NCBI RefSeq assembly: GCF_035083965.1
Contig: NC_089722.1
Span: forward strand, 27,984,642-28,048,641
Reading direction: 5' to 3'
Length of the DNA stretch: 64,000 nt
DNA from: Branchiostoma lanceolatum
Lineage: Eukaryota > Chordata > Leptocardii > Amphioxiformes > Branchiostomatidae
The number at the start of each line of letters is the position of its first letter. Position 1 is the stretch's first letter. Of the stretch, positions 1 through 64,000 are shown piece by piece. The notes under the pieces are model-generated. The model worked only from the letters and a program-made list of their open reading frames with translations, did not search any database and was not told the origin of the DNA. The position numbers were made by a program, and so were the translations under genes.

Positions 1-451
1 GGCCTATCAACCCTATGAAGCTATTCAAGGCTTTAAATTGTGTTTTGTAAACGTTATTCTGGATCAGTAAATCCACACAAGTAATGAACATAGACGAGGG
101 AGGGAGGGGGGTATAGGCTCAGTCACGTTTGAGACCGCATTCTTGCCGCAACGCCGCCATGCGACAAGGAGTAGCAGAGTCCATTCAGGTTCTGTAGCTA
201 TCTGGAAGGTGCCATACAAGAACATTATTTTTCCGAAATTTAAACCCCAGGCGCAAAATACAACATTTCAGAAGTTAGGGATATTTCGTCTGGCTATATA
301 TTATTCCTGCTCACTACCCAAGCCCTCCGTAAACTGAAGTCATATCTTAGTACCTTGATTGTATTTTTCATCTTACATCTTCATTCATCCAAGATACCTT
401 TCGTCAAACATATTGATTGAACGTCGTCTTGTGTAATTATTTTCCCCACAG
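1..451. other. Intron of the GPCR gene (5' part outside window)
   Basis: No convincing coding segment is seen. The stretch ends in a pyrimidine-rich tract and CAG at 441-451, the acceptor for the GPCR exon. A G-rich run lies near 97-113. Confidence 0.5.
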
Positions 452-2626
452 TTAACGGATAGCTCTCCTCTCCCATCGCCCCAGGAGCCGAACATCGCTA
501 CTTTGTCTACATCACAAAACATACCAAGTCCGCCAAACTCCTCCTATTCCAGCTCGCCCTGCACTCCAAACGTCTCGCCAGCCCGCCAAGACTCGGAGGA
601 CAACGTCACATCTGACACGGAAGGGACAAGAAAGGACAGTGTGACGTATCGCATGACTCCACCTAAAGATGAGGAAGAGATAGACGTAGAAAGTTGCCTT
701 CGTCGAAGTAGTGTTGAAGATATGATCCTCAAACAGGCTGGGAAGTTCCCAAAATCCAACTTCCTAACCGTTCCGGGGATGCCTACAATAGCACCTAAAA
801 GACGAAAGTCTTCAACCACCAACCCCTTAGCTGTTCCAGTGAACAGCAAGACAGAGGATTCCGCCTCAAACGACTCTGCTGTTCCCAGCCTGAACCAAAT
901 GAACGGGTCTTCATCAGATCTCTGCCTTGCTGTACCAGTACTAGATTGTACAGGTAGATGCGGTCAAACGGCTGAAGATGAAACTGTGATAAAAACACCC
1001 ACCAAAATAGAGACAGAGACCCTCTGTATTCCGACTTCCCCCATCACCAACAACTACCTTGTTGTCGCTTGCCCGGTTAGAACATCCGATAATTATTTGC
1101 AAAGTGCAGACACCGACAATGGCAATGCCCTGGCTGTGTCAAGATCAAAAAACCCTGTTAATGTACCCTGCTTCAAGAGATCGTCGTCGCCCGGTCCAGA
1201 TGAGGAGGACCGAATTCTTCTAACAAAACTGAAAGAACCTTCAAAACCTTTACATGGAAGCATCGTGCCTGTTCCTAGCCCGCAAGACTGTTTGCCCTCG
1301 GCCTCTGCTGTAGCAAAAGAACACAACGAATCAACAACTCTTGCTAAGGTGCATACGGTTGCCGAGGGGCCTACGGCTTTGCCAAAAGGTGATGTATCGC
1401 CACCTCGCTCTCCTGTTGCATCACCTATGCGGACAAGGAGGAAAGGAGTGACGTCACTTCCGCCCGAGTTTAAAGCTAGGAAAAAATCAGAAGATTACCT
1501 GGTGGTGCCGTCCCTCGATGTTGAATTTGAACGCAGACCAAGCGCACCGCAACTTGTACCCTTCACCGGTCGATTCTTAGCAGTCCCTCCCATCAACATT
1601 GCGAAGGAGAGGCGAGTGAGTGCTCCGAGCTACTCGCCAGATCCTTCTGAAAAGTCGTCAAAGCCTCATCGAGAATCTATTGCCTGTTCGAACCCTACGA
1701 GTAAGGCTCAGGTTGACAAAAGTTTGAAGAAGCCAAAGAGAGAATCTATCGCCGTTTCGACTCCACGGTGGAAGACTAGCCTGAGAAGCCTTCTTAGCTT
1801 ACGTAGTCACGAGGAAGAAGTCATTGAAGAAGAAGAGGAGGAAGAGGAGGAGGAGGTGGGAAAGGATTGTAAGAAAGCTGAGTCCGAACAGGACAACCTA
1901 CAGGTTGATCAGAAAAATTGCCCAATGATACCGACTAAGAGACGGATCAGCTGGAACCTTCCGATGGACCAGTGTAGCAGCGAAGAGAATAGTTCACAAG
2001 GCGGAGAGAACACTTCCGCTGAAGGGTCATTGACAGTCGACGTCGACGGTGCCTGCGTCCGGTATCACCGGTCGGATAACATAGCTGGCGATGATGTCAG
2101 CTTACGAGAAGACTCGGGCATCCACATGCCAGCGGACGCCAACCACGTTATCAGCACCGTCCCTGTCGTCCCAGACGGCGGTGACAGAGACCTGTACCTC
2201 TCCGTACCTCGCCGTAAACCCAAACGTGTCATATCTCGCGAGCGCTTGTCCACGATATCTTTCTCATCTGACAGATCATTGTCCAAAGTCTCTACCGTTT
2301 CGCAAGCGTCCAGTTACAGTGGCGAGTACAGGTCAAGATCACGGACAGCTACTATGGACAGGTCAGCAGCCAAACGGTCTGTATATATTGTCCTGACGTT
2401 TGTCCTGGCCTGGATGCCCTTGCCTGTAATAATTTTAGTAGGGTGTTTCATCAACGGCCCGCAGATTTCTGATGCGGAGACGATAGCCTATGTGCTGATG
2501 ATGGCGTCTAGGATGGTGCACCCCATTTTGTACGCTTGTTTCAACAAAGGTTTTAGAACTGAATTCAAACGGATGATAAAGGTTATGGTATGTAGACCAA
2601 CAGCGCCTCAAGGAATTGACAATTGA
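452..2626 (+). CDS. Class A GPCR, last coding exon (giant ICL3, TM6, TM7, tail)
   Basis: Terminal exon of a rhodopsin-like receptor. A polypyrimidine tract and CAG at 449-451 give a phase-0 acceptor, and the frame is open from 452 to the TGA at 2624-2626 (724 codons plus stop). The first ~600 residues are hydrophilic, Ser/Pro-rich, with an acidic run of Glu near 1822-1856; they must be the third intracellular loop, as in muscarinic or alpha-2 adrenergic receptors but longer. TM6 (about 2374-2452) has F-x-L-A-W-M-P in place of the usual FxxCWxP. TM7 (about 2485-2560) ends HPILYACFNKGFR, so NPxxY is HPxxY. TM7 has no opsin-type retinal lysine. The loop carries a dozen degenerate [LY]-x-V-P motifs. 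Exons for TM1-TM5 lie upstream of the window. Ligand and subfamily cannot be told; an orphan or aminergic-like receptor is likely. Confidence 0.85.
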   Translation, partial: LTDSSPLPSPQEPNIATLSTSQNIPSPPNSSYSSSPCTPNVSPARQDSEDNVTSDTEGTRKDSVTYRMTPPKDEEEIDVESCLRRSSVEDMILKQAGKFPKSNFLTVPGMPTIAPKRRKSSTTNPLAVPVNSKTEDSASNDSAVPSLNQMNGSSSDLCLAVPVLDCTGRCGQTAEDETVIKTPTKIETETLCIPTSPITNNYLVVACPVRTSDNYLQSADTDNGNALAVSRSKNPVNVPCFKRSSSPGPDEEDRILLTKLKEPSKPLHGSIVPVPSPQDCLPSASAVAKEHNESTTLAKVHTVAEGPTALPKGDVSPPRSPVASPMRTRRKGVTSLPPEFKARKKSEDYLVVPSLDVEFERRPSAPQLVPFTGRFLAVPPINIAKERRVSAPSYSPDPSEKSSKPHRESIACSNPTSKAQVDKSLKKPKRESIAVSTPRWKTSLRSLLSLRSHEEEVIEEEEEEEEEEVGKDCKKAESEQDNLQVDQKNCPMIPTKRRISWNLPMDQCSSEENSSQGGENTSAEGSLTVDVDGACVRYHRSDNIAGDDVSLREDSGIHMPADANHVISTVPVVPDGGDRDLYLSVPRRKPKRVISRERLSTISFSSDRSLSKVSTVSQASSYSGEYRSRSRTATMDRSAAKRSVYIVLTFVLAWMPLPVIILVGCFINGPQISDAETIAYVLMMASRMVHPILYACFNKGFRTEFKRMIKVMVCRPTAPQGIDN

Positions 2627-2633
2627 AGCTCGC

Positions 2634-2726
2634 GATATCTCGCGAGAATATGCTGATATCGCGATATCTTACGAGAATATGTTGATATCAGGATATCTCG
2701 CGATGATATGTTCATATCGCGATATT
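2634..2726. repeat. 29-bp tandem repeat rich in TCGCGA/GATATC palindromes
   Basis: Three 29-bp units (2634-2662, 2663-2691, 2692-2720) plus a 6-bp stub, beginning only 7 bp after the GPCR stop codon. Units open with GATATCT and close with GATATCGC or a one-base variant. Unit 1 contains the exact decamer TCTCGCGAGA at 2638-2647, the motif known to be bound by BANP and linked to Kaiso in vertebrates; later units carry mutated versions. It lies in the presumed 3' UTR. Confidence 0.85.
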
Positions 2727-4579
2727 TTCTAGACACCGAGTCAATGAGATAGAACAGCCGGTGCAAGAACCTTGAATATTTTGTGCATTTTTACTTGCGA
2801 TTTGTAGACGACAACGACGTGTTTTATGTCGCCCTTGTCACAATTTATACCTCAGTATTTAGGTCCTTTTTAAATTCACCCTTAAATTTCCTTTAGGGTT
2901 TTAGGACAGCCTTTTTGATAGGCTGACATGTTTACCCAGTATGAATAGATACTATTGATTGATTGATTGTTAATAAAAACCCTGTAACAAACAGTAAATT
3001 GAACACAGAGTTCCACAACTATTAATAGTGACAGTAGTATATAAAGATACAAATGTTGCTATTAGATGTTTGGCAATATTGTGTTGTACCTTGTTTATGA
3101 AAAAAGTGCTATCAAACGTCTTTAAGGTTCAAATTACCTTGTAAGTTAAAAGTAACAGGTGTGTTGCTGTTACAGTGAACTTCAGTGTATTTACTTAGGT
3201 AATTTGAATTACCTCTATCAAATATTTTGATAGAACTAATTAAAATCGTTCAATGCTGTGGACGATTTCTGAGGGATTGCGATGTAAGAAACCTACCTTG
3301 TGTCAAAGATCGAATACGTCGTAATACCTAATGCATGAGAATGTTACTTAAAGGCACGTGCACCCAGTGCATTTTATGAGGCTTGAAAACTGGAAATATT
3401 TCAATTGCTGTAATCTTTATGAAATTGACATTTAATGCCACTGTTAACCACATTTGCGTGCGGATTTCTTATCAAAAGTGCTCAAAACCGGCACAAAAAT
3501 AAGCTACATGGTGATCTTTTAGTTTCACGCGCCTAGTGTAAATAGACCGATACCATAGCACCGCCAACCTCCGTCAAAACGCATGGAAATGCAAATATTT
3601 TACGTATACGGACATGCAGTCACTCTCTCATTGGTCCACCCGCAAATCGTGATGGATAGTCAGGCTCATTCTATGAGTGCTTGGATTTTCTATCAGTACT
3701 TGTTCTCACCACACAACGACATCGCATGTTTGCACCTTTAATGTCAATATGTAATGGTATAGTGTTATTGAAACTCTATGTAGGAATGTCTGAATGACTA
3801 GAAATTTGATTTTTTTATTCAAGTTTCTAGCCTCATAAAATTCTCTGGGTGCCTTTAAAACATGTGCGCAATATTGGCCCATTCTTATTATATGTAAGTC
3901 AGCAGTGTACACGGTACAGTTTGTTATATCATACATGCGTTAATGTTTTAAAACACATTTTGCAGTTTAAGTTGTGTGCACAAACAGTAGAGATACTGCT
4001 CGTAATCATTAGGATCTTTTGTTTCTTTATGTTTTGCCATACTCTTGTATACGCGAAGGCAAAAAAAACGTGGAAGACTAAAGACAGTAAACATCCACAA
4101 CCTATATATATTTTCATAACGTACATTTGACTTAGGTTAGCGTTTTACGCTACTTATTCTTCCTCCAATTTTTCCGTTCTTTTAGTGTATATGTAGACAA
4201 GTTGTTATAGAATTTCAAACGCACTTGTTTTCTAATGTACGATCAATTGATTTTTCTTAGCCCTTGAATATCTAAAGCCCTTAATGATCATATTTGACTT
4301 TTATGTTCTCTGATGACGCGCCAGAATTGAAACCAGAAATATGATTTGACAATAGGAATCTACGTTAAGTATAAAAAGAACCCCCGTGGAGCCCAACAGT
4401 GTCATTAGATATTACTTACAAGCGCAAGACAACAGCGGTTACAATAGAGCCCTGTCAAGCTGTTCGTTCTTCTTTACAGCTTTGAATATAAGCTTTTGAC
4501 GTTTTCTATGTATTGTTCGGCTTACCGTGCAGAAAATAAAGTTTGATGTCACTCGAACCGGTAAAGATGCGATGTCGCC

Positions 4580-4755
4580 TGTGTGTCTGTCTGTTTGTTT
4601 GTGTGTGTGTGTGTGTGTGTGCGTTTGTATGTGCGTGTCCGTGTGTGTGCGCGTGCGTGTGTGCATGTGTGCGCGTGCGTGTATGTGCTTGTGTGTGTGT
4701 GTGCGTGCGCGCGTGTGTGCGTGTGCGCGCGCGTGTGTGTGTGTGTGTGTGTGTG
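4580..4755. repeat. (TG)n / (TGCG)n microsatellite
   Basis: About 175 bp of alternating purine-pyrimidine, mostly TG with CG interruptions. It yields low-complexity open frames on both strands that should not be read as genes. Such sequence can adopt Z-DNA and is length-polymorphic. Confidence 0.95.
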
Positions 4756-5653
4756 TTAATCATCGGGTACCGAAATGGTTGTCTCAATGTTGAAAACTAG
4801 TACTCCAAACCTTTACTGTAGCGTTTTAGTTCTCAAAACCCAAACAGCAAAAGTTTGTCGAAAGTTATTAACTGTTACCAGTGAGATGTAATGTTCAATA
4901 TATACATCTATGTTTTAATATTTCAGCGTGAATGTGTGTTACAGTATGTGTATGTGTAAGGGTATGTGAGTGTTTGTGCGTGTATGTGTGCGTATGCGTG
5001 TGATGTATGTGTGGTTGTGCGTGTGTGTATTAAAAAAACGATGCATTGCTACTATTCAAAACTGTAACACCCTGAGGCATGTGCTGCATTAGAAAAGGCC
5101 CTCATATGAATCATACTGTGTGCCACAGGGGATGTCTGTATCACCCTCAACGATGCATTGCGCTACACCCATTCTTCAAATCTTGGCTTAGATATTAATT
5201 ATTGCTGACAAGGGAATAATAAAAACTCGTAAGCAAGCATGCGATGTGCCTCGAGCAAACTAGCACATTCGCTGATAATGAAAATGACTTTTCTTCCTGG
5301 GAATTATCTCTCTTAAAATAAAAGGTAATTATATACCATTAGAGCAAAACAAATCAATCTTCTTTGAGACGGAGAACTGTACCCTATGATCAAGCTCGAG
5401 ATGATAATTCTTGTAGGATCCAATTACTTTCATCATTAATACGCATGCGCATCAGCATTATGTATGTCACGATTCCACATCAGTCGGTGATTTCGACATC
5501 GAAAATGCGCAACTTCAGTTATGTTTTCTGAAAATTGAGGGTTAATAAACGTTACTAGAAGCATCACTGTATTCTGCTAGACTCTACCAGCCTCCGCGGG
5601 TCGCTGGGAAAATAGTAGAAACTGGCCAAAATAGAGTCATTGTATGAAGGGAG

Positions 5654-5801
5654 TAGCCTCCGTTGCAGGCTCTGAACCGGCTTTTTGTGGGCTAAATAAT
5701 ACACTTTTTGCAACCAGCCCGTAACTATCAGCCAACCCCGTAACTACATGTATCAGCCGGCTCTAGCCAAAAAGCCGGTTCAGAGCCTGCAACGGAGGCT
5801 A
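5654..5801. mobile_element. Inverted-repeat MITE with 9-bp target duplication
   Basis: A 148-bp element starting TAGCCTCCGTTGCAGG and ending with its exact reverse complement; the terminal inverted repeats are about 33 bp. It is bracketed by a perfect 9-bp direct repeat, TGAAGGGAG, at 5645-5653 and 5802-5810. No coding capacity, so non-autonomous. A 9-bp duplication suggests a Mutator-like source; if one base is chance, hAT (8 bp) remains possible. A solo end of the same family is at about 44654-44669. Confidence 0.88.
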
Positions 5802-8117
5802 TGAAGGGAGTCGATTACGGAGATCGGGTCCGATATTGCGAATGTTACCCTCCATGGCCAAAGTCCCCCGGCAAATGTTCTCCCTATAGCCGGCGCGGTT
5901 AGTCTGGTAGAGACTAGTATTCTGCATAAAGAGAGATGTGTGGTAACTCACTGTTGCTCCTCGAGCTCTGCCTGACACCCTTTTGAAAGGCGCCACCTTC
6001 CGGCAAAGTGACGTGAGATTTGATCTGTGGGGAGCTTAGGGATACGTGCTCTAACTGCATATTATGTTTTCCCTATAGCCTTTTAACATTCTAAGGAGTG
6101 CTCACTGTACATGACGTTGATTTTGGGTTCCTGCCTCACTGTATTACTCTAAAATCCGTCAACACAGTCAGTTTAGCATCTTTTCAACATATCGCTTCTA
6201 ACACAAGCACAGCATCAAGGAAACAACAAAATTCGACAAGGTTTTGGTGTCTACAACATAACATTGCAAACGATGTTATTCATCCAGCCATTGCACAACT
6301 GATCACATTACAAAATATGAGTTATTCTTAGCGGTGAAGGTCTTTTTTGTGCCGCTACAAAGCCATTGAAGTTCAAGTCTACAATTTTACTACCGTATAT
6401 TCAACTGCCTCTTTTCAAAGGTATCTCCATGCAAGTTTTTCTAACAACATTTCCTGTCTTGGATGTAGTGTTATCAGAACCCTATCCACGTCTTTAAATT
6501 CCTAAGTAACAGCTCTCTATATCAATTCTTTTCTTCGACTGTGAAAGAAAATGGTAAAATCTCAACTTTGAGACGCGACTTCGCTGAGGGTTAGTCTTAC
6601 CACAACACGTACATGTACCCTTCAAGAGCCGCATCATAACTCAATGTTTACTTCCAATTCAAAAGCATCAGTCCTGAAAAGGCCAATGCCTTTCTTACCA
6701 AAAGTGCATTTCCAACGGAGCAAAGAGCTGGCCCTGAAAAATGCAGTCGTTGATTTTGAAGGATCAGTACCATAACTCATTGTTGTCAGCTCCTTTTGCT
6801 TCAATGTTATCACTAGTAGCCGGAGATGGCGTACTTACACGAAGTGCTTTTACAACGGCAAAGATAACTCTTTGAACACTGCACTGGTAACAGACGATGG
6901 AGCTCTATCATACGTCATGGTTGTCAGCCTCTTTCAAGCCTGGACTATTAGTGTTGCAGCGGTGATCATATCCATACCAGACGGGCTTTGCGAGTCGTAC
7001 AAATGGCTGGCTCTATGCAGCTTGCAAAAGCTCTTAATCTGTCATAGTCGGTGCTCTCTAATACCACTGAAATATTATCGTGTTGGCCTTGGCGAGTTCG
7101 GCTTGAGGGCACGTGCGCACAGAAAGTTTATGGAATGTGTGTGGTGTGAGTCCTGTTATCAAACTCCAGTCTCTTCTTGATCATCATAGCGTGCATTCAG
7201 ATATGTACACGTTAGTTTCAAATTCATATACCCGGAGGCAAGTTTCATTAACTAGATGTGAGCAAAGAGAAAAAAATAACTGAAATAACTATACAATACA
7301 TATTAATTCAACATTGGAATGACTTCCTGGCAAGTGGTAAATTGGAAATGCAAGAGAACAGTTCAATAACCATTCTGCCAAACTTTTGCACGAAGCTGAA
7401 ATATAATACATACTGTACTACATAATGTACTGCATATTTCTATATTCATCAAATGCCTATTTCATCTCTGAAGTCTAAACAGTATCAATTTAAGATGTAG
7501 ATGCGGGCTGTTTATCAAACATTTTCTTGACTTACCTTCCCATACTTTGGAAGTACATGTAAGCTTCGCATGTATCATAGTCTTTGAATAACTATTTTAC
7601 AATACATGAAGTAAATGATTTATGGTACACTTCAGTATTTACCATTATTTTGACCTATTTAACAATGATACTACTGACAAACCAATATCATGATCATTTA
7701 CATAGAAAATTCCACCACCAAAGTGGGCAACTCTATTTCTTACTTTACATTTAGCTAACTCTACTGAGACATATTTCTCATTTTGTCTTGACTGTTGCAA
7801 AAAGTTGCTATGTTACTGACGCCAGTTTATCCAAAACCACAAATTACAACTCTGACACAATATTGTTTTCATACTATCTCAATTAGGCAGGAAATGCTTG
7901 AACCAAGGCATTAGACTTCTACATGTACTCATCTATATTCCAGTTTTATCACTGTTAACAAAATTCAAGCTAACGTTACATGTAAATCAAGTGATGAAAA
8001 CAGTTCTTGAAAAATCTTGACTTCTTAATATCGTGCTTTATCGTTATCAAATATCTGATGTATGAAAATTAAACTGCAGATACATGTATGCGTTCAGCAA
8101 TTCTCCACAAAGCAATC

Positions 8118-11100
8118 TTATGACTTCACAGTATTCTTGTTGGCTTGTTTCCTTTTCTTAAGTCTTTTATTTAGATCTTTACCATTTGTATGCCCTGACA
8201 ATGATTTCTCAGTTCTGTATTTGCCAGTGCCACCCTTCTTTCCATGGGGTTTATCTTCTTTGTGGTTTCCAGTTTCTTGCTCAGTGCTCTTCCTGTTCCC
8301 ACCAGACCCTGCGACCTTATTCTGTTCATCTGTATTTGCTGTTGAACTACCTGGCTGTACCGCTTCATTTTTCCTGGTCTTTCCTTGCATCTTCTTGCTC
8401 TTCTCAATCATTTTTCTGTGAGAAGTGCAACATACATGCATGTTACATTGAGTATAAAAAGACATTCAGATATCCGTGTTTATCATTAAGTTCTGCATTC
8501 AAAGATCTACAATCGATCTCCAAGCAATTCTATTTTAAATCCAGCCTGCTCCTCTGGTTATTTGACATCTTACTATATAAGTGCAATAGAGAGCTGATTG
8601 GCTACAAGCTGCAAGGCCCTTTGTAATGGCATAATAATGGGGATCAAAAACCTACTCGGAAGTAGGATACCCATTTCATAGCCTAACTGAATCATGTTTT
8701 AGCGGCCAGCCCAACATCTGCGGGGAGGTGCTATTACAGCCTTGGACAGCGGAGTTACATAGTCTACCCATTACACTGCTTCTGAGAAATATTTGATACC
8801 CAAACTAATCAAACACATACAAGGGGACACATCCCAGTTTATTTTGGGTTTCCATTCGAGTTTGGCCACCCTCAATAATAGCAACCGTCTCTTCACTTGA
8901 AAGGAAAGGAAACACTTAAAACCCATCACCTACATTTCTGTCACAAAAATGATTGATATTGTTGGAAAGAGAAAACTCTTAGGTGTACTGAAGCCAATTA
9001 TAGAGAAAATCACTCCACTGAGATTTTCACAATGACCTGACATGAAAAGCATTGCAATGCTGCCCACATACATACACATTAAAGGTGAATGTGGGGCAAA
9101 GGGGCACATGACATTCAAAGCGGAAGCATACCCGAAAGTAAGGTTCAAGCTCAAAATCAAGTTCACCAAATCAGATCTTATCCAATGCTTTTCAGCCACC
9201 TCAGTATTTAGTGTCATTTTGCAGCAGATAACTGTAATGCAGAAATGTTCACGGTGGATTTATGTTCATGGTTTTTGTGGTGAACTCTTCTAAAACCAAC
9301 GTGACACTTTTTGCCCACCTATGACTGCAGCCCTACTATTCTTTCAAACGCGAACTTAAAGCCACCACGAACACTCCATTTTCTCCCTACTGCAAAATTA
9401 AATTCCTGCAAACTTAAATGTATCTACAGTATGGGAAATGTGAACTCAAACCTCAACACTCAAAACCTTTTCAATACTTTTTTTACTACACAATACCATG
9501 AACCCCTGTCGCAGAAGAACTGGTGTGTGCAAATGATAAATGGCTAGACCAAGTTGCCACAATATCTACTAACAGAGAAGGGATCAGAATAGAAAACCTT
9601 ATGAGCTGGAATAGGGTGGATAACAAGCTACAATCATACCTGCTCATGACTCCCAGTTTATCGTCCTTACATGACTCAAGTTCTTTTACCAAATACAAAA
9701 TTCCCTTATTCCTTTGGTGGCTATCATTCACAGCTATCTACCAGGTGCAGGCTGTGAAACTTAAGTACAGACTACTCATTCATACACTAAACTGTGCAGC
9801 ATAAAAGCCAAATTGGTCATTTGGCAAATGACTCAGACAATAACGGATACCATAAATGTTCCATATCAAATTTTGTCTTTTACAGTAATTCCTTACAAAT
9901 TACCCATTGAAAGGTAACTACCGTGACCCATAACATGGTGAATGTAGAATATGCACAAAGCCAGCTACAAATCATGCTTCCATGTAGCATTCCTCATCTG
10001 ATCATTATTTAGTGGCCTCACCGTTTCCTCACAGCCTTGTCCACAAACATCTTTGGTGTAGTGCTGATACTCTTCCGTTTGGGTGCTTTTTTCTCCAGGA
10101 ATCTTCTCTCCTTTCTGCTCACAAGCAATGAACAAAACAAAAAGATTTAACAATGAAAAAAGTTTTTGAGCAAGTGTTGTCCTATTTCTTGTCAATAATA
10201 CACTCTATATGTATGTGCCTGCCACAAACATTAACCATTGTGAAAACCTCCTTTTATTTCCTACTACAACTTGAGGACAACTTTGGTACACATGAATGAT
10301 AGAATTATGAACATGTAGTTCATGAGGTCACACTGTAATCATTGTTATTTCAAAACTGCCCTCAAGCATTGTAAAAGCCTAATCAATTTCCTGCAAAATT
10401 ATCCTTAAGATGAAGAAGTAGACAAGGAGATAATCACAGTAAGATTCCCTCCAGCAAAGATGAATAAATCGGTCAGGTAACTGTATGTAATACAGAAGAT
10501 TTGTGATCTGTTGCATGTCAAATTTTGTATAAAGTTTGGTCCATGCCTAAGGAAACAGAAACTTATGTTACATTAATTTTGTACCATTAGAGAGTCTAAA
10601 TGAGTAGCTGCTGGCACAGGAATTATCAATGTTTTACACAGCAGGAGGTTGCAGAGAAAGGTAAGAAGAAATAGGCATTGTGCCACATATGAAAGTAGGA
10701 ATACATATTGCATATTAGGCACTATCTAATTTTCTAAAAGCATGCATATGTAGTATGCATTGTGTAATCATGTAGATACATAAAGTATCATTAGGGGCTC
10801 AAGGCTGAGTCCAGCTCTAAATTCTTCTATTCCTTTAAATTTGATGAAGCAAAATCTTGTGGCCAGCATTGAAGGCACAAGAATTTTAGGTGGGTCTGAG
10901 TGGATTCTCTGCCTCGAAATATAGAAAATTCAAACCACATTGCAGATTGAATTTCCTGTATCTAAAGGGACGCCTTTCAAAGGGTAAAATCCTAACTCTG
11001 CAAAAATTTTGTGCCGCTGTTGATGATTTCATAAAATTGTCATAGGTTTTGTTTCAATTTTTGTCCGTTTCTTTGCCATACATGTACCTGTTTGCTTTCT

Positions 11101-14100
11101 TGAGCTCCAGCATGTACTCCGGCACTTCACAGCCTGCTTCCCTCATCACATTGGCTATGCTGCGGGTAAACAGAAACAATGCAGTGACTTACTGTCAACC
11201 ATGGGGTCCAATAATGTACAGGGAACATGCACTTATCATACAGCCAACTGTACATATTCTGAAGACGAGTACCACTTTCTTATAACATGTCCTACATATA
11301 ATGCTGAAAGACAAGTGCTTATGCAATCAATTACATGTAAGTCAAATATTACCCTACCTTACACAGATAGCGATACATTTAATGTACTTATGTCATGTCC
11401 AGATTCCATATCTATCCACCTAGGCCAATATATCTACCACGCTATGCAAAAACGAAACTGTACCATTCCTGAATGAGAATTGACAAATGTAAAGTCGCAA
11501 ATTAGACTAGAAACACGCAACACAATGTCTGTAATTTAGATATAGCTCCACGTTGTAATTAAAGTAGATTGCATTTGATGTAGCGTTATCAAAAAAAAAA
11601 AGTCAAAGTTCCTTCCCGCACCGATGGTGCATAGGGCGGCGCCCATCTCCGTTTCAGTAGCCCTTGGGCCACACTTTGTGCAATCACTACAGCAGGGGGC
11701 TAGTCCACTGGCAGTGGTGTGTGTTTAACTTCCATACTATTTCCCAAATGCTGAGTGCTAAGCAGAGAAATCAGTATGTACCATTTTTACAGTCTCTGGT
11801 ATGACCCGGCCGGGGTTCGAACTCACGACCTACCGTATGCAAGGCGAACACTCTACCCACTCGGCCATTGCGCCTCGGTAGCGTTATAGTAATTAGAAAT
11901 TTCCTTAGATTACAATTAGCCTAGAAAAACAACCCTTAGTCTGTATTAGTTCCATGTTGCAATGGCCATAGATCACACTAGATATAGTATTATAGTAAGT
12001 AGTATATTCTTATACATGTATAGAACTAGATTGTTACCTATGTTGTCTGTAATTTGCCATACATTGTCACTGATGCAATTGTTGTGCAATAAATCATTCA
12101 TTCATTCATTCATTCATATATCCACTGCTGTCTGTTGACATATGCATGCCTTTTTCAAACATAATGTTTAAGCAGTACACTATAAGTACTAGATGGAGAA
12201 GGAGACGAAAAGCAAGAATAAATCAAGAAAAGCAACAAAAAAAAGGATTACATAGGTTCCAAAATGGATGTCTCTTGAACAGGACATTTGAGTACAGTAC
12301 AGTGTTTGAGGAGACACACGCCTCATGTTGAAGGAACCACCATGTGCACACTACTGCAGAAATGTTCGCAGTGGTTTTATGTTTGCGGTTTTTGCAGTTC
12401 TTTACTGTGAAATTAAAACCATCGCGAAAAGCCGTTCCATCGTGTGACTGAATCGCTATTATTGTTTCAAACGCGAACTCAAAACCACCGCGAACACTAC
12501 ATTTTCTCCCTAGTGCGAAATCAAATCCTCGCGGACATTTCTTCATTTACAGTAATTGATAAGAGTAGTAGGGACTAGGGGTTCACCTAAATTCTCAATG
12601 GCCCAAACAAAAGCTCTCTATATGCTAAGACTAGCCATTGATAATAGCATGAAAATGTAGTTATATAGCCTTGTCTGCATGTAAGTCAAACAAAGAAAGA
12701 AAAGGTAAATGTAAGCCTTTTCCTTGCTTTCTTATACAGTAATTGTACATACATGATCCATTTTCATAATTATACAAACTCAATCCAGTGTTTTGTACTG
12801 TGCCTCTCCAATAGTTTAAACATCCCCTACTGCTTTATGAAAAGAACGAGATGACTGCTTTATTTGACTGACATGAAATACCTTTGAGATCATAATTACA
12901 ACTTTGTCTACTTCAATTGCTATCCAGATAAAAGATCAAAGGGATGACAAATGGATAGCGATATGGGTATCTATCATCCGTACATGTGCGCTCATCTTTC
13001 AACCCAATCTCGCTCCTGCATATCAGCAAATCATGCCTACCTATTCTATCTCTATCAGGAGCAACATATTGTCAATATTATACATGCCAGAGAAAGATAA
13101 GGATGCCTTTCAGAGAGATAACATAGTCTTTCATCTGGGGAGTAATAAAGTTATAGCGTTCAGTCATGCATCTTACATGCTACTGTAAGTTCATTTAAGG
13201 TTGCTGCACATGTTGCTGCACAGCAGGTTTTGCGATACAGTAAAAATCTACCTTGTCCCCCCAACGACCTGGGGGTCAGGGAGGTAGGTAGGTAGGTAGG
13301 TAGGTAGGTAAAAAATTAGTAGAGTTTGCTATATCTTTAAGTTCGCGTTTGAAACAATAGTAGAAAGTGAACATATGATCATGGTACAATGAGTTGATGA
13401 TGAAAGATCACTGTGAAAACTGCTAACTTATAAAAACGCTGCCAAAAAATGACAGGTTTCTACTGCCTAGGAGTCTAGTACTAGGACATTTGGACTTGCC
13501 AAACCAAAATAGGTTCCTTTACATGACTGTACAGGTAACTTTGTAAAATAATGCAGGTTTCTGCTGGTTTCTACTGGTTCACAATTTTTGGAAATCTTAC
13601 ATCCATTCTGAGAATTCTTTCACTTTTTCACACAAACATTCAAAATTCCTAGTATAACCCAGGGCACAATTAATATGAACTCCATCACATCAGGTACAGG
13701 AAGTCATTCATTATATTAATAAACTCATAACACTGCAGGCCTTTTTCAGGAGATATGACATATCATCCTTCATCTGATGTCTACATGACCCAAGGCATCA
13801 TTCTGTAATCTCTAATTTTCATAAACATGTTTAGCAGCAATAAATTGTATATGACACACAGTCATGCATAGATGACATCCTTTTCAACTACATAGATTTT
13901 GAAATTTTCAGTGGTTTTAAGTTCCCATTTTTGGTGGTTACTTCCCACTTTGTCTTACTACCATAACATGATTGTGTTGACTGCAAAGGGCAAACTTGTT
14001 TTTCACCTTGACGACAAATTGAAGTGTCATGAAATGAATTCACGGCACTACAAGCATTTATTGAGAAGCAGAAAGATCAAAAAGTCTAGGATATCAATAA

Positions 14101-17100
14101 TACACTCGTCTTACTAAATTGGAGTACCGTCTATCAATTGTGTCGTCTTCAAAAAAAGTCAATGGTTTAATCTCAAGTGTAATCCAAAGTTGCTAGGTAT
14201 CAAAGACCCTGTAAATATACAACTTATAAAGTTAGATACGTAAGCTGTCTAGCTTTCTTTGTATATAAAGTTCAAGTCCTAGGAAAGGCATTTGCTCTTT
14301 TTGATATGTCTGAAAATCATATCATGAAAGCCCTTCTTCCATGACTAGTAGTGTCCATTAAAGGCTCAGTCAGTACTTAGAAGTAGATTCAAAATGTCAT
14401 AAAAGATAAACTCAGTCTGAAAGAAACATGAGCACAGTATGTTCTCTTAGTAAAGTGCCTGTCACGAGGCTGCTGTCACACATTCAGAACCTTCCCACGA
14501 CTTTGCTTCTGACTAGAGCTGTGTACCTAAACAAATTTTAGGTGCAGGTACAGGTACACGGGGGGTTTAGGTACAGGTCCGGACCTGAACCTGTACCTAA
14601 ACTACTTGTTCGCAAAATGGTAAATTTCACTAAGGACAAAAGCATGTTTGAACTGGTAACAACATAACTGTTACAGTTAATTGTGCTAGGTATTATTTTT
14701 ATGAAAACAGAGATGAAAACTTGACTCCAGCCTTGCAAATGTGTTAAATGTGCTGGAGTATAGTATAGATGTGGCTTTAGTGCACTGCCACGGTAATTTC
14801 ATAGTAATTTTATCTGTCAAAGTGACCATCCCCTGAGTCCGGATTGACCTGATAAGTACAGGTCTAGTACCGTCCAGCAGGATTCAGATATTTTGGACCT
14901 GTACCTAATTGATTGTACCCGGTACTGTATCACTATATCGGTACACAGCTCTACTTCTGACCACTCCCCAACCAAAGTTGGTCCTGGGTTGGGAGTAGCC
15001 AGGAATCCATCCTATTCTAGCTTCAGCTTTCAGTCATCACATTCAAGCAGAATATGACTTTTCTGATTTTTCAACACCTATATTCGGCTGACGCAGACAA
15101 ATTTTACAGTACTGGTAGGCAACTTTGCCAACCACAGATGACCTTGCTCGCCACTAACTCCCAACCATGGTCTGGAGAAGGTCAGAAGGCAGTAGTCAGC
15201 TATGTGGGACAGGGCTTACGTTTGACAGACAAGTCTCTCACTCACCCTCTCAGATGGACAAGGTCATCCTCGGTGAAGAAAGTCAAGGCTTTGCCAGGTC
15301 TTCCTGCTCTGCCCGTTCGGCCTGGTAATGGGAGCAAAACATTCAAGTTACACCTTTATTTGTGTGTATAGTATCTATTTAAGTACATGGACAACCAGAC
15401 AAAGCACAAGCAGTCAGCTGGTTGTCACCAAACCCGAGCGAGAGACCTTCAGAAGATCGGTAGCCTACCACGGACCAAATGTCTGGAACAGCCTACCGCC
15501 AGACACACGTACGGCTCCGAATCTGACTTCCTTTAAAAGACTCTTGAAGTAACGGAAACGACCAAAACGAACGGACACGGACCATGAACCAGCTTTCGCC
15601 CTACTATATGTTGTATGTTGTAGCAATTGTATAGTGTTGTACCATAAATATGTATTATATGTTAATAGAGTTATTAGGACTCAAATGACTGTGTATCTCT
15701 GCTATATTGTATCTGACCCTTACCTCTTCCCTCATGACCTCAATGAAAAGCGATTTGAGCTTATCATGAATAAACAAAGGTTCAAACAAACAAATTAACT
15801 GTCAATCACAAATCTTCAGCTGTTCTTTTCTTGGATTAAGATGAAGTCCTCAGAAGCTTCCATCACTGTGAAACGGATTTATAGTGAGAGTGGTGTTCTC
15901 TTCAATATCAGTACTGTTACAAAATTTCTTCTCATTTCTGATACACATTGACACGACAGACACCATGCAGTGCAATAGTGCAGTACAAACAGTTTGCTTT
16001 AACTTCCTAAGTGATAAACTGACATGACCCACCTTACAAATGAGGGTTTTTCTGAATACCCTTTATGACGTTTGGACTTTAAAGCAACGTTCCAAGTGGA
16101 GACAAGCTACATGTATGTTACAATCATGGCTCTGATTTAAACATCAATATAGAAAGAGTATATGACTCCCAGAAGAATAGAAACTTTGATGTATGCTGGA
16201 AATAGATTTCCCAAATAAGCAATTAAATGAAAACCTTAAATCAACGTGAAACACATTGAATGTACCGGTATACACCTGTTAGGTAATTTCAAAATTATGC
16301 GTATTTCTGATGACATGTAGGTAAAAGAAACACAGTACCTATTCTGTGGATGTAGCTGACAGCACTGGTAGGGAAGTCATAGTTGATGACCAGGTTGACA
16401 CCTTTGAAGTCGATGCCCCTCCCCATCAGCTCAGTACAGATAAGAACCCAGATCTTCCCTGTCCTGAAGCACTTCACCGTGTTATCTCTCTGGATAGAAA
16501 AATGGAAGAAATATGATCACATAAAATGTACAATCAGGTAAAGTAGAGTAGAAAAGGAAGAAGACTTTGATTTAGGCCTCACTGATTCAATCTCATGGTT
16601 CTTGGATTTGGCACTTGAAGTCATGAATCATTTACGATACAGAAAATGATCATATTGTGGCACCAACTATTGGAGAAAGTCCTTGTTTGCCTACTTGTTA
16701 CTAGTGCTGTGTACCTAAATGTAACATCAGGTACCTGTACCTGAACAATTTGAAAAATTGTGTTTTTCTGAACTTCTGCAATGACAAAAACATAAACTGT
16801 TTTCAACTTGTCTAGGTTTCCTACTGCCAAACTCCCTTGGCCTTGCCATCAAAACCTGCCTGAATGATCTGTTGCATATTAGTTAAGCTGTTCCAAGGTA
16901 TCACTTTGGTCACATTTGGTGTTGCATGAGGTCAGGAGATCAGGAGATCAGTTGGTGTAAATCTATATTGGTACAGTACCGGTACTTCATGATCCGGTAT
17001 TTTGGACCTGTACCGAATCAATTTCATTGCATAAGAAGATGAAAATTCATAGTTTGGAACATTAAACAGCCTGTTATGTGGACTATGTAGCTTGTGTGAT

Positions 17101-20100
17101 AGCATTTGGGTCCATCACAGAACGTCTGTTTTGTTGTGTGTTTTTTTTTTACATTTCATCTGCTTGCTCCAAAAGTCAGGGAACCAATTAAGAAATCAAA
17201 TTGGTGTGGCCTGTCCAAAAAAATTGACTAGATAACAACATTGCTGTTAATTGGGTTTACTTAACTGTACATCAAAGTCACATTGTCCATCTTAGGCTTT
17301 AATACATGCGGTTTGTTTTCTTTTGTCTATTCCATTCAATTCTTTTTCCGCATAAATTTTACAGCACACAGCATTGTTAAATTTCAGACTCACCTAAAAA
17401 TCTACATTCTGCTTGCGTACAACAAGCATCAAGCATTACTGTACATGTATATCAAAAGATCACAAATGACACTTGTGCCCTTTTCTGTCTACCGCGTCGA
17501 TCTGATTGTGCGTTTTTCACACTGCCGACTTCAGGTCACCTAAGGCCATATCACACTACATGTTACACAACCAAGTTTGAAAGATGAAGTCCAAGAGACA
17601 AAGCCTGTGTCCTCATTTAGTGTTGGAGTATGGCACTTCTGATAGATAACGCCGTTATCTGTCTACTACAGATACTGCCAGGGATTTCTCTACAATCATG
17701 TATTGTCACAGTGACAATCCATCAATTCAGTACTTGTCTGATAACGTTTTCACACTTAATATACTATAGAGGGTAGTAAAGGTGCCAAGGGTATTATGAC
17801 ATTTTTGAGACAATTTTTTCAAAATTTAGCTTACTAATATATAACATATGTGTATATGCTAGCAGCTAAGGATTGAAAATTGTTATACGAGCATTGTATA
17901 TTGTTAGAAAAATATGTTTTGCATTTGCTTTAGCTTTAGAGCTACGTTCAGTAAGAGGTTATGGTTACTACACTGCCCCATAAGTCTATGACAGTCATAA
18001 TCATGCTTTCAATATTCTAATTAGTATTTCCTTAAATATCCAGCTTCTGATCCATTGTAAAAGGTACCACAAATTCATTTAAGCTTGCAGCAAGTAAATT
18101 CCACGGCAAAGAATCATGTACTGTACATGTATATTTTTGAGGGATTTTTAAGTTGTCGGTTTTTTTGATGATTATCTTAGATTCGGCGTTCATGGTTGAA
18201 GCAATTGTTTTCAAGACATAATGAATATTTGCAGGTGTGATGAGTTTGCCTTGACAGGTCAATGCAAAAACCAACAACTTAAAAATCCCTCAAAAATATA
18301 CATGTACAGTACATGATTCTGGTAACCTTCTTCTGTTTGAGCAGAAAATATTGCCAAAATATGTACCACAAATCATGATTCTTGTTCAAAATATAAAGGC
18401 TTTGACTTGACTTGACTTGATGATGTGGAATTTTTCAATCATATTTTTCAATGTCAACATTCACAGTGACATGTACAGTTCAATTCACTCTTTATTACAC
18501 TATAAAACTGTTGAAGAAACATGACCAAGTCATGTTGAAGTTTCAAGTATCTTGATAAACTTTGCAATTCCCTTTTATGACAGAAGTCCATTATATCACT
18601 GTATCCCTTCCATTTATCCGTAGAGGACATTTGCGTACAGAAGTGTTATCTCTTCTCGGTGGGCCCAAAGTTTTCTTAGATGCTCAGATTGAAAATAAGA
18701 TAACACACACTTAACGCTCTCGCAGACGATATGGACCAACTTTTGGTAACACAACACCGAATCAGATCATTTAGATATCTCCGACTGGTACATAAATCAA
18801 GCGTAATGTTATAGTGGAGACTGCAATAAAGATTGTTGTGAGAGCGCTCCCAAGATGAAAGCTAGAGGGCCATCACTAGACACTATCTGTAACATGTACG
18901 TCTCGCCACAGAGCTGTGTACTGATATAAAGTATGATATTAGTCTTTTTAGGGCCATTTTAGAAGACATACTAAGGGCCCTGTGGACATAACGAACACCA
19001 TCTGATGTCAGTGATGTATACAAGTGCATGTCACTATGTAGAGTGTTAATGCTACAGTGTAAGTGTGTTGTCAACTATTCTAAAGAAAGTAGTCCATCAT
19101 CGTGTCGCGTTGCCTACTAAGACTAAGACTTAGTCCACTCTGCAAAAGGATACTTTAACTTGTATCTGACTGAAAATGACAGTTCACTTAACTTTTAAAA
19201 AGTATAGACTGAGATTGACATACAAACTTACATGTACATCACAGGAAGCATTCTAAAAATATGCACTCACATCTCAAATGGCCAATAAATCACTCGGCAG
19301 AGGATACATGTACTACAGGACTGCAATTTAGAAGGTAGGGGTACACTGGACAAGTACAGGACCTGACAGTCACTTTGTACTGGAACAAACAAACCTACAT
19401 TGTGTAAACCTACGTGGATTCTACAAATTGCTTCATCCAACACAAACAGACATGTATCAAAGATCATTCTCTGCCCTTCTATTTTTGCAACAGGTTAGTT
19501 CTTTTACTTTGGGACAAATGTGGAAATCAGTTACTCAGTAAACTGAAGGGACCACCCTAAAGATTAGTAAATGAATAAATGCCCAGGAGTTCACCCAGCA
19601 ACTTTACTATTACATGTACTTAGCAAAAAATTGTGATATACCACTAAACAGGATCAGGTACAGGTCCAGACTTGAGCCTGAATTGGACATGAATTAGGCA
19701 GATCACTGATACAAGCTACTTTTGTGTACCTGAGTCTGAGTCCTGTCAGCATGGATCACGTCCACATTGATACCATCATAGATGAGCTCGTGGAACAGCT
19801 CCTTGGCTCGCTCTTTGGACTGAACAAAGATCAGCACAGGAGGAGTCAGCCCCTGAAATACATGAGTAAACAGTTTGATTTAGTGGGAGGGGGGCACAGG
19901 GGAATCATGTAATCTGCAAGGCCACAAACATTCTCTTCTCATATCATTTGGCATAACAGTGGAACATGTAATCAATTCAAACTAAGATTTCCTAATTTGT
20001 TTAAAGGTTGTGGGAACTTGATTTTACAAGATACAAGATACAGGATAACTTAATTGGAAATTACAGTGTTCCCACTGAATTAAAACCAAATTGAATGTAC

Positions 20101-23100
20101 AAACAAATCAATCAATCAATCAATCAATCAAACAACAACTTCAAGTCGTATAGACCGTGCAATACTGTCCGCTTTTGCAGTAGGAGAGGTAAGGAAGAGT
20201 TTTCAAGTAATGGGTTTAAATTTGTGGTTAAAACAATTCAGTAAAAAGAGAGAGTACATGTTCAGGGTGTGATGAATTTGGGGAGCTCACTGCAAAAACA
20301 GGAGCATGAAGCCAACACAAATATTTCATGACTTACAGTACAAGGATAGAGTAGTTAAAACAACTTAAATACCTACCTTTCTAACAAGCTCTCTCATGGC
20401 CAATAATTTGCCAGATTCGGACCCAACAAATAACAACTGCTGTTCAACTGTATCCACAGCTGTGTTCCTGCAGAATACAAAATTAAGATTTTTCAGTAAT
20501 ACAAAAAGATGCAATACATTGTATAGCATTAGAATAAACCACTCGTAATGACAACTTTCAACAATAAATTGTTTAACATCAAGTCGCCAACTGCAAGATA
20601 ACTAACTTTCCAAGCAGAGGCTTGGCGACATAAAGAAAATGGGACAAAATAGAAAGCCCAACAAAAATGCCTAAAAAACATCAAAAACCAGCCGGAGCCA
20701 TTCCTCTGCTTGGAGAGTAAAGATAACCTACAGTACTGTGGATAACCATTAGGGGGCAGCATTGTATAAAGATTCATACCTTGCTCCAATGCCCACAGTC
20801 ACCACGTTGTCCAGGTTCAGCTTGCACCACTGTTCCACGTCGTACGCGAACGTTGCACTGAACATGGCCCGCCGCACGTGGGAGGAGTCGCAGGCCTGGT
20901 AGATGGCCCCCAGCTGATCTCGGAAGCCCTGCTTCCCCTCCTCAAACAGTTTGTCTGACTCATCCACTACCAGCCACTCCACGCTAGTGAGCAAAATGTA
21001 TCTGTATCTGTACAGCCGGTATAACTGCCTTTTGGCATAACACACCAACTTCTGTATCTGTATAGCCGGTATAACTGCCCTTTGGCGTAACACACCAACT
21101 TCTGTATCTGAATCTGTATAGCCGGTATAACTGCCTTTTGGCATAACACACCAACTCCTGTATCTGTATCTGTATAGCCGGTATAGCTGCCCCTTGGCGT
21201 AACACAACAACTTCTGTATCTGTACAGCCGGTATAACTGCCCTTTGGCGTAACACAACATTAGAAGTATCTGTATCTGTCTAACTGCTTTTTGGCATAAC
21301 ACCACCAACTTCTCAGGCACAATTATTTAAAAGCTCAGCAGCAGGTGGTTATATTACAATAACAACCTAAGCTTTGCCCATCTAGTTACAACTTTTCTTT
21401 AAAGTTATCTAGATCTAATTCGAATGCCCTTATTGTACTTGGCTGTGACAAGTTCCGCTATAGTGACATGTAAAGCAGTCGTCCTCCACTAGGGTGAAGT
21501 ATGATACTTTCTAGCGGCTATAGTAGTGGCACAATGTGGCTTTGCTACGGCTCGCATATCCAGCCAAGCACACCAGGTCACCCCTACTGTTCTTCATAAG
21601 TGTGTTGGGTTCTTTTGCAGAGGTTTGATGCCTAATGAGGCTTCCCTGTACATTGTGCTGCTGGCTCTGAGTGGTCCCCATCCAAAAGGACTATTACTAA
21701 AAGCAACACCTAACAAGAAACCCGATCAAGGTTCAATGAAATTTTATCCATATGACAATGTAGTGTGGTTGCTAACCACTTTGCATCACGGGGACAAGGC
21801 TCCATACCTATATCATATGATATCATGATGACATTTTGTGAAACTTACTTGTGTAATGATATAACAGGAGGATCTTGCTTCAGCATGAACACCAGTCTGT
21901 TTGGAGTTGTCACCAAAATATCTGAATAAAAATGGGAACCAAAATCCAAAGTTACATGGTTTGACAAACTGTACACAGCATACATGTACACTGTAAATGT
22001 GTTCATATCATGAAATTGTCCATCTTATGAAATAAGCTACTAAATATTTTGTAAGCCATTCATATTTGAGTTTTGACTTCAAAGCTAAAGTCTCATACAG
22101 TCTGCTTAAACAAAGACCACCAGAAGAATCACAGTGTTGTGAATCACAGAACAATGGGAAAAGCATGGCCATAGGAAAACACATTACTTTGAAAACGTGC
22201 ATGCAGTGCATGTGTGCCGTGTTCAGTCTGGTCTTATGGTTTTTTCACCCCCTGCGTTACCCAGAGTTCTAGATTTTCCCCAGCGAGCTAAGGGATCTGT
22301 GAATTGGCCAGGTCTTATGATAGTTCAAGCAGCTCATCTAGCTTCAAAATGTATAAGGGCATATCTTTCAGCTCGTGCCTTATGGTACAACCAAATACTG
22401 TAAATGCAGAAATGTTCGCGGTGGTTTTATGTTCGCAGTTTTTGCGGGGACCGTTTCACCGCAAACTTAAAACCACCACGAACATTTTTGTCGAAAACTG
22501 TAACAGTGTGTGAATATAGCGCTGCCGCGAACTTAAAACCACTGCGAACACCCCATTTTCGCTTTAGCGCGAAATACAAACCATGTGAACTTAATTGCAT
22601 TTACAGTAGTCTTTGCTAATCCACTCCTTACCAAACTTCTTTGCAGAGTTGGGTCCAAACTTCTTGGCCGCCTGTGCCGGTTTCTCTATGTAGTACGTCC
22701 TGAAGCCACGCCCTTCCCCCAGCCTCTGGAACCACGTAAACGTCTGTGTCAAGGAGAAGAAAAAAGACAGCCTCAACATGAGAGCACCACTTCCTGATTC
22801 TTAAACAAAGAGTGATATCATTCTCATGTCAAGAGAAATCTAGTCATCGAATCAATCAACGATTTATTATTAAGATGTGGTAAACTAATACAAACAGTTA
22901 CAGTAGCTCTAGTTCTGTATTCCACTATAAATATTAGTAAAACTAGCTCGCACTCTTGATTTTCAGATTGCCACATATGAACGAACCAATTCTCAGTATT
23001 TGTCACCTGTTTTGCGAGCTCCCTGGTTGGAGACACGACCACGGCCCTGAATCCCTGACGGCGCGGCTCTTGCAGGTGATGCAGGATGGGTAGGATGAAG

Positions 23101-26100
23101 GCTGCCGTCTTACCTGAACCTGTCGGCGCACAGGCCAGGATTTCTCTTCTCTGGAAAGAACACATGAATCTAAGTTTATGTCCACTCTTACCAGTAAGTT
23201 TGGTTATTGGAAAAGGAGTGTATCCTATACCTGACCCTATATGACTTCCAGCGGACCAGCAACGTGACACAAATGCTCAACGACCTGCAGTGGCCCTTCT
23301 CTCTCTCTCTTAGGAGGAGAAACGCCCGCCTCACCACCTTCTATAACTAGTGTATAATCATAAAAATGGCCTCATGAATGCAAACAAGCACTCTATAATA
23401 GACTATTCGCTATGCTATTGTGCTGATATATTGTAAGTGTGGAATACTTAAAAAAATTATTCCTGTACTAACCTGTAACATGAGTGGGATAGCCTGCATC
23501 TGAATGGGAGTGGGTTCATCATACCCCAGGCCCTGTAGGTTGTTGAGGATCTGTGGGTGGATACCGTACACTCCCTGGAGCTCCTGGAAACTGGTGACGG
23601 GGGCGGGGATGTCAGAACCCTGTACATGGATCTGCTTCTTGTTCCGAAACTCACTCAGCTAGGTAAAATTTGATAAGAAATAAGGTGGATTTAGTAATCA
23701 GTGCATGTTCAGATTAGGATATATCTGTGAATAATTTCATCAGATTGGTAAGCCATTCAAAAAGAGTCTTTTTATTCAGATTAGGATACACCTTACTAGT
23801 AACTGCCAGAAAAGCTAGAAATCTTCACAAAGCCTGAATGAAAATAAGTACAGGGCTCAAAATAATCCAGCCTAAAAAGTAGATTTGATGAAGCATTGAT
23901 CAAACTGGGGGCTAAGATTAACCATTTCAATTCTTTCTTTAGCATTTCACAGGTGGTACATTAACACTTAGTCCAGCAAACAAAAGTCTGGCTTGACTAA
24001 AAGGAAAATCAAACTCCTAGTAACCCACATGACCAGTGCCACATGACTACTGTACTACTGACTGGACCCCTAAAGCCCCTGGCAGTGAGAGACTGAGCTC
24101 CACAGGCTAACAAAAGCCACACGGATTTGTTGTATTTTGTATTATATAACCAAGTACATGGACTGGTGGTAGTCAGATGCAGGGACATGTAGACATCAGA
24201 AAGACAAAATGTACCTGGCAGTGCATAGCTCCAATTTGACCTGTACTAGCATACATATACTGTTCAAGATATGTATGCTAGTACAGGTCAAATTGAATTT
24301 ACACTGCAATATAAGACACTTGACTACAAGTCAGTATATATAAGACATTGTATAGCATACACGTCTGCACGTTTTACCTTTTCTTGTTTGATCTGCTCCA
24401 CCTTGTCCACCGTCATGTCTTTCTTTTTCCTTTTCTTCTTCTTCTTCTCTGAAGCTTTAATGTCACCGAGCAACTGTAAACTGTCTTCACTGTCATCTGG
24501 ATCAAAACCAGGAAGATATTTGGAAAAATCAGCTGGAAAAGCCAGACTTGACAAATATTAAGCTCCATATACTGTAAATGCATTTAAGTTTGTGTGGTTT
24601 TAATTTCGTGGTAGGGATAAAATGGAGTGTTCGTGGTTCACATTTGAGACAATAGTAGACGATGGGGTAGGAGGACGAAAGCTTTTGCGGTGGTTTTAAC
24701 TTTGCAGCAAGAGCTAACCGCAAAAACTGCGAAAATAAAACCACCGCAAACATTTCTGCATTTACACTGGACTCCGGCAAAAACCAATATATCTGCTGCA
24801 CTTGATATAAATGATTAACATCATTGTCACCAAAATTAGAAGTGATATGGATTTAAATGAATTTACAGTACAGTTGATAAAGTTTATTCTAACCACTGTT
24901 GTCACTGTCTGCTGCTATTTCTCCTTTCTTTTTTCTTTTCTTCCCTTTTGTTGATTGTACTCCCAGGCTATGGCTCTTCAATTCATCTGAACTCTTCTTT
25001 TTGTTTGATGTCTCTGTGCTCTTCTCATTGTCTCCAGTACTGCCTGTGACTGGTTTGCTGGGCTTCTGTTTTGATAAATTACCAAAGAAATCCAGAGCTT
25101 TGTTTGCCTCTTCTTTGGATACTGTTGGTGTGACTTGAGCTCTAATCATCTGTGAGGAAAGGAAGAAAAATACATAATTTTGAAATACACTTTGATGATT
25201 TTCCTTGTGCATTCTTTTCTTACTAAGATTAATATTAACAGTCGTACATATCTAAGTTACGACTTACAGTACGTGAAACATACGGATCAAAGGCCTAGAC
25301 GCAAATGTGTAGTAGGTGTATGACACCATGACTTCTAAACTTACAGCTCTGGACATGTAAAGAGCAAGTGTAAACATAGTCTTAGATCTTCCTTCCTGGC
25401 TGTATGGATCTACTCTACTCTATGTAACGTTAGTGCAAGGAGGTTTAAACGTTAGGTTAGTGTGAGTACAAATATTGAGTTAGGGTTTTCTCTTTATTTC
25501 CAGCAGTTAATTACTCTATGCAACGATGGCATTTTCTTCAACAAGATAAGAGTAGAGTAGAGTAGAGTAGAATTTTCGGTCAGGTAGGACTGTTCCAGTT
25601 TAGACCGCTCTTCATTGTTGAATTCCTTTTCACTCAACTGTCATGGTGGGTTTGTGTGGATGTTCCAAAGCTCTGTGGTTGTACTTAACAGGGTGAACTT
25701 CCATGTACCTGTCGAATCTGGCTTTGAAGGCATTGACTGAGGGAGCGTTGATTACTTCTTCTGGGAGTCGATTCCACCAGGGGACCACCCTGTGTTTGAA
25801 GAACAGCAACCTCCTGTTTGTTTTTGTGAATGTTCTTGTTAGCCGTAAGCTATGGCCTCTTGTCCTGGCCTCAGATTGTATCTCAGGTATGCATGGGGCG
25901 GTGTCAAACAGCCCGTGTGCATATTTAAAGGTGTTAATTAAGTCCCCCCGTAGCCTTCTGTAAAGCAGAGTTGGTAGTTTCAATGTTCGCAGTCTTTCCT
26001 GGTAGGTTAAATCTCGCAGGCCTGGTACCCTCTTAGTGGCTCTCCTCTGTACATTTTCCACCATGTCCACCATTTTCCACGTACCGGGTGACCATATTGG

Positions 26101-28043
26101 TGCTCCGTATTCGAGGTGAGGCCTCACAACGGATTTGTATAGAGTTACGAACATGACATTGTCGATGTGTGAGAATGTTCTCCAGAGCAAACCTGCCATT
26201 TTGTTGGCTTTAGATACGGCCAAAGTCACATGCTTCTCAAAAGACAGGTCACGGTCTGTAGTGATCCCTACTAGTAGGTCTTTCTCGTGGCTACTGGACT
26301 CGAGATAAACTGATTTACTAGTGTGATCCATCATATGGTATGTGAAGTCAGGGTGTTTAGAGCCGATTCGGAGCACCGTGCATTTACTTGGGTGAAACTT
26401 GAGCTGCCAAGATATGGCCCATTCTTGAAGACGGCTTAAGTCATCTTGAAGTAGTTGGCACTCCATGGGTTCACACACTGTGCGGTATAACTTGGTGTCA
26501 TCGGCAAAAAGTTTCAGCTTGCTGCTCACAACTTCCGGCATGTCATTGACAAAGAGTGTAAATAAGACTGGCCCCAGGACACTACCCTGGGGGACTCCAC
26601 TGGTCACTGGCGCCCACGACGACCTAGCCCCGTTCACGCACACTCTTTGCTTCCGTTCGTTGAGAAAAGAGCCAATCCACTGTAGTAGTTGCCCTTTGAT
26701 GCCGTAGCTTTCAATTTTAGCAATTAGGCGTTTGATTGGCACAGAATCAAACGCTTTCTGAAAGTCTAGGTAAATACTGTCCACGGGTTTGTCATCGTCT
26801 AGCCATTCCGTCCATTCATCTAGACACTCAAGTAGTTGAGTAGTGGTGGATCTTCCAGGCAAGAATCCGTGCTGGTGCACTGTAAACAAGTTATTGTTCC
26901 TCATGTGGTTTACAACTGCATCTCTGATCATACTTTCCATGACTTTACCAGCGACGGACGTAAGGCTTACAGGTCTGTAATTGGACGGCTCTTTCTTGTT
27001 GCCTTTCTTGAAGATGGGTGTAATATCGCCCGTTTTCCATTCCTGTGGTAGCCTGCCTTCCCTGAGAGATTTGGTGAAAATGGCAGAGAGTGGTACAGAC
27101 AAGGGTGTTGCCAGTTCTTTCAGAACTCTGGGATGGATACCATCGGGACCCATAGCTTTGTTGTGGTTCAGGTTTTTGAGTTTGGTGCATACTTTGTCTG
27201 CAGATAAATCAATTTCTGTGAGTTCCTCATTGTACTGTCTGCTTGTTGTATCAGGAATACTGTCAACTTTTTCCTTAGTGAAGGTACTTATGAAGAATTT
27301 GTTAAGACTTTCTGCTTTCTCAGTGTCGGTTGTTGCTATAGATGTGCCGTCAACCAGCTCAGGAATTCTCTCACTAGTTTTTGACTTTCTCTTCACATAC
27401 TTCCAGAAGAGTTTAGTGTTCTCTTTTATGTTTTTTGCCATTTGCTTCTCGTAGTCCTTTACCGATTTTCTAGCCATCCATCTTGCCTGGTTTCTTGCCT
27501 TGGTGTATTTTAAGTAGTCTTCATGGTGTTTAGTTGCAGTGTACCTCTTCCATGCCTTTTGCTTTTTATTAAGTTTATTAATTGTTTCTCTATTCTTCCA
27601 GGGTAGCTCGTTCTTCTTTTTGTACGATTTCCTGGGTATGTGTTCCTGCACAGCGGCTCTAACAGTATTGGAGACAAATGTCCAGCTTTGTTCAATGTCT
27701 TTGTCTTGTCTTGGATAAACGGTATGTGCTTTTACTGCAATCCAAAAGGCCCAACTAGCCTATACTGCCTTAGACAAATCTAGCCTAGCCTAGCTACTGG
27801 TGCACATGTACATGTGCATGCGTGCTTTGCCCCCCTCCCCCTAATTTTCTGACATACAACGGAGAGATTTCTCTCATGAAAAACCTTACAAAGTCAAAAC
27901 ACAAATGATTGATTAAGCAGACATTACAACACAACCATCCTTGTTACCTGAGAACGTTCAGCGTCTTTCCTGAAGCGTTTAGTGTCGAATTTTGCTCCGA
28001 TTCCGAGCTTACGGAAAAGTTGTAACTCCTCCGGCGCAGCCAT
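8118..28043 (-). CDS. DDX52: ATP-dependent RNA helicase DDX52 (Rok1 orthologue), 15 exons
   Basis: DEAD-box helicase; yeast Rok1 and human DDX52 act in nucleolar 18S pre-rRNA processing. Coding exons in transcript order: 28043-27948, 25149-24894, 24532-24378, 23658-23473, 23150-23007, 22743-22632, 21921-21849, 20983-20780, 20467-20377, 19852-19730, 16489-16339, 15321-15246, 11159-11088, 10114-10022, 8415-8118. All junctions are GT-AG and in phase, giving 709 residues. Motifs: Q motif about 214-226, Walker A APTGSGKT 239-246, PTREL 272-276, TTPNR 321-325, DESD 348-351 (the family's variant of DEAD), SAT 383-385, GRGID 503-507, HRIGRTGR 528-535. Residues 140-155 are a Lys-rich run. The C terminus is a long basic Ser/Asn/Lys tail encoded by the last exon, making the protein about 110 residues longer than human DDX52 (about 599). 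It is divergent from MRPL16, 294 bp away. Confidence 0.95.
9230..9431. mobile_element. CTGTAAATGCA-family MITE, copy A (DDX52 intron 14)
   Basis: About 200 bp starting near ACTGTAATGCAGAAATG and ending TACAGTA, with inner GCGAACTTAAA and CACCACGAAC blocks. It matches copies at 12351, 22396, 24570 and 57566. TA is found at both ends, consistent with a 2-bp TA duplication. No coding capacity. Confidence 0.75.
11165..12118 (+). mobile_element. LINE 3' end, interrupted by a SINE (DDX52 intron 12)
   Basis: The frame around 11201-11476 encodes the motif [11 protein letters not shown] followed by a Tyr/Arg-containing stretch, the Cys/His pattern seen at the C terminus of many non-LTR retrotransposon polyproteins. 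An AT-rich 3' UTR follows to an (ATTC)n tail at about 12096-12116. A tRNA-derived SINE splits it at 11590-11877. It is antisense to DDX52 and heavily 5'-truncated. Confidence 0.72.
11590..11877 (-). mobile_element. tRNA-derived SINE with 10-bp target duplication, nested in LINE
   Basis: Read on the minus strand it begins with a tRNA-like head: an A-box-like GGCCGAGTGG and a B box GAGTTCGAACC, with TGC in the anticodon-like position (tRNA-Ala-like), followed by a unique body and a T-rich tail at 11591-11601 (A-run on the plus strand). The 10-bp GTAGCGTTAT flanks it at 11580-11589 and 11878-11887. Related copies lie at 29401-29687, about 44330-44500 and about 56945-57360. Confidence 0.85.
12351..12554. 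mobile_element. CTGTAAATGCA-family MITE, copy B (DDX52 intron 12)
   Basis: About 204 bp, from CTACTGCAGAAATGTTCGC to CATTTACAGTA. Internal blocks GCGAACTCAAAACC and CACCGCGAACAC match the other copies. A further fragment of the family is at about 13338-13370. Confidence 0.78.
13281..13310. repeat. (GTAG)n microsatellite
   Basis: Seven or so tandem GTAG tetramers inside DDX52 intron 12. Confidence 0.9.
14514..14953. mobile_element. hAT-like non-autonomous element with 8-bp target duplication
   Basis: 440 bp starting TAGAGCTGTGTACC and ending GGTACACAGCTCTA, a perfect 14-bp terminal inverted repeat. Flanked by the exact 8-bp repeat CTTCTGAC at 14506-14513 and 14954-14961. The end TAGAG fits the hAT terminal consensus YARNG. 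The interior is full of AGGTACAGGT-type palindromes and has no transposase. It lies in DDX52 intron 12. Degraded relatives are at about 16698-17020, 19655 and 32620-32665. Confidence 0.88.
15360..15800 (+). mobile_element. LINE 3'-terminal fragment (DDX52 intron 11)
   Basis: The frame ending at 15552 encodes a tail with WNSLPPDTR and FKRLLK before the stop, the typical C terminus of L2/CR1-like reverse transcriptase polyproteins. A 3' UTR follows and ends in an A-rich AAACAAAC tail near 15780-15798. It is antisense to DDX52 and 5'-truncated just after exon 12. Confidence 0.75.
16698..17020. mobile_element. Degraded relative of the 14514-14953 element
   Basis: Contains GTGCTGTGTACCTAAATG near 16703 and TATTTTGGACCTGTACC near 17000, both matching internal or terminal parts of the hAT-like element at 14514. 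The far end and duplication are not visible. Confidence 0.5.
18110..18320. repeat. 47-bp perfect inverted repeat, 117-bp spacer (DDX52 intron 10)
   Basis: Arms 18110-18156 and 18274-18320 are exact reverse complements, and pairing continues inward with one mismatch for about 8 more bases. No flanking direct repeat was seen, so a transposon origin is possible but unproven. In the pre-mRNA this would form a long stem. Confidence 0.8.
20603..20719. mobile_element. hAT-like MITE with 8-bp target duplication (DDX52 intron 8)
   Basis: 117 bp starting TAACTTTCCAAGCAGAGG and ending CTCTGCTTGGAGAGTA, flanked by the 8-bp repeat AAGATAAC at 20595-20602 and 20720-20727. Termini and the inner AAAAACCAGCCG block match the fold-back element at 39524-39710, so both are one family; this copy is diverged and asymmetric. 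Confidence 0.85.
20999..21310. repeat. 50/56-bp minisatellite next to DDX52 exon 8 acceptor
   Basis: About six units; the landmark ATAACTGCC or a variant recurs at 21021, 21071, 21127, 21183, 21233 and about 21283, so units are 50 or 56 bp, the difference being one extra TGTATC hexamer. The array ends about 15 bp from the exon 8 acceptor, so the branch point must lie within or beyond it. It produces repetitive open frames on the minus strand that run into the helicase exon and are not real N termini. Confidence 0.9.
22396..22608. mobile_element. CTGTAAATGCA-family MITE, copy C (DDX52 intron 6)
   Basis: About 213 bp, from TACTGTAAATGCAGAAATG to TTGCATTTACAGTA, the clearest terminal inverted repeats of the family. 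TA flanks both CTGTAAATGCA ends. It sits only 24 bp beyond the donor of exon 6. Confidence 0.88.
24232..24295. repeat. 27-bp perfect hairpin (DDX52 intron 3)
   Basis: Arms 24232-24258 and 24269-24295 are exact reverse complements around a 10-base loop. No target duplication was recognised. It would fold as a strong stem-loop in the transcript. Confidence 0.85.
24570..24778. mobile_element. CTGTAAATGCA-family MITE, copy D (DDX52 intron 2)
   Basis: About 209 bp from TACTGTAAATGCATTTAAG to TTTCTGCATTTACACT, in the opposite orientation to copy C: the GTGGTTTTAA and GCGGTGGTTTT blocks appear as complements of those in copy C. Confidence 0.82.
25551..27760 (-). mobile_element. 5'-truncated non-LTR retrotransposon (CR1/L2-like) in DDX52 intron 1
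   Basis: LINE fragment in the same orientation as DDX52. Its only recognisable product is a reverse transcriptase frame (25630-27651); the endonuclease is missing, so it is 5'-truncated. The 3' end is a pentamer simple repeat, (CTACT)n on the coding strand at 25551-25570, as in LINEs that end in microsatellites. The frame continues upstream of 27651 to a stop near 27770; the exact 5' edge is uncertain and no target duplication was found. Confidence 0.88.
25630..27651 (-). CDS. Reverse transcriptase of the intronic LINE
   Basis: 673-residue uninterrupted frame. RT domain spans about residues 165-390: [12 protein letters not shown] at 167-178, DFQKAFDS at 296-303, [11 protein letters not shown] at 351-361, and the catalytic FADD at 382-385. 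After it comes a domain with [11 protein letters not shown] and a Leu/Arg-rich stretch, typical of CR1/L2-type LINEs, then a WWNRLPEEV tail. The N-terminal 100 residues are a Lys-rich linker that in complete elements follows the endonuclease. Absence of stops suggests a recent insertion. It is a retrotransposon product, not part of DDX52. Confidence 0.93.
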   Translation of the reverse strand: MQEHIPRKSYKKKNELPWKNRETINKLNKKQKAWKRYTATKHHEDYLKYTKARNQARWMARKSVKDYEKQMAKNIKENTKLFWKYVKRKSKTSERIPELVDGTSIATTDTEKAESLNKFFISTFTKEKVDSIPDTTSRQYNEELTEIDLSADKVCTKLKNLNHNKAMGPDGIHPRVLKELATPLSVPLSAIFTKSLREGRLPQEWKTGDITPIFKKGNKKEPSNYRPVSLTSVAGKVMESMIRDAVVNHMRNNNLFTVHQHGFLPGRSTTTQLLECLDEWTEWLDDDKPVDSIYLDFQKAFDSVPIKRLIAKIESYGIKGQLLQWIGSFLNERKQRVCVNGARSSWAPVTSGVPQGSVLGPVLFTLFVNDMPEVVSSKLKLFADDTKLYRTVCEPMECQLLQDDLSRLQEWAISWQLKFHPSKCTVLRIGSKHPDFTYHMMDHTSKSVYLESSSHEKDLLVGITTDRDLSFEKHVTLAVSKANKMAGLLWRTFSHIDNVMFVTLYKSVVRPHLEYGAPIWSPGTWKMVDMVENVQRRATKRVPGLRDLTYQERLRTLKLPTLLYRRLRGDLINTFKYAHGLFDTAPCIPEIQSEARTRGHSLRLTRTFTKTNRRLLFFKHRVVPWWNRLPEEVINAPSVNAFKARFDRYMEVHPVKYNHRALEHPHKPTMTVE

Positions 28044-28337
28044 CTTGGATTGAACCAATTGAGAATAGGGAAAAGAAATTGTAGAAATATTTTTGTGCAT
28101 CTATAAGTGCATCGAAACTACGGCTTTTGTAAACTTTATAGCATTAATATTGTTATGTAAAATATGGGTACTCACACTATTATGTAGAAGACTTTATTAT
28201 ATTTAGATGGTTTTAAAAAGCATAAAAGTACTCAACACAGATTCCCCGTTTGTAGTGTACCCGTCCAATGTTGGGATTGAAAATGAAAATGGAGGATTTG
28301 GTTGTGAAACGTGCGTGAAGTTTTTGAAGCCGACACG
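28044..28337. promoter_or_regulatory. Bidirectional promoter between DDX52 and MRPL16
   Basis: 294 bp separate the two start codons, transcribed outward, so both genes almost certainly share this promoter. The DDX52 start codon sits in CAAGATGGCTGC, which resembles a YY1 site; this motif commonly overlaps start sites of housekeeping genes. No TATA box is positioned convincingly. Confidence 0.6.
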
Positions 28338-30449
28338 ATGTCTCTTTTCTTGCAAAGAGTTGGAAACCACGTTGGTCTAAGGACATCTAGGTTGTGTTTG
28401 ATTCAATCTCACCATATAACAGGTGAGTATTTGTTCCTAGATCAATCCGATATGGCAAGGTTAACGTTGGAGAAAAGTGGGGAGGGGGGCATATGGGTGC
28501 TTCGACCTTTACATGAGTAGAGTAGTGAGTATCTCGCCCCAGATAATGTTGAAACCGACAGCTTTACACTTATTTTACCTTCAGAAGAAGCCTGGTAATT
28601 TTTTGGGGGAAAATGAGGTATTTCAATGCCTTATGCTATTTTTCATATCACTGCCCAGTACTATACTTTTTACTCTACTATACTTTTTTTTACTCTACTA
28701 TACTTTTTTTTTCGAAACCAAGGCCACCTACTTACCTTGATACGGATACCGCTTGCAGGATAGAAGGCGTCTGCCTGTTGTGTCCTGATCTTCTGTCTTC
28801 TTAATGTATTCCCCTTTACACTTGAACTTTGCAGCAAGGCAAGTCTGCCCGCCAGTGTGTGTACTTTCTGCTGGACTGAAGAACTTCCCCATTCCTAGGA
28901 ACTATGACCGTGAGTATCTCACAGAAACAGATTATTTTCTAGTAATTCTACATAACGTTTATGTAAATTAATCTTCTGTATGACTATGATGTACAGATCA
29001 ATATTTTTCTCACAAAACCTCTGGAATGCATTTATTTAGCAAGCACTCTGCCAAACTACAAGAATACACATGTGTTGTTGTTTTTAAAACTTTTCACAAC
29101 TTACGTATATTGATTAATTGCTTTCTCCACTGTAGATGTTGAGATACCCGAGCAGTCTAAGCTGAAGTTCTACCAGAGAACCCCAGACCTGGTAAAGCAT
29201 GTGAGAGAACCCAGGGGCATCAAGATGCTGCGGGGGCCAGCAGATCCTGAACAAACTGTTTTGATTGGCAAACAGTACGGGATCAAGGTATGGCACTGTT
29301 CAGTGTTGGCGTACATGTACACAATCAGAATGTTTACCGGTATATCAACAAAACAAAGTATAATACAGGGATTCAACTACATAAATAGCCAAAGTCATTA
29401 AAGTTAAGGTGACCCGGGCATCCTGAAAAGACGCATAGGGGTGGCACCCATCTCCATTTCTATAGCCCTTGGGCCACACACATTTGTGCAAGTCACTACA
29501 GCAGGGGGCTGATCAACTGGTAGTGATGTGTGTGTTTAACTACCATACTCTTTCCCAAATGCTGAGTGCTAAGCAGAGAACGCAATATGTACCATTTTTA
29601 AAGTCTTTGGTATGACCCGGCCAGGGTTTTAACTCACGACCTACCCGTGTACAAGGCAAACACTCTACCAACTAGGCCATTGCACTGGTCATTACTAGTA
29701 CTGTATTCTGAAGCAGGATTTTTACATATGATCCACTGCTGACCACATCTCTTATCTGCATAAAGACATCATTGACGACGTAATATAGCAGTGGTTTGTG
29801 GATTCACTGTAGCTGGAAATGCAGCTTCTTATGAAACGGAAAGGTAAATATTGTTTCTAATGTTTGCTTTATGGAGCATAAGATAGCTAGATTTTTATCT
29901 TAGCATACCAAGACTCATTGTTGGTCATATACATGTTCAAATAATAGGAAATAAAAACACCATCAAATCTTGTTTCTCCACCTACTGTAGGCTCTCTCTC
30001 CAGGACTTATGAGGTGGGGACACTTTGAGATGATTCGCCTCACCATCAACCGCCGCATGGACACCAAAACGATGTGGGCAAAATGGCGCATCGAGGCACC
30101 TTACAAGCCCCTGACCAAAAAAGGGCAAGGCCACCGCATGGGCGGCGGGAAGGGTGCGATCGACCACTACGTCACGCCGATAAAACAAGACCGCATGATT
30201 GTAGAAATGGGAGGGAAGATGGATTTTGAGGTGGTGTACCCCATGTTGAGGGAGATCGCACAGAAGTTACCCTTCCAAGCCAAGGTTGTGAGTCAGGAGA
30301 TGTTGGATGAGGAGGAGAAGGAGGAGACATGGAGGCAGGAGAACAACCAGAACGAGTTCACGTTCGAAGACGTGGTGAAAAAGAACATGATGGGATGTTG
30401 TCAATATATCAGTAAATATGACAGAGAGTGGTTTGGAAAATACAAGTAG
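28338..30449 (+). CDS. MRPL16: Mitochondrial large ribosomal subunit protein uL16m (MRPL16), 4 exons
   Basis: Structural protein of the mitoribosomal large subunit, near the peptidyl-transferase centre and tRNA sites. Coding exons 28338-28422, 28835-28909, 29136-29287 and 29991-30449 join in phase to 256 residues, close to human MRPL16 (251). The first exon encodes a short Arg/Ser/His-rich presequence without acidic residues, fitting mitochondrial import. The L16 signature is in exon 4: RWGHFEMIRLTINR about 112-125 and HRMGGGKGAIDHY about 152-164, which contacts rRNA. An acidic Glu-rich linker and NNQN segment follow near 206-220, as in vertebrate orthologues. A polyadenylation-like AATAAA lies near 30561. 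An upstream in-frame-looking start at 28311 is in another frame and not used. Confidence 0.95.
28661..28712. repeat. Three tandem TACTCTACTATACTTTT units (MRPL16 intron 1)
   Basis: The block ACTCTACTATAC followed by a T-run recurs about every 20 bp. Low-complexity, intronic. Confidence 0.7.
29401..29687 (-). mobile_element. tRNA-derived SINE (MRPL16 intron 3)
   Basis: Same family as 11590-11877. On the minus strand the head is GCAATGGCCTAGTTGGTAGAG with a decayed B box (GAGTTAAAACC), then the shared body. Flanked by GTCATTA at 29394-29400 and 29688-29694. Confidence 0.82.
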
Positions 30450-32244
30450 TCGCACTGGGTAGATTTTGTCTTTACACATAAAGATGAGGATGATAGTGAG
30501 ATAGATATATTTAGTATTGAAAAGGTCCATAATTACTGTTGCCATTCTTGAATGATGAGAATAAATTTGCTTATTCCAATCTTGCTTATTCGGTGTCTTA
30601 TTAGCCTCTTAGTTGCATAATGAGGATTATTTTACTGCTAGGACCTACTTTCCAATTAAAGACCCACTATGTAGTTTTAGGCCAATACAGAAAGTAGATT
30701 TTCCTACTGTTTCTTTGCATAGCAAGCTTGATCAACTCTATAGAATTGCTTACAGGTATTCAGGAAGGGAGGTTACAACATTACTGCACCATACAAACAA
30801 CTTTAAAAAAACTTTTATCCTCCATCCAAAACAACACACAGTGTGAAACTAACACATGGTCACACATGGCTTCTGTACTTCTTATCAGGCTGACCGCCCA
30901 GTGGGGTGCCTGTTTTATACAGTTAACCAGTTTCTGTAAAAAATCATCCTTACCGGAGTTCTTGCAGTTTTGAAGGGAAAATAACCACACTTTATTGATA
31001 CCCTTCAAAGTAGACTCTCTAGAATAAATTAATAGTTGCATTGTACCCTCTTGGAAAAAGATATGAGTGTTTCCAAAGAAGAAGGGCTTCATGGCATCTG
31101 GCAGTCTAAAGTGTGCCTAAGTGATTAGACCACCATGGGGGTCCTCCAGTGCACTGGGATGTTGTTGCTTATCTACTATTGAGGTGGTGTCCGGGAGTTT
31201 TTGTTTTGCTTTTGTACAGTTCACAAATACCAAAAATAGACGAAATAATGAAGAAAATATGCTGAAAAGGGGTTGTACATGTCAGTACCTGCCATTAACA
31301 TTAAGATTTGTTCACAAGCATATTTTCAAATTTTGCGCCAAAATCCTACATTGTGGGCCTTTAAAGATCAAAATAAACCTATGAGTAACTTTGAGAATCA
31401 TCCGCTTTAAATCCATGAAAAGACATACAAGGTATACCAAAGACACAGTTTTGCGCAGATACATACTTACACACACACACATGCATGTACATACACATTT
31501 ATACACACAAAAGCACATCAAAATCACATACACATGTAGTATACACGCTCAAATACACAAGTACACATACACTACATTAATCCATCACACACACATTCAA
31601 ACATGAATAAAAATTTGAATGGATATGGCAAGGATACACATATAATCTCTCAAAGTGTAATCACTTACTGAGGCCTATGTATATGGACAAAAAACTAACT
31701 AAAACCCATGGATACACAAATCTGTCTCAAAATAGTACTTACTGAGGCCTAGGATATAAAGTAAAAAATCCTTAAGGCCTTCTGCTTAAATTACATGCTC
31801 ACATAAACGAAACTTTTTCCCCTAATATTGTAATCCATAAACCCAAAGATTTTAAGAAGTACATGCAGATTTAATGTCAAACATATCACTTTCACATACA
31901 GAATTTGAAGAAGCATAGTTCTTTGTGCAGGCACAACCATTTATTACATCTGCAATTCAAACATGGTAACATGTACTAGTAACACAATTAATATTTCTTA
32001 CACAAGATTCTACCCTAAACCCAAATACAATGACAATCTAAAATTACTTTCCATAGGGTTTTATTCTTTATTCCCAGTGCTCATTTTACCAATCTTAAAT
32101 ATACACAGATAAAGTATGTACATATCCCTCAAAGCATGCTTGTAAACTAAAGTCACACATTACCAATAGTAACTGGTGTTTTAAGGGAGAAATCATATGA
32201 CAAGCATGTGGCAATCACATGTCAAGCATGTGATGACCACATGA
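30450..32244. other. Tail-to-tail spacer between MRPL16 and IFT22
   Basis: Holds both 3' UTRs and no supportable gene. A CA/CATA-rich patch lies at about 31464-31610. Short open frames at 30613-31384 have no splice signals or protein-like character. Confidence 0.5.
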
Positions 32245-35214
32245 TTAGCTGATGATGCTGAGCTCCTCCTTGTCTCTGTTGTCAGACATGGTGGACAGGA
32301 TGTTGGTCAAGAAGTTGGAGAACTCTTGTCTGACGGAGTCCCCATCCTCGTCTATATTGCTGTGGACAACGGTCACTTTGCTCAAAAGTGAGGCTGAAAA
32401 AGTTGTAATGATGAAAAAAATTCAGTTTAATCAACACAGTTTAATCACATCTGTTATGAATAGGGCTGCATACTATGGGGTACAGTTACGACATCACAAG
32501 AATCCTTTTGAACCAACTTAAAGCGTGAATGCCAAATTATGTACATGAATCTATATAGCCTGTAAAACCACTCGTCGGCGTCGTCAAAGCACACCATGAG
32601 CCAGTGCCGTATATTATATCTGTACCTAAACCTCATTACCAGTACTGTACCTGTACCTGATGCTACATTTAAGATGCAGTCCTAGAGATGAAAAGGCTAT
32701 AAAAATACTTTGACTATGGTAATTTCATTAACCAATATCTGTAAGTTTATTTCTATGCAGGACAGATATACTTCTTCTAAGTTTAGTACTGTAGGTCTGA
32801 AGTAGTTTTTGGTATGTACTTACACAGGTGGCCCCTTGCTTTGTCAGATGTAGAGGGTTTGTGGTGTGCGAAGGCCAGGCACTGGGAATCTTTCAAACCC
32901 TGCTGTGAGACAAAGTGGCTGTACCTGAAACAAAAAGGTCACAATGACAATTGAATAGTGATTAATAGGTCCTTTTTACAGCAGGCAAAATTGTTAATTT
33001 TTGAAATTTTAGTAAAATGTATGAAACACAAATACCAGTTGCCAAATAGCAAATTGTGGCGTTGAATGCCCAAATGGCTATGTTAGCGGACACAAAATCG
33101 AGAGGTCACCATTTCATAAAAAGAGAAAAAAGCGTACCATGTTTCCAGCTCCTTGTCGTGGTTGGGTTGATCAGGGTTAAAGACTAAGAGAACCCCGTTG
33201 GTCTCCAGTTGGATGGCCGGCCAGCACTGCTCAAACCTGATGGTAAAAAATGGTTAAAAAACAGAACCAAGAAAAGCTTATAGGAGGCCCAAAATCACCT
33301 CAACCTTTGTCTTTCCAGGAACTTAACGTTACCTGCATACCAAATATCTTTGCAATCCATCCATAGCTTTTTAAGTCATGCTGGTCAAAGTATGCAGAAG
33401 CTAGCCTGGGTGCCATCCTTTCACTACCGATACTACTATCAATACAGATAATAGGCTATACAGAAACAGGCACACAAGCCATAAATAGTACAGTAGTAGA
33501 AATAAGGTAAGACATCTTTTATTGGCAGATTAGTAAATACTAGTTCATTGTATATGTATCTTAACAATATCAGGGCAGATTTTATACATACTATTTGGAT
33601 ACATAGTTGAACTTTATGACATAAATATTGTAATTTGTAGTCTTACTTGTGATCTCCACTACAATCCCACAGTTCCACCTCAGCATTGACAGTTCTCCCT
33701 CCAACGTTGAGCCCATTGTTTTCAAACTCCAGAATCCTATATAAATGGAAAACATGTAACCTTTTATTTAGTTGTTTTTCAAAGGTTGCATGTTCTAATT
33801 TCAAAAGGTTTTAGCCATTGAAGTAGTGAAAAGAAGAGAAGTCAAGACGTTATGGGTCAAATATCTAGCAAGAATACCACAAGTTTTAACAACATGTTTG
33901 TTTGCTGCATAATAATCATGCACGCAACTGGTGTACGCGTAGCACACCAGTTTTGTACAACTTCAACTTAAGATACCCCCAAATAACCCCACAAGGGGCA
34001 AAGTAGGGGGGGAGGAGGTCCCAGGCTAAGGCGGGCAGGCCTCCAGCCTGTTGCAGAATGACTCAACGGTGGGAGCCATAACAACCGCGCCAGGCAGGGC
34101 ATTCCACTGGGGGATAGTTCGGGTACAGTGTAAGACCAGCCAGTAACGTTATAAGGTTGATCCACTCACACTGAGAAGGACCCCTGCTCAACATGTAGCT
34201 CTTTTTACGTCCCATTCAAGAGAACGTCCCTATAGCTAACGGAGGGTAGGTACTCACTTTCATCTGAATCAAGCTAATCGGAGTAAAGTGCCTTTCCCCA
34301 GGGCACCTCTATTAACAGTCATACACATAAGAATCAACTGGGCCGAACCGTCCTGGACCTGGGGCCGATTTGTCCTCGGCCTGGGGCCAAATCGTCCTGG
34401 ACCTGGGGCCAAACCGTCCTGGACTTGGGGTCGAAACGTCGGGGCCGAACTGTCCATGGGCCGAAATGTCCTGATACCATTCTGAATTTCTGAGTCAACA
34501 ACCCTAACCACAAGGCCTAGGCCACCATGCCACCAGCTGTAGTGTACAATTACAAACTCACCTGATCCCCTGTGTGGGCATGTAGTCCCCACTCATCTCT
34601 GTAGCATCAGCCAGGAAGTTGGATAGAACCGTCTTTCCGCTCTACATGGTAAAAACATTTAACGTTGATATTAATATTTAACGTTACATGCAAATCGTCA
34701 GCGTATTCAACAACAAACCCCACAAAATAATTTATCACATTTTCCCTTGAATCAAAATTTGCTTGACGAAAGGCAGTGACTATGCTGCTTAAACAATTGC
34801 CTAGTGCTTACTAATTTTTGTGGTAAGCATACGTATTTGCCAGATCGGCCAAAGGCTTCCTATCTCCATGGCGACAACGCCCCCCTCCCCCAAAAACGAG
34901 AGAGCTGGTCAAAAATGTTGACACTGTTTCCCGCGCTAATTAAGGACTCTGCTTACCAAAAATCCAAAGAAATGGTCAGATTAAGGGCAGGAAACTTTAA
35001 CGGTTACTGAAAACACTCCGTAAGATTGAAGACATTTTTGGCGCGTTCTTACCTCGCAGGGCCCGAGCACCAGAACTTTCACTTTGAACATCTCTGGAAT
35101 GTTTGACCTCTGACCGGACATCTTCACGTGACCGAGGACGGACCGTCTACCCGATCTCGTTCCCACGGGTTTCGGTTCGTCCCCATTGGGCGAGCGGTTT
35201 GCGGGTTCAGACAT
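32245..35214 (-). CDS. IFT22: Intraflagellar transport protein 22 (IFT22/RABL5), 6 coding exons
   Basis: Small Rab-like GTPase subunit of the IFT-B complex, which moves cargo in cilia. Coding exons in transcript order: 35214-35053, 34641-34562, 33736-33647, 33236-33138, 32924-32824, 32393-32245; all are in phase and total 226 residues. P-loop GPCESGKT at 51-58; WDCSGD stands where other GTPases have WDTAGQ, and HHKP replaces NKxD, both as in human RABL5. The C terminus MSDNRDKEELSIIS closely resembles the vertebrate one. Human IFT22 (185 residues) starts at the Met corresponding to residue 42 (MFKVKVLVLGPCE), so the first 41 residues are either a real extension or in-frame leader. The frame stays open back to an acceptor at 35229-35230, implying an upstream exon. 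Confidence 0.94.
34349..34460. repeat. 22-bp minisatellite (IFT22 intron 2)
   Basis: CGTCCTGGACCTGGGGCC-type units start at 34349, 34371, 34393, 34415 and 34437, exactly 22 bp apart; the last is degenerate. Confidence 0.85.
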
Positions 35215-36051
35215 ATCACTCAGCTTTGCTGTAAGAACAAATCATAAACATGACTTAAGATTATAAATGCGAGCCACAGGACATCGATAAAAACTGAAAA
35301 ACAGATATTGGCCAATAGACTTGCAGTTCTAACATTTACTGCTAGATGTCGTTGATGCACTGAAGCGTATTGTTACCTGAAGCCTATTGTAGATATGAGT
35401 ACATTTATACCCATCTGAATCAAATATGAGCTAAATTCACAAGCCTTTTGCAGAGTAGAAGCAGCTGAATAGCAGGCATAGGTAAACACAGAAACATACC
35501 GATATTGAATGCCTTGAATACCATCTTCGGGAAGGAAGGCTACTCGACTCCAGGCCTTTCTTCCCAGGTCATTCATATTGATTCGTCTATGTTATAAGAA
35601 TTGCAATGGCCATAGAAAATATTAATTTCTGAAATCTTTTGTGAATTGTATCTAACTTTGCATTTATAAAAGGATTGTTCCAGCCCAAAGGAGGTCGTTG
35701 GATAAAAGTGTGTCGGTCGTATACAAGCTATTCAAACAAACCTAACACAAGTTCGGAGACCTCATGAAATATTCTAAGCATGCAAAGTACAAATAGATGT
35801 ACATCATCTATGCATGATTATGTACATCTTTAAGTATATAAATTCCTAAACTTACACGTATTCGTTTTTCGTGCTTCCCTAACTCCACTTTACTGACTTC
35901 AATGCTTACTTCAATTTTTTTCTGCGAAAAAAAGCGCCACTCTCTTAATCAGCGTTGTAAAAAAGAATTTCATAACAGGAATCTTTCCAATGAGATTTAT
36001 CTTTCTTCCTTGCCTTTAATGGCCACGATCTTGATGACGACCATTCTGGCA

Positions 36052-36388
36052 TGTTGGTTAAGTCATGTGAAGTGCCTTTCCCAAGGGCGCAAGATCGGTG
36101 ACAGGGTAGGATGCGAACCCGGCCGGGACCACTTTGTTCTGAGACGAGCACATACACTGCCGTTGCGCCACACGACTATTTATAAACGGATGTATAGTAG
36201 ACGTTTTTGCCGAGTAGAACTAGAAGTGTTGGTTAAGTCATGTTAAGTGCATTTCCGAAGGGCACAAGATCGGTGACACGGTAGGATTCGAACCCGGGAC
36301 CACTTTGTCCTAAGACGAGCACACTGCCATTGCGCCACACGACGATTTGTAAACGGATGTAAAGTATACATTTTTGCTGAGTGGAAGA
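36052..36388 (-). mobile_element. Tandemly duplicated tRNA-derived SINE, 175-bp period
   Basis: Two copies, 36052-36226 and 36227-36388, each starting TGTTGGTTAAGTCATGT on the plus strand. On the minus strand each has a tRNA-like head with an A box TGGCGCAATGG and B box GGTTCGAATCC (first copy GGTTCGCATCC). The body differs from the SINE family at 11590, so this is a second family. Confidence 0.8.
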
Positions 36389-37089
36389 ACAACCCCAGCA
36401 CCACAGGTGGTCTATTTCACTCAAGCTTGCCTTGATATCAAGGTCCAGTTTCAGCGTGACGAATACATTCCTTAACGGTCTGTCGGAAATTCAGGAACAA
36501 GAAATCTTGGCATATATCGTTTACAGGGTAAAAACGTAAGACCCCCCCATTCACATGCACAGGGACAACTCATTTATACCTTAGACCGGTGGAAGAATGA
36601 ATCATTGTGAAGCGATGTCTCCACATATTAACAACAAGGAATACAGTACTAGTACACAAACGATCTATACGTTCCCTGACTGGACGATGTCGCAACTATA
36701 GCAACAACCAGACTTAACTTTATTGATTAGCAACTGTCTTTCTTGCCTTGGCACATCATCGGAGAAAGCTATATTTGGTGAAACGACAATTTTACATAAT
36801 AGGCCAGAGAAAACGAATCACAGGGTACCTGACACGTTCAATAGTAAAATATTTATAAAGAAGTTTTTTGAGGGGCCACCACAAGAAAAATAACACCCAC
36901 CCCATCCACACCCCAACACACACACACACACACACTATGCCAGTCTGAAAAGGCAACTGTTTGCTCCAAGGCGGCGTAACTACAACATACAATGGCAAAC
37001 CTTGACGGACACTGATGAAAGGAATTCTAAAACCAAGCACCCGTCCGTACCGTACACAGATGTAAGCCGTAACATTCGTTTTATCTTAC

Positions 37090-37192
37090 CTAGATCTTGC
37101 ACATTGTAAAGTCTGGCATGGCTGGAATCAGGGAATAGTTTGATCATTGCTAAAAATGACGATATCATACACACAGCGGTCCAAAGTTTCAC
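37090..37192 (-). other. Possible first exon encoding a signal-peptide-like segment
   Basis: ATG at 37192 opens 34 codons (MKLWTAVCMISSFLAMIK then a polar stretch) and ends at a good donor, G|GTAAGAT. Its phase (1) would join in frame to the acceptor just upstream of the IFT22 start codon. IFT22 is cytosolic, so a secretory leader there would be surprising; chance, a 5' UTR exon, or another gene are all possible. Confidence 0.25.
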
Positions 37193-39523
37193 AGATTATA
37201 CACCGGTGGAATTTTCTGTTCCAGAAATGTGTGTAGGCTGAGCTGCTGGGAGAGCGCCACCTGTCTCGTTGTCAAACAATATTGTTGAAGTGTTTTGACT
37301 AGCCGGGGTGTTTCTCTTTAAATTTCCATCGGATATCGTTTCCGCAGAAACAATCTCTTGCAGTTGTGTCGCTCACAGCTACAAGGGATTGTCACAAATT
37401 CTTACAGAAATGTTAAAAACAATAGTCATTCTTTATGTCTGAACAATACCCCAGAACTGTTTGTCGTACTTCCCATATTGTCGACATAAACGTGTATTCT
37501 ATTGACGAGATCTTCAACGTGCAACTAAGACCATTATATTCCCGTATGTCTTGGTTTACCCAAAGAGATCTAGGAACCAGAATGAACGTTTGAGACTGTC
37601 CCCTGCTCACCTTTTATTCTCTCCTTTCGCCTCTGCCTTCGACTGGCCATTGTTGATAATCCTGCCGGTCAGTCCACTGTCTAAAGCTGACCCTTTGTAC
37701 GTAATCCACTCCAGACAATGGTCAGTTGGCCGTAGAAACCCAGCGATATCATAAGACTTGACCGGAAACTTTGTAGTAGTGTATTGTTGACGCCAGTTTG
37801 TATACGGTGAAGTTGAGGTAAAGTGTTCGGGTGGTGACGATGTCGACCCTTCGTTCTTTCTAGATTACGTCAGGTTACGCTGGGTTAAACAAAAGTCAAT
37901 GGAACGTGACGAAGAAAGAAGTATAAAGCTTGATTTGCGCTAAAGAACACGTACAAACAGCGTCGAGTGTTTTATCTAATCATGGCAAAAGTTATTAATT
38001 TCAACTGTGTTGTGAATAGAGGAAGTATAGAGGGAGGACTTACTGTGGTTTATAAATCAAACGAAAGAAACTGATCGATAATGCCTGATTTTCTACGAAT
38101 ATCAACGGCTGTTTCCAATCCAACGTTGCCCCGCACGCTTTTGTAGCGTGTAAAACACAGACACTGACACACCCCTTCTCCTAACACACACACGGGGAAA
38201 AAGAAATGTCCTCCAAGAATCAAATCGATTGTGTTCACTAGCAAACGTTTATGGAAACTGCCTTACCTTAGCTATTGTTGTCACCTCACATCGCACCTAC
38301 GTAATCACGTAATACCTGATGTTCTACAAATAGTATCACTTCTTAAGTCTAGGATATCAGTGTCAATCAGAGTGGATAATTAGATTGGAAACAGGAGATT
38401 GGGTAAGCCCTGCCATTGTGTTCGTTAGCACTTTTCCCTAAGAAAATTGCATGTCAGGATTTTTACTTTTGTAAATAGTATGCTTGGCCGTGCGGGTGGT
38501 CTATTTTACGTACTGTAATTCTTGCAATTGTTTCTTTCACTGTAACTTTTAATCTATGTTTACTGTTTTTAAGGTCACCTCTGTACCGTGAACTTATTAT
38601 CACCATTAAAAACCTGTTGTAATTATTTATGATTCCTTCACACATCCGTTCTTTAAATCGCTTGCCGCCACCGTGAAGTTTAAGTTCAGTGAAAATCTCC
38701 ATTTTTTTACACCGTGAAATTTTGTTACCGTAAAGATAAAGTGAATTACTATATCATCTCTATTTCACCGCCTCAAATCTATTGTTGTAGTGCTTTTCCG
38801 AGCATTGTGTAGAAGTGTTTTGGTATCTACGCAGGATTGCTATTCAAATCCCTAATGCCTCAGTCATTGGTCTATTTCTTCTATTTAAAGAAAAACGTCT
38901 AGTTGCCGACAAGCATATAGCTTTGGGTGGGGGGGAGACTAAAGATAGATTCTTGAAGTTCTTATTGTCAGATTTTTCATCGCTGAGTCTTATATAACGA
39001 CACTCTGAAAAAATATCTGCGCTTCCATTGCAGCCTATTAGGGTGTATCAATGGTTTGCGGGATCCAACTAAATTTGCCATTCATCTTGTTAAATATTAT
39101 TATTAACGTTATGTCTGGATATCAGGTCCAAGGGAAACACAAGGGATATTTGAACATATACAAGTATATACCATAACTAGTTTATATGGTCCTTACCGAA
39201 AGGAGTATGTCTCCCATACCACCCATACAATTATATTTTATCAACGTCCACTTTGTTTGAAATACGTTACAATTGCTTGCGAATGTTTTAGATACCTGAA
39301 AGCTCGTGGTATGAAAGTAAAAACACGGGAAATTTCACCATTTATTTTTATTAGCAATACGTTATCCACAAGAGCTAAGCACTAAGCCTAAGATACATGA
39401 GATACCCACTATCGAGTGACGCCTTGCCTTTCAATCTTTTCCGTTAGATCAAATTCTCTATCACGATCATATTAAGTATGCAAATTTCACCATAGTATAC
39501 TCTCTCCGATATCTTGTCCGAAT

Positions 39524-39710
39524 TACTCTCCAAGCAGAGCTAGGGTTTCGGCTGGTTTTTAATGTGTTTTTAGGCGTTTTTGTCATGCCTTCTACTTTGT
39601 CATCGTTTTTGTTGTGTCGCAACAAAAACGATGACAAAGTAGAAGGCATGACAAAAACGCCTAAAAACACATTAAAAACCAGCCGAAACCCTAGCTCTGC
39701 TTGGAGAGTA
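39524..39710. mobile_element. Perfect 91-bp fold-back MITE, hAT-like 8-bp duplication
   Basis: Arms 39524-39614 and 39620-39710 are exact reverse complements over 91 bp with a 5-bp spacer. The 8-bp GTCCGAAT occurs directly on both sides (39516-39523 and 39711-39718). Ends TACTCTCCAAGCAGAG match the copy at 20603-20719. No mismatch in the arms suggests recent insertion or repair by gene conversion. Transcripts would form a 91-bp duplex. Confidence 0.95.
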
Positions 39711-40309
39711 GTCCGAATGCCAGCATGGCCATTTTTGTCTTCAAGAAACTAACTTTAATACCAAATATGTAGATTACATGAAACAGTTACAAGTACAGGT
39801 TGAATGTTTTAAGGCTTAGCGTTACGCTCAAGATCTTTCTGAATGATATCCAATACTGAGCCCAAATGGGCTAATGATATCATCTAAACTCGCGCCATGC
39901 CAATACAGTACTAACAATAGATGTGCCGAGCTTAAGCTTGCACAAAACAATTTTTTACATCGTCAAATGTATATATAGTCGTAAGGGTGTACTGAAACGT
40001 TAACATCCTGAATCTTAACCCACTTTTTTTAGTCTCAATATTGTCTACATAATACATTCAAATTGTGTTAATAAGACTTACGAAAATTAGGAATACCCTG
40101 CTAATCCTCTAATTCTTAGCCCACTTTATATCAAGTTACCAAACATGATGATACACCCATAAGTATCTATGAACGTCTTACTCCCAATGTTCCGTAGAAT
40201 GCCTAACCTAATCATATGTTTCACCAACATTTCCCATTGTAGCTATAGTTTACTCTCCAAGATTTCCTCCGCAACATCATGCCCGTATTTCTATCCTTGA
40301 TCGTTCTGT

Positions 40310-43300
40310 TCATGCCCCGTCGGGATACTCTCCGACTTTAAAGATGAATTTGGCGGAGGCGGAGCCGAGGTCGTTCTTCACCGTCAGGGTGTAGGTGTTG
40401 GAGGCGGTGATATTCGGGGCGACTCCCGCCTTCTGCGATATGGCGCCCGTTGCCGTGTCCAGCTCCATGAAGCCCGGCAGATCCGGCCTGATGTGCCACG
40501 TCCTGGGGTCGCTGCCGGGGTTCAGGAGGGTCGGGGTGAGCTTCTGGTCCATTTGGAAGGTGAAGAGAGTGACGTTCTCCATGCTGAGACCAACGGGCTT
40601 GGTCGAGTTCATGGACACCGCCCAGGACGGCTGGTCTTGCTCAGACGTTTCAGCGACGCTGCCGGATCCCCCGAGGTAGTACTTCTTGTCCTGAGCCTTG
40701 AACATGGACAGGCTGTAGAACTTGAAGGAGGCAGACTTCAGATGCCCGTCGGCATCCCGCTGGACTGACCCTTGACACTCGGCGACCCACTGCTGCTGGC
40801 TGACCGAATCCCCGGTCAGCTGGGTTGCTCCGGACAACTGACCTGTTTCATCAACTGTAAGGTACTTGGACACGATTGCCGTGTTGTCATCGTTAGGCAA
40901 GTTGGCGATGAACTTGGCTCTGCCGAAAGAGTCGGTAGTCATGAAGAAGACGGTGTCTGGGCCGTTTGTTGCTTGGGTGAGACTCAGGGATCCGTCTGTA
41001 TTGAACTGTAGGTACTGATCGGCCGATCCGTTCATCTGAAGGCTGATTCCCTCCTTCTCCAGTTGTCCAGTTGGCTGGTAGCTCTGGAAGCTGTCGATGT
41101 CTGCTCCATGCGGCATGTACAGACCTGCGTCGTTGGCCTGCTTCTTTGCGAAATCCTCGAGCGGAGATGGGGTTTTCTTGTGCAGCTCCACGATGAGCAG
41201 GACCACGCCAACCAAGGCAGCCGCCACAGCCAGGGCGCCCAGGCAGGAGCAGATCGCCGCGCATTCCACTCCTGCGATCTCCGCTCCCTCGGGGATCAAC
41301 CAAGATCCAAATGTCGAACAGATCTGCATGGTAGACGCCAGGACTCCCATGGAATTTCCTGCTATCTCAAGCTTCGTTTTCGATTTGCTGAGAGAGATAG
41401 AGCCAAAGACGAGCCCTAAAACAGCTAAAGAAGCGCCAAAACGAGTAGCCATGAATTCGTCAAGGTTTTTACCAAACAGAGATTCCACTAGAGCCATGTC
41501 CTCTTCGCCCGCGACAACGGCCTCTTCAGTGGCAGCAGCCGCGTCAGCTCCCACCTCTATTTCACCTCCCTTCTTCCCTAAGATCCACTTGCTGAAGCCG
41601 TTCGATGCGCGAGTAATGGACTCCTGACACTCGCCTTCGAACGCGATCTTTGCCACGTTCTTGTACTCCATTGCTTCCGTGCCGAATATCTCATACAAGC
41701 TGACGCCTCGTTTGACCAACCCTGCTGCCACTCCAGTGAACACAAGGATACCGTCGCTGACCACCTGTGCTTTCTTTGCTCCATCCAGGGACTTCCAATT
41801 CTTGACTCCGAAGTAGAACAACATGATGCCTCCACAGACGGCAGCACTTGCAACCAGTTTACCCAGCAGGTACAAGGAACCCTTTGCATACTCGTTATCA
41901 ACGTAGGTCATGAGCTTTACAAAGTTGTAGTCTCCTGTGAATTGCGAAGCCATCTTCTGAAACTGAGACAGGAGATCTTCCAGATTTTTCTGATTCAGTT
42001 TCTCTTGGATTTTTTTAGCAGCCTCTTGCATCTTTGGATCTGTGCTGTCGATGTACTTCTCCTTGAAGCCTGTCAGGATTTCATTGACCGCGTACTGGTA
42101 GTTGGTCATGTCGCCGCTGAAGTCGATGAGCTGCGGGAGGATGTTCGTCAACTGGAAGATCTGGATGATCTTGACGTACTGTTCCTGAAACACGGCGCTG
42201 TCGTCCAAGATACCGAGAATGGCGCAGTTCTGTTGGATCTGCCTGGAGAACGCCGAGCCATCCAGAGACGCGGCCCCCCCAACGGAGAGCATCTGAAGCA
42301 TCGAGAGCGCAGATGGCTGGGTGACGTCACGGAAGAACCAATAGGCCCAGTACTTCCCTTGTTGTCCTAACGCTGTCAGGCTTTCTATGATAGCCAACAT
42401 AGAGGCTTGGTTAGTGTCATCTTCAACGGTGGATTCGATCTCTTCGATCCAAGAGCTTTTGTCCTGTGCGATGTATGATGCGTACCTTGCCCTGTTTTGC
42501 ATCTGGTCAACCAGGAACTGTCCCATCCTCGGCATGTCCTGTAGCCAGTGGGTCTTGTACAGCTCCGGAGACTGAGCATTGAAAACGCTTGCTGTTGATG
42601 TCTCCGTTTTCAGCCACTTCTTAGCTCGAATAGCGTTGAGTTTCCCGGCGTAGTCGTCACTTTTCCACACATTAGGAAGTGCCTGAGCAAGATAGGCAAC
42701 ACTCAGGGTCTTGTACCAATCCCTTGCAATACCGTCGTCCCCGTTCTCTTGCTGTTCGGTGGAAGGACTGCCATTCGTGTCGGCGATTTGCTTGATCGTT
42801 GGGTCCAGGTCAGGAGCATTGCTCATCCCCATATACTTCTTCCGGAGGTCCCCATCCATGTAGTACTGTAGGATTGTGTAGAAATCATTCATAGACTTCT
42901 GCTGGAAAGCGTCGTACCACCTGCCGTTGTCATCCTTCTTGAACTGGGACATGTTTAGAAGTTCTTGGCCGTTAAGAGGTATCTGTCTTGGCGCACCAAG
43001 AAGATGTTCCTCATGTTCTTGGACATATGCCTTAACACCGTATACCTCTCCCGTGGCTGCATCGAGAGCCTTGGTCAGCATGGCGCCAGTAAACGTGGAC
43101 GCTTCAGCATTGAAGGTAAACTGAAGCAGATACGGGAAAACATGTTTCCCATCTTCTCGCGGGTTGTCAGGAACAGGAACCACGTCGTTCTCGTGTTGAA
43201 ACACCGCTTGGAACTCAGGGGTGAGAACGAAGGAAAAGTCTCCTTCTGCCGGGTTGTATGTCACGCTCGTCTGCAGATCTTCGAAGTTGACCGTGATTTT

Positions 43301-44910
43301 GTAGGTCTTCTGTCCGATGAAGAACTGCTCCTCTAAGCCATAGGTAAAGCTTAGAACATCGTCATCCCATGTAGCGTCCTTCCACGTGTCGCTTGAGTCG
43401 TCCCAGATCAACTTGAGTGCCGAACCTTCTTGTTTAACGTACGCTCCAGCGTTGCTTGAGATTGTACACTTGTAGGTGACTGGCCTCAGCGTTGCCGTCA
43501 CGGAAAAGTTAGTCTGCCCAAGACTCATGGTCCCGTACCCTCGTACGCTCTCTTCGTGAGGAAAAGCAATGTGGCCGGCATGCTCTCCGTCCTTCCAGAT
43601 CAACTTGTTGGCGGATTTGTCCCAGTTCCAGGTGCTCATAACGTGCTGGCCTACCTTCAGCTGCTGCATTCCGCCCGATGTTTTCTTCAGGGTGATGGTG
43701 TCTGGTGCGGACGGGGGTTCCTTGTCGGCGCTATGGCTAGACATCACTTCTACATCGTAGACGCGGTGTTGTTTGTCCAACAAGTTGAGCATGTTGTCAA
43801 CAGTCTGAAAAGAAAGGAAGAGAAATGTCGTTAATTTATGGCTGAGAGTACTTCTGATTACTAGTACACGTCAAGAAATCATTACATTCGTGCTATAATT
43901 GATCTAGAAAAATATGTAGGTTGTTCAAACATAGAAAGGACTAAGAAACATCTGTCATTATTATGACGATCTCGTTTTTAAAGAAAAGTAACCACCACAC
44001 AAAAGTAGGAGAAAATGTGATTTATTTCATCTTATTTTGGCCATATTTGAACTACCTGTTCTCGGTGCGTCTGTGCCTAATAAAATCACCAAGGATTACG
44101 TATATCTATATCATCACATCAAATGACACGTCGTGCCGTGGGAACAAACCCAGCTAACAAAATACAAATAGTTGCTTTGCAGGTTCCACGTGAAAAAAGG
44201 ACCGAAGAGATAACGTACTCAGAAAAGGTATCATGGCAGGTCCAGTGTACAGTCGCCTCTGTAAGCTTTTTCATGTTAAAATTCTCCCCATATCTTTCTG
44301 TGTGGAGACCCATCTCCTTTACCATCACCCTTATAGCAGGCAGGTGTGCAAGCGCTACAACAGAGGGCTAGTCCCCTGAGAGTGACGTGTGTTTAACTGA
44401 TATTCTTTCCCATAATTAGTGCTGAATGTTAAGCAGAGAATGCAGTATGTATCATTTTGCAAAGTCTTAAATGATCCCGGCCAGGATTTGACCCCTTATA
44501 CTACACATGATATACGATAGCTTCAATGAATTCTAGTCTTCTGAACATAACTGTTACAGATCGTGGAATTTCTGATTTCTGGCCAGCAAGAAGTAAAAAA
44601 AATGTAATCATGATATGAAAATGGTAACTTGAAAAACAACAACCGGAGGGAGTCTGCAACGGAGGCTAACTTTCTGATTCATTTACATAATATGTAGTAT
44701 TTATCAATAAAGTGTACATACTGTGGGCTGGGCTTTTTCTGTCTTCTCTGTCTTCTTTGTCTTGTCCTTCCCGGGCGGCCGACTTTCCTTGACCTTGCCT
44801 TCTCTTGGCTCTTCCTTGACCTTGCCTTCCCTTGGATCCTCCTTGACCTTGCCTTCTCTTGGCCCTTCCATGTAGATCGGACTACTTTTCGCACCAGCAG
44901 AGTTTCCCAT
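40310..44910 (-). CDS. Unrecognised 1227-aa protein: beta repeats, helical core, hydrophobic segments, C-terminal He_PIG-like domain
   Basis: I do not recognise this gene. Exon 1 44910-44722 (63 codons) joins in phase 0 to exon 2 43804-40310 (1164 codons plus stop). Residues 1-6, MGNSAG, resemble an N-myristoylation signal, moderately good. Residues 17-44 hold three PREGKVKE decamers, then Lys-rich linker. About 110-250: two beta-rich repeats, each with W-D residues and a Y/F-G pattern. About 330-690: alpha-helical. Hydrophobic segments about 710-730, 745-760, 852-868 and 910-937, possibly membrane-inserting. About 970-1145: beta-rich with KYLTVDETGQL, beta-trefoil-like. About 1152-1222: matches the He_PIG putative Ig fold (LPGFMELDTATGAIS, YTLTVKND-GSAS), mostly bacterial in distribution. 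No secretory signal. The long single exon and short added first exon suggest acquisition by transfer or retrocopy. It is divergent from the Hint gene at 47364. Splice model good; function unknown. Confidence 0.8.
44330..44500 (-). mobile_element. SINE fragment, family of 11590-11877
   Basis: Contains the body blocks GGGCTAGTCCCCTGAGAGTGACGTG-like and AAGCAGAGAATGCAGTATGTA (spans about 44364-44453) and a decayed CCCGGCCAGGATTTGA end. The tRNA-like head is lost. Confidence 0.65.
44640..44672. mobile_element. Solo end of the TAGCCTCCG MITE family
   Basis: TCTGCAACGGAGGCTA at about 44654-44669 matches the right terminus of the element at 5654-5801 over 14-15 bp. The other end is absent. Confidence 0.5.
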
Positions 44911-46405
44911 GTTGATACCAGATCCTCGTCAGTATTTTGAAGAACTTCGCAGTTGCGATTCTAGAATAACAAGGGTTGACCGGTCAGTTAGATCGTGCAT
45001 TTTTTCTAAACAAATCACAAAACTAATGTCCGTCATGAAGATTAAAGATGAGAAACTTGACTTATTCGTTTTCAGTCGAACTCGACCAAGCACACCAATT
45101 CCAAGTCACCTCCCAGTCTTCTCGGTTTTTCTTACGTTCAGAGGTATATATAAACAATATACATTATATAATGTCCTTGATATAAATAATTCAAAAACCT
45201 TCTGAAAAGCGTCAAAATAATATCGATTACAGCATTATCAAATCGTTACCAAAGCTGTACTAAACTTAAGTTTGTTTACCGTCACCATGGCAACATTTGT
45301 TGGGCCAAATGTTTGATCTACAAATTCATCGGGATTTTCGTGTTCACGATGTTATTATCTGTCTTACTCATTTCTGATCCAAAGAACGTAATCGTAATCT
45401 ATGCTGCGACTGGTGGCATAAGTATATATGATATTTGTACCCGGTTGATTCTCGAGCTCCGTCCTGTCCAATGTTCTTTTCAAACACATTTTTGTCGATC
45501 CGATCAACATAGTCCACTGATAGCCAAACATGTACACTGGAGGAGGAAACATACGTTATCTAGCACCAATACTGATGAAATAAATCTATAAAGATGGCAT
45601 AAAAACTGGTTTATCTCACCTCGTACTTCCTGAGTCGAAGCGTTCCGCTGAACTCGCCGTCCAAAAAAAAGACGCTCCCGAACTGGTGTGACGCCTTTTG
45701 ACTGTACTTTTAATTTTAATGACATGCAGTCTTCGAGGTGGAATTGGCGATAATCAGTCTCTCTCGAGAGATGACAGGGTGTCCTGGGAGAAAAGTAGCA
45801 ATACGCCTTTCCATGCGGTCTAGTGTAATTAATTAATTAACATAATTACTTGAACAGGGCGTAATGATAATACAGACAAGTCTTCTCTTATTCAAGTCTG
45901 TGAATAAAACCATAATTTTGTCCCTTTTTCAGTTATTTGCTATGAGATTACAAAGTAATACGTATCAAATCTATCTAGATTATTTTTCATCCTCCTGTCC
46001 CTTGGCAACAGGTAATAATTAGTGAAGTTGCCATAGTGAACAATTAGAAACGATTAGTATTCTGTTATCTTTGGGCGGAGTGGTAATTTTGTTTGTTTGT
46101 GCCCTAGTCAAGACAACTCCATGTGAAAAGAATGTATAAATCACCGCATGATGATGCTTTAGAAAAAAATTCACGGAAACAATTGCAATCAACTTGAATT
46201 GGAAAACTGTTGTGCAATTAATCTCCCCCAACTTGTAATATGTGCGAAAAAGACAACTCGCCCACTAACTAATGGCAGTTCAAAATGGTGTTTGACGAAA
46301 TTCATTTCTTTCCAGAAACAATTTTTCTTGTAGTCTTGAATTTGTTGTGAATGAGTAAGCCTGCCTGGCCTTCTCATCTTCATTTAATTTCTTTAATACA
46401 CCGAA

Positions 46406-46609
46406 TCAAGAAGGTGACTTTCTTAATTTCTTCATAACAAGATAGCCAGAGCTCTTGCAATCTAAAATAAAGCCACTCCCATCATCTTTTTTATAATTAG
46501 ACGTCCATGTCATCCCAAGCAAATTTCCGGTCGCACAGGTCCAGTTAGCTCCGGACCCGCCTACCCAGAAAGTCCGGTGCGTCGTTTTCCATACCAAAGG
46601 TAAGCTGAA
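46406..46609 (-). other. Possible terminal exon, unassigned
   Basis: A TTTCAG acceptor precedes 46609; the frame reads through a Gly/Trp/Cys-bearing stretch (WVGGSGANWTCATGN, then GFILDCKSSGYLVMKK) to a stop at 46406. ATTAAA occurs just downstream. Composition looks protein-like, but no upstream exon with matching phase was found. On the opposite strand 46502-46600 is also open and ends at AAAG|GTAAGC, so strand is uncertain. Confidence 0.3.
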
Positions 46610-46891
46610 ATATGTTTATTTTCATTCAAACGGGCTTTGCTTATACAGTAATCAGTTATGAGAAGCTGACAATTTTATTTGTGTGGTGATGGTGGTGGGG
46701 TGAGTTATCCTCCCAACTTTGTACGTATTATAAAGATCATATGTTTACTCAATATTGGTTATCATACCTAAGCAACGCTTACTTGATTTATCAATGATCT
46801 CCACGGACGCTTCGGTTTTCACCGATTCAAACAAATGCCCCATTAGACTCTACAGGCAAGGACAACACAACCGTCAAAACAACCCGAAAAT

Positions 46892-46975
46892 TAGCCTGGA
46901 TGCCAGACCCCCAAACTCTAACATATCTACTGTTTGATAGATATTTCAAAGTTTGGGGGTCTGACATCCAGGCTA
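46892..46975. mobile_element. 84-bp MITE, TAGCC ends, 9-bp target duplication
   Basis: Starts TAGCCTGGATGCCAGACC and ends with the near-exact reverse complement (GGTCTGACATCCAGGCTA); imperfect pairing continues over about 37 bp. Flanked by CCCGAAAAT (46883-46891) and CCCGAAAGT (46976-46984), one mismatch. Ends and duplication length resemble the elements at 5654 and 60162. Confidence 0.85.
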
Positions 46976-47363
46976 CCCGAAAGTTAGCTATCAGGTCGAA
47001 TTATTCTGAAACAAGACAAGCTACATTTGTGTACCTCATGAAAGAACAAAACAACAGACGCATTGTTTGTTGTACCATGCTCTGTGTGTTTAAGTTTTTC
47101 AAACCGCCATAATCACTTAATCAAGGTTAGATTTAAAAAATATTTTTTTATTGTGCAGCTTTTTTTTCTCTCGCCCGCTCGCACCAGAATTATTTGGGCT
47201 ACCTGTCAAGTCACCCTGGCCTTATCTTTAAATTTCAAGACAAAAATGTGCAAGACAAAGCTATATACTGTGACATTCTGATACTTAATAGTAAAGTTCA
47301 CCTTCTAGGTAAAAAAAAGTAAACTTCGCGTCGGTGCCGACTTCTGTGAAACCGTCATTCAAG

Positions 47364-50332
47364 ATGGCCGCCATGGAACCCGGCGTGAATGAGGTAAGTT
47401 ATGTGTGCACGTCCAGTAAAAAACAACTAGTAGCTGGTATAAACATTATACCCACCTACCAGTACTGCAATTTCTCAAATGTATAGTCATGGTTTGGTTT
47501 GATTACCTTTACCTACAATGTTATGTTATGTTTTGGGTAGCATATCACGGTGTTTGTGGTTATTTTGTTTATTCACCTATTGTTTACTACTGCACAACGC
47601 ATGCGCTAGCCATTACAAGAAGCTAGCCATTTATGGATTGTTATGATAGTCGGTACATGAACGTGAGTAGGTGTTGACTGAACAACAAAACAAGTTCCGG
47701 CGATTCTGCATACATGGGCGTGGTGACTTTCTATGGTACTGCAGTGGAACTTCTGGTTTTGATATCTCACGTTTTGAATATGCTATGGCCATTGATTTTA
47801 GTACTGTAGTAGTTTTACATAGCTGTTATGCTGGGGAAGAAGTAATGTTGATTTGGTTCTAGTCTGGACAATTGTTGTGCAATAATCAGCACATCACGTT
47901 ATATATATTCACGGAGGTATGGGATAGTGGAACATTAGTGTGATTGTACTATATCAACCTCTCCTTTTCTATCCATCCAGATGTTCGACCTGCTGCCAAC
48001 ACCAGGCGGGAATAACTCCGGTAAACCGGCCCGTAAGGCCCTCGTCAGTAAACTCAAAGCGTCCACACCAGGCCGACACACAGAGGCGTTCGGAAAAGGA
48101 GACACCTTCCGAAAAATCTTCTTTCCCAACTACAAGTCGGCCCCTTACGAGGGGAACACTTCCATCATCGGCCTAGACAATAAGTGGTGGTCCGATTTTT
48201 CCACAGCAGTTCTTTGTCAGGCCATGTACAACCTGACGAGCGATCTGAGAAAGCAACTGAAAAAGGACGACATCAACAACGCTGTGAACAGGAAAAACTC
48301 CGACCTGAAAAAGCACGGTATGACATTCTACGCTAAGGTTTTCTCTGAGACTTTCATCAAAGCTCCTTACAATTCAATACAGAACAAGAAATCGGCGAAA
48401 GCTCAGTACATAGAGGCACTGACGTCTGATGCATGGATAACGGCAAAGAGAGCGGTTGCTTCAGAAGGTATGTGGACAGACGCAGCATGGGAGCTGTACC
48501 ATCACTGGGTAAAACTACACCTGCTCGGCGCCAGCAATGGAGAGATAGACGGCATCATCAAACAGCTCAGCGACAAGGAGCTGATGATCCCACCGGAGGT
48601 AGGAGCGGGGAACTGGACCAGCTACACAGCCTGGATGAACCCAGCGGCAATCACATGGCAGGACATTCATGGCGACGCCGCAAAGGGAATCCTGAAGTCC
48701 GAAATGATGCCGTCTTATGGACCGTACGGTAGACCCTCTAGCATGAAGGAGGAAAACTCTTTCGAGTTCACGGCAAACGGACAGCCGGGGAAGGGGTACC
48801 GTCACACTGGTGGCAGCGGTGGCCATGGTGGCAGTTGTTTCATGGGGGACACGAAGGTACTCATGGCAAACGGCAGTCTACTGCCCATCCGCTCTGTAGA
48901 GGTTGGTGACGAGGTTTTCACTCTCCAGGGACCACGCCGCGTTGCCGTCACATCAATGCCAACCAGGAAGAAGCGCCATCTTTACTCCCTGAACGGTTAC
49001 TCCTTCAGGTTCACTGAAACTCATCCGTTTGTGACACCAGCAGGACTCCGTGGTGGTGGAATGGATAGCGCTGCACATGCGTTTACTGCCGTTTCCCCTA
49101 GGAAACTGGCGAATCTTGTACCGACTCTCTCCCGTCTAGGCATCGTTAAGATGGAGGAAGGGTCGATCATTATGTCTCTACAAGACAAACAACCTCATCC
49201 GACTGCAGTGTATCTCGTCGAGGAACATTCCCTCCAGAAACCTGAAAGTGAAGAAGACCTTCTGTACGACTTGATATTGGAGCCCACGAAAGATGGATTT
49301 CCAAATTACGTTGTTGGTGACGACAGCATCCTGGTATTAGTTGCCTCTGAGGTACCACGGATCGAGCTCGCTCCCTTCGCAGCGATCACCATACTTAAAG
49401 CACTACAGGAAGCCGCAGACCAGATTGAGCGACAGCCTCTACCTGTTAACCGCGGGGAACCCCCATCCCGAGTCCCGCATGTTTTCCACGTCTTCTCGCC
49501 AACAAAAGCACTAGTATCCAATGTCAACGCTATGACTACACTCTTAAAGACGAAACAAGCTGAATCTTGCGATGTTTCAGACATGTTGTCAGTCTTTGTT
49601 AAAGAGGATACCGCGTCAGAACAAGCGTCGTATCGACGTGAACTTGGGGATGCGTATGAGCAGATAGCCGCTGTCCATGGTGAAGAGATAGACGCCGTCG
49701 TGGATCTCGGTTTCAGGTCAATGGGCCAGGACGAAGACGACAAAAATCCACTGTTGTTATCTGTCTCCCTGCTAGACATCATCTTTCACGACCTTCCAAA
49801 ACACAGTCCCGGCCAACGTCTTGCTGTGAACATTGAAGCAAGAACGGCTGAAGACAAGACCGACAAAGCATGGTGCGAAGAATCCAACGACAAAATCAGC
49901 TCCCACTTTGCTCGACATTTCCGACAGGTGTTCTACTTTGAGAATGTGGACAAAGACGACGAAGGTCTCATCGACCTACGTTTCCAGGTCCATGACACTG
50001 AGAAAAGTCAACCCCTGCCTTACACCGCCCATGTAGTCGTCCCCTGTGAGTTTGAACACAACTACCGCATGTTTGAGGCCATCCTTCACGAAGAAGGCGA
50101 TCAGGAGATCGGACTGCTACGTTTCGATGTGAGATTTCTCAGCACTAACGCGATGCAGGAAGAACAAAGGCGTTCCGAGACGTGGAAAGATGCTGACAAG
50201 CAAGCGTATGCATGGGCGCTTGGTAAGTGCTACGGTGAATATTTGAAGAAGGAACTTCCAAATCTCCGTGGCCATGGGCTGGTGCCCGTAGCCAAAAGGT
50301 CGTGGTTCAAATGTTCGTGTTTCAATGCTTAA
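47364..50332 (+). CDS. Unrecognised 793-aa protein with internal Hint (hedgehog/intein-type) domain
   Basis: Exon 1 47364-47393 (MAAMEPGVNE, start in AAGATGGCCGCC) joins in phase to exon 2 47981-50332 through GAG|GTAAG and CCATCCAG|ATG. Residues 1-290: a helical Trp-rich region with no family I recognise. A Gly-rich linker (TGGSGGHGGS) leads to the Hint domain at about 296-465: Cys296 in SCFMGDTKVLM, PIRSVEVGDEVF, block-B motif TETHPF at 355-360, and LLYDLILEP...NYVVGDDSILVLV near the end. The C-terminal His-Asn of splicing Hint domains is absent (LVLV instead), so only the N-terminal acyl shift, if any, seems possible, as in Hedgehog. Residues 470-793: unknown, with a beta-rich part near 610-745 that may be C2-like; ends in CSCFNA, a possible lipidated Cys tail. 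No signal peptide, unlike Hedgehog. Hint domains of this CF-x-GDT form are common in bacterial polymorphic toxin proteins, so transfer is plausible. Function unknown. Confidence 0.85.
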
Positions 50333-52702
50333 GACATCCATAGTATGAAGATGTCCTAGCTTTGGAATCTAGATATCGCGATGTAGCCATTAGGCTGATG
50401 TTTTAAAGTTGCTATATCATCAATCGGGAATAATGTATTTCTGCTAGTGTATGACATTTTAGAGTAGCTTCATCAATGAGGAATAGTACAACCAGCCATT
50501 CTGGGCCATCTTTTATTGTGACCAGAAAGTTGACAGCCAGGATCTTGTAATCATTTCCTTACATGTACATATTGCACTCAGTGTTGTACATATACTTATG
50601 TGGTGCCTTTTCATGGTTTATACAAAATATTTCATGTAATCTTTATATAATTTGTTGTTAACAATATAGTGGATTCTTCAGTCAAAATGAGTACATGCTT
50701 CCTTGGTATAAATGCTGGTTTTATAATCAAAAGTTGTTCTACTAATAGAACTAAATGTATTACTAAGTTTTTAATATTGTATGTATTTTGGGGTGGAAAA
50801 TGCTGTAAATGAACTTGTGAATTTCTTGTGTTTTTGGCACACATGATCCGTTTTTTAATAACAATACTTCCTGTAAAATTCGTAACAAAATTGCTATATG
50901 GCTAGGTGGACTGCTTACTTCTTAGTTATATATTGGCTAAATTTGCTGGCCCAGTTTTTACTCGAAAAAATTAAATACAAATTTCCAACATTGTCTGTAC
51001 TACATCATTTATATATCACCATTCACCTATTTAGCTCTATAACCAACCACAAAATATGTCTTAAAATCATCTTCAAATATAGGAAAAAATACTTGTAACA
51101 CTTTTTAATTGTACAACTTGTACTAGGTCTTAGGAATAATTAATTCGACTTCCTAGGAAAATACCATTTACAGTCAATATTTTTTGTACAACAGAGCTAT
51201 ATTCATCATTACACATAGTACAATGTATGCCATTTACTCTAGAAATATACTTTGTTACACTATCTCAATTGAGATAAGGGTATTTACAGTAAACCGGAAA
51301 CATTTACAATAAACCCTGATTTAGGCTCTAGTCCCCTTCTAGCCATGGGTTCAAAACTGAATACATGTAGTTGAGTATGGTGAGATGGGGCTCAATAAAG
51401 AGAAAAAATAGGCATGAGAACCAATTTGCAATAAACACAACGCACCAAACATCCGAATCATTTGGTCCTTTACTGCATTCTGTTTAAAAGTCCTGCACAT
51501 CAACACACTGTGCTGCAGCTTTTTTATTAACCTGAATTTCTGCTTCAGTTCGTTCTGTCTTTTAAAACATCTACTAAAGACAATGGAGAAAACAATATGC
51601 AGCCAATAAAAAAGAAATGCCCGAAGCTTGCTCTTACAAGAGAATCAAAAGCAAAAGCTGAAGAATATATGGCAAATGAATTTATAACAAAATCTGGACT
51701 ATGTAGTATCACTCAATACAAATTTATTTACAGCATGCAATGTAAAATATACAAGTTTCATAGTACATGTATTCAGGTTCTCGTGTTTTCATCCATCAAC
51801 GTCTCTGTCTGATGAAGATAACTATCCAGAGGATCAACTGGCAAAATCAAGTTGTTTCCTAAGTCACTATGCTCTGACTCCTCTCCTGTGATTGGTCAGT
51901 AACATGTCACCAGATGATTGATTGACAGTTTGTGTGAATCAGTGAACAGTGATTGATTCAAAGTCATTAGATTACGGAGTTGGAACACATGATTGCATAT
52001 ATTACAATATACATCATTTCATGTAGTAATAATTGATTGGTTGATGAACGAATGAAGATGATTGGTTGATCAGATGATTGGTTGATCAGCAGCAGAAGCC
52101 CATTGGTTGATTTAGCAGTGGCAATGACGTCATTAATGGTTCAATTCCAGGTTGAATCAGGACCATAAGAGGAGGAAAAGATATATACATTCCTTTAGTT
52201 GTGCTCACAAAATGGACAATAACCAACATTACCAAAACAACAACAAATTATATCACGACATCAATAGGTCTTCCTGCATCATTTATTGGTGGGTTGTCAT
52301 CTCCATCCCTGTGTTCTTGCTCTCCTATATGCAAAACAAAAAACAGGCCACTTTAATATGAAGCCAACTTGGTTCAGTGGGGCACATACACTGAGCGATC
52401 CCTCTGTAAGTGTTAGTCTCAAAAGTCTGCATGCCTTCAGCAAAGGAAATCTTTTTCAGATGGCTGCCTGAATCATTCCTCTAAAAAGAAGATATCTTTT
52501 TCACTCCAGTCACTCTAAAGAAATATTAATTCCTGCACTGCCAGAAAAAGGTTCCCTTTTTCAATTCCTTCAGTAGCTTCAAGTCAGAATATTATTATTC
52601 AGACTTCCCTGATAACCCAGCAACTAAAATGATTTCCTCTGAAAGTATGCAATATTTTGAGACAGTTTCTGGGTGGGGAATTGATGACAGCTGCTGTCAT
52701 GG
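50333..52702. other. Tail-to-tail spacer between Hint gene and Spinster gene
   Basis: Contains both 3' UTRs; no supportable gene. At about 51890-52115 the pentamer ATTGG (inverted CCAAT) recurs, mostly inside GATTGGTTGATCA-like repeats. Short frames at 51597 and 52152 are AT-rich and unsupported. Confidence 0.5.
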
Positions 52703-53984
52703 TCAGATCTTTGATATGATCCCTGTTGAGAATTGAAAACAAGAACATTAGGGGAAGAAATAAGTGTTAGACATTAGCATTAGGTTTTAAGTAATGATGG
52801 CATGGAAATGTGTAATGTAACTCTAAGTAGCAGCAATTTCATCAGATTTGACAAGGTGGGCATTCAAGGTAAAGTAATAGACCGAAGGCATGAGAAGCAA
52901 AAATCAAGCCAACATATTACATGCAGCCAAGCTTTAAGTTTAAGATTTGTTGTTATGCCTTAAGTTGAAACAAGAAAGGGTTTTGAAAAAGGTATGACAA
53001 GGCAATCTTAAATTAATTTTGAAACTGATGCATTTCTTTAAAATAAAAGAGAGAAGAAAAAGGCATACCTTTCAAAAGGATAAAAACAACAAAAAATGGG
53101 TTTACAACAGGTATCTAGCTAGCTGGATTTTTTTTTCCATCATCCCAATTCCCATTGACGCCAAAGATCCTACAAAGAGTTTTTTTCAGTCACGTTAAAT
53201 AGACTTCTATAAATTCATTCAAATTTGTACATTTTTACATCTTAAATCATGTATTTGACGGAATGGTCTAAAAAATGTTTGCATCATATGCAACAAAATT
53301 CTGTCAAATGATGGAATGACAGGCGCTGGCTAGAATCCTGGTTTACAAGCAAACCAGAAGAAGAATGAGTGAATATTGAAGAGTCTGGGTGCTGATGTGG
53401 TAGACCTCACCTGGGAGGAGATTATGGAGAAAAACAGACGTGAAGTTAGGATCATCTTCATCCCCATCTTCAGGTGTGACCACAGGGTCATTTTCACCTG
53501 CCAGGTAGGACGATTGATCACCTACAGAACATCCTATTGTGAATTACTGGACATTTCCATGAAAATATACCGCATTAGATTCCCCCCCCCCCCCCCCCTC
53601 TTTCTGGTATGTCTCTGACTTTCAAAATGGCTGCAAAGTTCTGTAAATGCTGTTCTGAGCCCCAACAAGATCAAGCAGCTTTCAGTTATAACTTATACTG
53701 ATCCAAATTCTAATGATCTAATCCCTTGTTGGAAAGTCATTCATGACTTTAAAAGAACACAAAGATAGGTACATGCACAAGATGACTGGACATGTAGCAA
53801 AGACAGTGCCTGCTGTGCCTGCCCACATTCAATCCCCCGCACTAAAAACACACACACACACACACACAGACAGGCACAAATTCATGGTAACACACATATG
53901 TACACACAATGTACACAATATATAAACACACATATGTACACAATATATACACTGATACATGGAAACACACAGTCACATATTCTC

Positions 53985-54041
<57 letters not shown>

Positions 54042-57000
54042 ACACAAAACATAAATATCAAGGTACTGTAACACAAGTACATTTCTTTCCAATCAACTAA
54101 CTCAGCAGTTGTGGCACTCTAATGTGTACCAAACTTGATAGCTGAACACCTACCCCTGGTTATCCTGTCTGCTCTGGCCCTGTCTCCGACGATGAAGAAG
54201 GCGCACGCCAGGAAAAACGCCCCTCCGATCACGCACACAAACGTGTTGATGAGAAGTGCATACTTCAGGCTCTGGTACTTGATAAGGTAGTTGTCATGCC
54301 CACTGGCTATTGCATCTGATACCTAAAAAAAACATACCTTAACAAACTGGGGCTTTTTCTCAAATTGTAAAACCTAAAAGTATACAAATCTTGTGTTTTA
54401 CAGATCCTATGAAAAATGTTACTGTTTTACATTACCTTTCTTGCAACATTTCTTACAAAATACATTGTATCCGAAAATAAATACTTAATGCCTAAAAGGT
54501 CAGTCGTTGAAATAGGTTGTCAGACTATTCTTTGGTAAAGCGATCAGAGAAGTGGACTATAGAGAAACACTGTAATAATCGTGAGTTCCAACTATGTCAA
54601 CCTTTAGCAAATATGCTTAGGACTTTTGTAACACTATACTTACGATACCGATGAGATAGGGACTGCCAGCGTCCCCTAATAAGTGACAGATGACAATCTG
54701 TACAGCTTCTGCTGTCGACCTTCTTGTTGGAATGACTACATACTGAAATAGCAAGTCAAACATCATAGTCATGATTATGTGATTATACAACCGTGCAGTT
54801 TATGAGAACTACAAAATTAGAACATAATGCATCAAGCACACATTAATACAAATTAGGATAGAATGGACAAGACAGCACTGTCTCTTCATGTTGTAACAGC
54901 AAGACATGTTAACAGCTTTCTTTTGGAGAAAATACAAATAAGGAATAAGGTACACTTATTCTAGTACTTAACGCAGTTACTAAAAACATTAATGGTTTAA
55001 ACTAATTAAAGCTATGTTATCACATTGACCTATGATACTGGTGATTGATTCATACCAGATACAACAGAAGAACTTACCAGGACAATATCTGCTACCAGTG
55101 TCCAATTTAGACACAGGAATATCTCACCCAATAACACTAAGACCTGTTAGGAACAAACAGAAATAATTAAATTATACATTAGCCCTTTCCAATTATCTTA
55201 AAAATCTATTCTAAAAAAGACCTTAACATCTTTCAGTGTCACATCTTTCATTATCATAATAAGAAGTGAATATAAAATTATGAATTAATGTTAAGTCATT
55301 TGCAGGTTACTCACATATGTTACAATGATGTTTGTCCTTGCTAGCAGCAGTGCGAAGTACAGGAACGGCATACATCCCAGCATGCCAATGGCACACACGA
55401 TTGGATCGGCCGCTGGGTTGCTCTTCTTCCATCGCTTGCCCCACTCGGCTCCGGCGACCGTGCCGATAACGCCAGCAGCACAGGTGATCCCTCCGAATAT
55501 AAGGGCAATATCTGCCTGCCTGTTAACACAAGATTTAATTCTCTGATTATCTTCAGAAGGGATCTTTAAAGATTGTATGAAACCAAAATACAACATTTTC
55601 AGATTATATTCAACAACAATCATAGTATATATTCAATTGAAATACATGTACACGTACATGTTTGCGGCAAATAAACACCCTTTTTTTGTTATTGAACATC
55701 GCACTATGGTGATTTTTGAAAATTCTTTAGACTCACCTTTTTTGTCAAAAGATGATCTAATTATGACTGTCGATGACGTCATAGTGAATGTAGGGACCAA
55801 GTTGTTACATTTGAGTAGGTTCGGGTTTAAAACCAATCAAGTTCGTTTATTTTCTGGGGACTGGTCCAAAATGATTTTTTTGCCCACTGCCAGTTAAGTG
55901 CACAGGTCCGAATGAAGGAACTTACATCTTGTCAGTTGGCTTGTGCCCATCTGTCATGGCGTAGGCAAAGAAGGAGGGTGCCCAGAGCGCCAGAGCTCCG
56001 GTCACAAACGACACACACGTGAAACCCGCTGTGTCCAACATAAAACTGCCACTGAAGTGGGAAATATAAGACAATCTTTAGACTCAGTGAATCAATATAC
56101 AAATATACTGCTACTGAAGTGGGAAATATAAGACAATTGTTATATATATATAGGTGTTTTTTTTTACACAGTGAATCAATATACAAAATGAAGTTAAAAC
56201 TGAACAACCACTGGAAGTCAATCTCTACTCTCTACTAAGATTGAAAAAGTTACTTTGCCATGAAATTCCCAAAAGAGCAAAATATGTAAGCTGACATACA
56301 AAGGACCTTTTCATTACTTGTATGTTTGCTTGTAAAATGAAATAGAAACCAAATCACCTCTACAAAGACCACTTCCAAGAAAACTTGATGTAATTTACAA
56401 TCTATTTTTGATCAAATTTCTATAATTTTCACACAGCTGTTCAAATGTACAATGAGCAGTTTGCTACACATTACAATTTGCAGTTAATGAATCATACACA
56501 CTCAGCCTAATAAAAACCATTAAATTTATGTACAATTTATAGATACAATCATTTGACAGTCTGTTTACAATTACATTAGAACAATCTTTATTGACACAAC
56601 ACATTAGTTGACTCACTTCCTACAGAGTTGTTTGAGGTCAGTAAGAAAGCTGGTGTTGGTCAGCCTGTGGTTCCCACCGTCTGCCTCCCCACGTGGTGGG
56701 TTTGGTACGAACAGTAGGATCAGGACCACAGCGACAACGCCCAGCACCGGGGTGACACGCAACGCCCACTGCCACGCCCCTAGCAGCTTCGCAACGTTGG
56801 TTCCCACGATGAAACCTAGTCCACTACAAGTGAAAAACATCAAATCTTACATTATCAAACACCACTGTATCATGACTATGCTAAAAGATGGTGTGATACT
56901 GAAAACAATTCAAATGAAGGCTTTTGCAGTCTACCTTTAAAGAATCTTTCCCAAAGCATAAGGCATATAGGGTTGTGCTCATCTCTGTCGTTTTAGCCCT

Positions 57001-60000
57001 TGGGCCCCACAACTGTGCAAGCACAGATAATGCTACAGCTAGGACTGGTAGCACAGTGCTTTCAATTTCCAAATCACCTTTAATCATATGTGCTTAGTGC
57101 CAGGCAGAAAAGCAGTATGTGTACCATTTTTGAAGTCTTCGGTATGACTCAGCCGGGGTATCATGAAGTCAAAACTGTCCAAGAAGACCAGGGGATCGAT
57201 AAAATTTGGTGTATGTGGACAGGTGGTCACTATAGACAGGATTGAATCAATCAAAGGGACCACCAAAAAGTGGTCACATTGGCCAGATGGTCCTTCTGTA
57301 ACTAGGATGTCACTTGTATAGGTTTGGCTGCGTATGCAAAGCAAGCACCCACAAGGCTATTGCTGCTGTAAATTGGTTCACCTTTATGTTTAACCCTTAC
57401 CTGCCTACAGGGGTGGCGAAGTAGAAGAAGGTGAGCATGGTGGTGCGTCTGTCCTTGGTGAACATGTCTGCGATGATGGTGGGAGCGATGGTGGAGTAAC
57501 TGGCCTCACCAATCCCCACCATGGCTCGCATCATTAGGAACAGCCAGAAATGCTGGGGAAAGGCAGTAATGTATTTATTTCGCGGGGAGAAAATGGAGTG
57601 TTCGCGGTGGCTTTAAGTTTACATTTGAGATAATACTAAACAAGGGGGTAGGAGGGCCAAAAATTTTGCGTTGGTTTTAAGTTCACAGCAAAGAGCTTAC
57701 TGCGAAAGCTGCAAACATAAAACCGTGGCAGACATTTCTGAATTTACAGTATGTCTATCATCAAAATATGACAGTACTGAATCAGATGAATCTTTCACAA
57801 TAGAAATATTAAGTGTTTTTTATGATGAAGCGGATTGGTGGCAAGGTTTTTAATTTTCTTATTTTGCTTTTTGAAAGACATTGATAATTAAGAAAATAAA
57901 AAAGTGACCATAAATGTTGCTAAATTGTAAATTACGTGAAAAACTGACCTCCTTGGGTATGAAGGATCCTGCTAACGTTGTCCCTGACCAGAACAGTATC
58001 CCAGCAGCCATCAGGAACTTCCTGTTATACCTATCACCTAGGTAACCAAACAGGGGGGCCAGGACCATGTAACTCAGGATGAAGGAGGTTTGCAGCAGTC
58101 CAGCATCACTGTTACTGATGGAGTAAAAGGACTGGATGTCTATCAACACTCCTGAAAAAAATAAAGTAACAGTTTTAGATAAGTACAGTCTGGTAACTCA
58201 GGGCTCAAAATACTGTTCTGTATAGTGTACAATGAACGTAGTGTATAATTCATAATAAAGATCCCGTATTCTTTCAGCTTGCCAGATTACTTAGTAATAA
58301 ATTATGTATATGTTTTTCTGAAATCTCACACATTTTTCTCCAAAATACAGGTGGCCATGGGTACTTCTAGTATTGTAATCAAACAATGATAGTTTTCTAC
58401 AAAAAGTACAGGCAAAGTTATAACATACTTCATTTCAGAACTATTTTTATTATACTTATTAATAGCTCAAACTCTCTTTGATAATTAAGAGCTCCAATAT
58501 TTCCATTAGTCCCTCTAACAAATTCTTAAATGTAAGCCACAATTAAGGCCATTGTTAATATAGATGATACCAACACGGCATGATATATACAGTAGCCAGA
58601 GAACACATTTAACACTCATGCTATTATAAGTAGAGTGGTTAAGGCTTAACAGTAAAGCAGTAAGGTGAAAAGACACTGGCATTGTTAACTCACATCCCAA
58701 TTTTTTCTCCCATGAAACATTTGTCCACTCACCAGCTATAGTGAACCTGTCCATGTAGTTTAGCAGGTTAATGTACACCATGACAGCTACAGCGAGGTAG
58801 GCCCGGGTGTTGCCAATGTTCCCCCCCACTGGAGCAGCAACACTAGTGGAGACATCTGAGTCACTACGACAGAGGAAGGGAGAGGAGAAAGATATATTAG
58901 AGAAAGAAAAATGATAGGGTTGAGACTGTATATCTTGAGACTGTTGTAAGTGTTCTTGCTCCAAAAACTACTTCAGAATCAGATAAGTAGTTCACAAACT
59001 CTCTGAGGAGTCAAAAATTTATGAGGAATGATTTTCGTATTTAAGCACCTGATGAAAGCAGATGATTGATTGGTTGATTAACTGATTGATTGTAACCATA
59101 ACATTTTCATGAGTTGAGTGATGGTTCTTTTGGACAACTCCTAGGCCTGCATCAGTCTCAGAATATGTGTCAGTCTCGTGTACCTACGGTTTATATCATA
59201 GCCCACCTGAGAGGGTCATTCGGTCCATATAGTTCAACAGGTTTACAAACACCAGCACAGCGACAACTCCATAGACAACACAGCCTTTGGTGCCACCTGC
59301 TGAGTGTTGTACTTGTAGTGTGCTTTCTGATTGGTTTGTCTCACTTTCTGAGTCGCTCACTATGATTGGCTGCCTATCATGGCTCTTCTCATCGACTGGC
59401 TCAGGTGAGAGAGGAGCTGCTCTAGATCTACGCATCGTCACCTCTGATTGGTCCAAGTCATCTGAATCACTGGCATTGATTGGATGATCGATACAATTCA
59501 ATTACAGCATATATATAGTTCACCTAGATATCATATAATTGAAATGTTTACATGGCCCTTAATGAACCAACCAAGTTAAACATCATGATCAAGTATAATT
59601 AAGAATAGCTGCTCTCCCCAGTCATAGTTTATAAGCCCATTCACGGTTGCGACTTTGCATGCACAGTGTCAAAGGTGAAGGCCCCTGGCTTGTAAACAGT
59701 TCTCGTCTCGACATTGTCTTGATTGCATAACAACGTCCAGACGTTTTTTTTGTTTACGTCTCAGGGGCTTGTAAACAGTTCTCGTCTCGACATTGTCTTG
59801 ATTGCATAACAACGCCCTGACGGGTTTTGTTAACGTCTCAGGGGCCTTCACCTTTGACACTGCACATGCGTGGTCGCAACCGCGAATAGGCTTATAAAAC
59901 GTTACTAGTAGTACATGTATGATAGTGGCCATGTAACTATATAAAATTATAATTTATACTTTGAACTTGTACTAGGGTCCAAAAGGCAACAAATTGGCAC

Positions 60001-60574
60001 TGCGTTTTGTATGACGGTTATCACTTGTCGTCAAGTAAAGCAACAAGACTAAGGTCCAAAACTTCGTCACTTACTATGGAGAACCAAGGGGGTTTGAAAA
60101 TCCTTGGGAAAACCAAGGAGGTCATATAGACTATACAGTATACAACCTCCTTGGGAAAACGTAGCCGTGGCGACTAACGAAGGGAGTTTCTTCTTGATAT
60201 TTACATGTGTAAATATCAAGAAAAAACTCCCTTCGTTAGTCGCCACGGCTAGGGAAAACGGTACGCAAACAAATCATAATTTGTCACGAGGTTATGACGA
60301 CGATATGGTGGGGGTATTTTTGTGCGTGTGCGACTGTGCGTGCATTATGTACCTGTCTTTTCCTTACCCGAAACAAAATAGACAAATGTAACGTTTCAAA
60401 TTCAGTACCAAAAGAAACCATATACACGTGTAAGAGCACCAACCTAACGACGTTAGTGATTCTGGTTGGGTCCCGTGATCTTGTTTTGAAGGACTTGGAG
60501 TTGGACGCATCAGGTAGATCTCCATTCTCTTCTGGTAAAAACGGCTCTAATAAATCGTCTGTCGACTCCGCCAT
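52703..60574 (-). CDS. SPNS1: Spinster-family MFS transporter (SPNS1-like) with alternative TM1 exons
   Basis: Twelve-helix transporter; human SPNS1 exports lysophospholipids from lysosomes and SPNS2 exports sphingosine-1-phosphate. Coding exons: 60574-60444; then either 59469-59207 (2a) or 58863-58733 (2b); 58151-57949; 57552-57401; 56823-56617; 56045-55926; 55519-55315; 55143-55078; 54742-54644; 54322-54154; 53497-53411; and probably 52722-52703. Protein is 573 residues with 2a, 529 with 2b. Signatures: NLLNYMDR in TM1; [10 protein letters not shown] (MFS loop 2-3 motif) in exon 3; [11 protein letters not shown] in exon 4; WQWALRVTP in exon 5; [13 protein letters not shown] and [12 protein letters not shown] in exon 9. 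The match in exon 3 is closer to SPNS1 than to my memory of SPNS2. Divergent from C1QBP, 411 bp away. The tiny last exon is the least certain part. Confidence 0.93.
53582..53598. repeat. 17-bp poly-C tract
   Basis: Uninterrupted run of C in the Spinster intron 10, probably variable in length. Confidence 0.95.
53848..54036. repeat. (CA)n microsatellites
   Basis: Two CA arrays (about 53848-53868 and 53990-54036) linked by CA-rich sequence, in the Spinster intron between exons 10 and 11. Confidence 0.95.
56945..57360 (-). mobile_element. SINE (family of 11590) split by a second element
   Basis: SINE body matches at about 56955-57165 (TTTTAGCCCTTGGGCCC, GTGTACCATTTTTGAAGTC), and the tRNA-like head resumes near 57323 (CGTATGCAAAGCAAGCAC). 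Between them, about 57166-57322 holds GACAGGTGGTCACTATAG-like and AAAAAGTGGTCAC blocks resembling the ends of the element at 62116-63237. It lies in the Spinster intron between exons 4 and 5. Confidence 0.65.
57566..57752. mobile_element. CTGTAAATGCA-family MITE, copy E (Spinster intron)
   Basis: Internal blocks GGAGAAAATGGAGTGTTCGC and GGTTTTAAGTTCACAGC match copy D; right end AATTTACAGTA. The left terminus is degraded. It begins just 13 bp upstream, in the plus direction, of the exon 4 acceptor region. Confidence 0.72.
58733..58863 (-). other. Alternative exon 2b of the Spinster gene
   Basis: 131 nt, with the same entry (2) and exit (1) phases as exon 2a and the same first residues (SDSD). 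Encodes a short linker and TM1 ending [13 protein letters not shown], the canonical Spinster form. The likely origin is exon duplication. Confidence 0.87.
59207..59469 (-). other. Alternative exon 2a of the Spinster gene
   Basis: 263 nt, entered in phase 2 and left in phase 1. Encodes a Ser/Asp-rich cytosolic stretch (phosphorylation-prone) and TM1 ending [13 protein letters not shown]. Replacing exon 2b adds 44 residues to the N terminus. Its TM1 lacks the FT-x-AG ending conserved in SPNS proteins. Confidence 0.85.
59628..59898. mobile_element. Long inverted-repeat element with internal 79-bp duplication (Spinster intron 1)
   Basis: Termini TTTATAAGCC and GGCTTATAAA; inverted repeats run about 57 bp with a few mismatches, up to AAAGGTGAAGGCCCCT / AGGGGCCTTCACCTTT. 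Inside, a unit starting CTTGTAAACAGTTCTCG is present twice (59689 and 59768). No target duplication was recognised. Confidence 0.78.
60162..60251. mobile_element. 90-bp fold-back MITE, TAGCC ends, 9-bp target duplication
   Basis: Arms 60162-60205 and 60208-60251 pair over 44 bp with one mismatch and a 2-base centre. Starts TAGCCGTGGCGACTAACG. Flanked by the exact 9-bp GGGAAAACG at 60153-60161 and 60252-60260. It lies in Spinster intron 1 or the adjoining region, beside a smaller CCAAGGAGGT/ACCTCCTTGG inverted repeat (about 60112-60153). Confidence 0.9.
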
Positions 60575-60985
60575 GGCTGCCTAGTCGTTGTGTGTGTTTG
60601 CTGTAAGCCTTATGGCTTCTCCTGCTCATCAGATGAAGCACTGGCTAGCGAGGGAAAGGGAACAAACGAAAAGTTTCGGTGACTCTGTTTCGGACGGCGG
60701 CCATTTCCCCCTTGTCTATAATGACCTTTGACCTACATTCATCTACCAACTTGTGAAATAAACGTTTGATCATTATTGGTCGAATTTTGATATCTAAGTA
60801 CTTTTGTTAGTTAATATGTATCCTTTGCAAGACATGATATCGGAAGATTGGAAAAAAATGCTTTGATTTGTGACATCCTGGGTGCCATACCCACAATGCT
60901 TTTTCGAGGTCAACGTAGGTCACACTGAAAACGAAAACGTGCACAGCACTGAGACTTCCAGTTTTCCTTGAATTTCTCCAATAAT
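60575..60985. promoter_or_regulatory. Bidirectional promoter between Spinster gene and C1QBP
   Basis: 411 bp between opposing start codons. It contains GGCGGCCATTTCC near 60694-60706, a good YY1-like site (AAATGGCCGCC on the minus strand). No TATA box stands out. Confidence 0.6.
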
Positions 60986-63584
60986 ATGGCTTTTTCAGGA
61001 TCTAGACTCGTGGCGTCCGCCGCAGCAAAGCTTTTAGGAAAAAGCAGGCAGGGTTTCACAGCTGTGACCGGCGTTTCGAGGTCACTTTTAACGTTTTCAG
61101 CGGCGGAAGGGCACAGCCTGAGGTCCGCATGTTTCTCCCGGTCATTCACACGGTCCATGTGGGTCCTCTGCAGCAAGAGACCGGACACCGACCTCTTGAG
61201 CGGTGGAGTGGTCAAGCTGACCGATGTGAACAAGACCTGCAGTTGCTGTGGGCTACATACTCAAGGTGTGTCTCGTTTTTGTTTTGGAAACATTTGTGTA
61301 CTCGTGGTGAAAAAATAGTGTCATGTTTCATCATCACCGTTCACAGACTGTGCAGGGGGGGGGTATTGGGGGTTTCTCTCCATATTTTAGTAAATTACTT
61401 ATTGGTTAATATTTTGTCCTATTCTTTACAAGAATTTTTTTCATTGATTGTGAAATGTCAAATGTCTTTGAGGGACTTAGCAGTTGTTTTACACAAAAGT
61501 TTTGTAATAAATACTGCTTCCCTTTTGACTAAATTTGAATTTGAGTACTGTAAGGTCGTGTAGTTTCACGGGGACATAATTCCACTGTAGGAGGGGGAAG
61601 AAGTTTTCACAGTGTTTTACATTTGCAGGTTGAACTTGTTTGTAAGTGCAGTGTGCATATTCACTGTGTCACAATGTAGTAGTGGGTAGATCACTGCAAA
61701 CATTTCAAGTTTTACAGTGACTGTCGTTTCAATTTCCACCCCATACATGTGTAACCAAAGAAGCCATTTCTGTTGCAGGGGACAAAGAACTTGCAAACTT
61801 CCTCTCAAAGGAGATTGAGACAGAGAAAGACAACTTGCAAGAAGCCCCAAAAGTGAAAGATTTTGAAATCTCCAGCAAAGGGGCAGAGGTCACACTCACC
61901 AGAAACTTTGACGGAGAAATGTAAGCCTGTCTGCATTATCGCTGTAGATTTAAATACAGACCTTTGACACCTGAAAAGAGAAAAAAATAAGTAATTGCAA
62001 GACTTTTAAAAATCCCTCATCCCATCTGCTTGGAGATGAGGACATGTCAGCTGTTGGAAGAACAATACATATATGGGAATGGTGATTTTTATGCCCAAAT
62101 ATGGCCTGTATTGGTACAGTCAAACCTGCCTATAGCGGTCACTCAAGGGACTGGCCAAAATCGACCGTTATGGACAGGTGGCCGCTCTATAGAAACGGTT
62201 GATTTCACGAGCAATAAGTGGCACATGTTTTCTGTACCCACTGAGAAACATTTATTCACATCATAAAACCTCCTTGTTCACATACATGTAGTCAAACTTG
62301 GTCTACCGACCACTTCCACAAGACGACCCGATGCTCGGCTCAAGATGACTGCTTTCGGTAGGTCCGGATTTTTCCACAAGCAAATTAAGTCCAAGTCCAT
62401 CCATCGATCCGCCCCCAATCCGGAGCACATGTGACCAAAATGTTGCCGAAGACAACCGTGTCATTTTCAATTGCGCGGCGACATCATTTATCAGCAAATA
62501 ATTGCGGAATTTCACGGTAAAATCAGCCTGTTTGGGTCGGATTCCTTGCCGGGAGAAAAAAAACAACAGTTGCAAGATGGCTCCTGTGAGGTCAAAGGTA
62601 CATGGGATAGTCTACTGTAATGTGGGTGCAGCTGCAATGTGTGAGTTATGATTTTACTCCACATTAGATTGTACAAAATGTAAACTTATTTCGTCAAAGA
62701 AGTTCTTTGAATAAAGAGAACAGAATATACAAAGAATGGATGACTTTATAACCTTTTCTTAGAGGATAAAAGGCATCTGTATTTTTTAACAAACTGCTCG
62801 CCCATGAAGTAACTAGTGAAGTAACCCAAGTAAACAAAGCGTCCCGCTAGGACCGCGCGCAAGAGGCTCTGTTTGTCTGCAAATTTCTGGCGTCTTTAGC
62901 GGTTTTGGAAATGCAAAACCAACACCAGGAGCAAAATAAAACCATGCACAACATCTTCATGGGTAACACTGCAGCTATAATGACAATTTTTTCTGCCGAG
63001 ATTTGAAAGAAGGTTCCCGAATCTTGCGGCGACCATGCGCCGTGACCGTTATCGGCAGTGTTTCCAGACCCGCGGGACCGAAAATCATGTGGCCGCGACC
63101 GCGTTGGACAGGTGACCGCTATAGCCTAATTCTTAATGCTTATGTCAATGGGAAAAATCCAAGGGACCGACAAAAAGTGACCACTATAGGCAGGTGGCCG
63201 CTATGCAAAGGTGACCGCTAATACAGGTTTGACTGTACTTCCAACAATGCTTTATGCTAAGTTCAGGAATACAGCGGCTATTCATGGCTCTACATTTTCA
63301 CAGGCTGGCTGCGCTTTATTCTAGATTCAGCCACCTATTATGGTTTACAATGTACATTGTACACCATGAATTATGCAGTTGGAAATATTAGTCCAAAGAA
63401 AAAAATGATAGTAATGGTACCCTATGTCATACATACATGCTTTTCAGGGGAAAACTATAGCATTTAGCACCAAATCACTATAACGCTTTTTTTTTTTTTT
63501 TTCTTTCTCAGTGTTACCATCGACTTTAATGTCAACCTGTCTGTGGATGATGAGTCTATGGATGAGGAGGCTGAACAGCCACAG
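60986..63584 (+). CDS. C1QBP: C1QBP (p32/gC1qR), first three exons; gene continues past window
   Basis: Mitochondrial matrix acidic protein, a doughnut-shaped trimer needed for mitochondrial translation; named for C1q binding. Exons 60986-61265, 61779-61920 and 63512-63584 join in phase to 165 residues, ending in phase 0. Residues 1-75 are Ser/Arg/Lys-rich with no acidic cluster, a mitochondrial presequence. CGLHTQGDKELANFLSKEI (about 88-106) corresponds to human HTDGDKAFVDFLSDEI, the start of the mature fold. VTIDFNVNLSVDDE and the acidic stretch after it (about 142-163) match the beta-sheet and acidic loop. An ATG-like frame extension upstream uses TTG and is not needed. The C-terminal half, with the conserved helices, is outside the window. 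Exon 3 is preceded by a tract of about 20 T. Confidence 0.93.
62116..63237. mobile_element. 1.1-kb TIR element in C1QBP intron 2, TA-flanked
   Basis: Starts TACAGTCAAACCTGCC and ends with the inverted match CAGGTTTGACTGTA. Subterminal GCGGTCAC / GTGACCGCT blocks recur several times. If TA is the target duplication, the ends are CAGTCAAACC, fitting Tc1/mariner-like or ISL2EU-like classes; superfamily is uncertain. No transposase frame; the interior includes a GC-richer segment at about 62310-62580. A relative sits inside the SINE at about 57166-57322. Confidence 0.75.
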
Positions 63585-64000
63585 GTATGTGGTTTTCCAC
63601 ATTACACATGACCTTCACCACTAAACAGATTCCATGGCCATATTTGGATTTGTTACATTGTGTTGAGCAAAATACATGTAAGGAGTGTTTGACATTATAT
63701 TTGATAATGTCCAGCTGCAATTTTGTGTGCTCAAAAGTCTCATTGTACATGTCCCACTGTGCCACTAGAAACCACCTTCTATGACTGTTAACTTATTAGC
63801 GGACTTCTTGTTTCATTCTCAAAGCAGCTTTTGTATCCCCTGCTTCTTCTGTTGGGTAATCACTTAGTCCTCACTATCACACTATCAGTGAGTTGAGCTT
63901 GACTCAATGATATTTCTGATATAGGGCTGAGAGATGCTGTTCTAGTCCTATTCTGTATTCATGAAAATAGGATTGATGCCACTCACTCACACTCACTATC
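63585..64000 (+). other. C1QBP intron 3 (5' part)
   Basis: Follows a CAG|GTATGT donor. No acceptor with a C1QBP-like continuation is seen before the window ends. Confidence 0.6.

What the first reader, a model, noticed from the sequence alone, without database searches (positions are those of the whole stretch)
40310..50332. Divergent pair of unrecognised large genes with bacterial-flavoured domains
Seen: two opposing genes, each a short first coding exon plus one uninterrupted exon of 2.4-3.5 kb, amid neighbours with 4-15 short exons. One has hydrophobic segments and a He_PIG-like C terminus, the other a Hint domain; neither has a secretory signal, and their termini suggest lipid attachment (MGNSAG; CSCFNA). 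Known: He_PIG and CF-x-GDT Hint domains are mostly prokaryotic. Inference: the pair may have been acquired together by horizontal transfer, gained eukaryotic first exons, and may act together at a membrane.
Basis: partly seen in the sequence, partly recalled or inferred. Interest (0 to 1): 0.85.

Follow-up and report, generated by a model that had tools for sequence, protein, structure and literature searches.

The report
Bacterial two-gene cassette in amphioxus
Two neighbouring amphioxus genes are relatives of two genes that sit side by side in scattered bacteria, one for a protein predicted to cut itself and one for a protein that probably inserts into membranes, so a whole two-gene bacterial unit seems to have entered the animal lineage and been kept.

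Summary
Gene 1 (minus strand, about 1,227 aa) and gene 2 (plus, about 793 aa) each have a short first exon and one long exon carrying all detected bacterial homology. Relatives of both lie side by side in bacteria: all 9 loci found with the gene-2 profile in a bacterial/archaeal genome collection have gene 1 directly upstream, as do both plasmid hits. The two families co-vary (14 pairs, r = 0.84), so they travel as one unit. Ptychodera flava apparently has both on one contig. Joint acquisition from bacteria is well supported; donor, route and number of transfers are unresolved. Gene 2 is modelled as a helical domain, a Hint autoprocessing domain (catalytic Cys kept, terminal splicing Asn replaced by Ser) and a C2-like domain. 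Gene 1 combines β domains, a long helical region with conserved hydrophobic segments, a β-trefoil and an Ig-like tail. Most likely mechanism (inferred): gene 2 cleaves or transfers its N-terminal domain at Cys286 and works with a membrane-inserting gene 1. One of two amphioxus copy pairs carries candidate lipid anchors on both partners.

The parts
44722..44910 (-). Gene 1, coding exon 1 (63 codons): MGNSAG start, candidate N-myristoylation signal, then three copies of a charged (E/D)PREGKVKE-type repeat
   Evidence: Sequence and donor site; same start in P0042, P0043 and P0044. Myristoylation is a recalled motif rule, not tested.
40310..43804 (-). Gene 1, exon 2: the whole bacterial-type protein (1,164 codons plus stop)
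   Evidence: Open frame; homologues along the length in bacteria, 25-40% identity
43022..43765 (-). Gene 1 N-terminal beta-strand region (about residues 10-257 of the 1160-aa ORF)
   Evidence: AlphaFold2 model, secondary structure
41174..42910 (-). Gene 1 helical region with conserved hydrophobic segments near residues 651, 684, 794 and 859 (ORF residues about 295-873)
   Evidence: Model (most of residues 704-873 under pLDDT 50); hydropathy across 21 rows, segment near 859 hydrophobic in 21 of 21
40604..41098 (-). Gene 1 beta-trefoil domain (ORF residues about 899-1063)
40334..40516 (-). Gene 1 C-terminal Ig-like (He_PIG-like) domain (ORF residues 1093-1153)
   Evidence: Pfam He_PIG 19.2 bits against a cut-off of 24; Gloeothece homologue annotated 'putative Ig domain-containing protein'
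47364..47393 (+). Gene 2, coding exon 1 (10 codons, MAAMEPGVNE); the start could lie further upstream
   Evidence: Sequence, GTAAGT donor; similar starts in P0002, P0003, P0007, internal in P0001
47981..50332 (+). Gene 2, exon 2: the whole bacterial-type protein (783 codons plus stop)
   Evidence: Open frame; 34 non-Branchiostoma homologues at 26-40% identity, 29 of 34 covering at least 91% of the query
47981..48805 (+). Gene 2 N-terminal, mostly helical domain (residues 1-275), ending in the conserved EENSFEFTANGQPG..YR motif and a Gly-rich linker
   Evidence: Model, alignments
48836..49348 (+). Gene 2 Hint domain (residues 286-456): Cys286, Thr345-x-x-His348, Asp430, Ser456 at the position of the terminal intein Asn
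49751..50143 (+). Gene 2 C2-like domain (residues 591-721)
50318..50329 (+). Gene 2 C-terminal CFNA, candidate CaaX box
   Evidence: Cys at position -4 in 4 of the 5 copy-a gene-2 proteins (window, P0001, P0002, P0003); the fifth, P0007, is a truncated model that lacks the C terminus. Prenylation not tested.

Best explanation
The locus is a domesticated copy of a two-gene bacterial cassette that entered an ancestor of living amphioxus (Branchiostoma) as one piece. SHOWN: both genes have bacterial homologues along their length that are neighbours; the two families co-vary; in amphioxus the pair is duplicated (pairs a and b) and conserved across species. INFERRED: gene 2 is a self-processing protein. 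Its Hint domain forms a (thio)ester at Cys286 and, lacking the terminal Asn, cannot splice; it therefore releases its N-terminal helical domain or transfers it to a nucleophile, as Hedgehog proteins do, while its C2-like domain docks on membranes. Gene 1 is the membrane-inserting partner: its hydrophobic helices enter a bilayer and its beta-trefoil and Ig-like domains bind a surface ligand. Processing of gene 2 licenses or delivers gene 1. In amphioxus the proteins act inside the cell (no secretion signal apparent) and pair a was tethered to membranes by added lipid-attachment termini, most plausibly as a host defence or cell-death effector.
Against: Gene 1 shows no whole-protein structural relative: Foldseek has no match at E <= 0.001, and its hydrophobic helical region is modelled with low confidence, so 'membrane insertion' rests on hydropathy. 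Helical regions with hydrophobic segments are common. No experiment shows that the Hint domain cuts. His348 is Gln in 3 of 48 rows. One genome (G048) has a gene-1 remnant without gene 2 nearby. The two trees do not agree everywhere: Corallococcus gene 1 groups with the plasmid copies, its gene 2 does not. No defence family matched except a weak homing-endonuclease hit that reflects Hint, and identified neighbours in bacteria are mostly metabolic, transport or regulatory genes, so defence is one guess among several. Expression and function in amphioxus are unknown.
Confidence: 0.6

Rival explanations
1. The pair is an ancient eukaryotic or ancestral gene pair kept in amphioxus and hemichordates and lost in most animals; no transfer from bacteria to animals in the deuterostome line.
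For: Ptychodera flava has both genes, on contigs of equal length, and 15 homologues of unnamed origin, several on contigs of hundreds of kilobases to megabases, group with Ptychodera gene 2 (17-row clade, support 100/99), so the eukaryotic spread may be wider than amphioxus. One animal clade is not rejected for gene 1 (AU p = 0.356). The protein searches scored about 8,000 candidates each, so absence elsewhere is weak.
Against: Homologues occur in Bacillota, Pseudomonadota, Myxococcota, Actinomycetota, SAR324 and cyanobacteria, with deep branches, while the named animals in the two hit lists are Branchiostoma and Ptychodera only. The homologous coding region in amphioxus is one exon. For gene 2 the clade uniting amphioxus with the Ptychodera-containing group is mildly rejected (AU p = 0.039; the group was chosen after the tree was seen).
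Confidence: 0.2
2. The cassette is a bacterial two-component toxin or effector aimed at other cells (lectin-like beta-trefoil, membrane-inserting helices, Hint-released part), and animals co-opted it as an extracellular or intracellular weapon.
For: Architecture; sparse, patchy occurrence; transposase and recombinase genes beside the Pantoea copy.
Against: No secretion signal was apparent by eye at the N-termini seen for the bacterial proteins (no predictor run); no immunity gene or secretion-system gene recognised among the 20 neighbours scanned; no toxin family matched above threshold for the window proteins in Pfam and NCBIfam or for the window and two bacterial pairs in PHROGs.
Confidence: 0.25
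3. The cassette is an anti-phage or anti-invader defence module of bacteria.
For: Patchy distribution across phyla, two-gene self-contained unit, location about 3.4 kb from type III-B CRISPR genes in Gloeothece, resemblance in logic to protease-activated membrane effectors (recalled).
Against: No PADLOC family matched except the generic homing-endonuclease model at weak score (window and two bacterial pairs); the other neighbourhoods scanned show no defence gene apart from a PIN-domain ORF and a KAP NTPase near two loci; rare in genomes sampled: full-length gene 1 in 1 of 40 (genus of the Paenibacillus strain) and 1 of 369 (class sample), each time the query locus itself.
Confidence: 0.25
4. 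Gene 2 is an intein-carrying host protein: the Hint domain is a selfish intein inside an ordinary enzyme.
For: Automatic annotation as 'Hint domain-containing homing endonuclease'; best PDB sequence matches are inteins.
Against: The residue at the terminal-Asn position is Ser 43, Pro 3, Ala 2 of 48 rows; the Hint segment is about 171 residues, with no room for an endonuclease; it is present in all 48 rows apart from local gaps in two gene models, whereas inteins are sporadic at their site (recalled).
Confidence: 0.05

Closest known systems
Hedgehog C-terminal (Hog/Hint) autoprocessing domain
   Different: Different N-terminal domain (mostly helical, no secretion signal apparent), no sterol-recognition region identified, C2-like domain after Hint, linked partner gene
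VWA-Vint proteins (Vint, PF14623)
   Same: The Hint domain scores with Vint; precomputed Vint annotation is listed for many homologues and the diverged copy L040 passes the cut-off (34.8 against 27 bits)
   Different: No VWA domain matched; the window protein itself is below the cut-off (24 against 27); bacterial, with partner gene. The 2008 paper thought Vint genes lacking in Metazoa (PMC2362128, passages seen)
Bacterial intein-like (BIL) domains
   Different: Terminal Asn replaced by Ser; fixed domain architecture and linked gene 1
C2 membrane-binding domains (dysferlin, phospholipase C, synaptotagmin-like)
   Different: No C2 family match in Pfam; calcium ligands not examined
Helical membrane-inserting proteins with lectin-like trefoil tails
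   Same: Order of hydrophobic helical region, then beta-trefoil, then Ig-like tail in gene 1
   Different: No specific family matched in sequence or fold over the helical part; comparison is by architecture and recalled knowledge only

Membership tests
Hint/Hedgehog-type autoprocessing domain | Hint fold | tested here: met
Hint/Hedgehog-type autoprocessing domain | Catalytic first Cys, T-x-x-H, block-F Asp | tested here: met
   Cys286 47 of 48 rows (one gap); Thr345 40 of 48; His348 44 of 48; Asp430 48 of 48. Residue roles recalled
Hint/Hedgehog-type autoprocessing domain | Self-cleavage or transfer at Cys1 | not testable with these tools
   Needs protein expression
Intein | C-terminal Asn (or Gln/Asp) and splicing of exteins | tested here: not met
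   Ends of the structural alignments place residue 456 on the last intein residue (for example 440 of the Mtu RecA intein, 454 of PI-SceI; that these are the Asn is recalled); Ser 43, Pro 3, Ala 2 of 48
VWA-Vint | VWA and Vwaint domains before Vint | tested here: not met
   No VWA match in Pfam at E up to 1; helical N domain in the model
He_PIG Ig-like domain (PF05345), gene 1 | Pfam gathering score | tested here: not met
   19.2 against 24 bits; weak resemblance only
C2 domain, gene 2 | C2 beta-sandwich fold | tested here: met
C2 domain, gene 2 | Calcium or phospholipid binding | not testable with these tools
   Not measured
Beta-trefoil, gene 1 | Beta-trefoil fold | tested here: met
Known anti-phage defence system | Match to a PADLOC model of a defence gene | tested here: not met
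   Only a weak generic homing-endonuclease model for gene 2 (E 0.0003-0.07); 6 proteins scanned: the window pair and two bacterial pairs
Phage-borne gene pair | Homologues in phage or viral contigs | tested here: not met
   No relative in viral contigs (77 pattern matches, none confirmed) or the phage collection at those sensitivities; gene 2 only
Pore-forming protein, gene 1 | Match to a known pore-forming fold | tested here: inconclusive
   Hydrophobic helical part poorly modelled; fold lists filled by the trefoil

The most novel reading that the evidence does not exclude
An undescribed, self-contained two-protein module, a Hint-autoprocessed C2 protein plus a membrane-inserting trefoil protein, moves as a unit between bacterial phyla and was captured whole by a chordate lineage, duplicated there, turned head-to-head, and given lipid anchors on both partners to serve as an intracellular immune or cell-death effector. 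It would be a case of an entire bacterial operon becoming a working animal gene pair.
Probability: 0.3. Interest if true: 0.88.

Novelty: new variant of a known kind. Interest (0 to 1): 0.74.

Why it matters
Transfers of single bacterial genes into animals are often disputed. Here linkage gives an independent argument: two unrelated proteins that are neighbours in several bacterial phyla are also neighbours in amphioxus, duplicated and conserved over the genus. It also defines a scattered, unnamed two-gene bacterial system of unknown function, built around Hedgehog-type self-processing chemistry, which could be tested in bacteria and in a chordate. Some bacterial gene-2 copies are labelled 'homing endonuclease' in public records, apparently because of the Hint domain alone.

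Tried and rejected
Intein hypothesis rejected (no terminal Asn). VWA-Vint membership rejected. Phage origin: no relatives of gene 2 in viral contigs or phage records. Contamination rejected (spliced exons, several species, contigs of megabases). Base composition as transfer evidence rejected: the 2-kb windows over the exons are 50-52% GC, those next to them 36-40%, which is also usual for animal exons (recalled). Shared ancestry of genes 1 and 2 tested by profile comparison: not significant (probability 0.2; at best 2.5 among five domain comparisons), although a short W(W/Y)xx(F/L)SVAxLxQx(M/L) stretch recurs. A third gene in the cassette: none shared; 20 flanking ORFs of 9 loci scanned, 15 with a family; ORFs were picked by length, so some in GC-rich genomes may be in a wrong frame. 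BFVD comparison for gene 2: the informative top matches are Hint proteins. The third protein search, with gene-1 profile A4, added one homologue (P0053) and a set of Ig-tail hits; it scored 7,994 candidates and missed the known members P0048 and P0050, so absence from it means little. PDB profile search for gene 1 gave three designed trefoils at E 0.04-0.08. The genome search scored only the first 2-10 candidates per genome in the larger sets, so its negatives are soft. Literature: nine searches gave no paper on this pair in the rows listed; subscription papers and preprints are not held. Papers: PMC2362128, PMC12373286 and PMC6006793, passages only; the others, listings only. PMC12373286 describes HINT domains in other amphioxus proteins (CARD plus AIG1), a different gene family. 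Reports of transfer-derived genes in hemichordate genomes are recalled, not read.

Full report
WHAT IS THERE. The two long exons are real and placed as stated. Joining them to their first exons by canonical phase-0 splice sites gives gene 1 of 63 + 1,164 = 1,227 residues and gene 2 of 10 + 783 = 793 residues; P0001 suggests that gene 2 might start a little further upstream. The start codons are 2.45 kb apart, head to head. The closest named relatives are B. lanceolatum Hypp488 (98% identity) and Hypp489 (95%), with consecutive names and on contigs of the same length; in B. belcheri the pair is Bbelb_173200 and Bbelb_173190, again with equal contig lengths. The window is therefore amphioxus, close to B. 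lanceolatum. Neighbouring stretches hold animal-type pieces: an L16 ribosomal-protein exon and an MFS piece among ten ORFs scanned, a reverse transcriptase ORF and a GPCR-like ORF.

A SECOND PAIR. Branchiostoma has a second, paralogous pair (b): gene 1b P0045-P0047 at 61-66% and gene 2b P0004-P0006 at 61-64% to the window; P0004 and P0047, and P0005 and P0045, share contig lengths. Only pair a occurs in the window. Both trees show the duplication with full support. Pair a alone carries MGNSAG on gene 1 (4 of 4: window exon 1, P0042, P0043, P0044; 0 of 3 in pair b) and Cys at position -4 of gene 2 (window, P0001, P0002, P0003: CFNA twice, CFSM, CFNM; P0007 is a truncated model without this end; pair-b P0004 and P0005 end in LDNSG, P0006 in VKLS). 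That they are lipidated is not shown.

BACTERIAL HOMOLOGUES ARE ADJACENT. A gene-2 profile scanned over one genome per bacterial and archaeal species gave 25 pattern matches, of which 9 were confirmed: Paenibacillus macerans, Microbulbifer taiwanensis, Corallococcus sp., Rhizocola hellebori, Actinocrinis puniceicyclus, Burkholderia cepacia, Pseudomonas guryensis, a SAR324 MAG and Saccharopolyspora rosea. In 9 of 9 a gene-1 homologue of similar length lies immediately upstream on the same strand; Corallococcus has gene1-gene2-gene1. Both plasmid records found by protein search (Gloeothece, Pantoea) also have the pair. The reverse test started from gene 1. Of 96 genomes in the family of G003, 14 have a match: along the whole model in 2 (G003, G041), partial in 3 (G042, G048, G011), and to the Ig-like tail only in 9. 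Gene-2 matches occur in 41 of 96, over nearly the whole model in 3 (G003, G041, G042); the other 38 show only the Hint segment, as expected of other Hint proteins. All 3 have gene 1 next door; in G041 the order is gene2-gene1, and in G042 gene 1 is a shortened form of 881 aa. G011 holds a diverged set, two ORFs with weak gene-1 similarity and a Hint region within about 7 kb. G048 has a gene-1 remnant with no gene-2 match within about 8 kb, against the rule. Elsewhere the cassette is rare: gene 1 along its length in 1 of 40 genomes of the genus of the Paenibacillus strain and in 1 of 369 of a class sample, the query locus itself each time; the other matches there (2 and 4 genomes) are to the Ig-like tail region.

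CO-INHERITANCE. Identity matrices of gene 1 and gene 2 over 14 pairs (two amphioxus pairs, Ptychodera, nine bacterial loci, two plasmids) correlate at 0.84 (Mantel p = 0.0001); without the second amphioxus pair and the two plasmids, 11 pairs, 0.64 (p = 0.0004). Both trees join Paenibacillus (Bacillota) with Microbulbifer (Gammaproteobacteria), and Burkholderia with the actinobacteria, so the unit moves between phyla. They do not agree everywhere: Corallococcus gene 1 groups with the plasmid copies, while its gene 2 does not, and several placements are unresolved. The neighbourhoods share no third gene: glycosidase, transporter, regulator, peptidase, glycosyltransferase and radical SAM genes were seen, with 5 of 20 ORFs unmatched.

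DIRECTION AND NUMBER OF TRANSFERS. Amphioxus forms one clade in both trees, attached among bacterial lineages by unresolved branches. Ptychodera flava has both genes, and equal contig lengths (44,297,253) place them on one contig at unknown distance. For gene 1, amphioxus plus Ptychodera is not rejected (p = 0.356). One or two entries, and the donor, stay open. An old eukaryotic origin with many losses is the main rival.

HOW IT PROBABLY WORKS. Shown: linkage, co-variation, predicted domain folds, conserved catalytic residues. Inferred: gene 2 is made as a precursor, its C2-like domain brings it to a membrane, and the Hint domain cuts before Cys286 or passes the N domain to a nucleophile; gene 1 inserts into the membrane, guided by its trefoil; the two steps depend on each other, which would explain the fixed pairing. 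A role in attack, defence or cell death fits the architecture and patchy spread, but nothing here proves it.

NOVELTY. The Hint domain, C2 fold, beta-trefoil and gene transfer into animals are known kinds. The two-gene cassette and its capture by a chordate did not appear in the rows listed by the nine literature searches made, which cover open-access full text only.

Noticed in passing
44722-44910: Gene-1 exon 1 is a coding tandem repeat of charged PREGKVKE-type units, three here and more in B. lanceolatum P0042: a variable-length linker behind the candidate myristoylation site.
   Followed up: partly
25630-27651 minus: ORF of 673 aa with a reverse transcriptase domain (RVT_1, E 2.6e-32): a retroelement.
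   Followed up: partly
503-2626 plus: ORF of 707 aa with a sub-threshold 7tm_1 match (24.8 against 30.5 bits) at its end.
   Followed up: no
39519-39715: Inverted repeat with 96-nt arms, 98% complementary, 5 nt apart, just downstream of gene 1; possibly a fold-back element.
   Followed up: partly
helical regions of gene 1 (ORF residues about 356-374) and gene 2 (residues 66-84): A similar W(W/Y)xx(F/L)SVAxLxQx(M/L) stretch occurs in both otherwise unrelated proteins; profile comparison is not significant (hhalign probability 2.5).
   Followed up: partly
L010 9290-20420: In Gloeothece the cassette lies about 3.4 kb from type III-B CRISPR (Cmr) genes on a large plasmid.
   Followed up: no
L011 3246-13035: In Pantoea the cassette sits between an ISNCY transposase and a tyrosine recombinase gene on a plasmid, a possible route of spread.
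   Followed up: no
L003 6058-16293: Corallococcus has gene1-gene2-gene1, two diverged gene-1 copies around one gene 2.
   Followed up: partly
proteins P0018, P0019, P0025, P0031, P0034, P0035, P0037: Some gene-2 homologues without organism name share contig lengths in pairs (P0018/P0031, P0019/P0025, P0034/P0037), which suggests several copies per contig; P0018 and P0034 have short Cys-containing N-terminal additions. Possibly a further eukaryotic expansion.
   Followed up: no
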